DNA from: Arthrobacter silviterrae
Lineage (GTDB): Bacteria; Actinomycetota; Actinomycetes; Actinomycetales; Micrococcaceae
Assembly (NCBI RefSeq): GCF_011045165.1
Contig: NZ_JAAKZI010000010.1
Location: 1-64,000, forward strand
Direction: 5' to 3'
DNA length: 64,000 nucleotides
This document shows positions 1 to 64,000 of this stretch, one piece after another. The first letter of the stretch is position 1, and each line of letters starts with the position of its first letter. A program made the position numbers and the translations under genes. The notes beneath the pieces were generated by a model. It ran no database searches. It had not been told where the DNA came from and saw only the letters and a list, made by a program, of their open reading frames with translations.

Positions 1-24
1 CGGCTAGCCGTGACCATCGGCGGG

Positions 25-750
25 CTACTGCAATTGGGCCTCGACCGTGCGGGCGCTGGCTGCAAGCCGCGCTCCGATGGAGTCCGGGTCTGCGCTGGGT
101 CCCAGGAAGACCACGCAGATGGCTGCCGGTGTGCCGTGGGGATTGTGGATGGGGGCAGCAATGGCGGAGACGCCGGGCAGAACTTCGTCGTGGCTGGTGG
201 CGTATCCGGCCAACTTGGCAGCGCGCGCCTCGGGGCGGTAGGGCAGGCCCGGGGCCAGTCGCGCCCACGCTTCCTCGCTGATGGCGGACTGGATGGCGAT
301 GCCCGGAGCCCCGGAGCTGAAGGAATGGCGGGTGCCGGGGCGTTGGGCCAGGGTGGCGCCGGAATGCCGCGGTTCCACGGTCAGCAGGGTGACCGAATCA
401 CGATGGTCCCATACGGCGATGAACGCGGTCATGGCCAGCTCGTTCGCCAATTGGGTGAGTTCCGGCAGGGCGGCCGTTTGCAGGTCGCGGGAGACGCCGC
501 GGGCCAGGGCCGCCAGCCCGGGGCCCGCCTGGACCCGGCCGGAATCATCCCTCATGAGCAGCGAATGGTCCTCGAGCGTGCGCAGGATCCGGTAGGCAAT
601 GGAGCGGTGGACGCCCAAGGCTGCGGACAGTTCGGTGATGGTCATGGGCGCCTGGGCGTCCGCCAGGATTTCGAGTGCACGGATGCCGCGCGAGAGGGTT
701 TGTGAGTGCGCCGGGGCCTTCGCGGCGTCGCCAGTTGAAGCTGTGCCCAC
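25..750 (-). CDS. IclR-family transcriptional regulator
   Basis: A 241-residue protein with the IclR layout: an N-terminal winged helix-turn-helix (about residues 15-75, containing TITELSAALGVHRSIAYRIL) and a GAF-like effector domain over the rest, close to the usual 250 residues. IclR proteins bind DNA as dimers or tetramers and respond to small aromatic or organic acids; the ligand here cannot be read. I chose the GTG at 748-750 because AAAAGGA lies about 7 bases upstream; an ATG extension to 837 is possible but would cover the operator. It diverges from the MoxR/VWA pair, with a 7-bp inverted repeat at 831-847 as a likely autoregulatory site. The target genes may lie outside the window, downstream of its stop. 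Confidence 0.88.
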   Translation of the reverse strand: MGTASTGDAAKAPAHSQTLSRGIRALEILADAQAPMTITELSAALGVHRSIAYRILRTLEDHSLLMRDDSGRVQAGPGLAALARGVSRDLQTAALPELTQLANELAMTAFIAVWDHRDSVTLLTVEPRHSGATLAQRPGTRHSFSSGAPGIAIQSAISEEAWARLAPGLPYRPEARAAKLAGYATSHDEVLPGVSAIAAPIHNPHGTPAAICVVFLGPSADPDSIGARLAASARTVEAQLQ

Positions 751-830
751 GTCATCATCCTTTTCACGGACCGGCCGGCAGGCTGAAGTACCTGGGGTTC
801 CACCAGCCATTGTTCCGTATCTGGAAGGGC

Positions 831-847
831 AGTTCAACTATTGAACT
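831..847. promoter_or_regulatory. Probable IclR operator (inverted repeat)
   Basis: AGTTCAA, three bases, TTGAACT: a perfect 7-bp inverted repeat about 80 bases upstream of the iclR-type start. GTTC-centred short-spacer palindromes are typical IclR-family sites, so autoregulation is a reasonable inference. No binding data. Confidence 0.5.
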
Positions 848-896
848 CCGGGAGAGGCCGGGTTGCGTGGCCATTTCAACCACCCCCGGGGGTCAC

Positions 897-956
897 GGAT
901 GTCGACCCGGACATTTGAGGTCAATATATCGACCTCAAATGTCCGAGTCGGCATCC
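897..956. repeat. Long imperfect inverted repeat between divergent genes
   Basis: Two 26-base arms (897-922 and 931-956) match in 24 positions around an AT-rich 8-base centre (AATATATC). The inner 15 bases of each arm (CGGACATTTGAGGTC and its complement) are perfect. The genes on both sides point away from it, so it is not a terminator of either. It is either a large operator or a cruciform/hairpin in the leader of the MoxR-type gene. Confidence 0.75.
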
Positions 957-1041
957 TCGGCGGGTTGAAGGATGCGCCATGTCCCTCCGGCGGCGTGGCC
1001 GGGGTCTCGATTCCCAAGCCGGCGGGGTCTACCGTGGAGGT

Positions 1042-2430
1042 GTGAGTGAGCATCCAGACATCTCCACTGTTGGCCAGCTGCGTGCCGCCGGCCATGTGCA
1101 CAAGGAACTGCGCCGGGAAATTCGTGACAACCTGCTCGCGGCGCTCGCCGAAGGCCGCGATCCGTGGCCCGGAATCCACGGCCTGGACGGCACAGTCCTG
1201 CCCCAGCTGGAACGGGCCCTGCTGGCCGGCCACGACGTGGTGCTGTTGGGTGAGCGCGGGCAGGGCAAGACAAGACTGCTCCGCACCTTGGCCGGGCTCC
1301 TGGACGAATGGCAGCCGGTGATCGCCGGTTCCGAACTGAACGAACACCCCTACCAACCCATTACTGCGCAGTCCTGGTCCCGCGTCCGCGAGGAAGGCGA
1401 TGCGCTGCCCGTGGAGTGGCGACACCGCAGCGAGCGGTATCTGGAGAAGCTGGCCACCCCGGACACCTCCGTGGCCGACCTCATCGGCGACGTGGACCCC
1501 ATGCGCGTGGCCGAAGGGCGGCGGCTGGGGGACCCGGAAACCATCCACTTCGGCCTGGTGCCGCGCGCCAACCGGGGCATTGTGGCCATCAACGAACTGC
1601 CCGACCTCGCCGAGCGGATCCAGGTGGCCCTGCTGAACGTCATGGAGGAACGGGACATCCAGATCCGCGGCTACGTGCTCCGCCTGCCGCTGGACGTCCT
1701 GGTGGTGGCCTCAGCGAACCCGGAGGACTACACCAACCGCGGCCGGATCATCACGCCGCTGAAGGACCGCTTCGGCGCCGAGATCCGCACCCACTATCCG
1801 CTGGAACTGGCAGACGAAATCGCCGTCATCCGGCAGGAGGGCAAGCTGGTGGCGGACGTTCCCGCTGTCATCCTGGAGATCCTGGCCCGCTACACCCGTG
1901 CGCTGCGCCAGTCCCCGGCCATCAACCAGAGTTCCGGCGTCTCGGCGAGGTTCGGCATTGCCGGCGCCGAGACCGTGGCGGCGGCCGCCCTGCGCAGGGC
2001 GGCCGTGCGCGGGGAGGACGCGGCCGTGGCCCGAATCGTCGACCTGGAGAGCGCCGTGGACGTGCTGTCAGGCAAGCTGGAGTTTGAATCCGGCGAGGAG
2101 GGGCGCGAGAGGGAAATTCTTGACCACCTGCTGCGCACCGCCACGGCCGAGACCGTCCGGGAGCACTACCGGGGCCTGGACTTCGCCCCGCTGGTTGCCG
2201 CCTTCGACGGCCGGACCACAGTGACAACCGGTGACGCCGTCACGGCGCGGGAGTTCCTGGACAACCTCCCGGCACTCAACGGCTCCGGCCTGTACGAGGC
2301 GATCGGCAGCCACCTCCAGGCCGGAAACGACGGACAGCGCGCCGCCGCCATTGAACTGGCATTGGAAGGGCTCTTCCTGGCCCGCCGGATTTCCAAGGAT
2401 TCCGACGGCGGGGAGACCGTCTACGGATAA
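1042..2430 (+). CDS. MoxR-type AAA+ ATPase (Mg-chelatase subunit I-like)
   Basis: About 462 residues of AAA+ ATPase. Walker A GERGQGKT is near residue 75 and a Walker B-like stretch (GIVAINELPDLAERIQ) near 180, followed by sensor/arginine-finger regions typical of the MoxR/ChlI helix-2-insert clade. Such ATPases act with VWA-domain partners as chaperones or chelatases that remodel protein complexes or insert metals; the next gene, 8 bases on, is that partner. Start: remembered relatives begin close to the GTG at 1042, which sits next to GGAGG. An in-frame ATG at 979 has a better-spaced GAAGG and would add 21 residues of less biased codons; it cannot be excluded. The client is unknown. Confidence 0.88.
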   Translation: MSEHPDISTVGQLRAAGHVHKELRREIRDNLLAALAEGRDPWPGIHGLDGTVLPQLERALLAGHDVVLLGERGQGKTRLLRTLAGLLDEWQPVIAGSELNEHPYQPITAQSWSRVREEGDALPVEWRHRSERYLEKLATPDTSVADLIGDVDPMRVAEGRRLGDPETIHFGLVPRANRGIVAINELPDLAERIQVALLNVMEERDIQIRGYVLRLPLDVLVVASANPEDYTNRGRIITPLKDRFGAEIRTHYPLELADEIAVIRQEGKLVADVPAVILEILARYTRALRQSPAINQSSGVSARFGIAGAETVAAAALRRAAVRGEDAAVARIVDLESAVDVLSGKLEFESGEEGREREILDHLLRTATAETVREHYRGLDFAPLVAAFDGRTTVTTGDAVTAREFLDNLPALNGSGLYEAIGSHLQAGNDGQRAAAIELALEGLFLARRISKDSDGGETVYG

Positions 2431-2438
2431 GAGGCATC

Positions 2439-4442
2439 ATGGCTTCACGCGAACACCTGTCCCGGTACGGCCGCTATGCCGGCGGCCCCGATCCGCTGGC
2501 GCCGCCGGTGGACCTGGCCGACGCCCTCGACGCCATTGCTGAAGACGTCATGGCCGGATACTCGCCGCGGCGGGCGCTCCGGGAGTACCTGCGGCGCGGC
2601 GGCGCCCGGAGGCCGGGCCTCGATGAGCTGGCGGGGCGCATCCAAGAACGCCGCCAGGAGCTGCTGGGCAGGCACCGCCTGGACGGCACCCTTGAGGAGG
2701 TCCGCAAGCTGCTGGAGCAGGCAGTCCTCAATGAACGCAAGCAGCTGGCCCGCGACGTGGCCATGGACGACACCGACAGGGCCTTGCGGGAAATGCAGCT
2801 GGAAAACCTGCCACCGTCCACCGCGGCCGCGGTCAATGAACTCGCCTCCTACGACTGGCAGTCCATCGAGGCCAGGGAAGCCTACGAACGCATCAAGGAC
2901 CTGTTGGGCCGCGAACTCCTGGACCAGCGATTCGCCGGGATGAAGCAAGCCCTGGAGGGCGCCACGGAGGAGGACCGCGAGGCCGTCGAGGCGATGCTGC
3001 GGGACCTCAACGGGCTGCTCGACAAACACCGGCGCGGGGAAGACACCGACGGGGACTTCGCGGAATTCATGGCCCGGCACGGCGGATTCTTTCCGGAAAA
3101 TCCGCAGTCGGTGGACGAGCTGGTGGATGCCCTGGCCAAGCGTGCGGCGGCGGCACAGCGCCTGATGCAGTCCATGTCCCCGGAGCAGCGCGAGGAACTC
3201 ATGCGGCTCTCGGCCCAGGCCTTCGGCTCGCCCGGGCTCATGTCCGGGCTTGAGGCGCTTGACGCCAATCTGCAGGCCCTTCGCCCCGGCGAGGACTGGT
3301 CCGGTTCCGAACGCTTCCAGGGCCAAGAAGGGCTGGGGCTTGGCGACGGCACAGGAGTCCTCCAGGACCTCGCCGAACTCGATGCGTTGGCCGAACAGCT
3401 GTCCCAGTCCTACAACGGTTCCACCCTGGACGACCTCGACCTGGACGCCCTGGCCCGCCAGCTGGGCAGGGACGCCGCCGTTTCCGCCAGGACCCTCGCC
3501 GAGATTGAGCGCGCCATGCACGACGGCGGCTACCTGCGCCGGGGTGCCGACGGCGACCTCCGGCTGTCCCCACAGGCCATGCGGCGCCTCGGGAAGTCGC
3601 TGCTGCGCGACACGGCGCGGCAGCTGTCCGGGCGGACGGGGTCCCGGGACACGCGGGCTGCCGGCGCCGCGGGGGAGCCGTCCGGTTCCAGCAGGGCGTG
3701 GCAGTTTGGCGACGCCGAGCCGTGGGACGTCACCCGGACCATTACGAACGCCATCACCCGCACGGCTGCCGGCGGCGGCAATCCGGCGGCGGGCCTGCAC
3801 CTGGACGTGGCGGACATCGAGGTGGCCGAAACGGAAGCCCGCACCCGCGCCGCCGTCGTCCTTCTGGTGGACGTGTCCTTCTCCATGGCAGTCCAGGGCC
3901 GCTGGGTGCCCATGAAACGCACGGCCCTGGCCCTGCACCACCTGGTCTCCACGCGCTTCCGTGGCGACCGGCTGCAGCTGGTGTCCTTCGGCCTGCGCGC
4001 CCGGTCCATGGACATTGGCGAGCTCACGGCCCTGCCCGCGGACCGGGAACAGGGGACCAACCTGCACCACGGCCTGCTGCTGGCCGGGCGCTTCTTCCGC
4101 CAGCACCGCTCCCTCCAGCCCGTCCTGCTGGTGGTGACCGACGGCGAACCCACCGCCCATCTGTTGGCCGACGGCGAGCCGTGGTTCTCCTGGCCGCCGG
4201 ACTCGGAAACCATTGGCGCCACCGTGGCTGAGCTTGACCGCCTGGGGCGCGCCGGCACGCAGGTGACGTTCTTCCGGCTGGGCGATGACCCCGGCTTGGA
4301 GCGCTTCGTGGCTGCGATGGCCCGGCGGATCGGCGGGCGCGTGGTGGCGCCCGACGCCGGCGAACTCGGCGCCGCCGTGGTGGGGGAATACCTGCGCTCC
4401 CACTTCCGCGGACCTGGGGACGACGCCGACTGGCTGGGCTAG
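2439..4442 (+). CDS. VWA-domain protein, partner of the MoxR-type ATPase
   Basis: 667 residues. The C-terminal 200 form a von Willebrand factor A domain with the metal-ion-dependent adhesion site signature DVSFS near residue 478 and the later VTDGEPTA loop. The N-terminal 450 residues are charged and helical, with a Gly/Ser-rich linker near 395-420. VWA proteins of this layout bind a MoxR ATPase and use the metal site to hold client proteins. It follows the ATPase by 8 bases, so the two are almost certainly co-transcribed. No signal peptide or membrane segment is seen, so it should act in the cytoplasm. Confidence 0.87.
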   Translation: MASREHLSRYGRYAGGPDPLAPPVDLADALDAIAEDVMAGYSPRRALREYLRRGGARRPGLDELAGRIQERRQELLGRHRLDGTLEEVRKLLEQAVLNERKQLARDVAMDDTDRALREMQLENLPPSTAAAVNELASYDWQSIEAREAYERIKDLLGRELLDQRFAGMKQALEGATEEDREAVEAMLRDLNGLLDKHRRGEDTDGDFAEFMARHGGFFPENPQSVDELVDALAKRAAAAQRLMQSMSPEQREELMRLSAQAFGSPGLMSGLEALDANLQALRPGEDWSGSERFQGQEGLGLGDGTGVLQDLAELDALAEQLSQSYNGSTLDDLDLDALARQLGRDAAVSARTLAEIERAMHDGGYLRRGADGDLRLSPQAMRRLGKSLLRDTARQLSGRTGSRDTRAAGAAGEPSGSSRAWQFGDAEPWDVTRTITNAITRTAAGGGNPAAGLHLDVADIEVAETEARTRAAVVLLVDVSFSMAVQGRWVPMKRTALALHHLVSTRFRGDRLQLVSFGLRARSMDIGELTALPADREQGTNLHHGLLLAGRFFRQHRSLQPVLLVVTDGEPTAHLLADGEPWFSWPPDSETIGATVAELDRLGRAGTQVTFFRLGDDPGLERFVAAMARRIGGRVVAPDAGELGAAVVGEYLRSHFRGPGDDADWLG

Positions 4443-4507
4443 GACGCGTCTCACCAGGCGGACCACTGTGAGCTGAAACACGGTGCATGGTAGGCTGGCG
4501 GAACTTT

Positions 4508-4531
4508 ATTACCGTCCGAACGGTCGGTAAT
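4508..4531. promoter_or_regulatory. TetR-type operator upstream of the MHS transporter
   Basis: A 24-base palindrome, ATTACCGTCCGA followed by ACGGTCGGTAAT, matching in 10 of 12 paired positions. The core ACCGnCCG/CGGTCGGT is the classic shape of a TetR-family site. It lies 47 bases before the transporter start, where a promoter is expected. No tetR gene is in the window, so the regulator must be encoded elsewhere. Confidence 0.6.
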
Positions 4532-4578
4532 TTATATGTCCCGCACACCGCGTCCGCGCGCTGAACAACGGAGTTCGC

Positions 4579-5946
4579 ATGTCCCTCGCACCGACAGCAT
4601 CGCCGGAAAACCGCTCCGAGGCCCGCAGGGTCCTCGCCGGCACCCTGGTCGGCACCACCATCGAGTGGTACGACTTCTTCATCTTCGCCCAGCTCACGGC
4701 AACCCTGCTGACCCCGCTTTTCCTCAAGCCGCTGAGTGAGAACAATCCCGGCCTTGGCCAGATCCTGGCCTTCGCCATGATCGGCATATCCTTTCTCTTC
4801 AGGCCCCTGGGGGCAATTGTTGCCGGGCACCTGGGCGACAAATTTGGCCGGAAGCGGATCCTGGTCCTCACCCTCATCCTCATGGGCGCCGCCACGGCTC
4901 TGATCGGCCTGTTGCCCACGTACGCGCAGATCGGCCTCTGGGCGCCGATGCTGCTAGTGCTGCTGCGCGTCATCCAGGGCTTCTCCGCCGGCGGGGAATG
5001 GGGCGGAGCGGCGCTGATGGCCGTGGAACACGCCCCGGCCGGCAAGCGGGGCTACTTTGGCGCCTACCCGCAGATCGGCGTGCCGCTCGGCATGATCCTG
5101 GCCACCGGCATGCTTTACATCCTGCGCTCCGCCACCACGCCGGAACAGTTCACGGCTTGGGGCTGGCGCATCCCGTTCCTGCTCTCCGTGGTGCTGGTGG
5201 TGGTGGGCTACCTGATCCGCCGCGCCGTGGAGGAATCCCCCGTGTTCAAGCAGCTGGCGCTGCGCAAGGCCTCCGAGCACACCCCTCTCAAGCAGCTGTT
5301 CCAGACCAACACCAAGCAGGTCATCCAGGCGGCGCTGATCTTCGTTTCCAACAACGCCGCCGGCTACCTGGTCATCGCGTTCTTCATCGCCTACACCACC
5401 AAGGTCCTGAAAATGCCCCTGGCTCCGGTGCTCCTGGCGACCACCATCGGCTCCTTTGGCTGGCTGATTTTCACCCTGGTGGGCGGCTGGCTCTCGGACA
5501 AGATCGGGCGCCGCGCCACGTTTGTAGCCGGCTACGCACTGGTCTTCGTGTGGATGATTCCCATGTTCCTGCTCATCGACACCGGCAATGTGGTGGTTTA
5601 CGGCTTTGCGATCTTCGTGCTGACCATCGGCCTGGGCCTGTCATACGGGCCGCAGTCCGCCATGTACGCGGAGATGTTCCCGGCGCACATCCGCTACTCG
5701 GGCATCTCCATTGGCTACGCGATCGGGGCCATCCTGGGCGGGGCCTTTGCCGCCACCGTGGCCGAGGTCCTGCTGCAAAAAACGGGCTGGTCCGGCTCCA
5801 TCGCGCTGTACATCATGGCGCTGACAGTGGTCTCGGTTGCGGCCGTGCTGTGGGTGGGGGAAACCCGCGGGAACAGCCTCCACGTGGAGGACCTCGACGA
5901 CGAACTGGTGCGGCTAGCAGCAGAAGGGGCCGGCCGGCGCAATTAG
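4579..5946 (+). CDS. MFS transporter, metabolite:H+ symporter (MHS) family
   Basis: 455 residues with 12 predicted membrane segments. The opening motif GTTIEWYDFFIF, the loop GHLGDKFGRKR after segment 2 and the GGEWGGAALMAVEH stretch are characteristic of the MHS branch (ProP, KgtP, ShiA relatives). These carry organic acids, betaines or aromatic acids into the cell with protons; the substrate cannot be read. ATG at 4579 follows ACGGAG. The gene stands alone behind a TetR-like palindrome and is convergent with the aminotransferase 46 bases away. A second MHS paralogue lies at 50022-51437. Confidence 0.88.
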   Translation: MSLAPTASPENRSEARRVLAGTLVGTTIEWYDFFIFAQLTATLLTPLFLKPLSENNPGLGQILAFAMIGISFLFRPLGAIVAGHLGDKFGRKRILVLTLILMGAATALIGLLPTYAQIGLWAPMLLVLLRVIQGFSAGGEWGGAALMAVEHAPAGKRGYFGAYPQIGVPLGMILATGMLYILRSATTPEQFTAWGWRIPFLLSVVLVVVGYLIRRAVEESPVFKQLALRKASEHTPLKQLFQTNTKQVIQAALIFVSNNAAGYLVIAFFIAYTTKVLKMPLAPVLLATTIGSFGWLIFTLVGGWLSDKIGRRATFVAGYALVFVWMIPMFLLIDTGNVVVYGFAIFVLTIGLGLSYGPQSAMYAEMFPAHIRYSGISIGYAIGAILGGAFAATVAEVLLQKTGWSGSIALYIMALTVVSVAAVLWVGETRGNSLHVEDLDDELVRLAAEGAGRRN

Positions 5947-5992
5947 CGGCGCGACCTTCCACTTTTCCCGAACTGGCGCGCCTGCCCGCAGC

Positions 5993-7186
5993 CTACATTT
6001 CAAGCCACGACTTCAACCGGCCCAGTCCCTCCCGGATGTCGTCCACGGGCAGGCCGGAATAGGCGAAGCGGGCGTAGGAGCGCTCTTCCCCCGGCTGGGG
6101 CCGGCCAAAGTGCAGGCGGGTGCAAAACGAAACGCCCGTCGCGTGCAGCGCCTCCGTCGCGAAAACCTGCAGCTCCTTGATGCCCTTAGACGCCATGGCG
6201 CCGGTGACATCCGGGAAGAGGTAAAACGTGGCGTTCGGCTTGGCAACGCTGACTCCCGGCATGGAGTTGAGCAGTTCGGCGGTGGCATCCCGGCGGGCTT
6301 CCAGTTCGGCGAGGATGGCTTGGGGGCCGGACTGGTCGCCAAGGAGTGCCTCCACGCCGGCGCGCTGGACAAAGTGGGTGGTGCAGGATTCGTCGTTGGT
6401 GTTGAGCTTGGCGAACGCCTCGGAGAGGGCCCGCGGGGCAACGGCGCACCCCAGCCGCCAGCCTGTCATCGCGAACTTCTTGCTGAAGGTGTACAAAATG
6501 ACGGTGCGTTCGGCCATGCCCGGCAGCGCCGCGATCGAGTGGGACGAGCCAGAATAGCGCATCTCAAAATAAGCCTCGTCGGAGAGCACCCAGAGGTTGT
6601 GCTGCTCCGCCAGCCCTGCAATGGCACTGCGTTCCGCCTCGGTGGATTCGGCGCCGATGGGGTTTTGCAGGTCGTTGTAGATGATGGCCTTGGTGGCCGG
6701 GCCGATCATCGACTCGAGCTGCCCCAGGTCGATCGCGAATCCATGGTCCGTGGGGAGGTAGCGGTATGGCCGGGCCGTGCCGCCAAAGTATTCGATCTGG
6801 CTCTCATAGATGGGGTAGCCGGGGTTTGGGTACAGGACCTCGTCCCCCGGATTCATGACCGTCTGGATGAACCGGCCGATCACCGGCTTCCCGCCCGGAT
6901 GCACGGTCACCTGGTCCGGGCCCACTGCCATCCCGCGCTTGGCGCCAATGTCTTCGGCGAGCGCTTCGCGCAACAGCGGTATTCCGGCGGCCGGGCAATA
7001 TCCCGTCAAGCCGTCGGCTATGGCCTTGTCCATCGCCTCGACAATGTTCGGCGGCGTCGCCAGGTCGATATCGCCGAGGTGGAAGGGATAGATCCTGTGT
7101 CCCTGTGCAGCCCAATCGGAGGCAGCCTGGGAAACCGCAAACGCAGTCTCGGTGCCGAGCCGGCCCAAACGCTGTGCAAGTTCCAT
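5993..7186 (-). CDS. PLP-dependent class I/II aminotransferase
   Basis: 397 residues of fold-type I aminotransferase. YNDLQNPIGAE is the NPxG cofactor and substrate loop, and TFSKKFAMTGWRLG, near residue 235, supplies the Schiff-base lysine. It resembles the AspC/aromatic-aminotransferase subgroup, which moves an amino group between an amino acid and 2-oxoglutarate; substrate specificity is not readable. The ATG at 7186 (MELAQRLG) fits the family length; a longer reading frame upstream lacks biased codons. It diverges from a 2-hydroxyacid dehydrogenase. One possible link is that the 2-oxo acid made here is the kind of substrate such a dehydrogenase reduces, but that is inference. Confidence 0.86.
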   Translation of the reverse strand: MELAQRLGRLGTETAFAVSQAASDWAAQGHRIYPFHLGDIDLATPPNIVEAMDKAIADGLTGYCPAAGIPLLREALAEDIGAKRGMAVGPDQVTVHPGGKPVIGRFIQTVMNPGDEVLYPNPGYPIYESQIEYFGGTARPYRYLPTDHGFAIDLGQLESMIGPATKAIIYNDLQNPIGAESTEAERSAIAGLAEQHNLWVLSDEAYFEMRYSGSSHSIAALPGMAERTVILYTFSKKFAMTGWRLGCAVAPRALSEAFAKLNTNDESCTTHFVQRAGVEALLGDQSGPQAILAELEARRDATAELLNSMPGVSVAKPNATFYLFPDVTGAMASKGIKELQVFATEALHATGVSFCTRLHFGRPQPGEERSYARFAYSGLPVDDIREGLGRLKSWLEM

Positions 7187-7277
7187 GCGGCACCCCGTCC
7201 CTGTTGGTTGGGCCCACGCGCTCGCCGGGCCCGGCTGGGGAACTGCGCCGGGGAGGGCGTGGGGACTTGTCCTGATC

Positions 7278-7306
7278 GTACGGCCGTACTGGGCTATCCT
7301 CAAGGG
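7278..7306 (+). promoter_or_regulatory. Leaderless promoter -10 and palindrome before the 2-hydroxyacid dehydrogenase
   Basis: TATCCT at 7295-7300 is a -10 element placed exactly 6 bases before the ATG at 7307, so the mRNA probably starts at the start codon. A perfect 12-bp palindrome GTACGGCCGTAC (7278-7289) lies just upstream, where a regulator could bind. Confidence 0.5.
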
Positions 7307-8233
7307 ATGGGTCAAAACCACATACTTGTCAGTGTCCCCGATTCGGCCTTGCGTGAAGCATTCGGAGCTGTGCCCGACGGCGTCGAGCTCGTCGAATGGG
7401 ACATGGCCGGACCTCCCCCTGCAGCCGACATTGACATTGTGGTGCCGCCCTACATGGCCGGAACGGGACCCCTCGCGGCGTTGAACGGTGTCGCAGCCAG
7501 GCTGGTGCAAAGCCAGTCCATTGGCTATGACGGCGTCGCGGATGCGCTTCCGGCGGGAAACGTGTTCGCCAATGCGGTCTCGGTGCATGAGACCTCGACG
7601 GCGGAGCTTGCGGTGGCGCTCATGCTGGCCTCCCAGCGGGGCCTGCCTGAATTTGTCAGGTCAGCCGGGCGGGGCACATGGGAGCCGCTGCGACGGGAGT
7701 CCCTCGCTGACCGCACAGTGTTGATTGTTGGCTACGGCGGCGTTGGCAAGGCCATAGAGGAGCGGCTGCGCGGGTTCGAAACGACTGTGGTTCGCGTTGC
7801 CTCTCGGGCCCGCGAGGACGCCGGCGGGCACGTGCACGGCATCGACGAGCTCCCTTCCCTGCTGCCGCAGGCCGACATCGTGGTGGTTGGGGTTCCGCTC
7901 AACGAGGCCACCACGCACCTGATCGACAACGGCTTCCTCTCGCTCCTGCAGGACGGCGCATTGGTCGTCAACGTCTCCCGTGGTGCCGTGGCGGACACCG
8001 ACGCGCTGCTTGACCATGCCAGCCGCGGCCGGCTCCGGCTGGCCCTCGATGTGACGGATCCGGAGCCGCTGCCCGACGGGCACCCTTTGTTTGCCTTGCC
8101 CAACGTGATCGTAACCCCGCATGTGGGCGGTGCCTCAAGCGCCATGATGCCAAGGATGGCGCGCCTGCTGCGCAGCCAGGCCGAACGCATGCTTCGCGGT
8201 GAAGAGCCGCTCAATGTGGTTGTGCGGACCTGA
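7307..8233 (+). CDS. D-isomer-specific 2-hydroxyacid dehydrogenase
   Basis: 308 residues. The NAD-binding glycine motif VGYGGVGKAIEERL is near residue 145. The catalytic set follows in order: VNVSRGAVADTDAL (Arg), DVTDPEPLPDGHPL (Glu) and NVIVTPHVGGAS (His). The family interconverts 2-oxo acids and D-2-hydroxy acids (phosphoglycerate, glyoxylate/hydroxypyruvate, D-lactate and others). It lacks the ACT domain of SerA, so a glyoxylate/hydroxypyruvate-type role is more likely. The start is ATG 7307, 6 bases after a -10 box, with no separate leader. Confidence 0.86.
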   Translation: MGQNHILVSVPDSALREAFGAVPDGVELVEWDMAGPPPAADIDIVVPPYMAGTGPLAALNGVAARLVQSQSIGYDGVADALPAGNVFANAVSVHETSTAELAVALMLASQRGLPEFVRSAGRGTWEPLRRESLADRTVLIVGYGGVGKAIEERLRGFETTVVRVASRAREDAGGHVHGIDELPSLLPQADIVVVGVPLNEATTHLIDNGFLSLLQDGALVVNVSRGAVADTDALLDHASRGRLRLALDVTDPEPLPDGHPLFALPNVIVTPHVGGASSAMMPRMARLLRSQAERMLRGEEPLNVVVRT

Positions 8234-8302
8234 CTGCCGCGCCCAACCGCCGCCCGGCTGACGGTGCTACGCTCCAAGCAGCAATCCTGGCGGGAGGCGA
8301 AT

Positions 8303-8794
8303 ATGGCAGTGCTGAAGTTCACGGACTGGTGGGACAGGTTCTTCGCCATCGGCATCATTCTCAAGGGGCTCGACGGCGTCCTTGAGCTGGTGGGGGGCGC
8401 TTTCCTGCTCTTCGTGGCGCCCGCCCAAATCAACCAGCTGGCCATCCTGGTCACCCAGCCGGAACTGACCGACGACCCCAACGACTTCATCGCCAACCAC
8501 ATCCTCCAGGGCGCCTCGGGGCTGACCAACCACGTGGTCTTCTTCACCGCCCTGTACCTCCTGGCCCACGGGGTGGTGAAAGTGGTGCTGGTGACGGCTC
8601 TGCTGCTGGACAAGCTGTGGGCGTACCCGTGGATGATAGGCGTCCTGGTCATCTTCATCCTGTACCAGTTCTACCAACTGTCCGTGACGCCGTCATTGGG
8701 GCTGGTGGCGCTGACCGTGTTCGATATTCTGATTGTGGTGCTGACCTGGCACGAATACGGCAGGCACCGCAGACGCAGAAAAGAGCTGGCATGA
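8303..8794 (+). CDS. DUF2127-type membrane protein
   Basis: 163 residues with about four membrane segments, opening WWDRFFAIGIILKGLDGVLEL and ending in a basic cytoplasmic tail (HRRRRKELA). This matches the DUF2127 family of predicted membrane proteins, whose function is not known to me. ATG 8303 follows GGGAGG by 5 bases. The stop overlaps the start of the panE-like gene (ATGA), so the two are translationally coupled. Confidence 0.8.
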   Translation: MAVLKFTDWWDRFFAIGIILKGLDGVLELVGGAFLLFVAPAQINQLAILVTQPELTDDPNDFIANHILQGASGLTNHVVFFTALYLLAHGVVKVVLVTALLLDKLWAYPWMIGVLVIFILYQFYQLSVTPSLGLVALTVFDILIVVLTWHEYGRHRRRRKELA

Positions 8795-9747
8795 GGATTT
8801 TGATGGTGGGGGCCGGGGCAACCGGCGGCTACATTGGTGCGCGGCTGGCCCAGGCCGGGCGCGACGTGACGTTCCTTGTCCGGGAGGGGCGCGCCCAAAC
8901 CCTGCGCCAGCGCGGACTGCGCCTGGTGCTCGACGGCGGCGGGCCGGCCGGGCCGGAAGGCGCACCAAAAGTGGAAACAGTGGTTCCCGCCCTCATGACC
9001 GCCGCGGAACTGCGCGAGCCGTTCGACGTCGTCGTGCTGACCGTGAAGGCCACCGCGCTGCAGGCCGCCATCGCGGACATGGCCCCGGCGGTTGGCCCGG
9101 ACACCGTGGTCATCCCCTTCCTGAACGGCATGGCGCACATGGATGCGCTGGCCACGGCGTTTGGGGCCGGCAAGGTCCTTGGCAGCACCGTCTAGCTCAT
9201 CACCACCGTCACGCCCGACGGCGACATTGAGGTGCTCATGCCCCTGGCGCGCTGGGCCATCGGCGAACAGCACGGGGAGGTCAGCTCACGGGTGCGGGAC
9301 ATCCTGGCCGTCATTGACGTGCCCGGATTTGAGGCCACTGCCGTCCGGGATGCCCTGGCCGCGATGTGGCACAAGTGGGTCTTCATTGTCACGGCGGGCG
9401 TGGTGACGTGCCTGATGCGGGGGCCGGCCGGTGCCATTGTGGCCGTCCCCGGCGGGCTGGAATTTGTCTACGCCGCGCTGGCCGAGGCGGTGGCGGTCTC
9501 CACGGAGGCCGGCTTCCCGGTGCCGGAGAAGCAGCTTGGGATGGCGCTGCGACTCCTGACCGAGCCCGGTTCCACGTTTACCTCCTCGCTGTACCGGGAC
9601 ATGAGCGCCGGGCTGCCCAACGAGGGCGAGCACCTGCTGGGCGATTTCACCCGCCGCGCGCGGGAGCAGGGCCTCGAGACGCCGCTCATTGACCTGGCCC
9701 TCATGCACCTGCGCGTCCACGAGGCCCAGACCGGCCTGGACGGCTGA
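8791..9747 (+). pseudogene. Ketopantoate reductase-like gene broken by one in-frame TAG
   Basis: Read through the stop, this is a full-length (about 318-residue) ketopantoate reductase-type dehydrogenase. The N-terminal MRILMVGAGATGGYIGARLA is the dinucleotide motif, and IPFLNGMAHMDAL with the later helical domain follow the PanE/ApbA fold. A single TAG at 9193-9195 interrupts it after VLGSTV. The frame continues immediately as LITTVTPDGDIEVLMPLARW with unchanged codon bias and no shift. Recent nonsense mutation, a sequencing error or a readthrough site are the alternatives. Without the second half the protein would lose its substrate-binding domain. Other panE-like enzymes may be elsewhere, so loss need not mean pantothenate auxotrophy. 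Confidence 0.85.
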
Positions 9748-9762
9748 GCCGGCGCTGTTTCC

Positions 9763-11694
9763 TTAGGGCAGCGTGAGCTGGATTTGGCCGTTGGGCAGCA
9801 CCGCGGCGGCCACGCCGGCCAGGCTGTCCACCACATAGTGCGCCGTGAGGTCCGCGGCGTCAGTGGTTCCTGCGACGGCCAGGGTCATGGCACCCGCCGC
9901 CGTCCCGGAGGCCAGTCCCGCAGGGGCGTCCTCCACCACCAGGCACTGCGCAATGTCGGAGCCCAGCCGGGCGGCGCCGAGCAGGAACGGTTCCGGGTGC
10001 GGCTTCCCGTTCGCCACCTGGTCCGCCGTCACCATGTGCGCAGGGACGGCGATGCCGGCTGCAGCCAGCCGGGCTTCGGCCAGCCCGCGCGTGCAGGAGG
10101 TGACAATGGTCCATGATCCGTCCGGCAGCGAGGCCAGCAATTCTGCTGCGCCCGGCTTGCACAGGATGCCGTCCGTGTCAGCGGTTTCCAGCGCCTTGAT
10201 CAGTTCAAAGCCTTCCTCCTGCCGTGCCGGCTCAAGGTACTGCTCCACCTGGGCCTGGGCCGGCACGCCGTGGCTGCCGTATTCAAAGCCGTCCAGCCCC
10301 ATCAGCTCGCCCCAGCGGCGCCAGGCCCGCTCGGTGGCTGGCGTGGAGTCGATCAGTGTCCCGTCCAGGTCGAACAGCACCGCGTCCACCGTGACTTGCT
10401 GGGGCTGCTTTTTCGCGCCGGGTCCGACGGCCTTGATGTGGAAATCCTCCGCCAGCATGTCGGCCACCTCGCGGCGGAAGGCAGGCGGAACCGTGACGTG
10501 GCTGTCAACTGTGACCAGGCCCTCGGCTGCCCAGCTGGCGACGTTTCTGGCCAGGATGTATAGCTCGGGATGGGCGGTGTCGGGCGATTCCAGCGCCTGG
10601 ACGAGCGGCGCCGATTCGGGCGGGTTTTCCGACGAGCATTCAGCCATGAAGCTCGCCATGTCCACATGCCAGCTGGTGTAGCGGCCGGGCTCTGACCCGG
10701 ACAGGGTGGAAACGAAGATGAACTGCCCCAGCACGTCCCGGAACACCTCAAGCGTTGCCGCTTCGTCCCCGAGGCGCTCGCCAAGGCGGGGCCCGACGAC
10801 GGCCCGGCCGGCCTCGATGGCAACTAGCCCCAGGCTGGTCAGCAGGTGCCAGTACAGCGCGAGCCTGTCGAGGGCTTCGGCCTCGAGTTCCGCAGCCGTG
10901 TATGAGGAACTCACGGCGGCGCCGAGAAGTCCGGCGCCGCTGTGCCGGATTGCCACGGCAGCCTGCGCCCTGTCCTTCTTGCGCAGGACCCCCTTGGTGG
11001 TAACGTCCCTGCCGCCGCCAACCCAGGCCAGGATCGATTCCACGTTTTTCCAGAGCGGTGATTCCCTGGCCGTGCTGGCGAACTGCCCCGCCGCCTGCTC
11101 CGGAACGAAGACGTCGGCGAAGGCGTAGTCCGCGGGGTCAACGGCGCCGCCGCCGTCGTCCCAGCCGTCGTCGTCCCAGCCGTCGTCAAGGTCGACGTCG
11201 TGGTCCGCGGCGCCTTCAGGCGGCAGAGCCAGTGACGCAGGGCTGGCGGGGTCCACACCGGGCCAGGCAGGCTGCTTGAAAACGTCCGCCAGCTCTGCCA
11301 GTTCGCCGGGGGTCCCCGTCCACAATGAAGCCTGGACCAGGTAGCCCACATAGTCCCGCACCCCGGAGCGCAGGGCGAATGTGGCTTGTGGATTCGCTGC
11401 GGCCGCGGCCGCGAGGACCTCACGCACCGCCCCAGGCACCAGCGACAACGCGTCGGTCGTCGGCTCAAGCATGCGGTACAGGTCGAAGAAGTCGTCCAGG
11501 ACCATCAAGCTCATGTCAATGTCGGCGTCCGGGCGGCCCTGGGATTCCAGCCACAGGGCATAGCCTGGCGCCAGCGCCTCCATGGCGCGGTCCAGCCGCA
11601 CCTCACGCAACGGCACGGAATTCGCCCTCGCGGCGGCGTCGGCCGCAGCCCTGGCAGGGTTGCCGAATCGGGACTTCTTGGACTTCTTGGCCAC
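9763..11694 (-). CDS. Fusion of an uncharacterised N-terminal region with a HAD phosphatase
   Basis: 643 residues. The C-terminal 215 are a HAD-superfamily phosphatase: nucleophile motif FDLDGTLIDST near residue 435, VTSCTRG (motif II), GKPHPEPF (motif III) and VVEDAPAG (motif IV), a pattern close to sugar-phosphate or glycerol-3-phosphate phosphatases. The first 420 residues start MAKKSKKSRFGNPARAA, are mostly helical and include an acidic repeat (DDGWDDDGWDDGGG, from a short tandem DNA repeat near 11150-11187). I do not recognise that region. The GTG start follows AAGGA. The joint is a clean linker (GAKKQPQQVTVDAVL), so this is a real in-frame fusion. No operon partners. Confidence 0.8.
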   Translation of the reverse strand: MAKKSKKSRFGNPARAAADAAARANSVPLREVRLDRAMEALAPGYALWLESQGRPDADIDMSLMVLDDFFDLYRMLEPTTDALSLVPGAVREVLAAAAAANPQATFALRSGVRDYVGYLVQASLWTGTPGELAELADVFKQPAWPGVDPASPASLALPPEGAADHDVDLDDGWDDDGWDDGGGAVDPADYAFADVFVPEQAAGQFASTARESPLWKNVESILAWVGGGRDVTTKGVLRKKDRAQAAVAIRHSGAGLLGAAVSSSYTAAELEAEALDRLALYWHLLTSLGLVAIEAGRAVVGPRLGERLGDEAATLEVFRDVLGQFIFVSTLSGSEPGRYTSWHVDMASFMAECSSENPPESAPLVQALESPDTAHPELYILARNVASWAAEGLVTVDSHVTVPPAFRREVADMLAEDFHIKAVGPGAKKQPQQVTVDAVLFDLDGTLIDSTPATERAWRRWGELMGLDGFEYGSHGVPAQAQVEQYLEPARQEEGFELIKALETADTDGILCKPGAAELLASLPDGSWTIVTSCTRGLAEARLAAAGIAVPAHMVTADQVANGKPHPEPFLLGAARLGSDIAQCLVVEDAPAGLASGTAAGAMTLAVAGTTDAADLTAHYVVDSLAGVAAAVLPNGQIQLTLP

Positions 11695-11767
11695 AGGGGT
11701 TCCTTGCAGTCGGCGGAAAGCGAACCCTTTAACCGTAGCCGCCCGCGGCGGGCAGCCCCGCAGCCTG

Positions 11768-12691
11768 TCAGCTAAACGGGGTCAGGACGATTTTCCCGCC
11801 GCCGTGGCCGGACATGCTCGCGGCAAACGCCGCGGACGCCTCCTCCATGGGGAACGTGGCGCCGACGTCAACGGTGAGGGTGCCGGCGTCGACCATCCCG
11901 CTGAGCCGGTCCAATTCGCGGGCATCGGGCCGGACCCAGAGGTAGCGTCCGCCGTGCGCGGCCGCGGAGCCGTCGGCGATGGAAACGTGCCGCCCGCCGT
12001 CCTTGAGCGCGGCCAAAGTTGCCTCGAGCACGCCGCCGGCAAAGTCGGCAACGGCATCCACGCCGCGGGGTGCCAGCGCCAGGACGCGGTCCGCCACGCC
12101 GTCGCCGTATTCCACGGGCTCGGCGCCGAGTTCGCGCAGCCGGGCATGGTTTTTGGCTGACGCCGTGGCAATGACGCGGGCGCCGGAGTGAACCGCCAGT
12201 TGAATGGCGGCGCGCCCCACCCCGCCTGCACCGTTGTGGACCAGGAGGGTTTCCCCGGACTGCAGCTCCAGCACATCCAGCGACCGCAGGGCCGTCAGCC
12301 CCGTCAGCGGCAGCCCGGCGGCCTGCTCCCAGCTCAGCGATTGCGGCTTGCGGGCCACCGCCGAGGCGGGCAGCGCCACGAGTTCGGCAAAGGTGCCGCC
12401 CTGGACGGTGTCGCGCCGGCCGTAGGAGTACACCTCGTCGCCCACCTGGAACTCCGGGGTGTCCAGGCCCACGGCCTCCACCACGCCGGCCACGTCCCAG
12501 CCCGGGATGACGGGGAAGGTGACATCCATGATCTGGTCCAGGTAGCCGGCCATGACCTTCCAGTCCACCGGGTTGACCCCGGCAGCCTTGACGCGGATCA
12601 GGACCGAGCCCGGAGACACCTTCGGGTCGGGGCGTTCGGACTGTTCAAGGACTTCGGGGCCGCCGTACTGCGGGTATGTCATGGCCTTCAT
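11768..12691 (-). CDS. NADP-dependent oxidoreductase, quinone-reductase type (MDR, zinc-free)
   Basis: 307 residues of the medium-chain dehydrogenase/reductase superfamily: N-terminal GroES-like domain (AAGVNPVDWKVMAGY, PVIPGWDVAGVVEAVG) and a Rossmann domain with LLVHNGAGGVGRAAIQLA near residue 150. The zinc ligands of alcohol dehydrogenases are absent, placing it with quinone oxidoreductases and crotonyl-type reductases that use NADPH. AAAGGTGG precedes the ATG. A damaged copy lies immediately upstream on the same strand (12785-13578), so the pair arose by tandem duplication. Confidence 0.86.
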   Translation of the reverse strand: MKAMTYPQYGGPEVLEQSERPDPKVSPGSVLIRVKAAGVNPVDWKVMAGYLDQIMDVTFPVIPGWDVAGVVEAVGLDTPEFQVGDEVYSYGRRDTVQGGTFAELVALPASAVARKPQSLSWEQAAGLPLTGLTALRSLDVLELQSGETLLVHNGAGGVGRAAIQLAVHSGARVIATASAKNHARLRELGAEPVEYGDGVADRVLALAPRGVDAVADFAGGVLEATLAALKDGGRHVSIADGSAAAHGGRYLWVRPDARELDRLSGMVDAGTLTVDVGATFPMEEASAAFAASMSGHGGGKIVLTPFS

Positions 12692-12784
12692 GGGGATCCA
12701 CCTTTGCTGCTCGGGTTGAAAGCTGTCGTTGGAACGCTGTCCCTTCGGCCAACCGTGCGCCGGGCCGGAAGATTCCCGCCAGCC

Positions 12785-13578
12785 TCAGCTGGTGAACGCC
12801 GTCATCACGATCTTGCCGTCGCTGTGCCCGGACATGCTGGCCTGGAACGCGGCGGCCACCTCCTGCAGCGGGTAGGTGGCGGCCACGTCCTGCAGCGGGT
12901 AGGTGGCGGCCACGTCCACCGTCAGTGCGCCGGCGTCCACCAGCTGGCTGAGGCGGTCCAGGCTGTGTGTGTCCGCGCGTCCGCCAATGAACAGTCCGCC
13001 CCGGCCCAGCACGGCCCCATCCGTGATGGACACATGCCGGCCTGCCGGCTTGAGCACTGCCATGGTCTGGTCCACAACGTCACCGATGAAGTCGGCAACG
13101 GCGTCCACGCCGCCCGGGGCCAGGGCAAGGACGCGGTCCGCCAGTCCCTCGCCGTATTCCACCGGTTCGGCGCCGAGTTCGCGCAGGAGGGTGAAGTTCT
13201 CGGGGGAGGTGGTGGCGATGACGCGGATTCCGGCGTTGACAGCCAGCTGGACGCCAATGCGCCCCACGCCGCCGGAACCGTTGTGGATCAACAAGACAAA
13301 GGAATATACCTCATCGCCCACGGAAAATTCGGGGGGTCTATGCCAACGGCCTCCACAATGCCCGCCACATCGGCGCCGGGGATGACGGGGAACCGGACGG
13401 CATAGAAGTCGTCCATCCAACCGGCCATGATCTTCCAGTCCATCGGGTTGACGCCTGCCGCCTTCATCCGGACCAAAACGCAGCCGGGCCAAACCTTGGG
13501 AAAAGGCAGCTCGGTGCTGCTCAAAACGTCAGTTCCGCCGTATTGCGCGTATGTCATGGCCTTCATTGTTGGACTCAT
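12785..13578 (-). pseudogene. Degenerate tandem copy of the quinone-reductase-type oxidoreductase
   Basis: The start (MSPTMKAMTYAQYGG, behind GGCGGG) and the end (GHSDGKIVMTAF) both align with the intact neighbour, but three lesions separate them. (1) The frame is lost at a run of six G on the plus strand (13331-13336); one more base restores GIDPPEFSVGDEVYSF. (2) About 57 residues present in the paralogue, between GDEVYSF and VLLIHNG, are missing. (3) A 27-bp stretch is duplicated in tandem (12862-12915), giving DVAATYPLQ twice. The deletion removes much of the substrate and cofactor domain junction, so the product cannot be a normal enzyme even if the frameshift were a sequencing error. Confidence 0.88.
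12862..12915. repeat. 27-bp tandem duplication within the degenerate oxidoreductase
   Basis: Two identical 27-base units, 12862-12888 and 12889-12915, encode the residues DVAATYPLQ twice on the minus strand. The intact paralogue has one unit, so this is a local duplication. Confidence 0.9.
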
Positions 13579-13690
13579 GGCAATCCCGCCTTTCAAATTG
13601 ACACCACATTAGACACGGAATACCTCTTGAATATTCCGAAAGTGGCCAGAAATTCCGCCCCGCGGCCCTGCCGGGGTGCCGTGGTGCCGA

Positions 13691-13703
13691 TACGCTGTGG
13701 TCC
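13691..13703 (+). promoter_or_regulatory. Leaderless promoter -10 before the arylformamidase-like gene
   Basis: TACGCT at 13691-13696 ends 7 bases before the ATG at 13704, and no Shine-Dalgarno sequence is present. Transcription starting at the initiation codon is inferred. Confidence 0.5.
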
Positions 13704-14486
13704 ATGAACCCGCAGCGTTATGCCTACGGCCCGGACCCGTCCCAATGGGCAGAGCTGTATCTGCCCCAAGTGCTGCCCCAGCAGCCGAATCAGCAGCCTC
13801 CCGAACGGAAGCTGCCCGGCGCGGTGGTGGTCATCCACGGCGGCTTCTGGCGCAGCCGCTACGGGGCCGAACTGGGGGCCCCTTTGGCTGCCGACCTCGC
13901 CGCCCACGGCGTGGCCGCCTGGAACCTGGAGTACCGGCGCATGGGCAACGGGGGCGGCTGGCCGGAGACGTTCCAGGACGTGGCGGCGGGCATCGACGCA
14001 CTGGCCCCCGCGGCCGCCGAACACGGGCTGGACCTGTCCCGCGTGGTGGCGCTGGGTCATTCCGCGGGGGGCCAGCTGGCCGCCTGGGCTGCGGGCCGCC
14101 CCTCCTTCCCGGCCACGGCGGCGGGTGCCGGGCCCGCGGTGGTGCTGTCCGGCGTCGTGAGCCAGTCGGGGCTGCTCAACCTGGCCGAGGCACAGCGGCT
14201 GGGGCTGAGCAACCATGCGGTCACCGCGCTCCTGGGGGACAGCGTGCGGCGCGCGGACCCGCTGGCCGCCGTGCCCCTGGCCGTTCCGGTGTACGCCGTC
14301 CACGCCATGGACGACGGCGACGTCCCCGCCTCCCAGAGCCAAAGTTACGTTGCCGCAGCGGTGGCCGCGGGCGGGGAGGCGCAGCTGGTGGAGGTGCCCG
14401 GGGACCACTACGCGCTGATTGACGTCAGCAGTGGCCAGTACGCCACCTGCCGGGACTTGGTGTTGGAGCTTTTGCGGCGGGCGTAG
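13704..14486 (+). CDS. Alpha/beta hydrolase, probable arylformamidase (kynurenine formamidase)
   Basis: 260 residues of alpha/beta hydrolase. The oxyanion-hole motif HGGFWRSRYG is near residue 45, the nucleophile elbow GHSAGG near 118, and the late acid/His pair falls in HAMDDGDVP and PGDHYALID. HGGxW plus GHSAGG is the AFMID/esterase-type pattern. The gene sits 45 bases upstream of tryptophan 2,3-dioxygenase on the same strand, so the best inference is hydrolysis of N-formylkynurenine to kynurenine. It is not the metal-dependent KynB cyclase fold. A general esterase is the alternative. Confidence 0.75.
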   Translation: MNPQRYAYGPDPSQWAELYLPQVLPQQPNQQPPERKLPGAVVVIHGGFWRSRYGAELGAPLAADLAAHGVAAWNLEYRRMGNGGGWPETFQDVAAGIDALAPAAAEHGLDLSRVVALGHSAGGQLAAWAAGRPSFPATAAGAGPAVVLSGVVSQSGLLNLAEAQRLGLSNHAVTALLGDSVRRADPLAAVPLAVPVYAVHAMDDGDVPASQSQSYVAAAVAAGGEAQLVEVPGDHYALIDVSSGQYATCRDLVLELLRRA

Positions 14487-14531
14487 TGTGTGGTGAAACC
14501 ATTGTGGAACTTTTGTGGAAAGGCTGTGGCG

Positions 14532-15419
14532 ATGTCAAGGGAGACAGGGCCGGTGGAGGCTGGCGGCGGCGACGGCGTGGAGGCGAACACGCGCAGGCTC
14601 GAAGCCGGCATTGAAACGGACTTCAGCGACAAGATGAGCTACGGCAGCTATCTGGCCTTGGACACGCTGCTCAGTGCGCAGCAGCCCGTCAGCGGGCACC
14701 ACGACGAGATGCTGTTCATCATCCAGCACCAAACCTCCGAGCTCTGGCTCAAGCTCATGCTCCACGAACTGAGGGCCGTGCGGCTCCAGCTCGCCTCGGA
14801 CAACCTGCGGGCGGCCATGAAGGGCGTGGCCCGGATAAAGCACATCCAGCGCTCGCTGACGGAGCAGTGGAGCGTGCTGGCCACCCTCACGCCCAGCGAA
14901 TATGCGCAGTTCCGCGGCGAACTGGGGTCCGCGTCCGGGTTCCAGTCGTACCAGTACCGGGCCGTGGAATTCATGCTGGGGAACAAGAACGCGGCCATGC
15001 TGAAGGTGTTTGAGGCGAACCCGCCCGCCCAGGCGATGCTGGCCAAAATCCTGGCCCAAACCAGCATTTACGATGAGTTTGTGCAGCTGCTGGCCCGGCG
15101 CGGTTTCGCGGTCCCGGCGGAGCTGCTGGAGCGCGACGTCAGCAAGGCGCATGTGTTCAACGCGGAGCTGATGGAGGCCATCCGCGTGGTGTACGAGTCC
15201 CCGGACGACTACTGGGACCTCTACGAGGCCTGCGAGGAGCTGGTGGACCTGGAGGACAATTTCCAGCTGTGGCGGTTCCGGCATGTGCGCACCGTCAACC
15301 GCATCATTGGCATGAAGCGGGGCACGGGCGGATCCTCCGGGGTGGGCTTCCTGCAGCGCGCCCTGGACCTGGTGTTCTTCCCGGAGCTGTACGCGGTGCG
15401 GACGGAAATCGGCAACTAG
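14532..15419 (+). CDS. kynA: Tryptophan 2,3-dioxygenase
   Basis: 295 residues, typical for bacterial tryptophan 2,3-dioxygenase. The haem enzyme oxidises L-tryptophan to N-formylkynurenine, the first step of the kynurenine path. Diagnostic blocks are present: [20 protein letters not shown] (substrate pocket His), [17 protein letters not shown], and [20 protein letters not shown], containing the haem-ligating His and the carboxylate-binding loop. ATG 14532 follows GGAAAGG by 8 bases; an upstream in-frame GTG at 14490 is less likely. Its stop overlaps the stop of the convergent hydrolase in a shared CTAG. Kynureninase is not in the window. Confidence 0.93.
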
Positions 15420-16591
15420 GCTTCCGTGGCCGGTTCTGCCCGCTCCGCCCACCTGCGAGCAGCCGCTGCATCCAGGGCTGCCTCCGCCCAGCGCCCCATT
15501 CCCGCATATGCGTGCGCCCTGATGGCACTGGGGGAGAGGAAGATGTCGTGGAAGGCGCCGGCGACCCTGTGCAGCGTGACGTCCCTGCCCAGGTCCAGGG
15601 CCCGGCGCGCCACGGTGTCCACGTTCAGCACCACATCCGCCGCGAGCGCATCGCCGGACCACCGCGGCTGCAGGTAGCTCTTGTCCGAAAGCATCACCAG
15701 CACCGGTGCCTCGATCCCCAGCCCGCGCGCCACCTCGGCCTGCCCGCGGAATACTGCATTGAGGAATCCCGGCGTGACCGGAAAGCCGCGGTCAGGGCGC
15801 CACTTTTGTTCGTAGTCCCACTCGCCGTCAAAGCGTGATGACACCGCGCGCGTGTAAAACCCCGGATCAAGGGGCGGCAGCGGCGCCAGGGGGCGGAACC
15901 GGCTCCGGGCCTGGATCAGCGGGGCCACCATGGCCCGCCCCACTTCCGAAGCCTGGAACTCCAGCCACGGACTGTTAAGCACGACGGCGTCTGCCGCGCC
16001 CGGGTGCCGCGCGGCCCACAGGCTCAGTGTCAGCCCGCCCGTGGAGTGCCCCAGCAGCACCAGGGGACGCCTGCCTGGCTCGGCGGGGGCGGCCCGGCGG
16101 CGGGCCAGGGCGGCCAGGGCCTCGGCCACCCACGCCATGGGCCCGCCTGGGTGCGGTTCTTCCGGTTCGGCGCCGGGGCTGCCGCCATTTCCGTTTCCGG
16201 CCATGGGCGCGTTGGCCGTTGCGGGCTCCACCGGGGTCCCGGCCCCGTACCGCCCCATCGCCTTCAGCGCGGCGGCAATGTCGCCGTCGTACTCGGAGAG
16301 GGAGGAAACCTGGCCCGGGGACTGGCCGGGGCGCAGGCTGCGGCCGTAGTTGTGGAGGTCCAGGGCGTAGAACGAAGCGCCGGCCCGGGTCCAGAATTCG
16401 GCCAGTTCGCGCTGGAAAAAGTAGTCCGACCAGCCGTGGACGTAAAGCACGTCAGCACCCGTGAGCGCGGAGGGCTCCCAGCGTTCGCCGCCGCCCGCGT
16501 GGCGGACCAGCGTGGCGGGGGAGCCGGCGGGCAGCTCCAGGGTGAGCTGTTCAAAGCCGGGTCCGAGGACGTCCTGCTGCCATCCGTTCAT
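15416..16591 (-). CDS. Alpha/beta hydrolase, lysophospholipase/monoacylglycerol-lipase type
   Basis: 391 residues with [20 protein letters not shown] (oxyanion region) near residue 45 and the nucleophile elbow [18 protein letters not shown] near 181. The catalytic His is probably in the C-terminal [14 protein letters not shown] Gly/Pro-rich insertion ([19 protein letters not shown]) sits between strands and may be disordered. No signal peptide, so a cytoplasmic esterase or lipase. The substrate is unknown. The promoter shows TAGCAT 6 bases before the ATG with no ribosome site, hence probably leaderless. Convergent with kynA, overlapping by 4 bases. Confidence 0.8.
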
Positions 16592-16603
16592 GGCTCGATG
16601 CTA
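16592..16603 (-). promoter_or_regulatory. Leaderless promoter -10 of the lysophospholipase-like gene
   Basis: On the minus strand TAGCAT (16598-16603) is followed by 6 bases and the ATG at 16591. There is no purine-rich ribosome site between them. Confidence 0.5.
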
Positions 16604-16713
16604 TCGCCGCTGCGGGCACGCCGCCGCTGTGCCTATGCTTGAGGGGCCGGACCCGCAGCCCTCCACGGACCGCCCGCGCCGGCGTGTGGCCACCGAAGGC
16701 ATTGAGGCAAAGG

Positions 16714-17349
16714 ATGAAGCACATGGCGCATTGGCAGGAAACTCTAGCGGTGTGGGGCCCGGCATGGGCTGCGGTGCGTGACCTGGAAGGCTCCGCGGAG
16801 GACGGTTCGGTGGTCATCACCGGTGCCGTGCCCGAGCGGCTGGCTCCGTGGCCCGGCGACGGCGCCAGGGCACATGCAGCGTCCTTTCCCCCCGGCACCG
16901 TGCTGTCCCTCGTGACCGAGGACGCCGCGGCGGCACGGGAGTTTGCCGGCCCGCTCGGGTTCCGCGAAACCGGCGCCCTGGTGCTCCTTACGGCCCAAAC
17001 TGACGACCTTGACCTGGTGCCCTCGCTCCCCGCCGACGCGTACGTGGCGGAGGCGCCGATGGAGAACTACGACGCCGTTGAGGTGGCACTTTTTGACCGC
17101 CCCGTGGCGGACGGGCGCATCAAGCTCGAGGATGGGCTGGGCGTGCTGGGCAACTTGACCGTGGACGACGGCCACGACGAGCTGGTGGTCGCGTTTGAAC
17201 AGGCGATGGTGGCTGCCTTGGGCGACGAGGCGTTCCTGCACGGAGCCGATGTCCTGTATCTCGTGGCCGACGCCGCGCAGGCCGCCCGCTTTGCCGCCGT
17301 CGAAGGCTGGTCAAAGGCGGCGGAGATCATCAGCTTCACCAAGCCCTGA
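16714..17349 (+). CDS. GNAT-like acyltransferase, hypothetical
   Basis: About 211 residues. The C-terminal part (HGADVLYLVADAAQAARFAAVEGWSKAAEIISF) and the internal EFAGPLGFRETGALVLL resemble the paired strand-helix-strand units of GNAT N-acetyltransferases, but a clear acetyl-CoA pyrophosphate loop (RxxGxG/A) is not visible. It may therefore be a degenerate or non-catalytic member. Either ATG 16714 (GAGG 6 bases upstream) or ATG 16723 (AAAGG 9 bases upstream) could start it. No informative neighbours. Confidence 0.6.
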   Translation: MKHMAHWQETLAVWGPAWAAVRDLEGSAEDGSVVITGAVPERLAPWPGDGARAHAASFPPGTVLSLVTEDAAAAREFAGPLGFRETGALVLLTAQTDDLDLVPSLPADAYVAEAPMENYDAVEVALFDRPVADGRIKLEDGLGVLGNLTVDDGHDELVVAFEQAMVAALGDEAFLHGADVLYLVADAAQAARFAAVEGWSKAAEIISFTKP

Positions 17350-17395
17350 CCCGGCATGGCAGAATTGGGATGGCCCGGGTGCAGACGGGCCCAGT

Positions 17396-17467
17396 GATAA
17401 TACAGCCGGCTGCTGCCTGACGGGCGGCGGCTGGGCGAACCACTTACCAATGATTTGAGACACCGCC
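17396..17467 (+). promoter_or_regulatory. Promoter-like element and structured leader of the queuosine-precursor transporter
   Basis: TGATAATAC near 17395-17403 is a good -10 candidate. The following leader can fold into a GC-rich stem around 17404-17438 (GCCGGCTGCTGCC, TGAC loop, GGGCGGCGGC). Queuosine-related genes are often riboswitch-controlled, but the short preQ1-I consensus with its A-rich tail is not present. I claim only a leader hairpin. Confidence 0.35.
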
Positions 17468-18187
17468 ATGCCCTCGCTGCAAAACAATGCCGCCACGCCC
17501 GAAACCGCTGCCAGTCCCCGGTCCGCCCCGCGCTTTGCCGACGTTGGAAGCCGCTACTACGGCATCCTGCTCGCCTGCATGGCCGTCATCGTGATCCTTT
17601 CCAACATCGGCGCCTCCAAGGGTGTGCTGTTTGGGCCGATCGTGACGGACGGCGGCTTCTTCCTCTTCCCGTTCGCCTACATCCTGGGAGACGTGATCAG
17701 TGAGATTTACGGCTTCAAGATGGCACGGAAAGCCATCTTCACCACCTTCGCGCTGTCCATCTTTGCGTCCCTGAGCTACTGGGTGATCATTGCCCTGCCC
17801 GGGTTCACCGACGACTACGGGGTGGCCAAGCAGCACGCCCTGGTCGATGCCTTGGGCCCGGTGCCGCAGATTGTGCTGGCCAGCCTGCTCGCGTTCCTGG
17901 CCGGGCAGACCATCAACTCCCTCATCATGGTCCGGCTGAAGGCGCGCCAGGGGGAGCGGAAGCTGTGGATGCGCCTCATGGGCTCCAGCGGAGTAGGCGA
18001 ATTCATCGACACCCTCATTTTCTGCAGCATTGCGGCGCCGGTGATCGGCATTGTGGGCTTTGGCATGTTCGCCAACTACGTGGTGGTGGGTTTCCTGTAC
18101 AAGGTGGGCGTGCAGTACCTGCTGGTTCCCGTAACCACGCTGGTGATCGGCTGGTTCAAGAGGCACGAACCGACGTACGTGCTCTAA
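17468..18187 (+). CDS. Queuosine precursor transporter (YhhQ/VUT family)
   Basis: 239 residues with about six membrane segments and the family signatures LSNIGASKGVLFG, FPFAYILGDVISEIYGFKMAR and GEFIDTLIF. YhhQ proteins import queuosine precursors (preQ0/preQ1) or related 7-deazaguanine bases. The N-terminal 25 residues are a polar cytoplasmic extension. It is convergent with, and only 39 bases from, tgt, the enzyme that would use the imported base. No de novo queuosine genes are in the window, so the pair points to salvage. Confidence 0.87.
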   Translation: MPSLQNNAATPETAASPRSAPRFADVGSRYYGILLACMAVIVILSNIGASKGVLFGPIVTDGGFFLFPFAYILGDVISEIYGFKMARKAIFTTFALSIFASLSYWVIIALPGFTDDYGVAKQHALVDALGPVPQIVLASLLAFLAGQTINSLIMVRLKARQGERKLWMRLMGSSGVGEFIDTLIFCSIAAPVIGIVGFGMFANYVVVGFLYKVGVQYLLVPVTTLVIGWFKRHEPTYVL

Positions 18188-18226
18188 AGGGCTGCACCCC
18201 CCTGCCGCCGCCGTCCTCCCTTCCGA

Positions 18227-19576
18227 CTACCGCTTCGGGTAGTACCGGCGCAGCGTCTCCGCCTTGAACTCGAAGAAGGTGCCGTCCTCGATGGCCAGGC
18301 GGGCGTCGTCGACCATTTTCACCACAAAGCGTTCATTGTGGATGGACACCAGCGTGGCCGCGACCATTTCCTTGGCCTTGAACAGGTGGTGGATGTAGGC
18401 GCGGCTGTAGTTGGCGCAGGCATAGCAGTCGCAGCCGTCCACCAGCGGCGTGAAGTCGCGCTTGTAGCGGGCGCCGGAGAGGTTGAAGCGGCCGTCCGGG
18501 GTGTAAAACGCCGAGGTGCGGGCCACGCGGGTGGGGGAGACGCAGTCGAAGGTGTCGGCGCCGTTTTCGATGGCCGTGAAGATGTCATCCGGCTCGGAGA
18601 TGCCCAGCAGGTGGCGCGGCTTGTCCTCCGGCAGCTCCTCGGCGCACCAGCGCACAATGGTGCCCAGATTTTCCTTCTCCAGCGCCCCGCCAATTCCGAA
18701 GCCGTCAAAGTTCATGGCGCCCAGGTCGCGGGAAGCCTTGCGCCGCAGGTCCTCATACTGGGCGCCCTGGATGACCCCGAACAGCGCCTGGTACGGCTTG
18801 CCAACCCGATCTTCGGTGAGCCGGAAGTGCTCCTCGATGCAGCGCTGTGCCCACAGCCGGGTCCGCTCCAGCGACATTTCCTGGTAGCCGCGCGAGTTCA
18901 GCAGCGTGGTCAGCTCGTCAAAGGCGAACATGATGTCCGCGCCGATTTGGTGCTGGACCTGCATGGAAACTTCTGGGGTGAAGCGGTGCATGTCGCCGTT
19001 CAGGTGCGACTTGAACCAGACGCCGTCGTCGTCAATGTGCGCCAGGCGCTCCTTGCCCACGGCCACGGAATCGTCCGCGCCGGCGTGGGGTGAGGCGGCC
19101 GCGGCGTCCATGTTGATGACCTTTTTGAAGCCGGAGCCCAGGCTCATGACCTGGAATCCGCCGCTGTCGGTGAAGGTGGGGCCGCGCCAGTTCATGAACC
19201 TGCCCAGCCCGCCCGCCTCGTCGAGGATGTCCGCGCCGGGCTGGAGGTACAGGTGGTAGGCGTTGGAGAGCAGCGCCTGCGCGCCCAGTTCCTCCATGGA
19301 TTCCGGCAGCACCGACTTCACGGTGGCCTTGGTGCCCACGGCGATGAAGGCGGGCGTCTTGATGGTCCCGTGCGGGGTGGTGATGACCCCGGTGCGGCCC
19401 TGGAACCTTCCGCCGTTAAGTTCGACGGCGGCCAACGTGGGAGTGCACGAATCCTCCAGCCGGGTGGCCACGCGGAAGCCGAACTCGTCCTGGGATGCCG
19501 GTCCGGCGGGGAGGGCGTGCGGTGCCGTGGCCGGCGCGGGCGTGAAAAGCTTCGTGGCAGATTCGGGGGAGGGCAT
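18227..19576 (-). CDS. tgt: tRNA-guanine transglycosylase
   Basis: 449 residues. The enzyme swaps guanine-34 in tRNAs with GUN anticodons for a queuosine precursor. Seen in the sequence: TDSGGFQVMSLG and FDCVSPTRVAR (the two catalytic aspartates), GIGGALEKENLG, and the zinc site CDCYACANYSRAYIHHLF (three Cys and a His) near the C terminus. The protein has about 60 extra N-terminal residues over the minimal enzyme. I chose the ATG at 19576: CAAAAT lies 6 bases upstream, a leaderless-type arrangement; a longer frame to 19675 lacks coding signal. Convergent with the YhhQ-type transporter. Confidence 0.93.
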   Translation of the reverse strand: MPSPESATKLFTPAPATAPHALPAGPASQDEFGFRVATRLEDSCTPTLAAVELNGGRFQGRTGVITTPHGTIKTPAFIAVGTKATVKSVLPESMEELGAQALLSNAYHLYLQPGADILDEAGGLGRFMNWRGPTFTDSGGFQVMSLGSGFKKVINMDAAAASPHAGADDSVAVGKERLAHIDDDGVWFKSHLNGDMHRFTPEVSMQVQHQIGADIMFAFDELTTLLNSRGYQEMSLERTRLWAQRCIEEHFRLTEDRVGKPYQALFGVIQGAQYEDLRRKASRDLGAMNFDGFGIGGALEKENLGTIVRWCAEELPEDKPRHLLGISEPDDIFTAIENGADTFDCVSPTRVARTSAFYTPDGRFNLSGARYKRDFTPLVDGCDCYACANYSRAYIHHLFKAKEMVAATLVSIHNERFVVKMVDDARLAIEDGTFFEFKAETLRRYYPKR

Positions 19577-19704
19577 GCCCCCATTTTGCCAGTGTTTCGG
19601 TGCCGTCCTGTTCGCCTGCCGGCCCCGATCCTTCATTTTCGGCCTTGGGGTGAGGGATGCTGGGCCGTCGGACACGTAGACTTGGCAGCCGGCAGGGGGA
19701 ATGG

Positions 19705-21261
19705 ATGACGACGGAAGTTTTGGACGGATCGCAACGCCAAGTGGTGTGGCGTCAATCCCTTGGGCGGCGGCTTGCCAGCCGTGCCGGAACCCTGTTTACG
19801 GGCGAGCTTCGCTGGGTGAACCTACTTGCCCTGGTGGCCGCAACGGCCTATTCGACCCTTTCCATGCTCCGGTACAGCACGTTTCGCTCTGCTGGATATG
19901 ACCTGGGAATATTCGACCAGGTGGTTCGCCAATATTCCGCATTCATGGGTCCCTATAGCGAGATCAAGGGCCTGATCTACAACATCATGGGTGACCACTT
20001 CCACCCCATCATTGCTCTCCTTGCTCCGTTGTATTGGCTGTGGAACGACCCACGCATGCTGGGCATCGCCTTGGCCGTCCTGATGGCCTCCTCGATCTAT
20101 CCCGTCTACCTCTTTTGCCGCGCGCGGCTTGCCTCCTGGGCGGCGCTGGCAGTGTCGGGCGGTTATGTTTTCTGGTGGCCAATTCAGGGCCTGGTGAATT
20201 TTGACTTTCACGAAATAGCCTTCGGCGTTCCGCTGATCGCGTGGATTATCCTCGCCGTGGACCGGAACCGGTATGTTGTAGTCGCGATCCTTTCTGTCAT
20301 GCTCCTCGGGGTTCGTGAGGACATGGGGTTCATGGTGGTCGCCGTGGCCATGGTGTTAGCGCTGCGCCGGCGATGGAAGCTCTCCTTGGCACTCTTCGTC
20401 ACGGGCGTCGGCGGCTACCTGTTCACCACGGGACGCCTCATCCCCCATTTCAACAGGTCCTCCAGCTTTGGGTACTGGCAGTACGCCGCTCTGGGGCCGA
20501 CAATGGGCGCCGCGCTGTCGTTCATCGCGGCCCACCCCTTCAAATCGGCCGCCATCATGTTCGATAACAACACGAAACAGTTCCTGTGGGCGTCCTTATT
20601 CCTTCCACTGGGGCTGCTCCCGTTTCTGTCGCCTTATGTCCTGCTCGCGGCGCCCATTATCGCCAGTAGGCTCCTGAGCGATCGTCCAGGCACGTGGTCG
20701 ACGGCCTTCCAATACAACGCCATCCTTGCCCCGATTCTGGTGCTTGCGGCCGTGGATGTCGTTGCTAAAGTCGTCCGGCGACATCCGCGCCTGCACGGCG
20801 TGAAAGTGTGGGGTCCCGCAGTCTTTGCAGCATCCACGGCACTAGGCATTGCCTTCCTGCCTGGACTGTTCCCCGTCCACGATGTGCTCACGGGAAAGGC
20901 GGGGGTGTACACGGCCCACATGGCTGCCCAACAGCGGGTGGTCAACATGGTTCCCTCCGGCGTCTGTGTGGAGGCAGATGACCGGTTGGTGCCGCACCTG
21001 ACTAACCGGACGAATGTGGGCATGCTTGGCCGTCAGGTGGACTACGCCAGCTGGGCCGTCATTGACTTCACCCAAACCGACACCGGCGGCGGGGGCGACG
21101 GCAATTTCACTCCCTTCGACGCCCTCCAATTCAAGGAATCCTACGGCTTTCGGGTAGTCCACGAAGACGACGGAATCATGCTCCTGTACCGTCCTTACCT
21201 TCCCGGCACGGCTGCACCCACACTGTGTTCTTCGCCCTACCAGTCCGGGAGGGACGAATGA
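19705..21261 (+). CDS. DUF2079-type multi-pass membrane protein
   Basis: 518 residues with about ten membrane segments and a large extracytoplasmic C-terminal domain. SAGYDLGIFDQVVRQYS, GDHFHPIIALLAPLYWLW and DFHEIAFGVPL are the features I associate with DUF2079, a family thought to be GT-C-like membrane enzymes of unknown substrate. GGGGGA stands 4 bases before the ATG at 19705. The gene has two in-frame TTA codons (20356 and 20596), rare in this genome, and looser third-position bias than its neighbours, suggesting acquisition. It overlaps the following lipoprotein gene by 4 bases (ATGA), so they act together. Confidence 0.78.
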   Translation: MTTEVLDGSQRQVVWRQSLGRRLASRAGTLFTGELRWVNLLALVAATAYSTLSMLRYSTFRSAGYDLGIFDQVVRQYSAFMGPYSEIKGLIYNIMGDHFHPIIALLAPLYWLWNDPRMLGIALAVLMASSIYPVYLFCRARLASWAALAVSGGYVFWWPIQGLVNFDFHEIAFGVPLIAWIILAVDRNRYVVVAILSVMLLGVREDMGFMVVAVAMVLALRRRWKLSLALFVTGVGGYLFTTGRLIPHFNRSSSFGYWQYAALGPTMGAALSFIAAHPFKSAAIMFDNNTKQFLWASLFLPLGLLPFLSPYVLLAAPIIASRLLSDRPGTWSTAFQYNAILAPILVLAAVDVVAKVVRRHPRLHGVKVWGPAVFAASTALGIAFLPGLFPVHDVLTGKAGVYTAHMAAQQRVVNMVPSGVCVEADDRLVPHLTNRTNVGMLGRQVDYASWAVIDFTQTDTGGGGDGNFTPFDALQFKESYGFRVVHEDDGIMLLYRPYLPGTAAPTLCSSPYQSGRDE

Positions 21262-22016
21262 TGGAGGCCACGTGCAAGCCGCACCAATTTGGACAGGGCA
21301 GCCGGACTAGGCGGGCGATTGGGTTACTCGTCATTGCCCTTGCGCTGCTGACGGGCTGTGCCTCGCAAAAGCTCACGCCCCTTGACGTTTCCGGTGTGCA
21401 ACGGCTCACCACAGCTGAGAGGTTCACGCTGTCCCCGGACGGCAGTTACCACGGTTGGTGGGATGGCAAGCCCCTGCCGGGACAGCCCACCAACCTCGTC
21501 ATCTTCAGCACCGGAAAAGGCACTGTCGTACAGCGAATCGGTGCCCCGGCCACGCTGTCGGCGAAAAACTGGGCGGTCCTCCGAGACGGAACATGGGCAG
21601 GCAATGTCATGCTCGTACTCGATCCGGCACAAAACCGGGTGATGGAAAGCTTCACGGTTGATGCCTCCGGTCGCCCCACAAACGGCGAAACCATAAAGAC
21701 TAAAATCGGCGGCTACATTGGCTGGTGGAACAGCACCACCGAGGATGGCAGCGACGCCGGTCTGCCTAATGAAACCGTCCAAATCAGCACCCGAACCAAT
21801 ACTGTCGTCGACGGCTACAACCGCGCCACGGGGAGCCACGCAATCAACTACACGGTGCACCCGGATCCACGGTGGCCGAAGAAATCAATCATCATTGTCG
21901 ACACAGCCACCAACAAGGTGCTGGATAGCTTCCCCGTCGACGAGAATGGCATGTCCCTAAATAAGGACATGCGCGGCTTCCCCGGGTACGCAGCGGGTGC
22001 GCCACCGAAAAAATAG
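21258..22016 (+). CDS. Putative lipoprotein coupled to the DUF2079 protein
   Basis: 252 residues. After a basic start, AIGLLVIALALLTGCAS is a lipoprotein signal peptide with lipobox LLTGC, so the protein should be anchored on the outside of the membrane. The mature part contains three related beta-rich repeats: VIFSTGKGTVVQRI, VLDPAQNRVMESFTVDASGR and IVDTATNKVLDSFPVDENG. These resemble propeller blades or a small repeat-sandwich. I do not recognise a family. A TTA codon (21324) lies in the signal peptide, the third in this two-gene cassette. GGGAGGGA precedes the ATG and the start overlaps the DUF2079 stop. Confidence 0.7.
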   Translation: MMEATCKPHQFGQGSRTRRAIGLLVIALALLTGCASQKLTPLDVSGVQRLTTAERFTLSPDGSYHGWWDGKPLPGQPTNLVIFSTGKGTVVQRIGAPATLSAKNWAVLRDGTWAGNVMLVLDPAQNRVMESFTVDASGRPTNGETIKTKIGGYIGWWNSTTEDGSDAGLPNETVQISTRTNTVVDGYNRATGSHAINYTVHPDPRWPKKSIIIVDTATNKVLDSFPVDENGMSLNKDMRGFPGYAAGAPPKK

Positions 22017-22019
22017 GCC

Positions 22020-22988
22020 TCAGCCCCAGAATTCGGCGAGCCGCCCTGCCAAGGCCTTGCCTTGCCCGTAGCCGGCCCGGGCAGCGGCGGGACGCAGTGA
22101 CAAGTCCATCGCGTTGGCGCCGAAAATGTGCTCGGAGCCGCTGTCTGGGAAGATCGTTTCGACCCGGCTGCCGGCTGAACGCAGTTCCTCGACCTGGGCG
22201 GCCAGCTGCATGCCCCACTCCGCCGGATGCCGGGTGCGCCCGCCAAAGGGCGACAGCACCAGCACCCGCCCGCACCCGGCAGCCAGGTCCGCATTCTCGT
22301 TACGCCGGTAGCCGCCGTCGATGTAGGCCTGACCGCCGATCGTGTAGGCAAAGCCGCTGGAACAGCTGGCGGCCACGGCGTCGACAATGTCCACGCCGCT
22401 GTCCCGATCGAAGACGGCAGGTTCCCCCGTCTGGGCATTGACGGCCGTGATGAGCAGGCGACGTTGAGGCCACTGCAGGCCGGGGAGGCGGGCGGCGACA
22501 GTGGCTCGCCACCTGGCCTGCGCGGCACCGTCCGATGATGCCGCCCGGCCAAGCGCGGCCGCGCCCATGCGGCGCCGCATGTCAGCCGCATCCACGGCGG
22601 CATCGATCAGGGCCTGTGTTTGCGCCATGTAGTCGGCGGCCAGCCCGTTGGCGGGGCGCCCAACCCCCGGGGCAACGGGTCCTGCCGGCCCTGTCCGCGG
22701 CGGGGGCGCCGCGGTGAGGACGGCTTCCAGCAGTTCGGCTGGCGTGGTGCCTGCGAGCTGGGCCGCGGCCGTGGACCCGGCCGACGTCCCGATGGTCACG
22801 TCGGCGCCGGTCACGTCCAGCCCGGCCTCGTGAAGCCCGGCAATCACGCCGATCAGCCAGGCATTGCCTGTCGATCCGCCGCCGCCGAGGACCACTGCCC
22901 GTCCGCCGGGGACGGAAGCAGGCCCGGGCATGCCATGGGAGGCCGTTGCCGGGGAGATGCGGGGAATTGAAGAAGGTGTTGTGTTCAT
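22020..22988 (-). CDS. Patatin-like phospholipase
   Basis: 322 residues. The oxyanion loop GGGGSTGNAWLIGV is near residue 35, the nucleophile elbow GTSAGS near 67 and the second catalytic residue in YIDGGYRRNENAD near 225, giving the Ser-Asp dyad of patatin-type lipid hydrolases. There is no signal peptide. The ATG at 22988 follows GAAAGG by 8 bases. A 19-codon ORF with a perfect ribosome site precedes it (23036-23095). It ends 3 bases from the convergent lipoprotein gene. Confidence 0.87.
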   Translation of the reverse strand: MNTTPSSIPRISPATASHGMPGPASVPGGRAVVLGGGGSTGNAWLIGVIAGLHEAGLDVTGADVTIGTSAGSTAAAQLAGTTPAELLEAVLTAAPPPRTGPAGPVAPGVGRPANGLAADYMAQTQALIDAAVDAADMRRRMGAAALGRAASSDGAAQARWRATVAARLPGLQWPQRRLLITAVNAQTGEPAVFDRDSGVDIVDAVAASCSSGFAYTIGGQAYIDGGYRRNENADLAAGCGRVLVLSPFGGRTRHPAEWGMQLAAQVEELRSAGSRVETIFPDSGSEHIFGANAMDLSLRPAAARAGYGQGKALAGRLAEFWG

Positions 22989-23035
22989 GGGAGTCGCCTT
23001 TCGCGAATTGCCGGATCCGGCGCTCCCAGCGGCGA

Positions 23036-23095
23036 CTACCTCAGTCGCGCGATCGTGGACTGCAGGGGAGCGCCCACTGTTGATGCTGCGTTCAT
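23036..23095 (-). CDS. Short upstream ORF (19 codons) before the patatin-like gene
   Basis: An ATG at 23095 follows AGGAGGTGG at an ideal distance, one of the strongest ribosome sites in the window, yet opens only MNAASTVGAPLQSTIARLR before a TAG. It ends 47 bases before the patatin-like start in the same transcript. It could be a leader peptide that tunes translation, a tiny protein, or the remains of a former N terminus. No codon-bias test is possible at this length. Confidence 0.35.
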   Translation of the reverse strand: MNAASTVGAPLQSTIARLR

Positions 23096-23133
23096 GGGTA
23101 CCACCTCCTGCCGGTTGATCACGATCGAACGCA

Positions 23134-23163
23134 AACGTAGCACGTTGTAAAAGCGGTGTGCAA
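23134..23163 (-). promoter_or_regulatory. Candidate promoter of the patatin-like gene
   Basis: On the minus strand TTGCAC (23158-23163) and TACGTT (23134-23139) are separated by 18 bases, a sigma-70-type arrangement upstream of the short ORF. Confidence 0.4.
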
Positions 23164-23188
23164 CGATGCGGAATGTGGCCGGTGACAC

Positions 23189-23205
23189 GGGAAACTAATT
23201 TTCCC
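23189..23205. promoter_or_regulatory. Short inverted repeat upstream of the DUF3311/symporter operon
   Basis: GGGAAA, five bases, TTTCCC. It lies about 85 bases before the DUF3311 start in the divergent region and may be an operator. The rest of the 22989-23289 region holds only the short ORF and promoter listed separately. Confidence 0.3.
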
Positions 23206-23289
23206 AATACCTACCGATCGTTCCGTATGTGTCCCTACCATGAAAAAGTCAGAAACACCCATGGACTGCAGAGCCCAAAGGAGCCGCTC

Positions 23290-23604
23290 ATGTCCTATCC
23301 GAACACCACTCATGATTCACCCACGCGGGGACCGGCACGACCCATGCCGTACGTGGTCAGTGGAATACTGCTGGCCGTTGCCATTATTTTCCCCCTTGCC
23401 GTGCCGATGTACGCGCACGCAGACCCCCACCTTTTCAGCTTTCCGTTCTTCTTCTGGTACCAGATGCTGTGGGTGCCCATCTGCGCCATCCTGATCGGCA
23501 TCTGCTACAAGTTGATGACCACCGAAGACAAGCGCCGCCGCGCCGTCCTGCAGGACCAGGCCGGGCGCAGGGGCAGGCACGACGCCGGAGGTGAGGCCAA
23601 GTGA
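23290..23604 (+). CDS. DUF3311 small membrane protein, symporter partner
   Basis: 104 residues with two membrane segments: PYVVSGILLAVAIIFPLAVPMYA, then FPFFFWYQMLWVPICAILIGICYKL. DUF3311 proteins are regularly encoded directly before sodium:solute symporters of the monocarboxylate type and are taken to be an accessory subunit. AAAGGAG lies 6 bases before the ATG at 23290. Its TGA overlaps the GTG of the symporter (GTGA), so translation is coupled. Confidence 0.82.
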   Translation: MSYPNTTHDSPTRGPARPMPYVVSGILLAVAIIFPLAVPMYAHADPHLFSFPFFFWYQMLWVPICAILIGICYKLMTTEDKRRRAVLQDQAGRRGRHDAGGEAK

Positions 23605-25313
23605 GCGCCGCACCGGCCATGGTGGGCGCGGCACTGGCCGCCGCCCCGACAGCAGCCAGGGGCGTGGACGTCACCGCACTGGTCGTCGTCGTCGTGCTCT
23701 TTGTGCTGGTGGGCGTGCTCGGGTTCTATGCCGCACGCTGGCGCACGGGCGGGCCGGACGGCCTGCATTCGCTTGACGAATGGGGCCTGGGCGGGCGGAA
23801 GTTCGGCACCTGGATCACCTGGTTCCTGCTGGGCGGGGACCTCTACACGGCCTACACCTTCGTGGCGGTCCCGGCAGCCATGTGGGCGGCAGGCTCCGTG
23901 AGCGGCTTCTTCGCCGTTCCGTACACCATTGTGCTGTACCCCATCGTGTTCCTGCTGATGGCCCGGCTGTGGTCCGTGTCCAAGCGGCACGGCTTTGTCA
24001 CCACGGCAGACTTTGTGGGCGGGCGCTACGGCAGCAAGCCGCTCTCGCTGGCCATTGCGCTCACCGGCATCATCGCCACCATGCCCTACATTGCACTGCA
24101 GCTGGTGGGCATCAAGTCCGTGCTGACCGTGCTGGGCGTGGGCAGCCCGGGCAACTGGTTCCTCAACGACCTGCCGCTGATTGTGGCCTTCGTGGTGCTG
24201 GCCGCCTACACGTACACCTCCGGGCTGCGCGCCCCGGCCATGATTGCCGTGGTCAAGGACGTGCTGATCTACCTGGCCGTCATTGTGGCCATCATCTACC
24301 TGCCCACCAAGTTCGGCGGCTGGGAGCACATCTTCGGTGCCGCCCAGGCAAAGATGACCACCGTGAACCCTGTCACCGGCAAGGTTCCCGGACCGTTCAT
24401 TCCGGGCGCTGACAGCTACGCGGCGTACGCCACCCTGGCGCTGGGATCGGCCATGGCGCTGTTCATGTACCCGCACTCCATCACGGGTGTGCTCGCCACC
24501 AAGAGCCGCAACACGATCCGCAAGAACGCGGCCGTGCTGCCGCTTTACTCCCTGGTGCTGGGCTTCTTGGCGCTCCTTGGCTACGTGGCCATCGCCGCCG
24601 GCACCCGCCCCGTGGAGCTGGACGGCAAGACCATCAACCCCCAGCTGGTGGTCCCGCAGCTGTTCCTGGACAATTTCCCGTCCTGGTTCGCAGGCGTGGC
24701 GCTGGCCGCGATCGCTGTCGGTGCCCTGGTGCCGGCCGCCATCATGTCCATTGCGGCGGCGAACATGTTCACCCGCAACATCTACAAGGACTTCTTCAAA
24801 AAGGATGCCACCCCGCGCCAGGAGGCCAAGGTCTCCAAGGTCACCTCGCTGGTGGTGAAATTCGGAGCCCTGATCTTCGTCATCGGCATGGACGCCTCCA
24901 CGGCCATCAACATGCAATTGCTGGGCGGCATCTGGATCCTGCAGACGTTCCCGGCCATTGTGGCAGGCCTGTATACCCGCTGGTTCCACAAGTGGGCGCT
25001 GCTGGCAGGCTGGGCCGTGGGCATCATCTACGGCACGTGGGCGGCCTACAGCGTTGTCAACCCCGTCTCGCACGCCCACTTTGGCGGTTCCATTGCGGCC
25101 ATCCCGGGCACCAACATCAAGGTCTACATCGCCGTCACGGCGTTTGTGCTCAACGCCCTGGTGGCCGTGGTGGTCACCCTGGTGCTGCAGGCCCTGAAGG
25201 TGCCCAACGGCAAGGACATCACCAAGCCCTCGGACTTTGGCGCCAATGAGGACGATCCCGAGGTTTCCGATTTTGCGGCCCGGGCGGTGGAAACACCGGG
25301 ACCCGTTCTGTAG
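23601..25313 (+). CDS. Sodium:solute symporter (SSS family, monocarboxylate MctP-like)
   Basis: 570 residues with 13 or so membrane segments. LGGRKFGTWITWFLLGGDLYTAYTF, the VTTADFVGGRYGSK loop and LGSAMALFMYPHSITGVLA are SSS-family features; members importing short-chain monocarboxylates (lactate, pyruvate, acetate, propionate) share this arrangement with a DUF3311 partner. The exact substrate is an inference. It starts at the GTG overlapping the DUF3311 stop and ends before a strong stem-loop shared with the convergent SRPBCC gene. Confidence 0.86.
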   Translation: MSAAPAMVGAALAAAPTAARGVDVTALVVVVVLFVLVGVLGFYAARWRTGGPDGLHSLDEWGLGGRKFGTWITWFLLGGDLYTAYTFVAVPAAMWAAGSVSGFFAVPYTIVLYPIVFLLMARLWSVSKRHGFVTTADFVGGRYGSKPLSLAIALTGIIATMPYIALQLVGIKSVLTVLGVGSPGNWFLNDLPLIVAFVVLAAYTYTSGLRAPAMIAVVKDVLIYLAVIVAIIYLPTKFGGWEHIFGAAQAKMTTVNPVTGKVPGPFIPGADSYAAYATLALGSAMALFMYPHSITGVLATKSRNTIRKNAAVLPLYSLVLGFLALLGYVAIAAGTRPVELDGKTINPQLVVPQLFLDNFPSWFAGVALAAIAVGALVPAAIMSIAAANMFTRNIYKDFFKKDATPRQEAKVSKVTSLVVKFGALIFVIGMDASTAINMQLLGGIWILQTFPAIVAGLYTRWFHKWALLAGWAVGIIYGTWAAYSVVNPVSHAHFGGSIAAIPGTNIKVYIAVTAFVLNALVAVVVTLVLQALKVPNGKDITKPSDFGANEDDPEVSDFAARAVETPGPVL

Positions 25314-25337
25314 CCAGTCTGTGGCCCACTCGGGACG

Positions 25338-25405
25338 CAACCGCGCACGTCCCCCGCATTCGCGCCCGTACCACTGGGCGCGAATGCGGGGGGCGGGCGC
25401 GGTTG
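25338..25405. terminator. Bidirectional stem-loop terminator between convergent genes
   Basis: A perfect 17-bp stem (25351-25367 with 25376-25392, loop GTACCACT) is extended by a further perfect 9-bp pair (25338-25346 with 25397-25405). No U-run follows, but it lies between the 3' ends of two convergent genes. Confidence 0.7.
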
Positions 25406-25427
25406 TTAGTTGCCCGTCCGGGGACCG

Positions 25428-26147
25428 TTAGGCGTCGGGGTAGTGGGTCTCCATGAAGGAGTCCCACTGGGAGCCGATGGCATCCATCGCTGCGGCGCCG
25501 AGCCCCCACGTGGAGGCGATGACCTGGGCACCGGGATGTTCGCGCACGCCCTCCACGGGCGCCTGCTGGGCCAGGATGAGCAGGCCGTCGCCGTGTTCGG
25601 CGTAGTCCGCCACTGTCAGGCCCAACTGGGACTCGGTGCGGTACCAGACCTTGCCCTCCAGCGTGGCCCCTGTGGTCAGGGTCAGCTTGTACGGTTCGCC
25701 GGCGTCGGGCAGCCATCCGGTGTCAATGCCCAGGGCGTCCCACAGCCGGGTGTGTGCAGCGCTGGTGCCGTCGGCGAAGATGGTCCGGCGGGGGGTGTGC
25801 GGGTGGCGTTCCAGCTTGAACTTGAGCTGCTGGATGAAGACGGACCAGCCCTCCGTGATGTCGGCGTCGTACTTGGCCCATTCACCCGTCGCCTGGCCGC
25901 GGGTCAGCGTGAGCCGGGTGCCGTCCGGGACGGGCTCCAGGGTGAAGACGTCGCCCATGCCCAGCTCAAGCCGGAGGTGATCGTCGCTTTCCGTGACGTC
26001 GTCTCCATAGTAGATCTGTTGGATCTCCTCCTGCAGGCCGTCCATTTCCCAGCCGTGCCACTGGGCAATCCTGGCTGGTTCGCGCAGCATGAGCCACACC
26101 TGTTCCGCGTCCGCATTGACGAGTACCGAGAGCTGGGTCTTGTCCAT
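25428..26147 (-). CDS. SRPBCC (AHSA1/START-like) domain protein
   Basis: 239 residues. The start KTQLSVLVNADAEQVWLMLREPARIAQWHGWE and the middle GWSVFIQQLKFKLE are the usual strand and C-terminal helix of Aha1-like SRPBCC domains, which form a hydrophobic ligand pocket. The second half (VTADYAEHGDGLLILAQ) extends beyond a single domain, perhaps a second degenerate copy. Function unknown. The promoter places TAGATT 7 bases before the ATG, so the transcript is probably leaderless. Confidence 0.75.
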   Translation of the reverse strand: MDKTQLSVLVNADAEQVWLMLREPARIAQWHGWEMDGLQEEIQQIYYGDDVTESDDHLRLELGMGDVFTLEPVPDGTRLTLTRGQATGEWAKYDADITEGWSVFIQQLKFKLERHPHTPRRTIFADGTSAAHTRLWDALGIDTGWLPDAGEPYKLTLTTGATLEGKVWYRTESQLGLTVADYAEHGDGLLILAQQAPVEGVREHPGAQVIASTWGLGAAAMDAIGSQWDSFMETHYPDA

Positions 26148-26160
26148 GCATCGTAATCTA
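26148..26160 (-). promoter_or_regulatory. Leaderless promoter -10 of the SRPBCC gene
   Basis: TAGATT on the minus strand (26155-26160) ends 7 bases before the ATG at 26147; no ribosome site is present. Confidence 0.5.
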
Positions 26161-26201
26161 CGCCGCTTGGCAGGAACGGGCCAGCACCCTACGCCTGTTC
26201 G

Positions 26202-26741
26202 TTACCTGCCCACGCCGGCGTAGGAGATTGCCTGCCGCACCAGGGAGCCGCGGCCGCCGACGAATTCGGCCTGCACGCCGGGGCTGAGCGCTTCCTCCGG
26301 CGTCATCCAAGTCAGCTCCAGGGCGTCCTGGCGGGGTTCGCACTCGCCCGTCACGGGGATCACATACACCAGGGCCACGGCGTGCTGGCGTTCGTCCGTG
26401 AACCCGGTCTGCGAAGGCGAGGGAAGGTATTCGGCCACGGTGAACGGCACAGGGCTCACGGGCAGCTGCGGGAACGCCAGCGGGCCGAGGTCCTTTTCCA
26501 CATGCCGCACCAGGGCAGCCCGGATGGTTTCGCGGTACAGCACGCGCCCCGACACCAGGGTGCGCACCATGGAGCCCTCGTCGTCGGCCTGGAGCAGCAG
26601 CCCCACCTCGTTGACGTAGCCCAGGGGGTCAAGCCGGACGGGCACCACCTCCACGTAGACCATGGGAAGCCGGTTCCGGGCCTCGTACAGGTCCTCGTTG
26701 GACAGCCAGCCGGGGTAGGGATCAGGAGTGCGGACGCTCAT
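26202..26741 (-). CDS. Nudix-like hydrolase (DUF4916 type)
   Basis: 179 residues resembling the actinobacterial DUF4916/Nudix group: SVRTPDPYPGWLSNEDLYEARNRLP at the start, then a Nudix fold. The Nudix box is degenerate: GRVLYRETIRAALVRHVEKDLG keeps the RE-x-E spacing only in part, so hydrolysis of a nucleoside diphosphate derivative is not assured. A -10-like TAGAAC lies 6 bases before the ATG, another leaderless-type start. Probably single-gene. Confidence 0.68.
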   Translation of the reverse strand: MSVRTPDPYPGWLSNEDLYEARNRLPMVYVEVVPVRLDPLGYVNEVGLLLQADDEGSMVRTLVSGRVLYRETIRAALVRHVEKDLGPLAFPQLPVSPVPFTVAEYLPSPSQTGFTDERQHAVALVYVIPVTGECEPRQDALELTWMTPEEALSPGVQAEFVGGRGSLVRQAISYAGVGR

Positions 26742-26750
26742 GTAACAGTT

Positions 26751-27575
26751 CTACCCCATGAACCCGCCCGCACGGACCCAAATGGCGGCCCCGCCCGGCG
26801 TGTGCACCCGGAAGGAGCTGCCGGCCGGCCCGGGGGCAGGCGCCGCGGTGAGTCCCGCCGCGGTGAGCCAGGTCTTCAGGGCGGCCGGTTCGGCTGGGAA
26901 CTCAAGGCACAGCCCGACGCCGGCCACCCCGCCCGGGTGCACCTCCACCAGCCCGCCGTTCTTAGCCTGAAACCTGCTGCCGCCTGTGCCGTCGGGGCGG
27001 GGCGGCAGGAGGCGGGCGCCGATGTCCGCCAGCACCTTCCGGGCGGCATCCACGTCCGGCGTGTGCCACAGCTGGACCACGGTGGGCGGGCCGGGGCGCG
27101 CGGGGCTGTTTTGCACGGCGCTGCTTTGTCGCGTGTGGGGGTTCACGGGGCCGGGGCCGGCGGTGTTGGGGCCGGGGCCCGGGTTGGCGGGGTCCACTGC
27201 GGGGTCCACGACAGGGTCGGCCAGGAACGTGAAGCCATCCGGCGCAGTGACGCGGGCTGAGGGTCCGTGCGGCGTTTCGAGCAGTTCCGCGCGGGTTCCG
27301 TCGGCCAGCGTGCGCCGGACAAAAATGTCGCGGTCCCGGATCTCAAAACCCAGCTGCACGGAGCCGTCCCGCCGGCCGCCGTCGTCTGCGGTGCTGGTGT
27401 CCTGCCGGCCGCCGTCGTTGCCGGGAGCGGTGCGGTGCAGGCCCACCTTGCCGCGGCCGGAGTCAAAAACGCGCCAGTCGGTGTGGTTTTCCGTGCACCC
27501 GAGGCCGAGCGCGCTGAGCAGGGCGGCATGGTCGTCCAGGGCGGAGGTGGAGAGGATGGGGCGGACGCGCAGCAT
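26751..27575 (-). CDS. VOC (glyoxalase/bleomycin-resistance fold) protein
   Basis: 274 residues. Two vicinal-oxygen-chelate modules are visible, the first from RVRPILSTSALDDHAALLSALGLG, the second from TVVQLWHTPDVDAARKVLADIGARLLP to WVRAGG, joined by a Gly/Pro/Asp-rich linker around residues 125-160. His/Glu metal ligands cannot be assigned with confidence. GGAGGC precedes the ATG; a -10 TAGCGT lies about 30 bases upstream. It ends 9 bases before the downstream Nudix-like gene, so the two may share a transcript. Function unknown. Confidence 0.68.
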   Translation of the reverse strand: MLRVRPILSTSALDDHAALLSALGLGCTENHTDWRVFDSGRGKVGLHRTAPGNDGGRQDTSTADDGGRRDGSVQLGFEIRDRDIFVRRTLADGTRAELLETPHGPSARVTAPDGFTFLADPVVDPAVDPANPGPGPNTAGPGPVNPHTRQSSAVQNSPARPGPPTVVQLWHTPDVDAARKVLADIGARLLPPRPDGTGGSRFQAKNGGLVEVHPGGVAGVGLCLEFPAEPAALKTWLTAAGLTAAPAPGPAGSSFRVHTPGGAAIWVRAGGFMG

Positions 27576-27615
27576 GGTGCCTCCGTGGTTGGTGGTGCCT
27601 CCACGCTACCAACGT

Positions 27616-27627
27616 TAGGGTGTAGCC
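27616..27627 (+). promoter_or_regulatory. Leaderless promoter -10 of the YdeI-like gene
   Basis: TAGGGT (27616-27621) is followed by 6 bases and the ATG at 27628. It lies in the 52-base gap to the divergent VOC gene. Confidence 0.5.
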
Positions 27628-28215
27628 ATGATCGAGCTCCCCGAACTCTTGCTCCCGGACGCTGCGGCGTGGCGGGCCTGGCTGCTGGAACACCATGCAT
27701 CGAGCCCGGGCGTGCGGCTGGTGCTCCACAAGAAGGGCGGCACCGTCACCGCACTGGACTACGCGGGCGCGCTGGATGAGGCCCTGTGCTTCGGCTGGAT
27801 CGACGGGGTCATCGGCAAGCGCGACGCCGGCAGCTACCTCACCCGCTTCACACCCCGCACCCGGACCAGCAAGTGGTCCAAGAACAACGTCGAGAACATT
27901 GGGCGGCTCACCGCGGCCGGCGTCATGGAAGCTGCCGGGGTGGCCGCCGTCGAGGCAGCCAAGGCCGACGGCCGCTGGGAGGCGGCCTATGTCAATCAGG
28001 CGGATGCGCAGCTCCCACCTGATTTGGCCGCCGCCATCGCCGCGAATCCGCGGGCGCAGGCCATGTTTGAGGTGCTCACGGCGGTGAACCGCTACGCGCT
28101 GATCTACCGGACCACCACCGTCAAGACACCGGCGGCCCGGGTGGCGAAGATTGCCCGGTTCGTGGAGATGCTGGCGGCCGGGGAGACCCCGCACCCGCAA
28201 AAGCGCCGCCCCTGA
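27628..28215 (+). CDS. YdeI/OmpD-associated family protein
   Basis: 195 residues. GVRLVLHKKGGTVTALDYAGALDEALCFGWIDGVIGKRDAGSYLTRFTPRTRTSKWSKNN is the hallmark of the YdeI/OmpD-associated family, followed by the usual helical tail ending in a basic HPQKRRP. Members have been linked to resistance to cationic peptides, but their biochemistry is unclear. Starts leaderless at ATG 27628; diverges from the VOC gene. Confidence 0.8.
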   Translation: MIELPELLLPDAAAWRAWLLEHHASSPGVRLVLHKKGGTVTALDYAGALDEALCFGWIDGVIGKRDAGSYLTRFTPRTRTSKWSKNNVENIGRLTAAGVMEAAGVAAVEAAKADGRWEAAYVNQADAQLPPDLAAAIAANPRAQAMFEVLTAVNRYALIYRTTTVKTPAARVAKIARFVEMLAAGETPHPQKRRP

Positions 28216-28317
28216 GTCGATGCGGAATCAGGCACCGCTGCTTGTGCGCCGGACTGTCCGGTACGTTTTGCGCATAATTCGTCGGGCCCCGGGCCGGCCG
28301 CGCATCGGGCACGGTAG

Positions 28318-29376
28318 CTACGCAGTGGGCAGGGTGGCGGCGGCCTCAAATATGGTCCAGCGCTGGACTGCGGCCGACAGCAGGGCCGGCCCGCTCGCAC
28401 CCTCAGGGTCTGGCTCCCCTGCGAGGCCGGCGGCCGTCAGCGCCACCAGCCGCGCCGCCGTCGTGCGTGATCCTTCCGGCAGCCGCAGGTCCCGGGCCGC
28501 CACTGCCAGGTAGCGGCACAGGATGCCGGTGAACAGGCTGCCGTCGCCGCCGGGCTCCAGCCGCAGCCCGCCAGCCGCCGTGGCCAGGCCGCGTTCGACG
28601 GCGGCTACCAACTCCGCGGCCTGGCTCACGTACTGCGGGTGGTCGAGTTCCAGCAGGGTGGCCAGGATGGGGCCCTGGTTGTACGTGTAGATGGTGCGCT
28701 CGACTTCCGGGCCCCGGGGCGTGGGGTGGACGCCGTCGAGGTACAGGCCGGAGCCGGCATCAAACAGCTCGGTGCGCAGCCAGTCCGAGATGGCGCGGGC
28801 CAGGTCCAGGTTGCCGGTCCGGGCGAAGTGCAGGGCAGCTGGGCCATTGGCCGGCGTGTTCTTGTAGTCGCGCTTCCGTGACCAGTAAATGCCGCCGCCC
28901 AGGACGCCGTCGCGGGCCCGGCCAAGCTGCGCCGTCAACGTGGAGGATGCCACGCCCGCCAAAAGGCAGGGCCGGCCGGACAATGCCAGGGAGAGGCCGT
29001 TGAGCCGGTCGGCGGCGAGCGCCAGCCACGCCATGTCGTCGTAGAAGTAGTTGGGGAAGCGGCCGAAGTTGCGGACCATGATGCCCCTCAGCAGTGCACG
29101 CCCCCGTGCCAGAGAGAGGGCGGCGGAGGCCCTGCTGCCGGACCCCAGTTCGCGCAACCCGGCGTCCACCACGGCGTCGAGGTAGTGGGCCTGCCACCAG
29201 TAGTGCCATTCGGACCAGGGCGTTGGGTCCTGCGTGGCGGGAACGGACACGGCGCCAATCCACGTGCCGGGGACGCCCATGAGGCGGTGGCCAAAGCGGG
29301 CATGGACGTTGAGGGCGGTGCGGGCCGCGCGTTCCGCCCACTGCCCGCCGGAGGGTGCCATTCCGTGATCCGTCAT
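28318..29376 (-). CDS. Glycoside hydrolase family 76-like protein
   Basis: 352 residues without a signal peptide. NFGRFPNYFYDDMAWLALAADRL carries the double-aspartate DDMAW catalytic motif of GH76 alpha-1,6-mannanases and transglycosidases. GGGIYWSRKRDYKNTPANGPAALH and YTYNQGPILATLLEL are the other conserved blocks of this (alpha/alpha)6 fold. The lack of an export signal suggests action on cytoplasmic oligosaccharide, or that the annotated family is only approximate. TACGCT stands 7 bases before the ATG at 29376. It diverges from the SDR/acyl-CoA dehydrogenase operon. Confidence 0.8.
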   Translation of the reverse strand: MTDHGMAPSGGQWAERAARTALNVHARFGHRLMGVPGTWIGAVSVPATQDPTPWSEWHYWWQAHYLDAVVDAGLRELGSGSRASAALSLARGRALLRGIMVRNFGRFPNYFYDDMAWLALAADRLNGLSLALSGRPCLLAGVASSTLTAQLGRARDGVLGGGIYWSRKRDYKNTPANGPAALHFARTGNLDLARAISDWLRTELFDAGSGLYLDGVHPTPRGPEVERTIYTYNQGPILATLLELDHPQYVSQAAELVAAVERGLATAAGGLRLEPGGDGSLFTGILCRYLAVAARDLRLPEGSRTTAARLVALTAAGLAGEPDPEGASGPALLSAAVQRWTIFEAAATLPTA

Positions 29377-29389
29377 GGACCCAAGCGTA
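29377..29389 (-). promoter_or_regulatory. Leaderless promoter -10 of the GH76-like gene
   Basis: TACGCT on the minus strand (29384-29389), 7 bases, then ATG; no ribosome site. Confidence 0.5.
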
Positions 29390-29507
29390 CTGTTTGCTGC
29401 AGGGAGGCATGTCCCGGACAAGGGATTTCAGTTAGTATTCATTAACGCAAGCCTTTGCAGTTTTCGCGGCCCCAGTGCGGGCCGGCCAACCTCAACGAGG
29501 AGGAACC

Positions 29508-30287
29508 ATGGAAATTTCACAGAACGGCACCGTCGCGCTCATTACGGGCGCCGCATCGGGCCTGGGGGCAGCGACGGCGAGGCGGCTGCATGCGGCGGGG
29601 GCCGCCGTCGTGCTGGTGGACCTGCCGCAGTCAAAGGGTGCCGAGCTGGCGGCGGAACTGGGGGAGCGGGCTGTTTTTGCGCCCGCCGACGTCACGCTTG
29701 AGGACCAGGTACGGGCCGCCATTGGGGCAGCGGCTGCGCTGGGGACCCTGCGCATCGCCGTCAACTGTGCCGGAATTGCCACGCCGGGCAAGGTGCTGGG
29801 GCGCGACGGCGTGCTGCCGCTGGACCAGTTTGCCCGCGTCATCCACATCAACCTGCTGGGCACCTTCAACGTGGTCAGGCTGTGCGCCGAGGCCATGGCG
29901 GCGGCGGAACCCCTGGCAGGGGAATTCGGGCCGGAGCGCGGCGTCATTGTGAACACAGCCTCCGTGGCGGCCTTTGACGGACAGATCGGCCAGCCCGCCT
30001 ATGCGGCGTCGAAGGGGGCCGTGGCCGCCATGACGCTGCCGCTGGCCCGGGAACTGGCGCGCTCCCTGATCCGCGTGGTCAGCATTGCGCCCGGCATTTT
30101 TGAAACCCCCATGCTGGCCGGACTTCCGCAGGCCGCGCAGGATTCGCTGGGACAGCAGGTGCCGCACCCGTCGCGCCTGGGCAAGCCGGCCGAATACGCT
30201 GCCCTCGTTGAGCACATCACAGCGAACGCCATGCTCAACGGGGAGACGATCCGGCTTGACGGCGCCATCCGGATGGGGCCCAAGTGA
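29508..30287 (+). CDS. Short-chain dehydrogenase, 3-hydroxyacyl-CoA dehydrogenase type
   Basis: 259 residues of classical [18 protein letters not shown] (cofactor motif) near residue 15, NCAG near 88, [23 protein letters not shown] with the catalytic Ser, Tyr and Lys near 145-165, and [13 protein letters not shown]. The DGQIGQxAYxASKG block is typical of type-II 3-hydroxyacyl-CoA dehydrogenases (HSD10-like), which oxidise branched or short acyl-CoA intermediates. GAGGAGGAA lies 4 bases before the ATG. It overlaps the acyl-CoA dehydrogenase by 4 bases, making a two-gene acyl-CoA oxidation operon. Confidence 0.87.
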
Positions 30288-31495
30288 CTGGAATGCAGGC
30301 ACTGCCGCCGGCCGACTTTTTCGGCTACGAGTCCCTCCTGACGGACCAGGAAGCCGCCAAGCTGGCGCAGCTGCGCACGTTCCTGGCGGAGGAAGTGGCC
30401 CCGTACTCCACACAGTGGTGGAACGACGCCGAATTCCCGGCCCACATCCTACCCAAAATCGCCGCCCTGAACCTTGCCGCCCCGGACAGGCTGCAGTTTT
30501 CCCACCTGTTCACGGGCCTGGTGATCGCGGAAATGACGCGCGCAGACACCTCGCTGGCCACCTTCTTCCTGGTCCACCACGACCTCTTTGTCCAGGCCCT
30601 CATCGACTTCGGCTCGGAGGAACAAAAGGCACGGCTGCTCCCCGACGCCATCGCCCTGCGCACCACCGGCGCCTTCGCCCTCACCGAACCGGACCACGGC
30701 AGCGACGTCTCCGGGGGCATGGAAACCACCGCCCGCAAGGTGGAGGACGACGCCGGCACCCACTGGGTGCTCAACGGCACCAAGCGCTGGATCGGCAACG
30801 GGACGTTCTGCAACCACATGCTGCTGTGGGCCAAGGATGCGGACACGGGAGAGGTGCGCGGCTTCATCCTGGACGGGTCCCTGCCAGGGGTCGAACGGAC
30901 CAAGATCGAACACAAGATCGCCTTGCGGACAGTGCAGAACGCTCACATCACCCTGGACAACGTGCGCGTGGAGGAGCGGGACCGCTTCTCCGGCGTCGGC
31001 TCCTTCAGCGACACCAACAAGATGCTGCGCGGATCGCGGATCTCCGTGGCCTGGCAGGCCGTGGGCCAGCAACTGGCGGCGTTCGACGTGGCCCGGGCGT
31101 ACGCCGTCGAACGGCAGCAGTTCGGGAAGCCGCTGGCGTCCTTCCAGCTCATCCAGGGGCAGCTGGTGAAAATGCTGGGCAACGCCACGGCGTCGCTGGC
31201 CATGATGGTGCGCATCGCCGCGCTGCAGGATGGCGGGGATGCCGGGGCCGCCGGGGGCTTCCTCTCTGACGCCACCATGGCGCAGGTGGCCCTGGCCAAG
31301 GCGCACACCACGGCCGCCATGCGTGAAACCGTGGCCATGGGCCGCTCCATCCTGGGCGGCAACGGCATCGTCACGGATTACCGCATGGCGAAGATTTTTG
31401 CGGACGCGGAGGCCATCTACACCTATGAGGGCTCGCATGAGATCAACACGCTGATTGCGGGCCGCGCCATCACAGGAGTCTCCGCGATCGTCTAG
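30284..31495 (+). CDS. Acyl-CoA dehydrogenase, glutaryl-CoA dehydrogenase-like
   Basis: 403 residues of FAD-dependent acyl-CoA dehydrogenase. [14 protein letters not shown] and WIGNGTF form the flavin/substrate sheet; the [23 protein letters not shown] helix and the catalytic glutamate in [21 protein letters not shown] follow. The YTYEGxHxIN ending and short C terminus are like glutaryl-CoA dehydrogenases, but a decarboxylating role is only inferred. The GTG at 30284 overlaps the SDR stop (GTGA). No enoyl-CoA hydratase or CoA ligase accompanies the pair. Confidence 0.85.
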
Positions 31496-31511
31496 CCCCC
31501 ACCCCCACCAC

Positions 31512-31784
31512 CGACGCTCCCTCAGCAAATGGGCACATATGGCCAACCCTCCCTCATCAAATGCGGCCCCACGACGGACCCTCCCTCATCAAACGCGGCC
31601 CCAAGACGGACCCTCCCTCAATTCGCTCGGGAGGGTCGGCCGGGAGGGCGCGAAAGGTGAGGGAGGATCGGCGGGGAGGGCGCGAAAGGTGAGGGAGGGT
31701 CGGCGGGGAGGGCGCGAAAGGTGAGGGAGGGTCGGCGGGGAGGGCGCGAAAGGTGAGGGAGCGTCGGGTCGGTGGGGAGGGCTA
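31512..31784. repeat. Inverted arrays of a 32-bp-period intergenic repeat
   Basis: The whole gap between the convergent acyl-CoA dehydrogenase and DUF1684 genes is repeat. Four units in one orientation (cores CTCCCTCA about 32 bases apart near 31518, 31550, 31582, 31614) face four in the other (units beginning near 31644, 31676, 31708, 31740, exactly 32 bases apart, core TGAGGGAGG). Units within the second array are nearly identical (GAGGGCGCGAAAGG then TGAGGGAGG). There are no unique spacers, so this is not CRISPR. The same core and spacing recur near 38.05 kb, and a related form near 41.34 kb. Confidence 0.85.
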
Positions 31785-32588
31785 CTTCCGCGGGTCGCGC
31801 TCGCCGGCCTGAACGGCTACCTTGATTCGGTTCCCCTCGACAGGGGCAGGGCACGTGCCGAAGTCGCTGAAGGCGGCGGGGTAGTTGACGGTGCGGTTGA
31901 AATCCAGCACCACGGCTCCGTCCGCGCCCGGCTTGGCCACCTCCAGCTTGCGCCAGCGCCAGCTGCTGGCATTATTCGTTTCGTCGTGGAACGTGACCAC
32001 CAGGGAGTCCGGCCCGCCGTCCTCGGCCCCGAGCCGGTATGTGGCGCCGCCCAGCTCAAAGACCACGTCGCCCACCAGGACGGCGGCACCCGGGACGTCC
32101 GGGTGGGCCGTGGTGATCGCCACCGTGCGCGGCTCGGCGTAACGCTCAAAGGCGCCCGTGAGCACCAGTGACGGGTTGTAGCCAAACACCGGAACTCCCG
32201 TGAAGCCGGTCAGCGTCGGGGACTGCGCATCGCGGGTCCGGACCATGTAGCGCCCGGCCCGCATGCCCAGCTCAACCACCACCGTCCCAAACTGCACCCA
32301 CATGAGCGATTCTTCATCGGCCAGGGTGGCCTCAATGGTGCCGTCAACCGGCGTTTCCCCCTCCACCAGCGTCAGGTGGTCCGGGGCAGCGGCGGTGAGG
32401 AACGCGGCGGTGCCGTCAGTGCTCCAGAGCCCGGGGACGGCGTCCAGCGCGGCGGGGGAGGCGGGCAGCCACTGGAAGGAGGTCAGTGTCAGCCAGCCGT
32501 GCTGCGAGGCAAGGGCTGAGTTGCGCCCGGCGCGGAAGCGGTCCCACCTTTCCGTCAGGGGGATCTGTTCGGCGTGTTGCGTGCTCAT
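31782..32588 (-). CDS. DUF1684 domain protein
   Basis: 268 residues. WDRFRAGRNSALASQHGWLTLTSFQWLP at the start and NYPAAFSDFGTCPAPVEGNRIKVAVQAGE at the end are the conserved blocks of DUF1684, a family of unknown function with a beta-rich middle. Remembered homologues have the same two ends. AAGGAG lies 4 bases before the ATG at 32588. No signal peptide. It stands alone, diverging from an SRPBCC gene, and its 3' end borders the 32-bp repeat array. Confidence 0.82.
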   Translation of the reverse strand: MSTQHAEQIPLTERWDRFRAGRNSALASQHGWLTLTSFQWLPASPAALDAVPGLWSTDGTAAFLTAAAPDHLTLVEGETPVDGTIEATLADEESLMWVQFGTVVVELGMRAGRYMVRTRDAQSPTLTGFTGVPVFGYNPSLVLTGAFERYAEPRTVAITTAHPDVPGAAVLVGDVVFELGGATYRLGAEDGGPDSLVVTFHDETNNASSWRWRKLEVAKPGADGAVVLDFNRTVNYPAAFSDFGTCPAPVEGNRIKVAVQAGERDPRK

Positions 32589-32763
32589 GGTGCTCCTTGC
32601 TGCGGGTGCTGTGTCTGAATCCACTGTAGGCACAACGCGGGGCGTCGAGGCGCCTATTCCGCCCGCCGCCGGCGCCAGCGCCCCATCCTGCCCGGCGCCC
32701 ACCCCCGTCCCACCGTTCCGCCCGCGCCCCCGCCCGGCGCCCGGGGGATGGAAGAATGGGACG

Positions 32764-33345
32764 ATGGGAACGAACAACCACCTGAACAAGGACATGGCCC
32801 GCTTTGGCCCCGGCACCGTGGACCCGGCGGGCCCGGACGGCGTGAAGCTGACTCTCGTCCGGGACTACTCGGCGGCGCCCGCGGACGTCTGGGCCATGTT
32901 CACGGACCCGGCAAAAACTCAAATGTGGTGGTGCCGGGTGCGCGGCCAGGCCCGGACCGGTTCCTCCTTTGACCTCAAATGGCTCAACGTCAAGGATGAG
33001 GGCCACGGCATTGAAAGCGACTGGTGGAACGGCCGCGTGCTCGCCGCCGAAGCCCCGCAGCTGCTGGAACTGAGCAATGCCATGCACGGCACCATCCGAG
33101 TTGAGCTGGCCCCGAACGACGACGGCGGCACCCGGCTGGTGTTCACCAACACGCTGGCCGTCCCGGATGAAGTGGTGCCCATGTCCCTGGCCGGCTGGCA
33201 TGTCCACCTTGACCATTTGCAGGAGGCCCTGGACGGCAAAAGCGTTGACTGGCAGCACTGGTGGGACGACTTTTATCCGTGCTGGGAAAAGGTCCACGCC
33301 GGGTATGCTGCGGGGCCGCAATCCGGGGGCGGTGCCGGAAAGTGA
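32764..33345 (+). CDS. SRPBCC (AHSA1-type) domain protein
   Basis: 193 residues. VKLTLVRDYSAAPADVWAMFTDPAKTQMWWC and the later GWHVHLDHLQEALDG mark an Aha1-like SRPBCC domain, often seen as a stress or polyketide-cyclase-like ligand binder. The sequence gives no catalytic residues. A -10-like AAGAAT sits 6 bases before the ATG at 32764, so a leaderless start is likely; longer upstream frames have no ribosome site and oppose the DUF1684 gene. Confidence 0.75.
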   Translation: MGTNNHLNKDMARFGPGTVDPAGPDGVKLTLVRDYSAAPADVWAMFTDPAKTQMWWCRVRGQARTGSSFDLKWLNVKDEGHGIESDWWNGRVLAAEAPQLLELSNAMHGTIRVELAPNDDGGTRLVFTNTLAVPDEVVPMSLAGWHVHLDHLQEALDGKSVDWQHWWDDFYPCWEKVHAGYAAGPQSGGGAGK

Positions 33346-33474
33346 ACAGCTGCCGGGACGGATTCGCCGTGTGGGCCCCCGCACAATAGAATCCAATCGG
33401 CACCAAAGAAGCCCCACCGTATCCAACGCAGCATACGTGTCCCCCAGCACCACACACCGTAAGGACACCGACCC

Positions 33475-36294
33475 ATGAGTCCGGAACTCTCAGCCAACGC
33501 ACCCGGAAATGCCGGCGATCCCACGGAGGACACGGAGCTGCGGGCCGATGTCCGCCGTGTCAGCACCCTGCTGGGCGAGTCCCTGGTCCGCCAGCACGGC
33601 CCGGACCTGCTCGCCATGGTGGAGGAGGTCCGCCTCCTCACCAAGGAGTCCAAGGAAGCGGCCCGCGGGGAGACCGGCACCGGCCCGTGGAGCGCCAACG
33701 ACGTCGCCGAGCAGGTCCGCGAGGTCCTCGCCTCCCTGCCGCTGGAGCAGGCCACGGAGCTGGTGCGGGCCTTTGCGTTTTACTTCCACCTGGCCAACGC
33801 TGCCGAGCAGGTCCACCGGGTGAGGAGCCTGCGCGCACGGGACGAAACGGACGGCTGGCTGGCGAAGGCCGTCACCGAAATCGCCGAAAAGGCCGGCCCC
33901 GGTGCCCTGCAGGCAGTGGTCAACGAGCTGGACGTGCGCCCCATCTTTACAGCCCACCCCACGGAGGCGTCCCGCCGCTCCGTGCTGGACAAGGTCCGCA
34001 AGCTCTCCGACATCCTCGCGACGCCGTCGGCCGAAGGAAGCAGCGCCCGGGCACGCCAGGACCGCAAGCTCGCTGAGATCATTGACCAAATGTGGCAAAC
34101 GGACGAGCTGCGCAAGGTCCGCCCCACGCCCCTCGACGAGGCCCGCAACGCCATTTACTACCTGCAGAACATCCTCAGCGATGCCATGCCGGAGGTCCTG
34201 ACAGAACTGAACCAGCTTCTGGCCGCACACGGCGTCACCCTGCCGCCCGGCGCGGCACCCCTGCGCTTCGGCTCCTGGATCGGCGGGGACCGGGACGGCA
34301 ACCCGAACGTCACCCCCGACGTCACCCGCGAGGTGCTGGTCCTGCAAAACGCCAACGCCGTGAAGATCAGCATCGCCATGATCGACGAGCTACTCTCCAT
34401 CCTCTCCAACTCCAGCGCCCTGTACGGTGCGGATCCGGAATTGACTGCGTCCATCGCGGCGGACCTGGCCAGGCTGCCGGGCCTTGACCCGCGCGTGCTG
34501 GAGCTCAACGCCGAGGAACCCTACCGCCTCAAGCTCACCTGCATCAAGGCCAAGCTGCTCAACACCCGCCGCCGCGCCGCCGCGGACGCCTTCCACGAGC
34601 CCGGACGCGACTATGAGGACACGGCCGAACTGCTGGCCGACCTGGCCCTGCTAGACACGTCCCTGCGCAACAACTCCGCGTCGCTCGTGGCGGACGGGGC
34701 GCTGGCCACCGTGCGCCGCGCCGTCGCCTCCTTCGGCCTGCACCTGGCCACCCTGGACATCCGCGAGCACGCCGACCACCACCACGACGCCGTCGGGCAG
34801 CTCATGGACCGCGTGGGCGAGCTGCCCCGCCCCTACGGCGAGCTGGACCGGGCCGAACGCCTGCAGGTCTTGAGCCGGGAGCTGGCCAGCCACCGTCCGC
34901 TTTCCGGCCACCCCATCAGGCTCGACGGCGCCGCCAACGGCACGTACGACGTCTTCCGCGTGGTCCGCCGGGCGCTGCGCACCTATGGGCCCGACGTCGT
35001 CGAAAGTTACATTGTGTCCATGACCCGCGGCGCGGACGACGTCCTGGCGCCCGCCGTGCTGGCCCGCGAGGCAGGCCTGGTCCAGCTGACGGGCGAGAAC
35101 CGCTACGCGAAGATCGGCTTTGCGCCCCTGCTGGAAACCGTTGACGAGCTGCGTGCCTCCGCCGAAATTGTGGACCAGCTGCTTTCAGACCCCTCCTACC
35201 GGGAGCTGGTGCGCCTGCGCGGCAACATGCAGGAGATCATGCTCGGCTACTCGGACTCCAACAAGGAATCCGGCGTCATGACCAGCCAGTGGGAGATCCA
35301 TAAGACCCAGCGCAAGCTGCGCGACGTCGCCGTCAAGCATGGCGTCAACGTGCGCATGTTCCACGGCCGCGGCGGCTCCGTGGGGCGCGGCGGCGGGCCC
35401 ACGTACGACGCCATCCTGGCCCAGCCCAACGGCGTGCTGGAGGGGGCCATCAAGTTCACCGAACAGGGCGAGGTCATCTCCGACAAGTACTCGCTGCCCG
35501 AGCTGGCCCGGGAAAACCTGGAGCTGTCGCTGGCCGCCGTCATGCAGGCCTCAGCGCTGCACCAGGCGCCGCGCCACACCGAGGACGAGCTGGTCCGCTT
35601 CGGGGCGGTCATGGAAATAGTTTCCGACGCCGCCTTCGCTGGCTACCGGGCCCTGATTGACGACGGCGACCTTCCGGCGTACTTCCTCGCCTCCACCCCG
35701 GTGGAGCAGCTGGGCAGCCTGAACATTGGCTCCCGCCCGTCCAAGCGGCCCGATTCCGGCTCCGGCCTGGGCGGGCTGCGGGCCATCCCGTGGGTGTTCG
35801 GCTGGACGCAGTCCCGCCAAATCGTCCCGGGGTGGTTTGGCGTGGGTTCCGGCCTCAAGGCGGCCCGCGACGCCGGGCATGCCGGCGCACTGACGGACAT
35901 GCTGGCGAACTGGCACTTCTTCTCCTCCACCATTTCCAATGTGGAGATGACGCTGGCCAAAACGGACATGGAGATCGCCGCCCACTACGTGCGCACGCTG
36001 GTTCCGGCAGAATTGCAGCATCTTTTTGCCACGATCCGAGCCGAGTACGAGCTCACGGTTGAGCAAATCCAGCTGCTGACCGGCGAGGACGAACTCCTGG
36101 ACCGCCAGCCGCTCCTCAAGCGCTCCCTGTCCGTCCGCGACCAATACCTGGACCCGATCTCCTACCTGCAGGTGGAGCTGCTGCGCCGCGTCCGCGAGGC
36201 CGACGCCGGCGCGACGGAGGTGGATGAGCGCCTGCAGCGGGCCATGCTCATCACCATCAACGGGGTGGCCGCGGGCCTTCGCAACACCGGATAG
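33475..36294 (+). CDS. ppc: Phosphoenolpyruvate carboxylase
   Basis: 939 residues, full length. The enzyme carboxylates PEP to oxaloacetate, refilling the citrate cycle. Motifs in order: [13 protein letters not shown] (catalytic His), [52 protein letters not shown], and the invariant C terminus RNTG. AAGGAC lies 8 bases before the ATG. A good -10, TAGAAT (33387-33392), is about 83 bases upstream. A strong inverted repeat follows the stop. Confidence 0.96.
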
Positions 36295-36310
36295 CCCCCC
36301 AGCGAAGTTT

Positions 36311-36370
36311 TGCCGCCGTTCCCGCATTTTGCCACCGGTACAGCGGCGGCAAAATGCGGGAGCGGCGGCA
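36311..36370. terminator. Bidirectional terminator between ppc and the VOC gene
   Basis: Arms 36311-36333 and 36348-36370 pair over 23 bases with a single G-T wobble around a 14-base loop. It lies between convergent genes. Confidence 0.75.
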
Positions 36371-36403
36371 TTTGTTCACGCCGTGCAGTTCACGCCGCCC
36401 AGT

Positions 36404-37210
36404 TCACGCCCTGTGGTCGACCCCCGTCACCGAAAACACGGCGCCCTGTGGATCCGCCAGAACCACCGTCTTTCCCGCCGGTGACGGGAAGCCAGGCACC
36501 AGGGTCCGGCCGCCAAGGCGCACCGCCGTGCTTTCAGCCGCGTCGGCGTCGGGCACCCAGAAATTGGGCGTCCACTGCGCGGGGCCGGGGCCTGCAACCA
36601 TGACCGCCACCACTTCGCGGGACACCGGCTGCTGCGGCACGCCCCCAACATAGCCGGGCAGGCGGAAAAGGGTGGCGGCGCCGTCGCCCGCGCCAAGGGT
36701 TTCCGTGGTCCAGCCGTAGGCGTCGGCGTAAAACGCGGCGGCCCGGCTCGTGTCGGGGGTGGCCAGCTGGCTCATGGACCACGCGCCGGGCTCGTTGACC
36801 AGCTGGGCGCCGGCCCGGGCTGAACCCTCCCACAAGCCGTGGACCGCCCCGTCCGGATCGGCCACCACGGCGGCGCGGCCCACTGGAGGGGTGTCGAAGG
36901 GGGCCGCAACCACGGTTCCCCCGGCCTGGGTCACGGCCTTCACTGCCTCATCGACGTCGGCCACCGCCACGGACGTGAGCCATGAAGTGGGTGCGCCGGG
37001 GACGGGCTGGGAGGAAATCCCGGCAACATCGAGCCCCCGCAGGCGGGCCACGTAGTAGCGGCCGCCGTCCCCGTCGCCGGAGAGGTCCCCCGGACCGGCC
37101 GGCTGCCACCCAAAGACGGCAGTGTAGAAGGACAGCGCGGCATCCACGTCGGGCTGAAAGGTCTCAACCCAGCAGGGAACGCCCGCGGGATAGTCATTTC
37201 TCTGGTTCAT
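36404..37210 (-). CDS. VOC family protein (two glyoxalase-like modules)
   Basis: 268 residues. Two repeated modules are clear: PCWVETFQPDVDAALSFYTAVFGW and WSMSQLATPDTSRAAAFYADAYGW, each followed by a VADPDGAV or LADPQGAVF strand. This is the common two-module glyoxalase/extradiol-dioxygenase-like fold seen in antibiotic-resistance-like proteins of actinobacteria. Metal ligands are not conserved clearly, so catalysis is uncertain. AAGGAG lies 5 bases before the ATG at 37210. Diverges from a small leaderless gene. Confidence 0.8.
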   Translation of the reverse strand: MNQRNDYPAGVPCWVETFQPDVDAALSFYTAVFGWQPAGPGDLSGDGDGGRYYVARLRGLDVAGISSQPVPGAPTSWLTSVAVADVDEAVKAVTQAGGTVVAAPFDTPPVGRAAVVADPDGAVHGLWEGSARAGAQLVNEPGAWSMSQLATPDTSRAAAFYADAYGWTTETLGAGDGAATLFRLPGYVGGVPQQPVSREVVAVMVAGPGPAQWTPNFWVPDADAAESTAVRLGGRTLVPGFPSPAGKTVVLADPQGAVFSVTGVDHRA

Positions 37211-37284
37211 GCCGGCTCCTTGAGTTCCGTACATTCCGCTGCCACATCCGAGTTTATGGCTGCTGCCCCGGCCCCGCCACCCAA

Positions 37285-37296
37285 TAGGCTGGGACA
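37285..37296 (+). promoter_or_regulatory. Leaderless promoter -10 of the 101-residue hypothetical gene
   Basis: TAGGCT (37285-37290), 6 bases, then ATG 37297; no ribosome site. Confidence 0.5.
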
Positions 37297-37602
37297 ATGC
37301 CTTCCTTTCGCGCCACCATCCAGATCACCGGCCTGCGCCCGGGCCACGCCCCCGAGGAGGTCATGGCCATGGCGGTTGCCGCCGTCGGTGCGGCCCACGT
37401 GGTTGAGGCCAACCAGCTCGACGTCGTGGCCGGCGTCCCGCGCATCACCGTCCGCTTCATGGTGGAGGCCAGCGAGTACGACGCCGAGAATCGCCTCGCG
37501 CGCGACGCGGCGGCTTCCATGCGCCACGGGGTGAAGACGGTGGCCACCACGGCCGCGCTGCGCAGCTACCGCCGCTCGGCCGGCAAGTGGCTGGCCCTGT
37601 AG
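37297..37602 (+). CDS. Small hypothetical protein (101 residues)
   Basis: Opens MPSFRATIQITGLRPGHAPEEVMAMA and has an alternating strand-helix pattern (ITVRFMVEASEYDAENRLARDAA) suggesting a small alpha/beta fold, with a basic C-terminal RSYRRSAGKW. No family is recognised. It has the strong third-position G/C bias of a real gene and a leaderless promoter. Diverges from the VOC gene. Confidence 0.7.
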   Translation: MPSFRATIQITGLRPGHAPEEVMAMAVAAVGAAHVVEANQLDVVAGVPRITVRFMVEASEYDAENRLARDAAASMRHGVKTVATTAALRSYRRSAGKWLAL

Positions 37603-37642
37603 CCGACACCTGGCGGGCAATCCGCCGTCGAGCCTGTCAAGT

Positions 37643-37676
37643 TTGTCATGTGGTGTCGATCACAGTAGATTGATCG
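37643..37676 (+). promoter_or_regulatory. Strong promoter with embedded palindrome upstream of the GlsB/YeaQ gene
   Basis: TTGTCA (37643-37648), 17 bases, TAGATT (37666-37671): the best sigma-70-type promoter in the window. An inverted repeat CGATCA-N8-TGATCG (37657-37676) straddles the -10, a position expected for a repressor. The transcript would have a leader of about 95 bases. Confidence 0.6.
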
Positions 37677-37771
37677 TGGGGATGTTACTTCCCAGTACGA
37701 TTTAGCTTTGGTGCAGCCAACATGTCCGCACCGAACGCGCATGGACAACTACGCAAGACAGGGAGAACACC

Positions 37772-38029
37772 ATGGGATTCTTTGGATTTATCATTCTCGG
37801 CCTGATCGTGGGAGCCATTGTCAAGGCCATCATGCCGGGCAAGGTGCAGGGCGGCTGGGTCACCAGCATCATCCTCGGCGTGGTTGGCGCCATTGTGGGC
37901 GGTTTGCTGGGCTCGCTGATTTTCCACACCGACCTCGGCTCCTTCTTCAACATCAAGACGTGGCTGCTGTCCATCGGCGGCGGACTGGTCGTGGCGGCCG
38001 TTTACGGGGCCATCAAGGGCCGCAAGTAG
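37772..38029 (+). CDS. GlsB/YeaQ/YmgE-family stress-response membrane protein
   Basis: 85 residues with three membrane segments. GFIILGLIVGAIVKAIMPGK, SIILGVVGAIVGGLLGSLIF and a GGGLVVAAVYG end are the signature of the family once called transglycosylase-associated proteins. Members rise under general stress; the molecular role is unknown. A GGGAGAA ribosome site lies 6 bases before the ATG. The strong upstream promoter fits an abundant stress protein. Confidence 0.88.
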   Translation: MGFFGFIILGLIVGAIVKAIMPGKVQGGWVTSIILGVVGAIVGGLLGSLIFHTDLGSFFNIKTWLLSIGGGLVVAAVYGAIKGRK

Positions 38030-38048
38030 GGCGCCGTTTTCGCCCCCC

Positions 38049-38103
38049 CGACGCTCCATCACCTTTTGCGGTGTTTCGCCCGACGCTCCATCACTTTATG
38101 CGG
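38049..38103. repeat. Two copies of the 32-bp-period intergenic repeat
   Basis: Units CGACGCTCCATCAC...TTGCGG (38049-38071) and CGACGCTCCATCAC...ATGCGG (38081-38103) start exactly 32 bases apart between two convergent genes. Core and spacing are as at 31.5 kb. Confidence 0.8.
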
Positions 38104-38123
38104 CCCGGGCCCGCTGGATCCGC

Positions 38124-39053
38124 TCAGTTGTGGTCCGGGAAGGCGGATAGGCGCAGCCCGGAGGAATACTTCACGGGTTCGCCCGTCAGCGGGTCCGTGA
38201 AGGAAATGCTGTGGGCCAGCAGCTGAAGCGGCTTCGTGTAGTCATCCGGCGCCTGCTCGTGGAGCACCGGGTAGAACGGGTCGTTGAGGATGCCGATGCC
38301 CTGAGAGGCCAGGTGGACACGGAGCTGGTGCGTCTTGCCCGTGTGCGGCTGCAGCTCGTACAGCCCCAGCTGGCGCCCGGATGAAGGGTCCATCCGGGTG
38401 TCCATGAGCTCGATCCGGGTTTCCGCATTGGGCTCCCCGGGAACTTCCTGCGCCAGCAGGTACGTGCGTGACTTGACCATGCGGCTGCGCACCACCAGCG
38501 GAAATTCCAGCCCGGGCAGGACAGGGGCCACTGCACGGTACGTCTTTTCAATGTGCCGCTTTTCAAAGAGCAGCTGGTAGTTTCCGCGGGTCTCCGGATT
38601 CGCGGAGAACAGGAGCACGCCCGCCGTCATGCGGTCCAGGCGGTGGATCGGCACCAGGTCCGGCAGGTCCAGCAACACTCGCAGGCGCACCAGGGCCGAT
38701 TCCTGGACGTACATGCCGCCGGGCGTGGTGGGCAAAAAGTGCGGCTTGTCCACCACCACCAGGTTTTCATCCTGGTGCAGGATGGACAGCTCCACGGGCA
38801 GGCGCTTTTCCACCGGGAGTTCGCGGTAGTACCAAATAAAAACATGTTCGTTCAGCGCAGTGGTGGGCGTGACCACCTCCCCGCCCAGGGCCATGACCTC
38901 ACCGCGTTCAAACCTGTCTACGATTCCGGCCGGGTCAACGTGGTTGAACTTGTCCAGCACATATTCCATGGCCGTGGCCCAGGGGCCGCCGTCCGGCATG
39001 CGCATGCGCGTCGCATTGACCCCGTTGCGCACGGGAAGCGGGGATTTCATCAC
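38124..39053 (-). CDS. RluA-family pseudouridine synthase
   Basis: 309 residues. An N-terminal extension of the S4 type is followed by LSILHQDENLVVVDKPHFLPTTP, the catalytic-aspartate motif IHRLDRMTAGVLLFS near residue 140, and LQPHTGKTHQLRVHLASQG. This is the RluA clade, which isomerises uridines in 23S rRNA or tRNA; the target base cannot be read. GAAGGG precedes the ATG pair at 39053. It opposes the Fsr-like gene and faces the GlsB gene across the 32-bp repeats. Confidence 0.88.
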   Translation of the reverse strand: MMKSPLPVRNGVNATRMRMPDGGPWATAMEYVLDKFNHVDPAGIVDRFERGEVMALGGEVVTPTTALNEHVFIWYYRELPVEKRLPVELSILHQDENLVVVDKPHFLPTTPGGMYVQESALVRLRVLLDLPDLVPIHRLDRMTAGVLLFSANPETRGNYQLLFEKRHIEKTYRAVAPVLPGLEFPLVVRSRMVKSRTYLLAQEVPGEPNAETRIELMDTRMDPSSGRQLGLYELQPHTGKTHQLRVHLASQGIGILNDPFYPVLHEQAPDDYTKPLQLLAHSISFTDPLTGEPVKYSSGLRLSAFPDHN

Positions 39054-39159
39054 CCTTCAAGGGTACCGATGGATTCAGGGCGTAGTGTCGGGAGTGCCTG
39101 ACGGTGCAGGATCCGGGGCAAACAAGCGTGGCGCGAAGGCGGAAAGGTGGGGTTCGCTG

Positions 39160-40350
39160 GTGAATCGACGCGGAATTGGCATGATGTCCTCGGCGCACAT
39201 GGTCGACGACCTCTACCAGGGCATCGTGCCGGCCATGCTGCCCTTCCTCGTCTCCGAACGCCACTACAGCTACGCGGCCGTGGCGGGGCTGACCCTCGCG
39301 GCAACCATGCTCTCCTCCGTGGTCCAGCCGGCCTTTGGCGTGTGGACGGACCGCAAGCCGCGCCGCTGGCTCATTCCGCTGGGGATGACGACGGCGGCGC
39401 TGGGCGTGGGTGCCGCCGGCCTGTTCCCGAGTTACGCCGTCACGTGGGTGATGATCGCCATCTCGGGCCTGGGCATTGCAGCGTTCCACCCCTCGGCAGC
39501 CAGTGCCGCACGGCGGGCCGCCGGCGACAGCAACAAGGGCATGAGCATATTCGCCCTGGGCGGGAACATCGGTTTCGCGCTCGGCTCCCTTTTGGCCACG
39601 CCGGTGCTCCTCTGGTTCGGGCTCCGGGGGACCGCCCTGCTGGTGCTCCCGGCCCTCGTCATGGCACTCATCCTGGCCAGGCGCCTGGGGCCGGTGCTCG
39701 ACGGGCGCGACGGCGAGCGCCGTCCCGCGGCCATGCCCAAGGGGCGGGACAACTGGCCGGATTTTTTGAAACTGACGTCCATTGTGGTGGTTCGCTCCAT
39801 CGTGTTCTTTGGGCTGAGTTCCTTTCTGGCCCTGTACTTCATCCACGGGCTGGGTGCCTCGGAGGTTATCGGCGGCGCCGCGCTGACCGTCTTCCTGGTG
39901 TCCGGTGCGTGCGGCACCCTGCTGGGCGGCTGGCTGGCGGACCGATTCGGGGCAATGGTCTCCATCAGGTACGGCTTTGCCTGCTGCCTTCCTGCCATGG
40001 CTGGCCTGGTGCTGGTGCGGGAGTGGCGCCTCGCCATGGTCTTCGTGGTGCTGACCGGCGTAAGCATTTTCGTCCCATTCAGCGTTTTCGTCATCCTGGG
40101 GCAGAACTACCTGCCAAACCGGATCGGCACGGCCAGCGGCGTCACAGTGGGCCTGGCCGTCACCGTGGGCGGCCTGTTCAACCCGGTGCTCGGGGTGCTG
40201 GCCGATGCAACCACCCTGCATTTCACGCTCACGGTGCTGATCGCGCTGCCCGCACTTGCGCTGGCACTGTCGGCCTTCCTGCATGATCCGGCCACGGCGG
40301 ACAGATTGCGGCTGCAGAAAATGGACCGTGCAGCACCGACTGCTCAGTAA
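39160..40350 (+). CDS. MFS exporter, fosmidomycin-resistance (Fsr) type
   Basis: 396 residues with 12 membrane segments. SSAHMVDDLYQGIVPAMLPFLV, GVWTDRKPRRWLIPLGM and AAFHPSAASAARRAAGD are characteristic of Fsr-like MFS members; in Escherichia coli Fsr exports fosmidomycin. The natural substrate here is unknown. The GTG at 39160 follows GGTGGGG by 7 bases and is the earliest start that keeps the first membrane segment near the N terminus; a long upstream extension overlaps the opposing RluA gene and is not credible. Confidence 0.83.
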   Translation: MNRRGIGMMSSAHMVDDLYQGIVPAMLPFLVSERHYSYAAVAGLTLAATMLSSVVQPAFGVWTDRKPRRWLIPLGMTTAALGVGAAGLFPSYAVTWVMIAISGLGIAAFHPSAASAARRAAGDSNKGMSIFALGGNIGFALGSLLATPVLLWFGLRGTALLVLPALVMALILARRLGPVLDGRDGERRPAAMPKGRDNWPDFLKLTSIVVVRSIVFFGLSSFLALYFIHGLGASEVIGGAALTVFLVSGACGTLLGGWLADRFGAMVSIRYGFACCLPAMAGLVLVREWRLAMVFVVLTGVSIFVPFSVFVILGQNYLPNRIGTASGVTVGLAVTVGGLFNPVLGVLADATTLHFTLTVLIALPALALALSAFLHDPATADRLRLQKMDRAAPTAQ

Positions 40351-40404
40351 CTTTCCGTCAGCGGCAGAACTTCCACAGGCGAATGGCAACAACCACCCCG
40401 GGCG

Positions 40405-41268
40405 TCATTCCGGCAGGGCCTGGCAGTTCGGGCACCAGTAAATGTCCCGCGGGGCATGTGTCGGCGCGGCTGGATCGGCCATTTTTGCGTGCCGAATCAG
40501 TGAACCGCAGCGTTTGCACGGCTTCCCGGCCAGCCCGTAGACCCACACTGAGGCGTCCCCGCGTGCCGGCCCGCCCGTGGTTGAGCGCTGCGGCCGGTCC
40601 TTGTTGGCCTCCAGCAGGCGCTTTGCCAGCTCCACCAATCGTGGCAGCCTCGGCACCCCGCCAACCGGCATGGACGGGTGGACTCCGGCCAGGAAACACA
40701 GCTCGTTGCGGTAAATGTTGCCGATCCCGGCCAGGCTCCGCTGGTCCAGGAGAGCCAAGCCGACGGGCCGCTGCGGATCCGCATGGAGCCTGCGCAGCGC
40801 CTCATCCGCATCCCAATCCGGCCCGAGCAGGTCCGGCCCAAGATGTTCGACGGCGGCCGCCGCCTGCGCGGGCGAGAGCACTTCCAGGGTGCCCAGGGAA
40901 AAGCCGACGGCGACCAGCCGTTCAGTGGTGAGGACAACCCTCGCTGTATGGGAAGGCCGGCGCCACTCGCCGCCGCGCCCGGTCCGCGGGCCTGTCGGAG
41001 GCTGCGTCGCATTCCTGACGGGGTATATGTCCCAGTGGCCCTCCATGGCCAGGTGCGAGTGGATCACCGCCGCGCCCTCGGCCGGGCCGCGGGCGGGCAG
41101 CATCATCATCAGGTGCTTGCCGCGGGGTTGGACGGACTCCACGGTGCGCCCGGTGAAGTCAACGGTTGCCAGCTGCGGCACGCGGAAGTCGCAGCCCGTC
41201 AGCGGCTGCCCGGCCAGGGCGCCATGGAGGTCCCGAGCCTGCCGCCAGACAGTGTCCCCCTCAGGCAT
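40405..41268 (-). CDS. Fpg/Nei-family DNA glycosylase (endonuclease VIII-like)
   Basis: 287 residues. MPEGDTVWRQARDLHGAL gives the mature N-terminal Pro nucleophile and Glu of Nei-type base-excision glycosylases (TVW rather than the Fpg PEL pattern). The helix-two-turns-helix is around LALLDQRSLAGIGNIYRNELC, and the C-terminal zinc finger has Cys pairs in KPCKRCG and YWCPNCQ. The enzyme removes oxidised pyrimidines and nicks the DNA. It lies downstream of lhr on the same strand, a neighbour also linked to nucleic-acid repair; 204 bases of repeat-rich DNA separate them. Confidence 0.9.
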   Translation of the reverse strand: MPEGDTVWRQARDLHGALAGQPLTGCDFRVPQLATVDFTGRTVESVQPRGKHLMMMLPARGPAEGAAVIHSHLAMEGHWDIYPVRNATQPPTGPRTGRGGEWRRPSHTARVVLTTERLVAVGFSLGTLEVLSPAQAAAAVEHLGPDLLGPDWDADEALRRLHADPQRPVGLALLDQRSLAGIGNIYRNELCFLAGVHPSMPVGGVPRLPRLVELAKRLLEANKDRPQRSTTGGPARGDASVWVYGLAGKPCKRCGSLIRHAKMADPAAPTHAPRDIYWCPNCQALPE

Positions 41269-41338
41269 GGAGGGCCGGCCGACGGTTCGAGTCACGGTCC
41301 GCCAACCACAACACGTCACTCATGTCCACCCACACGCC

Positions 41339-41393
41339 CAACGCTCCCGCAGCATTTGCGGGTTTTTCCCGAACGCTCTCGCAATGAGTGCGA
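41339..41393. repeat. Divergent copies of the intergenic repeat between nei-type gene and lhr
   Basis: AACGCTCCCGCAGCATTTGC and AACGCTCTCGCAATGAGTGC (about 31 bases apart) match the repeat family at 31.5 and 38.05 kb in a weaker form. A reverse-oriented core TGAGGGAGGGT follows near 41454-41464. Together they fill most of the 204-base gap. Confidence 0.6.
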
Positions 41394-41472
41394 CAGCGTC
41401 CCGCATTTCACGTCAATTGCTGAGAGAGCGATTGAAGAAAACGCCCCAAATGTGAGGGAGGGTTTCAGGGGG

Positions 41473-44400
41473 TTAGGCACGGATGCGCACCCCGCCCGGG
41501 GAACTGTACGCCCCGGCAGCCAGCAGCGCCGCGGCCAGCGGGGTGTCCAGGATGCCGGCGCCGTTGACCTTCTCCATCGCGAGCTTGTCCACCGCACCGC
41601 GCCTGACCACCTGGACCAGGGCATCCGCGGCCAGGGCCACGGCGCCGTCGTCGTCGCTGAAGCACAACAGCGTCCGGCCGCCGCGCTCCACATACAGGAC
41701 CAGGGCGCCGTCGACCATCACCACCAGGGCACCCGCCTTGCGCCCGGGGCGGTGGCCGGAATCCAGCGGCGGCCACGGCAAGGCTGCTCCGTAGGGGTTG
41801 GCCGGGTCGGTCGACGCCAGGGCCAGGGCCTGCGGCGGGCGGGGGTTGAGGGCGGCGTCGTCGCTGAAGGTGCGCAGCCGGTCCACCGTGGCGGGCACCG
41901 CGAATTGTGCCGCGCCCAGGTGTTCAATGAAGTACCCGCGGCGGCACTTTCCGGTTTCCTCGAGCCTCGCCAGCACCTTGTACATGAGCCCGAAGCCGCC
42001 GGGGATCCCGTGGTTCATGACGGATCCGCGGGTGACCACGCCATACCTGTCCAGAAACAGCTCGGCGAGGGCATGGCTGCGCAGCGTGGCCTGCGCACTT
42101 GCCGTCGTAGCGCCGCCTGCCTCAGGCATACCAGCGGCAGCCAGGTCGCCATCCGGCAGCGCACTCCAACGCCCGGCACCCAGCGGCGGAGCACCCCTCT
42201 GGACGGTTCCGGCCCGGCCGGGCAGCCGCCCATAGCGCCCCGAGCGCGCCGGGCGCAGGCGCGACGGCGCCGGCTTTTGCCTGTGCGCCGTATGCCCCCC
42301 GGACAGCAGGGAACGCACCGGGGTGAAGGTGTCATTGCTGATCCGCCCAGCCCAAAAAAGCTCCCACAGGGCGGCGGAAAGCTCGTCGTCGGCGGGGACG
42401 TCATCCGGCCCGCCGGCCGCCATCTCGCGCAGCTGGTGGAAAAAGTACGCGCCGCCGCCGGACAGGGCCGCCAGGACGCGCTGCTGGAACTCCGTGGGCG
42501 CGAAATCAGCCGGCGGGTTCAGCGTCAGGGCGGCGGACTCGGCCACGTGCAGGCTCAGCCACCCGTCGCTGCCGCCCAGGGCACCGGCGCCCGACAGCAG
42601 CACCTCGCCCGTGGCCGTCAGTTCGTCCAGCATGGCCGGGCGGTAGTCGGCCACCCGCTGCGCCAGCACCAGCGGCTCCCAGGCCGACGCCGGAATGGGC
42701 ACGCCCGCCAGCTGGTCGACGACGGTCAGCAGCCCGTCCAGCCCGCGCAGCGCCGGCGCCCCGGATGCGGCAGAAACATGCTGCCACGCCGGCAGGAACC
42801 GGCCGAAGGTGGCCGCATCCACGGGTTCCACCTCGGCCCGCAGCGCGGCGAGGGACCGGCGGCGCAGCCGGCGCAGCACCTCCACGTCGCACCATTCACT
42901 GGCGCCATCCTCGAAGCCAGGGCCCACTGCGGCGAGGGTCCCGAAGTGAGCTTGCGAGCTATGGGAAGAGCCGGGGACTTGCGAGTGATGGGAGCCGCTG
43001 GGGATAAATTCGCCCTCCGTCACGCGCTTGTCTGCGGCAAGCCGTGCCAGCCCGGAATGCACGACGGCGATGCCCAGTCCCAGCCTCGCCGCCACTTCCG
43101 CCGCGGTGAAGGGGCCGTGGGTGCGCGCATGCCGGCCGATCAGGTCGCCCAGCGGATCGGCCACGGGTTCAATGAACGCCAGCGGCACGCCCATGGGCAG
43201 CGGGATGCCGAGGGCGTCCCGCAGCCTTGCCGCATCCTCAATGGCCGCGAAACATTCCCTGCCAGCCATATTCACCCGCAGGGCGCGGTTGGCGGCAACA
43301 AGGGCCTCCAGGTGTCCGGCCGCCGCGGCGAGGTGGGCGGCATCCGCAGCGGCGGCAGCCCCTTCAGCGGCAGCTGCAGCGGTGGCCCCTGAACCGGCCG
43401 CAGTGGCAGTCCGGCCGGCAGCGGCGGGCGGCAGGCCGGCGTCGCCCGTCCCTTGTCCGGGAGGAGCGGAGGGGACCAGGCGGTCCGCCACCTCGGCAAC
43501 CGTCAACGGGCCCAGCAGGCGGAGCAGGTCGGCAACTCCTTCCAGCCCGCGGGCTCGCCTGTCCGTGTCCCTGCCGTTCCCGGCCAGCCGCTGGAGCTCG
43601 GCCTCCGTGGCGGCAATGACGTCCGGGTCCAGGAGTTCGCGCAGCTCGGCCCGTCCCAGCAGCTCGTCGAGCAGGGCTGGGTCCAGGGACAGGGCGGCCG
43701 CGCGGCGTTCGGCCAGCGGGGAATCGCCCTCGTACAGGAAGCTGGCCACGTAGCCGAAGAGGAGCGACCGGGCAAAGGGTGAGGGCTGTTGGGTGGTGGT
43801 TTCCACGATCCGCAGCTCGCGTCGCTCAATGCTGGCGGCGATGTCCTTCAGTGCGGGGAGGTCGTACACATCCTGCAGGCATTCCCGGACGGTCTCCAGC
43901 ACAATGGGAAACTGGGGGTATTTCCGGGCCACGTCCAGAAGCTGGGCGGAGCGCTGGCGCTGCTGCCACAGGGGCGATCGCTTGCCCGGGTTTTGGCGTG
44001 GCAGCAGCAGGGCGCGGGCGGCGCATTCGCGGAAGCGGCTGGCGAACAGTGCGGAGCCTCCCACCTCGGCGGTGACGATGCCGTCCAGCTCGTCGGGTTC
44101 AAAGAGGAACAAGTCCGCGCCGGGAGGCTCGTCATCCATCAGGGGCACCCGCAGCACGATGCCGTCGTCGGAGGCCATGGCGGAACCGTCCAGGCCGTAG
44201 CGCTCGTGCAGCCGGGCCGCAACGGCCAGGGCCCAGGGTGCGTGGACGGGCATGCCGAATGGGCTGTGGAGGACCACGCGCCAGTCGCCGAGTTCGTCGT
44301 GGAAGCGCTCCACCATGAGGGTTTTGTCGTCCGGGACCTGCGTGGTGGCGGCCTTTTGCTCGTCCAGGTAGCCAAGCAGGTTGTTGGCCGCCCACTGGTC

Positions 44401-46539
44401 CAGGCCGGTGGCTTCGCAGCGTTCGAGGGCCTGCTTGCGGGGAGCGGCGCTGAGTTCGCGGATGAAGGCGCCGAGCGCCCGGCCCAGTTCCACTGGCCTG
44501 CCCAGCGAATCGCCCTTCCAGAACGGCAGCTTGCCCGGCTGGCCGAACGCCGGCGTCACCAGCACCCGGTCGAAGGTGATGTCCTCGATCTTCCAGCTGG
44601 TGGCGCCGAGGGCAAAAAGGTCCCCCACGCGGGATTCGTAGACCATCTCCTCGTCGAGCTCGCCCACGCGGCGCCCGCCCTTGTTGGCCTTGCCGGCGTC
44701 AGATTCATCGGAGCCAGCAATGAAGACGCCGAACAGGCCGCGGTCGGGGATGGTGCCGCCGGAGGTGACGGCCAGCCGCTGCGCGCCGGGGCGCCCCGTG
44801 ATGGTCCCGCCCACCCGGTCCCAGATGATGCGGGGCCGCAGTTCGGCGAATTCGTCGGACGGGTAGCGCCCGGCCAGCAGGTCCAAGGTGGCGTCATAGG
44901 CGGACCGGGGGAGTGCGGCGAAAGGGGCGCTGCGCCGGACGGTGTCAAACCATTCGTCCACGTCTATGGACCCGAGCGCTGCGGCGGCCACGGTTTGCTG
45001 CGCCAGGATGTCCAGCGGGTTCTTCGGCACAAAAAGCGGCTCGATGTGCCCCGCCAGCATGCGCTCCACCGTGACCGCCGAATGCAGCAAATCCGCACGG
45101 TGCTTGGGGAACAGCATGCCTTCGGACACCTCGCCCACCTGGTGCCCGGCCCGCCCCACGCGCTGCAGCCCGCTGGCCACCGACGGCGGCGACTCCACCT
45201 GGATGACCAGGTCCACGGCGCCCATGTCAATGCCCAGTTCCAGGCTCGACGTCGCCACCACGCACCGCAGCCGACCGGACTTCAAGTCATCCTCTATGAG
45301 GGCCCGCTGCTCCTTGGACACGGAGCCGTGGTGCGCCTTGGCCAGCACGTTCGGCGCGCCGGCCGTGGCCCCTGCCTGCGCCATCATTTCGGCCGGGAGG
45401 CGGGCCGGGCCGGTGGGGGACGGCGCGGTCCGCCAGGGCTCCGTGTCGGAGGGGGCGGCGTCGTCCGGGCCTTGCGGGGCAGGGACGTCCCCGGAGGCAG
45501 CCAGCTCGAGCCGTTCCACGTAAATTTCATTGAGCCGGCCGGTGAGCCGTTCGGCCAGCCGCCTGGAGTTGGCGAAGACGATGGTGGACTGGTTGGCCAG
45601 GACGGCGTCCACGATCCTTTCCTCCACGTGCGGCCAGATCGAGGCGTTGGGAGCCAGGCCGGAGGCAGGGCCGAGGTCGTGGGCTGAGGCAAGAGCGGGG
45701 AGGTCGGTCATGTCCGCGACCGGCACGGTGACGCTGAGGTTCCAGTTCTTGGTGCTGGGCGGGGCCACGATGGTGACGGGTGCGGAACCGCCCAAAAAGC
45801 GCGCCACTGTTTCGCGCGGCTCCACTGTGGCGGAGAGGCCGATGCGCTGTGCGGGCTGGGGCAGCAGCGCGTCCAGGCGCTCCAGGGACACGGCCAGGTG
45901 CGCGCCGCGCTTGGTGCCGGCCACGGCATGGACTTCGTCGATGATCACGGTGCGCACCCCCGCGAGCGTTTCGCGGGCCTTGGACGTGAGCATGAGGAAG
46001 AGCGATTCGGGCGTGGTGATCAGGATGTCCGGCGGGTGGCTGAGGAGGCGCCGGCGCTCATTGGCGGGGGTGTCGCCGGAGCGGACGCCCACGGTGACGT
46101 GCGGCGGGTCCAGGCCCAGCCGCCTGGCGGTTTGGGTGATGCCGATCAGGGGCGCCCGCAGGTTGCGCTCCACATCCACGCCGAGGGCCTTCAAGGGGGA
46201 AATGTACAGGACGCTGGTGGACCCCGCGCGGGCCGTGGCGGCCGGGGCGGGCGGGGCACCCGGGGCGGGCGGGGCACCCAAGGCAAGCTCCGGCGTCGTG
46301 CTGGCGGTGCTGGCGGTGCTGGCACCGGTGCCGGCGGCCAGGCCGTCAAGTGCCCAAAGGAACGCGGCCAGCGTCTTGCCGGAGCCGGTGGGGGCCACCA
46401 CCAGGGAATGTGCGCCACCGGAAATGGCGTGCCACGCGCCCGCCTGGGCAGGCGTGGGGGAGCCGAAGGCGCCCAAAAACCATTCGCGGGCGGGTGCCCC
46501 GAACAGTTCCATGCCACCGGAGGCGGAATTAGTTTGCAC
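41473..46539 (-). CDS. lhr: ATP-dependent helicase Lhr
   Basis: 1688 residues, the size of a full Lhr. The N-terminal superfamily-2 helicase core has VVAPTGSGKTLAAF near residue 50, DEVH in VIIDEVHAVAGTKRGAHLAVS, SATVEPRE, and RCVVATSSLELGIDMG with SVASGLQRVGRAGHQ (motifs V-VI). The long Lhr-specific winged-helix/core and C-terminal domains follow. Lhr is a 3'-5' DNA/RNA helicase of DNA repair. The GTG at 46539 lies 6 bases after CATGAT, a leaderless-type start. Ala/Pro/Thr/His-rich inserts are encoded by short tandem DNA repeats at 46243-46324 and near 42945-43005 and look like recent slippage products outside the motifs. Confidence 0.92.
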   Translation of the reverse strand: MQTNSASGGMELFGAPAREWFLGAFGSPTPAQAGAWHAISGGAHSLVVAPTGSGKTLAAFLWALDGLAAGTGASTASTASTTPELALGAPPAPGAPPAPAATARAGSTSVLYISPLKALGVDVERNLRAPLIGITQTARRLGLDPPHVTVGVRSGDTPANERRRLLSHPPDILITTPESLFLMLTSKARETLAGVRTVIIDEVHAVAGTKRGAHLAVSLERLDALLPQPAQRIGLSATVEPRETVARFLGGSAPVTIVAPPSTKNWNLSVTVPVADMTDLPALASAHDLGPASGLAPNASIWPHVEERIVDAVLANQSTIVFANSRRLAERLTGRLNEIYVERLELAASGDVPAPQGPDDAAPSDTEPWRTAPSPTGPARLPAEMMAQAGATAGAPNVLAKAHHGSVSKEQRALIEDDLKSGRLRCVVATSSLELGIDMGAVDLVIQVESPPSVASGLQRVGRAGHQVGEVSEGMLFPKHRADLLHSAVTVERMLAGHIEPLFVPKNPLDILAQQTVAAAALGSIDVDEWFDTVRRSAPFAALPRSAYDATLDLLAGRYPSDEFAELRPRIIWDRVGGTITGRPGAQRLAVTSGGTIPDRGLFGVFIAGSDESDAGKANKGGRRVGELDEEMVYESRVGDLFALGATSWKIEDITFDRVLVTPAFGQPGKLPFWKGDSLGRPVELGRALGAFIRELSAAPRKQALERCEATGLDQWAANNLLGYLDEQKAATTQVPDDKTLMVERFHDELGDWRVVLHSPFGMPVHAPWALAVAARLHERYGLDGSAMASDDGIVLRVPLMDDEPPGADLFLFEPDELDGIVTAEVGGSALFASRFRECAARALLLPRQNPGKRSPLWQQRQRSAQLLDVARKYPQFPIVLETVRECLQDVYDLPALKDIAASIERRELRIVETTTQQPSPFARSLLFGYVASFLYEGDSPLAERRAAALSLDPALLDELLGRAELRELLDPDVIAATEAELQRLAGNGRDTDRRARGLEGVADLLRLLGPLTVAEVADRLVPSAPPGQGTGDAGLPPAAAGRTATAAGSGATAAAAAEGAAAAADAAHLAAAAGHLEALVAANRALRVNMAGRECFAAIEDAARLRDALGIPLPMGVPLAFIEPVADPLGDLIGRHARTHGPFTAAEVAARLGLGIAVVHSGLARLAADKRVTEGEFIPSGSHHSQVPGSSHSSQAHFGTLAAVGPGFEDGASEWCDVEVLRRLRRRSLAALRAEVEPVDAATFGRFLPAWQHVSAASGAPALRGLDGLLTVVDQLAGVPIPASAWEPLVLAQRVADYRPAMLDELTATGEVLLSGAGALGGSDGWLSLHVAESAALTLNPPADFAPTEFQQRVLAALSGGGAYFFHQLREMAAGGPDDVPADDELSAALWELFWAGRISNDTFTPVRSLLSGGHTAHRQKPAPSRLRPARSGRYGRLPGRAGTVQRGAPPLGAGRWSALPDGDLAAAGMPEAGGATTASAQATLRSHALAELFLDRYGVVTRGSVMNHGIPGGFGLMYKVLARLEETGKCRRGYFIEHLGAAQFAVPATVDRLRTFSDDAALNPRPPQALALASTDPANPYGAALPWPPLDSGHRPGRKAGALVVMVDGALVLYVERGGRTLLCFSDDDGAVALAADALVQVVRRGAVDKLAMEKVNGAGILDTPLAAALLAAGAYSSPGGVRIRA
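46243..46324. repeat. Short tandem repeats inside lhr
   Basis: Two copies of an 18-base unit (46243-46260, 46261-46278) encode GAPPAP repeats, and three copies of a 9-base unit (GTGCTGGCG, 46298-46324) encode STA repeats in the helicase domain. All lengths are multiples of three, so the frame is kept. Confidence 0.85.
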
Positions 46540-46743
46540 GGCTCCATCATGCCTCACCGGAGTGACAAAGATGCGAGAGGATAACGATTCGCACAGGCGG
46601 GGCGGATGCGGGCAAAAAGTGTCCGGGCGGAGCTGTAATCTAGCCCTAGGAGTGGCAATGACTGCCGTTGCCGGTCCCCGCCAACTTTGTGGTGCCAGGA
46701 CGGCGGTCCGGGACTGTGGAAATGACGGGAGAAGGCGGCTGCG

Positions 46744-47334
46744 GTGCAACAACGGCATATCGGGAACAATTGGGTGCCGCTTGTCTGCCTGTCGCTGCTC
46801 TTTTTGTTCACCGGCGCCGTCAGCATGGTGGGCCAGCACGGCAACGGGGCGTCGTCCTTTGCATTTGTGATCGGCAGCCTGGCTGCTGCCGCCGTCAGTG
46901 CCGGCTGGCTGTGGCGGCGCCCCACCTGGTGGGTGGCACCCCGCAGGCACTACCTGTACCTGGCCGGCGGCACGGCCGCGGGAGTCCTCCTCGGGGCGCT
47001 CATCCCCTTTGACAACGGTTGCGGGCCGTGGCTGGTGCTGGGCGCCAGTGTGGCCGTTTATGGCTACTTTGAACGGCTGCGGTTGCTGGTGACCGTGGGG
47101 GCCGCAGTGGCCGTGGCGGGCTTTTTGGCCATGGTGGTGCCGGTGGAAGTCTGGGGCGGCGCCATGCACTTGACCGCCGCGGCAGTCCTGGCCTTCGGCG
47201 CCAACAGGCTGTATGTGCTGAAAAACGGCCGACGCCGGGAGTCCCAGGAGAGCGATCCGGCGTTCATCGGTTTCTTCGAGGAATTTGACGGGGACGAGCC
47301 ACCCAACTTTTGGCAGAGCAGCCGGCCGAAGTAG
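46744..47334 (+). CDS. Hypothetical membrane protein (196 residues)
   Basis: Six or so membrane segments (WVPLVCLSLLFLFTGAVSMV, SFAFVIGSLAAAAVSAGWLW, YLYLAGGTAAGVLLGALIPF and others) followed by a 40-residue acidic cytoplasmic tail (SQESDPAFIGFFEEFDGDEPPNFW). No family is recognised. The GTG start has GAGAAGG about 8 bases upstream; TAATCT about 100 bases upstream is a candidate -10. It diverges from lhr. Confidence 0.65.
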   Translation: MQQRHIGNNWVPLVCLSLLFLFTGAVSMVGQHGNGASSFAFVIGSLAAAAVSAGWLWRRPTWWVAPRRHYLYLAGGTAAGVLLGALIPFDNGCGPWLVLGASVAVYGYFERLRLLVTVGAAVAVAGFLAMVVPVEVWGGAMHLTAAAVLAFGANRLYVLKNGRRRESQESDPAFIGFFEEFDGDEPPNFWQSSRPK

Positions 47335-47399
47335 GGCTGGCTTTCGGCGTCGGGCCCAGGCGTGGCCGGAGCATCACACCGGAGCATCAAAGCCACGCA

Positions 47400-48401
47400 T
47401 CAAACCGCAGCGATAAACGTATCCAATTCTCGTTCCAGCCGGGGATACGTGGCCTCGGCCTTGGACTCCTGGCCCAGGCGGTGGTACTCCAGCCGGGCCT
47501 CGCCCAGGCTGCGGGCCCTGTAGAAGAATTGCCGGACAGCCGCGCCTTCCGATTCGGCCGGCTTCCCGCCATAGCCGCGCCAAAAGGCGTCCTTCTCCCT
47601 GGTGCCGCGCCGGCGGAGCAGGTGGAACGTCCAGTCCGCCAGCGGATCGCCCCAGGACGTCCGGTCCGAGTCCAGCACGGCGGTGATGTGCGGCGCCTTC
47701 GCGTCCGCGTCCAGGAGCAGATTGCCAATCCACAAATCCCCGTGGAGCAGCCTCGGCCCGGGCACGGAGTCCACTGCATCGGCGTGCCTGGCCAGCAAGG
47801 AACCCACCGTTCGGATGTCGCTGGCGGGCAGGCCGGCGGTGTTCAGGTCAAGGAACAGGTCATGGAAATAGTCCGCCAACGCCCCGCTCCACGAGCCAAA
47901 GTGGGGGCCCTGGACCTGGCCATAATGGGTGCCCTGGACGGCGTGGATGCGGGCCAGGAGGCCGCCAAGCTCCTCCCAAAACGGGCCGATGTCCGGGTAC
48001 GATGCCAGTGCAGTGGCCGCCGGGACGCCGGGGAGGAATTCCTGGAACAGGTAGTCGCCAGCCACCAACTGGTGTGAGAAATCCGTGGCCAGCACCTTCG
48101 GCATGAGCTCAGCGATTGGCGCCAGGAACGGCACCGCCGCCACTTCATTGCGCATCAGGGTGCGCTCGATGCGGAACTGGCCGGCCGGTTCCGGGGCAAT
48201 GCGCAGCACCACGGGCGCCCGGCCCGCCAGCTCCACCCGGAACGTGGAGTTGTAGTTCCCGCCCGGCAGCTGCGCGACGGCCTCAATGGTGGCAGGTCCG
48301 AAAGCTCGCCGGCACATGGCCTCGAGCTGTTCCGGCACGCGGTTCGCCCCAAAACGCGCCCCAAAACTCGCCCCAATATTTGCCCCGAGAGGGATGCTCA
48401 C
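47400..48401 (-). CDS. APH-type phosphotransferase, fructosamine-kinase-like
   Basis: 333 residues of the aminoglycoside/choline-kinase fold. LPGGNYNSTFRVELAGRAPVVLRIAPEP is the nucleotide-binding sheet, LLHGDLWIGNLLLD near residue 222 the catalytic loop and AVLDSDRTSWGDPLADW the metal-binding DxD region. HGDLWxGN is typical of fructosamine and homoserine/choline-like kinases. Substrate unknown. Its GTG overlaps the stop of the upstream lipoprotein gene (GTGA), so they form an operon. Confidence 0.78.
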   Translation of the reverse strand: MSIPLGANIGASFGARFGANRVPEQLEAMCRRAFGPATIEAVAQLPGGNYNSTFRVELAGRAPVVLRIAPEPAGQFRIERTLMRNEVAAVPFLAPIAELMPKVLATDFSHQLVAGDYLFQEFLPGVPAATALASYPDIGPFWEELGGLLARIHAVQGTHYGQVQGPHFGSWSGALADYFHDLFLDLNTAGLPASDIRTVGSLLARHADAVDSVPGPRLLHGDLWIGNLLLDADAKAPHITAVLDSDRTSWGDPLADWTFHLLRRRGTREKDAFWRGYGGKPAESEGAAVRQFFYRARSLGEARLEYHRLGQESKAEATYPRLERELDTFIAAV

Positions 48402-49057
48402 TGCTGGAATGCGCCAATGGTCAGCAGCTCAATATTGCTATTGCTGCACGCGGTCAGCGGGTGTGCGATCACCAACCGGTCCGTGGCGCTGGGCGGGTAC
48501 ACCATCACGGAATCCGCCGCCACGCGAGTGCAGTTCGGGTAGTTCCCCGCCTGTGTGTACCGCAGCACGGCGGCCGCACTTTTGCCGGGGGCCAGGGAAA
48601 TGGGGCCCTTCGAGGGCGCGGTAGCATCGCGCACGGCCGCGGCGCCGATGGGCGTGTCCACCCCCGCCTTGACCAGGGAGACTCCGGGGTAGCCGTCCAG
48701 GATGCACGTGGCGGCCGAGGTGTTCTTCACGATCAGCTTCATGTAGATGTGCCCCGCCGCCCCGCCGCCCGTGTCGTCCAGCGAGCCGGCCAGGGAGGCC
48801 GCCGCGCAGAGGGGCGGGGTTGCGGCCGTGCTTGGCGCCATTGAAGGAGCGGACGACGTCGCCGCTTCCGTTGTGGGGGCAGGCTCGGCTGAGGCGGTGG
48901 TTGGCGCCGCGGTGGTGGCCGCGGACGTGCCGGCCGCGGGTCCGGCGGACGGCCCGCAGGCGGCAAGGACCAGGACGGCCGCGGCGCCCAGCAGGGCAGC
49001 GGCCGGGAGGCGTCGGGTGGTACGTTGCCGGACTGTGGTGCGCTGCTCAATGGTCAT
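48398..49057 (-). CDS. DUF4232 lipoprotein
   Basis: 219 residues. LPAAALLGAAAVLVLAACGPSAG is a lipoprotein signal with lipobox LAAC. A low-complexity Ala/Thr/Pro linker (about residues 35-85) spans the wall. The C-terminal domain (LAGSLDDTGGGAAGHIYMKLIVKNTSAATCILDGYPGVSLV to LTACSNSNIELLTIG) is the DUF4232 beta-sandwich with its conserved cysteines, common in actinobacterial surface proteins of unknown function. It is coupled to the downstream kinase-like gene. Confidence 0.83.
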   Translation of the reverse strand: MTIEQRTTVRQRTTRRLPAAALLGAAAVLVLAACGPSAGPAAGTSAATTAAPTTASAEPAPTTEAATSSAPSMAPSTAATPPLCAAASLAGSLDDTGGGAAGHIYMKLIVKNTSAATCILDGYPGVSLVKAGVDTPIGAAAVRDATAPSKGPISLAPGKSAAAVLRYTQAGNYPNCTRVAADSVMVYPPSATDRLVIAHPLTACSNSNIELLTIGAFQQ

Positions 49058-49117
49058 GGCTTAACTTTTGTCCCCTGTGTTCCCGGAGTCAACCAGCCCC
49101 GCCGCCGTCGAACCCGT

Positions 49118-49185
49118 CGAGTCAGCGGATCCGCGCCGAGACCGCGCAATAGGAGGGCGTGTCTCGGCGCGGGCCCGCTAACTCG
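49118..49185 (-). terminator. Stem-loop terminator downstream of the DUF2848 gene
   Basis: Arms 49118-49142 and 49161-49185 match in 22 of 25 positions around an 18-base loop. It lies 18 bases past the DUF2848 stop and before the next minus-strand gene. Confidence 0.65.
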
Positions 49186-49202
49186 GCGAAAGGGGGGGCG
49201 TG

Positions 49203-49889
49203 TCAGCCGATGGGCTCGGGCATGGTGGAAATCGTGTAGTCCAGCCCAATGGTCCGTCCCGTGACGGGGTCACCCATCTCCACCCGCCAGACGGGGGCAA
49301 ACTGGTCCACGCCTGCCGTCATGGCAACGGTCCCGGAGAGCAGGACGGTGCCAACGCCGTTGAGCTGGCGGTCTTCGAGTACGTCGAGCCAGTAGTCGGG
49401 GGGGAGGAGAGCGCCTAGGGAGCTGTCCTGGATCAGGGTCTCCAGGCCGTCGTCGCCGGTCACCCACCCCTTGATGGTGATCTGGTCCAGGTGGTCCCGG
49501 ACGTCGTCGAGCCGCCAGGCCTGCCGGCCCAGGAGGTCCGGGGAGGCGTTCTTGCTCCACGCGACGCCGTGGACTTCCAAGGCGCGGTCGGTGTGGTCGC
49601 AGGCAACTGTCAGCAGCGGCCCCTCCTCGCTGATGACCAGGGCCCACTCCGCTTCGCCGGAGGTGCGCGCGTGCTGCACTTCCACGGAATCAGCCTGCAT
49701 GGCCAGGTAGGCCGACACCGGGTAGAGGGCCGGGGTGGTGGACGGTCCGGGGATGCCTAGTTCGGCCAGTTCGGCGATGTGCGCCTGGACCTCGGCCTGG
49801 GCGCGTCCGGCGTATCCGGCATTGAGGAGGTTCTTGACGGACACCACGGTGGTGGTGGCGTCGGGGAGTTCAAAAGTCAGGGCGCTCAT
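49203..49889 (-). CDS. DUF2848 domain protein
   Basis: 228 residues of the DUF2848 family: TTTVVSVKNLLNAGYAGRAQAEVQAHIAELAELGIPGPSTTPALYPVSAYLAM at the start and ISTMPEPIG at the end. The layout recalls fumarylacetoacetate-hydrolase-like enzymes, but that link is inference. GAAGGAA lies 8 bases before the ATG at 49889. It diverges from an MHS transporter across one copy of a 19-bp operator whose second copy controls the nearby GntR/nitrilase pair, so all four genes probably serve one catabolic route. Confidence 0.8.
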   Translation of the reverse strand: MSALTFELPDATTTVVSVKNLLNAGYAGRAQAEVQAHIAELAELGIPGPSTTPALYPVSAYLAMQADSVEVQHARTSGEAEWALVISEEGPLLTVACDHTDRALEVHGVAWSKNASPDLLGRQAWRLDDVRDHLDQITIKGWVTGDDGLETLIQDSSLGALLPPDYWLDVLEDRQLNGVGTVLLSGTVAMTAGVDQFAPVWRVEMGDPVTGRTIGLDYTISTMPEPIG

Positions 49890-49957
49890 GGGAGGGTTCC
49901 TTCGCTGTGGGATGTTTTTTGGGAAATTTTGAGATTGCTCTCGCCTTTCCCTTTCTA

Positions 49958-49976
49958 GTATGCGTATTGTATACAA
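49958..49976 (-). promoter_or_regulatory. Shared operator, copy 1 (DUF2848/MHS transporter)
   Basis: On the minus strand TTGTATACAATACGCATAC. It contains the perfect palindrome TTGTATACAA and two GYATAC half-sites 11 bases apart. Fifteen of 19 bases match copy 2 at 52082-52100. A -10-like TAGTAT (49956-49961) for the transporter overlaps it. Confidence 0.6.
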
Positions 49977-50021
49977 GAAGTACAACACGTGACCGGTATC
50001 ATATTTTTGAAAGGAACCTCC

Positions 50022-51437
50022 ATGGCGAATACAGCACACGCTGCCCGCGGGCAGTCACAAAGCCCGCAGCCACAGCGACGGGATCTTGTCAAGGCATTCA
50101 TTGCCAGCCTCAGCGGCACATCCCTGGAATGGTACGACTTTGCCGTCTATTCGGCGGCCTCGGCCATCGTCTTCCCGGCCCTGTTCTTCCCGGGCAATGA
50201 TGCCCTCACCGGCGCCATCCTGGCATTTTCAACATACGCCGTGGGCTATGTTTCCCGCCCCATCGGCGGCATCGTCTTTGGGCGGCTGGGCGACAAGCTG
50301 GGGCGCAAGCACGTCCTGGTGGTCACACTCGTCATGATTGGCGCAGCCACCTTCGCGATTGGGCTGTTGCCCACCTACGCAAACATTGGCTATGCGGCAC
50401 CCATCATCCTGGTGCTCCTGCGGTTCGCGCAGGGCGTGGGAGTCGGCGGCGAGTGGGGCGGCGCCGTGCTGCTCTCGAGTGAATTTGGCGATCCCAGGCG
50501 ACGCGGCTTCTTTTCCTCGGCAGCCCAGATCGGCCCGCCCCTGGGCAATCTGATGGCCAACGGCGCCCTGGCCGTGTTGACGGCATCCCTGAGCGAGCAG
50601 GCCTTCCTGGCCTGGGGCTGGCGCGTTGCCTTCCTGATCTCCGCACTGCTGGTGGCCTTTGGCCTGTGGATCCGGCTGCGCCTGGAGGACACCCCTGTGT
50701 TCAAGGCCATCGCCGAAAGCGGCGACCGGCCCACGGCACCGGTAAAGGAAGTCTTCACCACCCAGCTCCGTCCCCTGACGGCGGCCATCCTCTGCCGCAT
50801 CGGGCCGGATGTCACCTATGCACTGTTTACCGTCTTCACCCTGGTTTACGGCACCACCCAGCTCGGCTACACCCGCAATGACGTCCTGATGGCCGTCCTG
50901 GTGGCCTCGGGCTGCCAGGTGATCACCATCCCGCTGGCCGGGGCCATGTCCGACCACATCAACCGCCGCCTGCTGTACGGCATTGCGGCTGCCGGTTCAG
51001 GGGTGTGGGCATTTGTCTTCTTTGGCGTGGTGCACGGCCACAACGTTCCCCTGCTGATCCTGGGGATTGTCCTTGGCCTGACATTCCATTCGTTCATGTA
51101 CGGCCCGCAGGCAGCATATGTCATTGAACAGTTCAGCCCGCGGCTGCGCTACACCGGCAGTTCGCTGGCCTACACGCTGGCCGGAATTGTGGGCGGCGCC
51201 ATTGCACCCCTCATGTTCACCGTACTGCTGAGCAGCTTCCACAGCTGGGTTCCCGTGGCAATCTACGCCGCGGTGGCGGCCGCCCTGACCGTCGTCGGGC
51301 TGGCCATGGGCCGGAATTCAGACGTGAGCGAGGATGAGAACTACCTCGCGGCGGGCCTGGCAGCCCAAGCCAAATCCAACGACGACGCCGGCCAGTCCGG
51401 CTCCAGCGCCGGCGAACCGGCGCACCAGCACAGCTAG
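50022..51437 (+). CDS. MFS transporter, MHS family
   Basis: 471 residues, 12 membrane segments. SLSGTSLEWYDFAVYSAASA, FGRLGDKLGRKHVLV and GGEWGGAVLLSSEF are MHS signatures. It resembles the paralogue at 4579-5946 in layout but differs throughout. AAAGGAAC lies before the ATG at 50022. Sandwiched between DUF2848 and gntR genes, it probably imports the substrate of the module. Its stop overlaps that of gntR in a CTAG. Confidence 0.88.
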   Translation: MANTAHAARGQSQSPQPQRRDLVKAFIASLSGTSLEWYDFAVYSAASAIVFPALFFPGNDALTGAILAFSTYAVGYVSRPIGGIVFGRLGDKLGRKHVLVVTLVMIGAATFAIGLLPTYANIGYAAPIILVLLRFAQGVGVGGEWGGAVLLSSEFGDPRRRGFFSSAAQIGPPLGNLMANGALAVLTASLSEQAFLAWGWRVAFLISALLVAFGLWIRLRLEDTPVFKAIAESGDRPTAPVKEVFTTQLRPLTAAILCRIGPDVTYALFTVFTLVYGTTQLGYTRNDVLMAVLVASGCQVITIPLAGAMSDHINRRLLYGIAAAGSGVWAFVFFGVVHGHNVPLLILGIVLGLTFHSFMYGPQAAYVIEQFSPRLRYTGSSLAYTLAGIVGGAIAPLMFTVLLSSFHSWVPVAIYAAVAAALTVVGLAMGRNSDVSEDENYLAAGLAAQAKSNDDAGQSGSSAGEPAHQHS

Positions 51438-52087
51438 CCGCGCAGGAACAGGTCCAGGGTGACGGCGAGGTGCGCGTCGATGGCGGCGGTTGCGGCAGGG
51501 ACATTGCCGTCCCTGAGCGCGCCGACAATCAGGCCGTGCTCCTCGCACACCCGGTTCTGCCGGTCCTGGCTGCGGAACAGTGCCTGGACGCCGATCAGGA
51601 CCTGGCGGGCACGCAACTTGGAGTACGTCTGCGACATCAGCTCGTTGCCGACGGCGTCGATGAGCAGCTGGTGAAAATGCTGGTCCAGGCGGATGAACTC
51701 CGTGGCGGCATCCGGCTCGAGGCTGTCCACCAGCGCGGCCTGCTGCGAAAGGGTCTCCGCCATTTCGGCCAGCGGCACGCGCCCGGCGCCGATGGCGGCG
51801 CCGGCGGCGTACTTTTCCAGGACGTTGCGCAGTTCAAAGAGTTCGGAAATCTGGCGGCCGGAAATGGTGGGGATCAGCGCCCCGCGCTTGGGGATGAGCT
51901 CCACCAATCCGTCCGCCACCAGCAGCAGCAGTGCCTCCCTGACGGGGGTCCGCGACACGCCAATCTGTGCCGCGAGCTCCTGCTCGTTGAGGAAGGTGCC
52001 CTGCATATTGGGGTCGGTCAGAATGTGGTCGCGCAGAAACTCGTAGGCCCTGTCGCGTCCCGACAGGGACTCACGATTTGCTTGCAT
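51434..52087 (-). CDS. GntR-family regulator, FadR subfamily (FCD domain)
   Basis: 217 residues. The N-terminal winged helix (LNEQELAAQIGVSRTPVREALLLLVADGLVELIPKRG) is followed by an all-helical FCD effector domain (ELRNVLEKYAAGAAIGAG, LDQHFHQLLIDAVGNELM) with the Asp/His residues that usually bind a metal and a carboxylic-acid ligand. Its start codon lies inside the second copy of the shared 19-bp operator, so it likely represses itself, the nitrilase and the DUF2848/MHS pair. Confidence 0.88.
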   Translation of the reverse strand: MQANRESLSGRDRAYEFLRDHILTDPNMQGTFLNEQELAAQIGVSRTPVREALLLLVADGLVELIPKRGALIPTISGRQISELFELRNVLEKYAAGAAIGAGRVPLAEMAETLSQQAALVDSLEPDAATEFIRLDQHFHQLLIDAVGNELMSQTYSKLRARQVLIGVQALFRSQDRQNRVCEEHGLIVGALRDGNVPAATAAIDAHLAVTLDLFLRG

Positions 52088-52100
52088 ACCCTACGTATAC
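52082..52100 (+). promoter_or_regulatory. Shared operator, copy 2 (gntR/nitrilase)
   Basis: TTGCATACCCTACGTATAC, in the 31-base gap between divergent gntR and nitrilase genes. It covers the gntR start codon. Compare copy 1: same GYATAC half-sites and spacing. Confidence 0.6.
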
Positions 52101-52118
52101 ACTAACGAGGAGAAAAAG

Positions 52119-52934
52119 ATGCGCGTTGCGCTCGCCCAGATCATCAGTTCCGCGGATCCACAAGAAAACTTGCGGCTGATTCGACGCTACACCGCCGACG
52201 CCCGGAACCAGGGCGCGGAGCTGGTGGTGTTCCCCGAGGCGGCCATGTGCGCCTTCGGGAACCCGGTGGCGGACGCCGCCCAGCCACTGGACGGCCCCTG
52301 GGCCAACGCTGTCAGGGAACTGGCCCGCGAATTCGGCGTCACCATTGTCGCGGGAATGTTCACCCCGGGAGCCGGCGGACGGGTCAGGAACACCCTGCTG
52401 GTGGCCGGCCCGGATGCGGACACCCACTACGACAAGATCCACCTGTTCGACGCCTTCGGATTTTCCGAATCCAGCACCGTTGATGCGGGCGACAGGGTGG
52501 CCACCTTTGACCTGGGAGGCACCACGCTGGGCCTGGCCACCTGCTACGACGTCCGGTTCCCCGCGCTCTTTGTGGCAAACGCCGAGGCGGGCGCGTCCAT
52601 CACCATCGTCTGTGCATCCTGGGGAGCGGGCCCGGGCAAGGCGGATCAATGGGACCTGCTGGTCCGCGCCAGGGCCCTGGATGCCACCTCGTTCGTGCTG
52701 GCCTGCGGACAGGGTGACCCGGCCACGGCCGGCATCGCCGCCACCGGCACGGCGCCCACAGGCATCGGCCGCAGCGCAGTCATCTCGCCATTGGGCGAGG
52801 TGCTCGGCAGGCTCGACGGCGGCGAGGGACTGTTGGTGGCCGATCTGGACGTGGCCGCCGTCGAACAGGTCCGGCAAACCCTTCCCGTCCTCGCCAACCG
52901 GCGGACCATCCTGGCCGAAATTAACGCGAGTTAG
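52119..52934 (+). CDS. Nitrilase-superfamily carbon-nitrogen hydrolase
   Basis: 271 residues. The Glu-Lys-Cys triad is present: VVFPEAAMCAFG near residue 40, YDKIHLFDAFGFSES near 107 and GLATCYDVRFPALF near 145. YDKIHLFD and CYDVRFPxL are most like the deaminated-glutathione/omega-amidase branch, which cleaves amides of 2-oxo acids, so an amidase is favoured over a nitrilase. GAGGAGAAAAAG leads directly to the ATG. Divergent from gntR; a 19-bp perfect stem-loop follows the stop. Confidence 0.86.
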   Translation: MRVALAQIISSADPQENLRLIRRYTADARNQGAELVVFPEAAMCAFGNPVADAAQPLDGPWANAVRELAREFGVTIVAGMFTPGAGGRVRNTLLVAGPDADTHYDKIHLFDAFGFSESSTVDAGDRVATFDLGGTTLGLATCYDVRFPALFVANAEAGASITIVCASWGAGPGKADQWDLLVRARALDATSFVLACGQGDPATAGIAATGTAPTGIGRSAVISPLGEVLGRLDGGEGLLVADLDVAAVEQVRQTLPVLANRRTILAEINAS

Positions 52935-52940
52935 CGGCCA

Positions 52941-52981
52941 CGCGTCGAGATCCGCACAATGTTTGTGCGGATCTCGACGCG
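52941..52981. terminator. Perfect 19-bp stem-loop between nitrilase and YcnI-type genes
   Basis: Arms 52941-52959 and 52963-52981 are fully complementary around a 3-base loop. It serves the convergent 3' ends. Confidence 0.75.
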
Positions 52982-53018
52982 CATCCGCTGTTTCGGCGGA
53001 AGGGGAAAACGGGTGGGG

Positions 53019-53753
53019 CTACTTCGGCGAAACGGTCCTGCCGCTGCGGATAAACGCCAGCCCGCCCAGGACCAACCCGGCCACACCGGCACCGAAGCCG
53101 AGCCACGCGGGCCAGGCGGCGCCGTCGTTCCCGGCATTCTCGCCGGAAGCCGCCGAGGCGCTGTTCGTGGTACCGTCCGTGGTGCCGTGCGAGCCGTGGT
53201 CCGCGCCTGCGGCCACGGCCGCGGTGACCGTCAGGGAAGGTGCAGGCGACTGGACGCTGTCCTCGGACGCCCCGGCGGCCGGAATGTCCTTCCAGTCCGT
53301 GGATCCCTTTTCACATGTTTGCAGCGTGGGGAAATACAGCGTCTTGCCCGCGGTGTCCGGAACCTGCAGGGAGAGCGTGAACGTGTCCCGTTGGTGCGGG
53401 TCAAGCGGTGTTTTGGCCGTATACGTGACGGCGCTGGTCCGTTCGGTGATCTTGCTGCCGTCGGCCAGTGTCCGCGGGGTGGCAAACTTTTCGGTGGACT
53501 CACTGATGGTCCAGTTCGGGTTGACCGTGGGCGTGACGGCGTTCAGTTCCTGCGGCAGCGTGATTTTCAGGCTGGTGGTGGGCGAGCCGCTGCAGCCGTG
53601 CGGGACGCTGAAGGTGAGCAGCGAGTACGAGTTTGCTGCGGTCGAATCCGGCGTGGCGTCCACATGGGCGGACGCAGCGCCGAGCCCCAGGGCCATGAGG
53701 CCGGCCGTGGCGCCGAGGGCAAGGGTGGTCTTGAAGGTACGGGAAAAACGCAT
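53019..53753 (-). CDS. YcnI-type (DUF1775) copper-associated surface protein
   Basis: 244 residues. A signal peptide (TTLALGATAGLMALGLGAASA) is cut to leave an N-terminal histidine in AHVDATPDS. In YcnI proteins that first His with nearby acid and Trp residues binds copper. The body has FSVPHGCSGSPTTSLKITLPQ and NWTISE, then a Ser/Thr/Gly linker and a C-terminal membrane anchor (WLGFGAGVAGLVLGGLAFI) with basic tail. GAAAGG precedes the ATG at 53753. It shares strand and probably transcript with the Met/His-rich membrane gene upstream. Confidence 0.87.
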   Translation of the reverse strand: MRFSRTFKTTLALGATAGLMALGLGAASAHVDATPDSTAANSYSLLTFSVPHGCSGSPTTSLKITLPQELNAVTPTVNPNWTISESTEKFATPRTLADGSKITERTSAVTYTAKTPLDPHQRDTFTLSLQVPDTAGKTLYFPTLQTCEKGSTDWKDIPAAGASEDSVQSPAPSLTVTAAVAAGADHGSHGTTDGTTNSASAASGENAGNDGAAWPAWLGFGAGVAGLVLGGLAFIRSGRTVSPK

Positions 53754-53825
53754 GGTGAAACCTTTCGGGCGCGCGGAATTGCGCAAAAATGGTGGGGTTG
53801 GGCACCCCGCGATTGCCGAAGGGTG

Positions 53826-54464
53826 CTATGCGAAGAGTGCCGTTGCCAGCGGCGGCCCGCGGCGCGTGTCGGGCCGGACATTGCGCCAGGGCAGGCGCGG
53901 CAGGGTGCGCGGCAGCACCGCGGGGCGCTCCTGCCGGGCGGGCAGTTGAAGCACGACGGCGGCGGCACGGTACAGCGGCCGCAGCCAGCCGGCGAGGGCC
54001 CAGAGGGCGCTTTCGCCCTGGGTGAGCAGCACGGCGGTGGCCAGGGTGGCGGCGACGTGGGCCACCACCATCCAGCCGGGCATGGCCGCATGGGCCGCCA
54101 TCGCCGTGCCGGCCAGCTGCGTGGCGCCCATGTCCGGCAGCATCGGGAAGTCGGCGGGCATGCCGTGGTGCATGCTGTTCAGCGCCCCGGCCGGAACTTC
54201 GGCCAGGGGGGCGCTGACGGAAAGTGACTCGAAGGCCTGGTGGAGCACCAGCTGGCTCGTGGCCAGCAGCGCCGTCATGGCGGGCAGGCGCAGCCGGAAC
54301 CGCGTGGCGACCGTGGAGCACAGGATGTGCAGGGAGGTGAGCGCCGCCATGATGGCTGGGGAGGGCAATGCCCCGCCAGCCGCGACGTGCGCCCAGGCGG
54401 CCAGGCCCAGAATGGTGGCTCCGACGGCGGTGGTTCGGAGCAGCCTGAAGGGAGCGTGGCGCAC
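53826..54464 (-). CDS. Met/His-rich membrane protein, probable copper partner of YcnI
   Basis: 212 residues with about four or five membrane segments and an internal loop SMHHGMPADFPMLPDMG, about residues 95-112, rich in Met and His, the usual ligands of extracytoplasmic copper. The C terminus is basic and cytoplasmic (RPLYRAAAVVLQLPARQER). I recognise no named family; its place 72 bases upstream of a ycnI-type gene suggests copper uptake or insertion. It is not a YcnJ/CopD full-length protein. Hypothetical. Confidence 0.65.
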   Translation of the reverse strand: MRHAPFRLLRTTAVGATILGLAAWAHVAAGGALPSPAIMAALTSLHILCSTVATRFRLRLPAMTALLATSQLVLHQAFESLSVSAPLAEVPAGALNSMHHGMPADFPMLPDMGATQLAGTAMAAHAAMPGWMVVAHVAATLATAVLLTQGESALWALAGWLRPLYRAAAVVLQLPARQERPAVLPRTLPRLPWRNVRPDTRRGPPLATALFA

Positions 54465-54491
54465 TGTGCTCCCTTCGATCAGCCGACCTGT

Positions 54492-56078
54492 CTAGCTTAT
54501 CGAGGAAACAGCCTCCCCGTGGCCTTCCAGGTGTCGCTCAGACCCGGTTGCGGGCAGCTCCGCCTGTGCAGCGGGCAGGGTCAGCGTGAAGGTGGTGGCG
54601 CCCGGCCGGCTGTCCACGCGGATGGTGCCGTGGTGCGCGGCCACGATGGCCTGGACAATGCTCAGCCCCAGCCCAGTGCTGCCCTGGCCGCCGGTGCGGG
54701 ACGCGTCCGCCCGGGAAAACCTGTCAAAGATGATGTCCCGGAAGGCCGGGTCAATGCCCGGCCCGTTGTCCGTGACCTGCACGGTGGCGGCCCCGTCGGC
54801 ACCCTGCGTCAGCACCGTGGACACCGTGGTCCCGTCGGGGGTGTGCTTGGCTGCGTTGGAGAGCACGTTCAGCAACACCTGCTTGAGCTGGCCGTCGTCG
54901 CCCTTGACCGTTACGGGATCGTCGGGCACCTCAAACGTCCAGTGGTGCCCGGGGGCGCCCACCCGGACGTCGCTGACGGCATCCATGACCAGCGGGGCCA
55001 GGTCCAGGGTGCGCAGCGCCACCGGCTGGCCGTCGTCGAGCCTGGCCAGCGTGAGGAGGTCCTCCACCAGCCGGCCCATGCGCAGTGACTGGGCGGTGAC
55101 CCGGCCCAGCGACGTCTTGCCGCCGGGGGTCAGTGACTCGGTCATCTGCAGCAGTTCTGTGTAGCCGCGAATGGCGGTCAGCGGCGTGCGGAGTTCGTGG
55201 CTGGCGTCGGCCACGAAGCGGCGCACCTTGGTTTCGCTGCGCTGGCGGGCCTGGAGGGCGTGGGAAACATTGTCCAGCATGGCGTTGAAGGCATGCCCCA
55301 CATTGCCCACTTCAGTGCCGGGGTTCGCCACGGTGTCGGGGACGCGGACGCTCAGGGCGACCTCGCCGGCGTCGAGCGGCAGCTGGGCCACCCGGGTGGC
55401 GACGGCGGAGAGCTTTTCCAGCGGGGCCATGTTCCGGCGAATGATCACGGTGCCCGCCAGGCCCAGGAACACCAGCCCGGCCAGGGAGACCAGGATGATG
55501 GTCAGGACCAGTTTCGCGAGGGTGCGGTCGACGGCGCCCAGCGGCAGCCCGGTGATCAGGACGCCCCCGTCGGGGACGGCAACTGCCTGAAGCCGGTAGC
55601 TGCCGATGGACAGGGCCTGGTCGGTCATGGACCCGGCCGTGGGCAGCCCGGCCAGGATCTGTGCATCATTGTTGGTCAGCTGCTGCCGCGTGCCGCTGGG
55701 GGAGAGGACGCCACCGGTGACCACGTAGCCGCCGCAGATGATGGCATTGAGCTGGCCGGTCCCGGTGCCGCGGGCGTTGAGCGGATCGGGCCGGGCGCAG
55801 GCGGAACCGGAGGGTGCGTTGAGGTTGAAGTCGTGGGAACGGGAGGTGGCCTGGGCCAGCTGGCTGTTGACCTGGCTATTGAGCGACATGCTCATGGCGC
55901 TGTAGCTGATCATTCCAACCAGCACGCAGATCACGGCGAGCAGGGCCAGCATGACGGCCACCAGGCGGGTGCGCAGGTGCCAGGTGCCGGGGTGGCGAAG
56001 GCGGGCGGCCGCGGAGCGGGCGGCCTTGCTGGCCGTGGTGCGGGCCGCGGTGAAACGGGGGCTGCTGCTCACACGCAT
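54492..56078 (-). CDS. Two-component sensor histidine kinase
   Basis: 528 residues. Membrane segments flank an extracytoplasmic sensor region (about residues 58-185, containing ICGGYVVTGGVLSPSGTRQQ). HAMP follows, then the phosphoacceptor SHELRTPLTAIRGYTELL, N box NVLSNAAKHTPDG, G1 VTDNGPGID and G2 GSTGLGLSIVQAIVAAHHG. A TcrY/MprB-like actinobacterial kinase. It overlaps the response regulator by 10 bases (ATG 56078; a GTG at 56072 is the alternative) so they are co-translated. The signal is unknown. Confidence 0.9.
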   Translation of the reverse strand: MRVSSSPRFTAARTTASKAARSAAARLRHPGTWHLRTRLVAVMLALLAVICVLVGMISYSAMSMSLNSQVNSQLAQATSRSHDFNLNAPSGSACARPDPLNARGTGTGQLNAIICGGYVVTGGVLSPSGTRQQLTNNDAQILAGLPTAGSMTDQALSIGSYRLQAVAVPDGGVLITGLPLGAVDRTLAKLVLTIILVSLAGLVFLGLAGTVIIRRNMAPLEKLSAVATRVAQLPLDAGEVALSVRVPDTVANPGTEVGNVGHAFNAMLDNVSHALQARQRSETKVRRFVADASHELRTPLTAIRGYTELLQMTESLTPGGKTSLGRVTAQSLRMGRLVEDLLTLARLDDGQPVALRTLDLAPLVMDAVSDVRVGAPGHHWTFEVPDDPVTVKGDDGQLKQVLLNVLSNAAKHTPDGTTVSTVLTQGADGAATVQVTDNGPGIDPAFRDIIFDRFSRADASRTGGQGSTGLGLSIVQAIVAAHHGTIRVDSRPGATTFTLTLPAAQAELPATGSERHLEGHGEAVSSIS

Positions 56079-56806
56079 GGCTTGATGACGTAGCCGGCGC
56101 CGCGGACGGTGTGGATCATGGGTTCGCGGTCGGCATCGATCTTCTTGCGCAGGTAGGAGATGTACAGCTCCACAATGTTGCTTTGGCCGCCAAAGTCGTA
56201 GTCCCACACGCGGTCCAGGATGCGGGTCTTGCTCAGCACGTGGCGCGGATTTTCCATCAGGTACTGCAGCAGCTCGAACTCGGTGCTGGTCAGGGTGATT
56301 TCGGCGCCGGCGCGGGACACTTCGCGGGTGTCGCGGTTCAGGGACAGGTCCCCCACCGTCAACTCAGCGGCATTGGGTGCGGTGACCCCGGCGCGCTGGA
56401 CAATGCGGTGCAGGCGCAGCAGCACCTCCTCCATACTGAAGGGCTTCGTCACATAATCGTCGCCGCCGGCATGCAGCCCCGTGAGCCTGTCCGCAACGGC
56501 GTCCTTGGCGGTCAGGAACAGGGCGGGGATGTCCGGGTAGATGGTGCGGATGCGGCCCAGCAGTTCCACGCCGTCCATGCCGGGCATCATGACGTCCAGG
56601 ACCAGTACGTCCGGGTGGAAGGCCCTGGCTGTTTTGAGAGCTTCCTGGCCGTCGTGCTCCACGGCTACGTCCCAGCCGGCCAGTTCAATCCCCATGCGCA
56701 TCAGGTCGGCCAGGGAGGGCTCGTCATCCACCACCAGGGCGCGGATGGGTTCGCCGCCCTGCCGGGTGAGCTTTTCGGGACCGTTGGCGCGGTGAGGTAG
56801 GGACAT
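56069..56806 (-). CDS. OmpR-family response regulator
   Basis: 245 residues. Receiver domain ALVVDDEPSLADLMRMGI with the phosphoacceptor Asp in VLVLDVMMPGMDG (residue 71) and Lys in DYVTKPFSMEEV. The C-terminal winged helix contains LTSTEFELLQYLMENPRHVLSK and VELYISYLRKKID. It is cognate to the overlapping kinase. The ATG at 56806 lies 6 bases after CATAAT with a GGAGG between, so it may be leaderless or use a very short leader. It diverges from the exported coiled-coil gene, which may be a target. Confidence 0.92.
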   Translation of the reverse strand: MSLPHRANGPEKLTRQGGEPIRALVVDDEPSLADLMRMGIELAGWDVAVEHDGQEALKTARAFHPDVLVLDVMMPGMDGVELLGRIRTIYPDIPALFLTAKDAVADRLTGLHAGGDDYVTKPFSMEEVLLRLHRIVQRAGVTAPNAAELTVGDLSLNRDTREVSRAGAEITLTSTEFELLQYLMENPRHVLSKTRILDRVWDYDFGGQSNIVELYISYLRKKIDADREPMIHTVRGAGYVIKPCV

Positions 56807-56818
56807 GCCTCCATTATG
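56807..56818 (-). promoter_or_regulatory. Promoter -10 of the response regulator/kinase operon
   Basis: CATAAT on the minus strand (56813-56818) followed by 6 bases and ATG 56806, a leaderless-type layout. Confidence 0.4.
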
Positions 56819-56993
56819 GCTGTGCCCGGCCTGCATACGGCTGGAAGATTGCTGGGAGTTGTCTGTGCGTGTTTGCGAGGTTGGGCGCGAAATCCGCGGT
56901 GGGGGCGGGTTTTCACCGAAATCCCAGTAGTCCCTCAAAGCGGGTGCAAATAAGCGAGTGTCCACCACTCGTGTTTCCCGCGCGGAAGCCCCA

Positions 56994-57006
56994 TAGCTTG
57001 GCTGCC
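56994..57006 (+). promoter_or_regulatory. Leaderless promoter -10 of the short ORF before the coiled-coil gene
   Basis: TAGCTT (56994-56999), 7 bases, ATG 57007. If used, transcription begins at the short ORF and the coiled-coil gene is translated by coupling. The remainder of the 56819-56993 region shows only a small inverted repeat (CGAGTG-N5-CACTCG near 56955). Confidence 0.5.
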
Positions 57007-57078
57007 ATGCACTGGCCGCCTGGCCGAGTGCTGCGACTCGCACCCGCACATATCGATGAGACCTGGGGGTTTCCATGA
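57007..57078 (+). CDS. Short upstream ORF (23 codons) coupled to the coiled-coil gene
   Basis: MHWPPGRVLRLAPAHIDETW plus GFP, starting 7 bases after a TAGCTT -10 box and ending in a TGA that overlaps the ATG of the coiled-coil gene (ATGA). Overlap and leaderless position together make it a good candidate leader peptide or coupling device. It could also be chance; the bias of so short a frame cannot decide. Confidence 0.45.
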   Translation: MHWPPGRVLRLAPAHIDETWGFP

Positions 57079-59456
57079 GCAATGCCAGAACTATACCCAA
57101 TTCCGCCCGGACCGCTGCCGGTTTGTCCGCCCGGCTGTCCGCCCGGCGGCTGGCCAGCGCCGTCGTGATGACAGGCGTTGTCACCAGCATGCTGGTGCTG
57201 GCACCACCTGCGACGGCGGCCCCCGGGAACTCCGTGAGCTCTGCAAGCACTGCCGGCATTTGCAACGGCGTCGTCAACCAGTTGGCGCACCGTGGCACTG
57301 TCCAGGAAAACCTGCTGAAGGCCGCCGCCAGGAAGAACGCTGCCATCATCACCCAATTGCAGGCTGAACGTGCCCAGCTCCAGTCCAGCGGAGAGGCCCT
57401 GAAGGTACAGATTGCCGCCGCCAACACGGCCATCGCCACTCTTGAAGCCCAGGGGGCACAGCTGGAGGCCGACCTTGCCACGGCCACCGCCCAGCTGGCC
57501 AGCCTGCAGGCCCAGCAGGAAGCCACGGCGCAGGCCATTGCCGACGCCCAGACAGCCCTCTTTGACCTGGAATCACAGAGGGATTCAGTGCAGGGCCAGC
57601 TCACGCCGCTCCAGGCGCAGCTGGCGGACGCCCAGTCAGCCGCCGCCCAGCTGAACGGGGAGGCCCAAACCGCTGCCAGCAAGGTGGCCGCCAAGCAGGC
57701 CGAAATCTCCGTTGCCGACGGACAGCTGACGGCCCTGAAGGCGTCAGCCACCCAGGCTTCCGAGGCCCTCGACGCCAAGAAGACGCAAATCAGTAAGGCA
57801 ACGGCGGAACTGGCAACCCTGACCCAGGCCGCGCAGGACGCCGACGCCGCCGTGGCTGCCGCCACCCGCGCTGTCGCAGATGCCGAAGGCGAGCTCACCG
57901 TCCTTGAGAACAGCGGCACCGCGGCCCAGGATGCCCTCGACGCCCAGAACGCCAAGGTGGCCAAGGCAAATACCACCCTCGCCACGCTCACGTCTGCCGC
58001 AACAACGGCAGCCGACGCGGTCACGGCCAAGAATGCCGAAATCACCCAGGCGCAGGGGCAGCTGGCGGCGCTGCAGTCGGCGGCTACAAGTGCTGCAGAT
58101 GCGCTCACCGCCAAGAACACCGAGATCACCCAGGCTCAAAACGACCTTGCAGGACTCCAGACGACGGCGGCAGCCGCGGTGGCCGCGGTGGCAGATAACA
58201 CTGCGGGGATTAATGCGGCCAACGCTGACATCGCCTCGCTGCAAGCGCAGATTGGAGCTGACACCATGGCGATCGCTGCCAAGCAGACGCTGCTGGCCCA
58301 AGCGCAGGGTGAGCTGACGTCGCTGCAGGCGAGCGCCAAGTTGCTCAGTGACCAAATCGTTGTCCTCAACGGGAAGATCAATGACGGCAGCGGCGGCAAC
58401 AAGACCGGGCTCATCAAGCAGAGAGACGGGCTGCAGGCCCAGCTTGATCCGATCAATACCCAGATCACACAGAAGTCCGGCGAGATCTCAGCACTCCAAG
58501 ACGACCTGGCCGGTTTGCAGTCAGCCGTCAACACGCTGAGTGGCGAACTGGTGGCCAAGCAGGGCGCCAGCAGCGCGCTCCAGCAGCAGGCGGCGCCGCT
58601 GCAGGCGGCCTTGGACACAGCCAATGGGAATGTCGCCACCAAGCAGGCAGACATCGCCGCGTTGCAGGGCCAGCTGCCTGGCCTGTCGGACGCGGTGTCC
58701 ACTGCAAACGCTGCCGTGACAGACAAGGCCCGCGAGCTCAGCACACTGCAGGGCCAGCTGCCGGCGCTTCAGGATGCGGCCAGCTCCGCCCAGGCCGCCG
58801 TCGTCGCCCAGCAGCAGGTGGTTTCCAACCTCGAGGCTGCGCTGCCCGCCCTGGCGGATGGCGTTGCGCAGGCCCAGGACGCCATCGATGCGCAAAAGGT
58901 GGTGCTCCAGGGGCTGCAGTCCACCCTGGCTGCCGCCCGGGAGGCTGCCACGGCAGCGCAGGCGGCGGTGGACGCCAAGAACACGGAGCTTGCCGCCCTC
59001 AACGCTGAACTGCCCGGCCTGCAGGCAACGCTGGACGCCACGAATGCTGCCGTCGGAGTCAAGCAGGCCGAGCTTACCGTGCTGAACGGCGAGTTGGACC
59101 AGCTCACGGCCACCCTTGCAGGCCTCAACGCGCAGATCTCCGCCAAGGAAGCGGACATCCTGGCGCTTCAGGGGCGGGTGGCGCCGTTGTTGGAGCAGCT
59201 CAACCAGCTCAACGGGGAGATCACGGCGGCGGACGCCGCGCTGAGCGCACTCCAGGCCCAGCTGACGTCGCTGGACCAGCAGCTCACGGCAGCGCAGTCC
59301 GTGCTCCGCGACCTCGAAGCCCAGAAGAAGGCCAACAAGGATGCGGTCAAGGCCCAAAAGGACCTTGTGAAGGGCCTGCAGGACCAGCTGGGGTCGGTGC
59401 AGCAGCAGATCGGCGCGATTGACGGACAAATCGCCTTGGGCGGTTGCGCGGCCTGA
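57075..59456 (+). CDS. Exported alanine-rich coiled-coil protein of 28-residue repeats
   Basis: 793 residues. A signal peptide (SAVVMTGVVTSMLVLAPPATAA, cut near residue 49) is followed by about 700 residues of helical, Ala/Gln/Leu-rich sequence in an exact 28-residue period, for example QDALDAQNAKVAKANTTLAT..., ADAVTAKNAEITQAQGQLAA..., DKARELSTLQGQLPALQDAA... Several repeats carry a proline at the same place (GQLPGL, GQLPAL, AALPAL, AELPGL), and a Gly-rich break (NDGSGGNKTG) sits mid-way. Only two cysteines occur, C63 just after the signal region and C791 three residues from the end. There is no anchor or LPXTG motif. No family recognised. GGGGGTTT, a weak ribosome site, precedes the ATG, which overlaps the short ORF stop. 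Confidence 0.82.
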   Translation: MSNARTIPNSARTAAGLSARLSARRLASAVVMTGVVTSMLVLAPPATAAPGNSVSSASTAGICNGVVNQLAHRGTVQENLLKAAARKNAAIITQLQAERAQLQSSGEALKVQIAAANTAIATLEAQGAQLEADLATATAQLASLQAQQEATAQAIADAQTALFDLESQRDSVQGQLTPLQAQLADAQSAAAQLNGEAQTAASKVAAKQAEISVADGQLTALKASATQASEALDAKKTQISKATAELATLTQAAQDADAAVAAATRAVADAEGELTVLENSGTAAQDALDAQNAKVAKANTTLATLTSAATTAADAVTAKNAEITQAQGQLAALQSAATSAADALTAKNTEITQAQNDLAGLQTTAAAAVAAVADNTAGINAANADIASLQAQIGADTMAIAAKQTLLAQAQGELTSLQASAKLLSDQIVVLNGKINDGSGGNKTGLIKQRDGLQAQLDPINTQITQKSGEISALQDDLAGLQSAVNTLSGELVAKQGASSALQQQAAPLQAALDTANGNVATKQADIAALQGQLPGLSDAVSTANAAVTDKARELSTLQGQLPALQDAASSAQAAVVAQQQVVSNLEAALPALADGVAQAQDAIDAQKVVLQGLQSTLAAAREAATAAQAAVDAKNTELAALNAELPGLQATLDATNAAVGVKQAELTVLNGELDQLTATLAGLNAQISAKEADILALQGRVAPLLEQLNQLNGEITAADAALSALQAQLTSLDQQLTAAQSVLRDLEAQKKANKDAVKAQKDLVKGLQDQLGSVQQQIGAIDGQIALGGCAA

Positions 59457-59507
59457 TCCCCGTGCCCGCCCGGTCCGCTGAGTATCCCGTTTCGAGGCCG
59501 CAGGGCA

Positions 59508-59554
59508 TGGAAAAGGCCTCAAGTCCCCTGTATTCACAAGGGATTTGAGGCCTT
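59508..59554 (-). terminator. Rho-independent terminator of tRNA-Ser
   Basis: AAGGCCTCAAGTCCC (59513-59527) pairs with 59540-59554. On the minus strand the stem is followed by TTTT (59509-59512), the usual intrinsic form, just after the tRNA gene. It also faces the end of the coiled-coil gene. Confidence 0.75.
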
Positions 59555-59562
59555 CTCAGTGG

Positions 59563-59649
59563 CGGTGACGGTGGGATTTGAACCCACGTTAGGCTCTCAC
59601 CTAAACAACATTTCGAGTGTTGCACCTTCGGCCGCTCGGACACGTCACC
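59563..59649 (-). tRNA. tRNA-Ser (anticodon CGA)
   Basis: On the minus strand a 7-bp acceptor stem (GGTGACG with CGTCACC), an anticodon arm CAACA-CTCGAAA-TGTTG giving anticodon CGA, a long variable arm (GGTGAGAGCCTAAC region), a GGTTCAAATCC T-arm and discriminator G. Length and long variable arm are typical of serine tRNA. It reads UCG codons. CCA is not fully encoded. Confidence 0.95.
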
Positions 59650-59727
59650 AACGCGTCAACCTTACCGGGTCGGGGGCCCACTTCAAAAATGGGCCCACAA
59701 CCGCGGCAAATGGGGGAGGATGGCCCC

Positions 59728-60912
59728 ATGAACAGTGCAACGCAGCGTGCCTGGAGCTGGCACAAGCAAGGCCTGGACGGCTCCCTGGAAGGCCACGGCT
59801 CCGGCCGGGTTCTCAGCGCAGCCGGCTGGGCCCGCTCAGTGGGCGGCGCCAACCCCTACCTCACCCTCTTTGCCCGCGCCGGCATCCGCCGCGAGGAGGC
59901 GGATGCCGACGTTGCGGCCTTGCGCATCCATGAACTGCCGACGGCGCGCGGCTGCACCTATGTGCTGGGCGCGGACGACTTCGCGTGGGCCCTCACCTTG
60001 GGCGCCGGCGCCGCGGAGGCCCAGGCCAAGGTCCTGGACAAGCTCGATGTTCCGCGCAGCGAGCTGGCCGCGCTGGAAGGTGACGTGCTCGCGGTCCTGG
60101 GCGCCGGCGTCGGGCATGGGGAAGGAAGCCCGGCAACGCTGGACCCGAAGGAGTTGAAGGACCGGTTGGGAGGATCGGTCCGCAGCCTGGGGGAGGCGGG
60201 GAAGAAGAAGGGCGCCTCCACCACCCTGCCGGCCGTCCTGGGACTGCTGCAGGCGGACGGGCGCATCCGGCGCGTTCCCGTCAACGGCCGGCTGGACCAG
60301 CAGCGCTATTCATATGCGGCGTGGGGGCTGGAGCCCGCCACGGAGAGCCCCGAACAGGCCCGCGCCCTGTTGATGGAACGGTACCTGGGCTGGACCGGCG
60401 GGGCCACGCTGAAGGAAACGCGGTGGTTCACCGCATTCACCGTGGCCCAGACCAAGGCCGCGCTGGCCGGGGCGGGGGCTGTCGAGGCGGACGGGCTGTG
60501 GATGCTCCCGGCCGACGCCGACGAGCGTGAAAATTTCGTGGCGCCGAAAGATGAGCAAATCCAGCTGCTGGCCGGAAGTGATTCGCTGTTCCTGTTGCGC
60601 CGCAACGCCGCCAGCCACTTTGCCGAGGAGGACGCGGGCAGGCAGCTGGGCAGCACCCGGCTGGCATTGCAGGCGGACCTGCCCGACCACCCCATCGTGG
60701 ACCGCGGCCGGATCATCGGCCTGTGGCAATACGACCCCGGCGAGGAACGCATCGCCCACTGGCTTTTCGGTGCCCCCACGAAGGCCGTCACGCAGCGGCT
60801 CAAGGAGGTTGAGGCGTTCATCCGCGAGGACCTGGGCGACTTCCGCAGCTTCAGCCTGGACTCGCCGTCGAGCCGGCAAAAGCGGATCGACGCACTGAAC
60901 GCGGCGGGCTGA
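59728..60912 (+). CDS. Winged-helix DNA-binding protein, AlkZ/YcaQ-like
   Basis: 394 residues resembling the HTH_42 family of DNA-binding/glycosylase-like proteins: RAWSWHKQGLDGSLEGHGSGRVLSAAGW at the start, three tandem winged-helix regions, GWTGGATLKETRWFT and IVDRGRIIGLWQYDPGEERIAHWLFG. AlkZ relatives unhook crosslinked or alkylated bases using a Gln-x-Gln/Asp motif; I could not place that motif surely, so the catalytic role is uncertain. The ATG follows GGGAGG at a slightly long 10 bases. It starts 78 bases from the divergent tRNA-Ser. Confidence 0.72.
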   Translation: MNSATQRAWSWHKQGLDGSLEGHGSGRVLSAAGWARSVGGANPYLTLFARAGIRREEADADVAALRIHELPTARGCTYVLGADDFAWALTLGAGAAEAQAKVLDKLDVPRSELAALEGDVLAVLGAGVGHGEGSPATLDPKELKDRLGGSVRSLGEAGKKKGASTTLPAVLGLLQADGRIRRVPVNGRLDQQRYSYAAWGLEPATESPEQARALLMERYLGWTGGATLKETRWFTAFTVAQTKAALAGAGAVEADGLWMLPADADERENFVAPKDEQIQLLAGSDSLFLLRRNAASHFAEEDAGRQLGSTRLALQADLPDHPIVDRGRIIGLWQYDPGEERIAHWLFGAPTKAVTQRLKEVEAFIREDLGDFRSFSLDSPSSRQKRIDALNAAG

Positions 60913-61006
60913 GCCGTGGGCCTGGGAAGTCTGGGGGCGGAAATCGAACGGGCATCCTGTGCGGCCCGGGTACAGCCGGTGCACATCGGGCCTTGAAACC
61001 CGGCCT

Positions 61007-61501
61007 TTAGCGGTGCCCGCCGAAAAAATCCCTCAACAGGGCCGCGCATTCTTCCTCGCGAACGCCCGGGAAAACTTCCACCCAATGGTTGAGGCGGCGT
61101 TCGCGCAGCACATCAAACACGGAGCCCGCAGCACCGGCCTTCTCATCCCACGCGCCAAATACAACACGTGGCACGCGGGCCAGCACGATGGCTCCGGCAC
61201 ACATGGTGCACGGCTCCAGCGTGACCACCAGCGTGCACCCCTCCAGCCGCCAGGTCCCGAGCCGGGCGGCAGCCTCCCGGATGGCCACCACCTCCGCGTG
61301 CGCCGTCGGATCCCCGTGCGCCTCTCGTTCGTTGCGGCCCGCACCCAGCACTCCGCCGTCGGGCCCCAGGACGACGGCGCCAATCGGCACGTCCCCCGTC
61401 TCCGGGGCACGGCGGGCCTCCGCCAGCGCCAGGCCCATCCACCCGGCGTGCAGGGCCGTGGCGGGGGTCTCGATTGGGCTGGGTTTCGACGTGGAGGGCA
61501 C
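61007..61501 (-). CDS. tadA: tRNA-specific adenosine deaminase
   Basis: 164 residues with the cytidine/adenosine-deaminase zinc site: TAHAEVVAIREAAARLGTWRL (His and catalytic Glu) and LEPCTMCAGAIVLARVPRVVFG (two zinc Cys). TadA converts adenosine-34 of tRNA-Arg to inosine. It starts at a GTG (61501) placed 6 bases after TACCAT, leaderless. That -10 overlaps the one for upp on the other strand. The 94 bases between this stop and the convergent AlkZ-like gene hold nothing but a weak hairpin. Confidence 0.9.
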   Translation of the reverse strand: MPSTSKPSPIETPATALHAGWMGLALAEARRAPETGDVPIGAVVLGPDGGVLGAGRNEREAHGDPTAHAEVVAIREAAARLGTWRLEGCTLVVTLEPCTMCAGAIVLARVPRVVFGAWDEKAGAAGSVFDVLRERRLNHWVEVFPGVREEECAALLRDFFGGHR

Positions 61502-61523
61502 GGCTCAATGGTAGCTTTTATCT
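61502..61523. promoter_or_regulatory. Overlapping divergent leaderless promoters of tadA and upp
   Basis: Only 22 bases separate the two start codons. The plus -10 TAGCTT (61512-61517) is 6 bases before the upp ATG; the minus -10 TACCAT (61508-61513) is 6 bases before the tadA GTG; they overlap by 2 bases. Both -35 regions must lie in the coding sequence of the other gene. Confidence 0.6.
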
Positions 61524-62162
61524 ATGCGCGTACTGGTTGCGGATCATCCGCTGATTGCCCACAAATTGACCGTCCTGCGGGACAAGACCACCCCGTCCCC
61601 CGTTTTCCGGCAGCTGACCGAAGAGCTGGTCACCCTGCTGGCCTATGAGGCAACCCGCGAAGTGCGCGTGGAACCGGTCAACATCGAGACGCCGGTGTCC
61701 CCGACCGTTGGGACCGGCCTGAGCAAGCCCACGCCGCTGGTGGTGCCGATCCTGCGTGCCGGGCTGGGCATGCTGGAGGGCATGACCCGACTGCTGCCCA
61801 CCGCCGAAGTGGGCTTCCTGGGCATGGCCCGCAATGAGGAAACCCTCGAGGCCATCACCTACGCCGAGCGCCTGCCGGAGGACCTGACGGGACGCCAGGT
61901 GTACGTCCTGGACCCCATGCTGGCCACCGGCGGCACCCTGATTGAGGCGTTCAAGTTCCTCTTTGACCGCGGCGCCGCGGACATCACGTGCATCTGCCTG
62001 CTGGCCGCACCCGAGGGCCTGGCGAAGCTGGAAGCGGCGCACGGGGATCGCGACAATGTCCACGTGGTGCTCGCCTCGATCGACGAGGGCCTGAACGAAA
62101 AGTCCTACATTGTCCCCGGCCTGGGCGACGCCGGGGACCGCCTGTACGGGGTCGTCGACTAA
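61524..62162 (+). CDS. upp: Uracil phosphoribosyltransferase
   Basis: 212 residues, full length. The enzyme makes UMP from uracil and [28 protein letters not shown] starts it, [13 protein letters not shown] is in the middle and [20 protein letters not shown] is the PRPP-binding loop. Starts at the leaderless ATG; a perfect 24-bp stem-loop follows. Confidence 0.95.
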
Positions 62163-62196
62163 CCGTTTCGGATTTCCGGCGGTCATGCCCTCCCGA

Positions 62197-62247
62197 GTAT
62201 GCAGCAATGGCGACTTAGGCCCAGCCTAAGTCGCCATTGCTGCATAC
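62197..62247. terminator. Perfect 24-bp stem-loop between upp and the transglycosylase gene
   Basis: Arms 62197-62220 and 62224-62247 are fully complementary around a CCA loop, located between convergent genes. It is the longest perfect hairpin in the window. Confidence 0.8.
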
Positions 62248-62274
62248 TGACTGCGGGGTCAGTAGACCGCGGGG

Positions 62275-63021
62275 TCAGTACCAGCCGACGGCGTTGGAGT
62301 GGCCCCAGGCGCCGCACGGGCTGCCGTAGCGGCCCTCAATGTAGCCAAGGCCCCAGTTGATCTGCGTCTTGTAGTTGGTGCGGTAGTCCGCGCCCGCCAC
62401 GGACATCTTCTCCGCCGGGAGCGACTGGGCAATGCCATACGCACCGCTGGAGGCGTTTTCGGCCGACGTCAGCCAGCTGGATTCGCGGTTCCACAGCTGC
62501 GTCAGGCAGCTCATCTGGTCGGCGCCCCAGCCGTGCGCGGCCAACTGGCCGGCGGCGTACTGCTGTGCCGCGGCGGGGTCGTCCACCAGAACGGGGGCGG
62601 CGGCCTTGGTGGCGGCAGGCGCGGCAGCCTTTGTGGCCGGCGGCGTGGCCACCGGCGTGACGGCGTCGGCCGCACCGCTGAGGGACTGGGAAGTGGCCTT
62701 GGCGGCCTTGGTGGAACTCACCTGGATGCGGGAAAAGTCAATGGCAACGTCTGTGGGCGCTGAGATGGCCGACGGCGCGGCGCTGGCCTGGGTGCCGCCG
62801 GAGACAAGGCTCGCGGAGGCCAAGCCGGCGGTTGCGTTGTTGGTGGCGGCCTGGGCCAGCCCTCCGCCGGCCAGCAGCGCCCCGGCCACGGCAACAATGG
62901 CCATGCGCTTGGCAGGTCCGGCGACCTTGGCGTCAGTGTGGGAGGCCTTGCGGGCTTCGCGGCGGGAGACGGAGCGAACGGGTTCGGCGCGGCGGCGGCC
63001 GTGCTGGGGTGCTGCGGACAT
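62275..63021 (-). CDS. Secreted lytic-transglycosylase-like protein
   Basis: 248 residues. A signal peptide (AIVAVAGALLAGGGLAQAA) follows a long basic N terminus; a Ser/Ala/Pro/Lys-rich linker covers residues 60-150. The C-terminal domain (LTQLWNRESSWLTSAENASSGAYGIAQSLPAEKM to YIEGRYGSPCGAWGHSNAVGWY) is the actinobacterial transglycosylase/aggregation-promoting-factor domain, with Glu of RESSW as the probable catalytic acid. It cleaves or remodels peptidoglycan. A c-di-AMP riboswitch leads its transcript, linking wall turnover to osmotic signalling. Confidence 0.88.
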   Translation of the reverse strand: MSAAPQHGRRRAEPVRSVSRREARKASHTDAKVAGPAKRMAIVAVAGALLAGGGLAQAATNNATAGLASASLVSGGTQASAAPSAISAPTDVAIDFSRIQVSSTKAAKATSQSLSGAADAVTPVATPPATKAAAPAATKAAAPVLVDDPAAAQQYAAGQLAAHGWGADQMSCLTQLWNRESSWLTSAENASSGAYGIAQSLPAEKMSVAGADYRTNYKTQINWGLGYIEGRYGSPCGAWGHSNAVGWY

Positions 63022-63035
63022 AGGGATATAGCCTC

Positions 63036-63225
63036 TCTACGCCTGCGAGGTGAGCTGTCGGGAACGGACTAGAGCATCCGGCCGCGCGGCGCAGGCATGT
63101 GCTGCGCACGTCATCGGCTTAACCCCAAGGGTCTCCATGGAGGAGACCCGCAAAAATTGGGTCCCCCGTCTCTGCCGTCTGGTATGAACGGGAAATGGGC
63201 GGCGGCAGAGCTCGGCGAACCGTCC
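63036..63225 (-). ncRNA. c-di-AMP riboswitch (ydaO/yuaA leader)
   Basis: On the minus strand GGTTCGCCGAGCTC (63208-63221), a CTCTGCCG/CGGCAGAG hairpin, CGGGGGACCCAA, TTGGGGTTAAGCC and the closing CGACAGCTCACCTCGCAGGC (about 63041-63060) match the ydaO/yuaA consensus in order. It ends about 15 bases before the gene. In actinobacteria this switch commonly controls resuscitation-promoting factors and wall hydrolases and lowers expression when c-di-AMP is high. Confidence 0.9.
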
Positions 63226-63327
63226 ATTTGTGCCAAGGAACCGTGGATGGTTCGGCGGGCACGAAGTCCACCCTACCGAAGCAAGGCCCAAAAGTCACAT
63301 TTTGGTAACGGAGTGACCATCCTGACA

Positions 63328-63362
63328 TTTACTTAGCAATGCTAATGACCTATGCTAAGTAA
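63328..63362 (+). promoter_or_regulatory. marR-type promoter and operator with three half-sites
   Basis: TTTACT (63328-63333), 17 bases, TATGCT (63351-63356) form a promoter. Within it TTAGCAATGCTAA (63333-63345) is a perfect palindrome, and TGCTAAGTAA (63353-63362) mirrors TTACTTAGCA (63329-63338). Three TTAGCA half-sites thus cover the -35 and -10, as for an autorepressed MarR gene. Confidence 0.65.
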
Positions 63363-63404
63363 TAGAAAACACGAAGCCAGTGACGCCAGGACTATACGCA
63401 ACTT

Positions 63405-63884
63405 ATGATTACTTCCTCAGCAACGCCCCCGGCTGCCCGCACGGCAGCTCCGCCATCCAAGCGCCAGGCAGGTGCCGGATTGCTGGCTGCCGAGCTGAGG
63501 GTGGCCATCATGCGCTCCTCCCGCCGGCTCCGCGCCGAAGCAGCGTCCCGTGACATCAGCCCGGGCCAGTATTCAGTGCTCGCGGCCATCCTCCACGGCC
63601 CCCTGACGGTGGGACAACTGGCCGAGCGGGAAATGATCCAGGCTCCGTCCATGACCCGGATCGTCAACGGGCTCGAATCCGCCGGCTATGTCACCCGCGG
63701 GGAGAACCCGCTGGACAAGCGGCAGGTGCTGGTGCAAATCACCGAGGACGGCTCGGCCATCCTGCGCAAGGCCAGGTCCCGGCGCACCCAGTGGCTCGCC
63801 AAGAGGGTGGCGGCGCTGAGCCCGGAGGAACGCGAGACCCTGCGCGAAGCGGCCCGCATCCTGCAGGAGATGAGCGCCGTTTGA
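63405..63884 (+). CDS. MarR-family transcriptional regulator
   Basis: 159 residues. The winged helix is ISPGQYSVLAAILHGPLTVGQLAEREMIQAPSMTRIVNGLESAGYVTRGENPLDKRQVLVQITEDG (about residues 50-115), with the DKR wing of MarR proteins; flanking helices make the dimer. The N-terminal 25 residues are an Ala/Pro-rich tail. Its stop overlaps the start of an MFS transporter (TTGA), a typical regulator/exporter pair controlled by the palindromes just upstream. Confidence 0.92.
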   Translation: MITSSATPPAARTAAPPSKRQAGAGLLAAELRVAIMRSSRRLRAEAASRDISPGQYSVLAAILHGPLTVGQLAEREMIQAPSMTRIVNGLESAGYVTRGENPLDKRQVLVQITEDGSAILRKARSRRTQWLAKRVAALSPEERETLREAARILQEMSAV

Positions 63885-64000
63885 ATTCCATGTTCAGGGC
63901 GCTGAAGGTTTTCAACTACCGCCTGTGGGTGACAGGGGCGCTGGTGTCCAACATCGGCACCTGGATGCAGCGCGTGGCACAGGACTGGCTGGTGCTGACC
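63881..64000 (+). CDS. MFS transporter (partial, runs off the window)
   Basis: Only the first 40 residues are present: FRALKVFNYRLWVTGALVSNIGTWMQRVAQDWLVLT, the opening of an MFS_3 (enterobactin-exporter-like) transporter. TTG at 63881 overlaps the marR stop; ATG at 63890 is the alternative start. It is the likely exporter repressed by the MarR protein. Confidence 0.82.
   Translation, partial: MNSMFRALKVFNYRLWVTGALVSNIGTWMQRVAQDWLVLT

Follow-up and report, generated by a model that had tools for sequence, protein, structure and literature searches.

The gene described here occupies positions 57075-59456 on the forward strand of a 64,000-nucleotide stretch of the Arthrobacter silviterrae genome (positions 1 to 64,000 of contig NZ_JAAKZI010000010.1, hereafter the window) and encodes a protein of 793 amino acids, rich in Ala, Leu and Gln, in full agreement with the first-pass annotation of this DNA, which had called an open reading frame (ORF) of exactly this extent and read it as a secreted rod. 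Its first 48 residues (57075..57218, forward strand) constitute a putative signal peptide, which contains Arg and a hydrophobic stretch (both these features and the type of the signal were judged by eye) and ends at the conserved motif A46-x-A48; each of the two alanines of this AxA cleavage site is conserved in 97% of 40 aligned homologues. The rod protein is predicted from its sequence to be exported through this signal peptide. It does not contain an LPXTG wall anchor in its sequence and terminates with ...IALGGCAA, only two residues past C791. The gene is adjoined by a divergently transcribed two-component system, which the first-pass annotation had also pointed out; the system does stand opposite the rod gene, but a functional link between the two is unsupported, as the histidine kinase gene recurs beside the rod gene in only one of 54 other loci, that of the nearest relative (neighbouring ORFs were chosen by a rule based on length and GC3, which missed the response regulator of the window, so that it was left uncounted).

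The rod gene is present in a single copy in its own genome. Homologues are distributed patchily: they were found in 29 of 295 genomes drawn from the family, in four of 58 relatives, in ten of 396 genomes of the order and in one of 394 genomes of the class (these overlapping draws each include the genome of the window). A scan of contigs with six search peptides, one of them containing the N-terminal cysteine, revealed 39 related loci, mostly in Arthrobacter, Pseudarthrobacter and Sinomonas, with further hosts among Intrasporangium, Knoellia, Ornithinimicrobium, Nocardioides, Microbacterium and Naasia, as well as some contigs of metagenome-assembled genomes (MAGs). Two of the MAG contigs (L012 and L017) carry the unexpected labels Blastococcus and Chloroflexi and are possibly mis-binned. 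Locus L005, which represents the same gene as L004, and the truncated L032 were left out of the counts. No match to the 70 N-terminal residues was found in collections of plasmids and phages.

The only cysteines of the window protein are C63 (57261-57263) and C791 (59445..59447, forward strand), exactly as had been noticed before, and the proposed check of their conservation shows that both are kept throughout the family: all 57 distinct complete homologues contain, in their mature form, exactly two cysteines. None of the 67 distinct N-terminal matches lacks the first one, a count based on profile matches with E-values up to 1e-8, in which a cysteine was not demanded; L031 and L068 had been placed 50 residues too early by the pattern, and their cysteine is located at the expected site. 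C63 belongs to a block of residues 61-96 (GICNGVVNQLAHRG...; 57255..57362, forward strand), referred to here as the base block, whose HRG motif reads HRL in L084; the entire region of residues 1-124 has no match in Pfam at an E-value of 0.001. C791 is a part of the terminal GGC motif, and G789, G790 and C791 are conserved in 40 of 40 aligned rows. L087 retains the cysteine and has lost the two glycines, its C-terminus being AVAVTCGV.

Between the two cysteines the rod protein is periodic. Identity between residues 28 positions apart amounts to 0.304, compared to 0.122 in shuffled sequences (300 shuffles, z 16.2), followed by the lags of 56 and 84, which confirms the earlier observation of a 28-residue period extending over approximately 25 units. 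The period is kept in the homologues, as its proposed examination revealed: 28 is the top lag between 5 and 59 in 38 of 42 homologues, with 21 or 56 being the top lag in the other four, and the lag-28 z-score never falls below 6.0 among all 42. The repeats, however, are not exact, as had been claimed, since identity between units is only about 30% and TRF found no tandem repeat within the gene at the DNA level. Neither is the period unbroken over its full length: it holds inside each arm of the protein (lag-28 identity of 0.317 and 0.345, respectively), but on passing a Gly-rich midpoint the frame of the repeats in one arm is shifted against that in the other by 8 (modulo 28). This break of phase indicates that there are two separate repeat arrays rather than one.

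In the N-terminal arm, the core positions of the 28-residue unit are 1, 4, 8, 11, 15, 18, 22 and 25. The C-terminal arm has six conserved prolines (508, 535, 563, 591, 647 and 704) and the N-terminal arm has one (P178). They adjoin the core positions instead of being placed inside the core, so that a coiled coil is still allowed, whereas the earlier argument was that the prolines would bar a plain one. P178 (57606..57608, forward strand; Pro in 31 of 39) and P704 (59184..59186, forward strand; 39 of 39) are located in opposite arms, at approximately the same level: the sum of their positions is 882, while the position of the tip predicts 879. In a pattern search restricted to narrow windows, both were found in 39 of 57 proteins, and in these 39 they lie 115 residues past the first cysteine and 87 (38 proteins) or 86 (one protein) residues ahead of the second one. 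Lysine is the commonest residue at unit position 11 in the N-terminal arm (30%) and at position 19 in the C-terminal arm (49%), which is an unusual charge for the core of a coiled coil.

The lengths of the two arms were compared with the use of a conserved anchor, the SS.LQ motif at residue 499. In an unrestricted search of 38 rows, the distance from the anchor to the second cysteine was 292 residues in 33, 291 in one and 236 in three rows (representing two proteins), and one row was truncated; among 57 proteins, in which the anchor was sought only close to its expected place, the distance was 292 in 46, 291 in one and 236 in six, and the anchor was not found in four. The distance from the first cysteine to the anchor, in the same 57 proteins, is 434-441 residues in the long class and 380-381 in the short class. 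Because both distances are shorter in the short class, 56 residues, i.e. two units, must be missing from each arm. The spread of 434-441 arises at the midpoint: outside residues 425-450, the stretch from the first to the second cysteine is free of insertions and deletions in 48 of 51 long members, in which the only site of variable length is at residues 434-446, while the other three exhibit small insertions or deletions elsewhere (L010 at 114-117, L031 at 786 and L087 at 789). The heptad phase difference between the arms assumes all seven possible values in 56 proteins, and this freedom counts against a rod that continues through the midpoint. A comparison of side-chain volumes between the cores of the N-terminal and C-terminal arms gave no clear register.

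The short members included in the tree (L004, L035, L081, L083 and L085; a sixth one, L084, was left out) form one clade with support of 100/100, so that the change in arm length was one evolutionary event and not many, which lessens its weight in support of a hairpin. The clade spans the family of the window, another family of the same order, and Naasia, and this grouping of short forms across families suggests horizontal transfer, as judged from the tree. Two genomes carry two copies each, namely a long and a short form in G155 (L081 and L082) and two long forms in G311 (L090 and L091). As for the location of the missing units, profile scoring of the N-terminal arm gave 536.2 for a split of 7+49 residues and 535.1 for 28+28, with several splits within a few points, while in the C-terminal arm 28+28 was the best by 5.6; because the scores leave the placement ambiguous, our claim is limited to 56 residues per arm. 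The 28+28 split is based on a MAFFT alignment, of which nine of 40 rows were viewed, and on the kinks in the AlphaFold models described below.

The structure of the window protein was predicted with AlphaFold2 from 39 sequences, with middling confidence (pLDDT 75.9, pTM 0.41; numbering of the mature protein, to which 54 has to be added). The model comprises helices 24-229, 233-383, 388-478, 480-534 and 546-733, with a turn at 384-387, and remains helical until a few residues before the C-terminus. In terms of the full-length protein, a predicted N-terminal arm of approximately residues 78-437 (57306..58385, forward strand), composed of the 28-residue units, is followed by the Gly-rich turn of residues 438-441 (58386..58397, forward strand), here called the tip, and by a C-terminal arm of approximately residues 442-787 (58398..59435, forward strand), which includes a conserved tip-proximal stretch at 461-502. 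Each predicted arm is broken by a kink, at residues 283-287 in the N-terminal arm (57921..57935, forward strand; pLDDT below 50) and at residues 589-599 in the C-terminal arm (58839..58871, forward strand), the latter containing P591 (Pro in 34 of 39); the kinks are centred at 231 and 540 of the mature protein, each exactly 154.5 residues off the turn. A model of the short homologue L035, calculated from 34 sequences and likewise of middling confidence (pLDDT 74.4, pTM 0.45), exhibits kinks centred at 204.5 and 454.5, a tip at 325-330 and an additional helix break at 303-307. Compared to the window protein, it is shorter by 26.5 residues from the base to the first kink, by 31.5 from there to the tip, by 27.5 from the tip to the second kink and by 26.5 from that kink back to the base, although the alignment used as input already carried the gap placement that these kinks mirror. 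The kinks may be artefacts of prediction, because the stalks of UmbC1 and UmbC2 were bent back erroneously in AlphaFold models, according to the paper describing them (PMC11062931). Prediction of the monomer, proposed in the first-pass annotation, thus yielded a turn at the Gly-rich midpoint and matched kinks in both the long and the short homologue, and the idea of stacks of kinked short helices, put forward there, is disfavoured.

The information content of the alignment peaks at the open end of the predicted hairpin, referred to here as the base (2.4-3.7 bits for residues 55-96 and 3.4 for 783-793); it is raised just past the tip (2.5-2.6 bits for residues 461-502) and at residues 685-754 (2.1-2.8 bits), and is lowest in the N-terminal arm (1.1-2.0 bits for residues 97-432). 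Such a profile suggests that the base serves for docking and that another contact may lie close to the tip. In the model, the helix of the N-terminal arm starts approximately 14 residues past the level reached by the end of the C-terminal helix, and C63 is located about 15 residues ahead of this helix, among the first 22 residues of the model, all with pLDDT below 50. If this N-terminal segment folded back, it would place C63 beside C791. From this geometry and from the invariance of the cysteines we infer an intramolecular C63-C791 disulfide, and go no further than that because the base region is not resolved in the model. The genome contains a gene of the VKOR family; VKOR aids formation of disulfides in exported proteins of actinobacteria.

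The architecture of the arms is supported by the computed evidence outlined above. With a probability of about 0.6, we propose that the rod protein is exported by its signal peptide as a single chain, which would fold into an antiparallel coiled-coil hairpin. Its two arms, with approximately 345-360 residues or about twelve 28-residue units each, would extend from the base, the chain reversing at the Gly-rich midpoint around residue 440 and returning to the base, where the two ends would meet and the intramolecular C63-C791 disulfide would clip the hairpin shut, and the product would perhaps serve as a spacer docking via its base. The rise of a coiled coil is 0.15 nm per residue, and a straight rod of this kind would measure approximately 50 nm. 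Of the two options considered in the first-pass annotation for the disulfide, a folded rod closed within one copy is therefore the one that gains support, namely from the symmetric arms, the free phase at the midpoint, the invariant cysteines and the two AlphaFold models.

The other option, in which the same two cysteines, sole and invariant at the termini, would link separate copies head to tail into long secreted fibres, is disfavoured and appears to us improbable: a hairpin places both cysteines at one end, which favours closure of a single chain, and both the equal lengths of the arms and the AlphaFold model argue that the chain turns back. Dimers joined base to base are possible. Much less credible still is a parallel coiled-coil dimer or trimer, which would form a continuous rod of approximately 100 nm, like M proteins or the tails of myosin. 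The heptad pattern is indeed strong, and models or chains of myosin, PspA and tropomyosin match the rod protein; however, the heptad phase is not kept at the midpoint, the two arms change length equally, and the AlphaFold monomer turns at the midpoint.

As regards function, an extracellular or wall-embedded spacer, which would dock with a partner via the base and perhaps make a second contact near the tip, is our tentative guess, put forward because neither a head nor a tip domain nor a wall anchor is seen and the base is the most conserved region. Its main rival is a stalk carrying a partner that is encoded by a separate gene, i.e. a stripped-down analogue of the stalk of umbrella toxins or of PrgA, in which the head would be a separate protein bound at the base or at the tip. 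The structural matches to PrgA (PDB 6z9l; Foldseek rank 2, E 3.2e-7) and Umb1 (8w20; a weak match, rank 35, E 0.044), and the same peaks of conservation at the base and near the tip, speak for such a stalk, but the TM-score of PrgA to the rod model is low (0.13), and no constant neighbour gene was found within about 6 kb, the commonest cluster being present in only 17 of 55 loci, so we regard it as rather unlikely. It is very hard to believe that the rod protein is an activator of wall hydrolases of the EnvC/CwlO type devoid of its catalytic or LytM domain: EnvC chains do match profile positions 627-710 (E 6.5e-6 and 1.2e-5), but the EnvC model of NCBIfam (NF008644) scores 16.5 bits against a cut-off of 270, and the predicted helix stops only a few residues short of the C-terminus.

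The first-pass annotation knew of no described family with this plan, and within the scope of the tests this stands. Of 33 NCBIfam matches, the 25 listed all stayed below their cut-offs. Seven of the 25 listed among 44 Pfam families matched at E-values up to 1 did pass theirs, namely ATG16 (61.3 bits against a cut-off of 33.7), Fez1 (54.3/34.4), ADIP (43.7/34.3), AAA_13 (41.5/36), CENP-F_leu_zip (37.8/34.5), DUF7491 (32.4/30) and BRE1 (31.5/27.9); however, we interpret all of these hits as generic cross-matching of coiled coils, because mutually unrelated models all match one and the same protein. A search of PDB sequences likewise returned mixed coiled coils (58 sequences). The SMC family model (TIGR02168) scored 118.5 bits against a cut-off of 567.35, and instead of an ATPase head and a hinge the rod protein has a near-continuous helix, a turn of four residues and a signal peptide in front. 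The PrgA model (TIGR04320) scored 35.4 bits against 70; LPXTG is missing, as is a globular tip domain, the two helices being separated by those four residues only. There is no place for a C-terminal toxin domain as in UmbC, since the protein ends two residues past C791, and ALF repeats are missing among the 25 of 44 Pfam matches listed, the model consisting of long helices. Among the matches listed from the full-text literature, a scope that excludes most subscription papers, the family was not found. Thus, as far as tested, the rod protein falls outside all named protein families examined. The features shared by the proposed family are the signal peptide, the GICNGVVNQ..HRG base block, two matched arms of 28-residue units, the GGC motif and the two cysteines, with the exceptions of L084 (HRL) and L087 (AVAVTCGV instead of GGC).

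In its predicted shape, the rod protein resembles the stalk of PrgA or an arm of SMC proteins, devoid of head, tip domain and anchor. MukB, PrgA, Smc5/6 and condensin are within the first six Foldseek matches in the PDB. In total, 13 matches have E-values up to 0.001, with all TM-scores at 0.27 or less; upon structural re-alignment, designed helical bundles came first (Z 15.1). PrgA, the enterococcal surface exclusion protein, is likewise secreted by a Gram-positive bacterium and has a very long helical stalk, to which the predicted rod may correspond: the model, of middling confidence, and the fold matches agree in this respect, and PrgA re-aligned over 491 residues (VIA-align Z 13.4, below three designed helical bundles, rmsd 39.5), which is within the range possible for unrelated long helices. 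PrgA has an antiparallel stalk, a CAP domain and a wall anchor, while the rod protein possesses neither an LPXTG anchor nor a tip domain. In an SMC-type arm, one chain folds back on itself to form an antiparallel coiled coil. The arms of SMC, MukB, condensin and cohesin, the latter with its elbow, share with the rod a possible elbow and discrete lengths, which in natural SMC proteins differ in steps of approximately 100 residues (PMC5344682); in contrast to them, the rod protein would be exported, lacks head and hinge, is probably closed at the base by a disulfide, and its step is 56 residues per arm. The stalk of UmbC from the umbrella toxins of Streptomyces (PDB 8w20) is likewise secreted, actinobacterial and long, and it is formed by two converging coiled-coil domains (PMC11062931); UmbC, however, carries eight ALF repeats and C-terminal toxin domains, whereas the rod protein is a rod only. 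The giant surface proteins of Apilactobacillus kunkeei are also extracellular rods of helical repeats (PMC12863079), but they comprise 3,000-8,000 residues and bear β-solenoid and DUF5776 end domains; the words "cysteine" and "disulfide" occur 0 times in the main text of that paper.

Coiled-coil hairpins with antiparallel strands are familiar as stalks or arms bearing other parts. It is conceivable, if somewhat doubtful, that the proteins described here constitute a new family of secreted rods, in which the disulfide-clipped hairpin alone would act as an extracellular linker with two ends and a fixed length, the latter being changed by gain or loss of a single 28-residue unit per arm segment, in all four segments at once, which would preserve the register of base, kink and tip. 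What is seen here is a conserved, though patchily distributed, family that apparently comprises nothing but the rod; its open end bears one invariant cysteine pair, and its arms change their lengths together. Such a family would offer a simple natural system for the study of strand register in long hairpin coiled coils and might provide a scaffold for rigid spacers on the nanometre scale; it also represents an exported, so far unexplained component of common soil actinobacteria.

Upstream of the rod gene, a perfect palindrome CGAGTG-N5-CACTCG (56955..56971) ends 103 bases ahead of the start codon and, judged from its sequence, is a candidate activator site or operator. It is present in a single perfect copy in the whole genome, and the search for a regulon was negative, as with up to one mismatch six sites per strand were found, compared to 11 for the control; similarly, no combined upstream motif was found in 106 loci. 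In 22 of 27 loci, the upstream region contains half-sites AGTAST, compared to a mean of 1.9 in shuffled sequences, the pattern having been picked after viewing those very sequences and the 27 loci having been chosen by hand out of 50. Many homologues with other neighbours have half-sites AGTAST and GAGTR...YACT in their upstream regions, in several cases followed by GTGT and then a hexamer resembling a -10 element, as seen by eye. Downstream of the rod ORF, on the opposite strand, there is a gene for tRNA-Ser (cga) at 59560-59649, the only significant match to Rfam in the region 56700-59700. A tRNA of any kind is present in four of 49 loci scanned, and a tRNA-Ser (cga) is near the rod gene also in the locus of the nearest relative (L100), the remaining 48 scanned loci being devoid of it.
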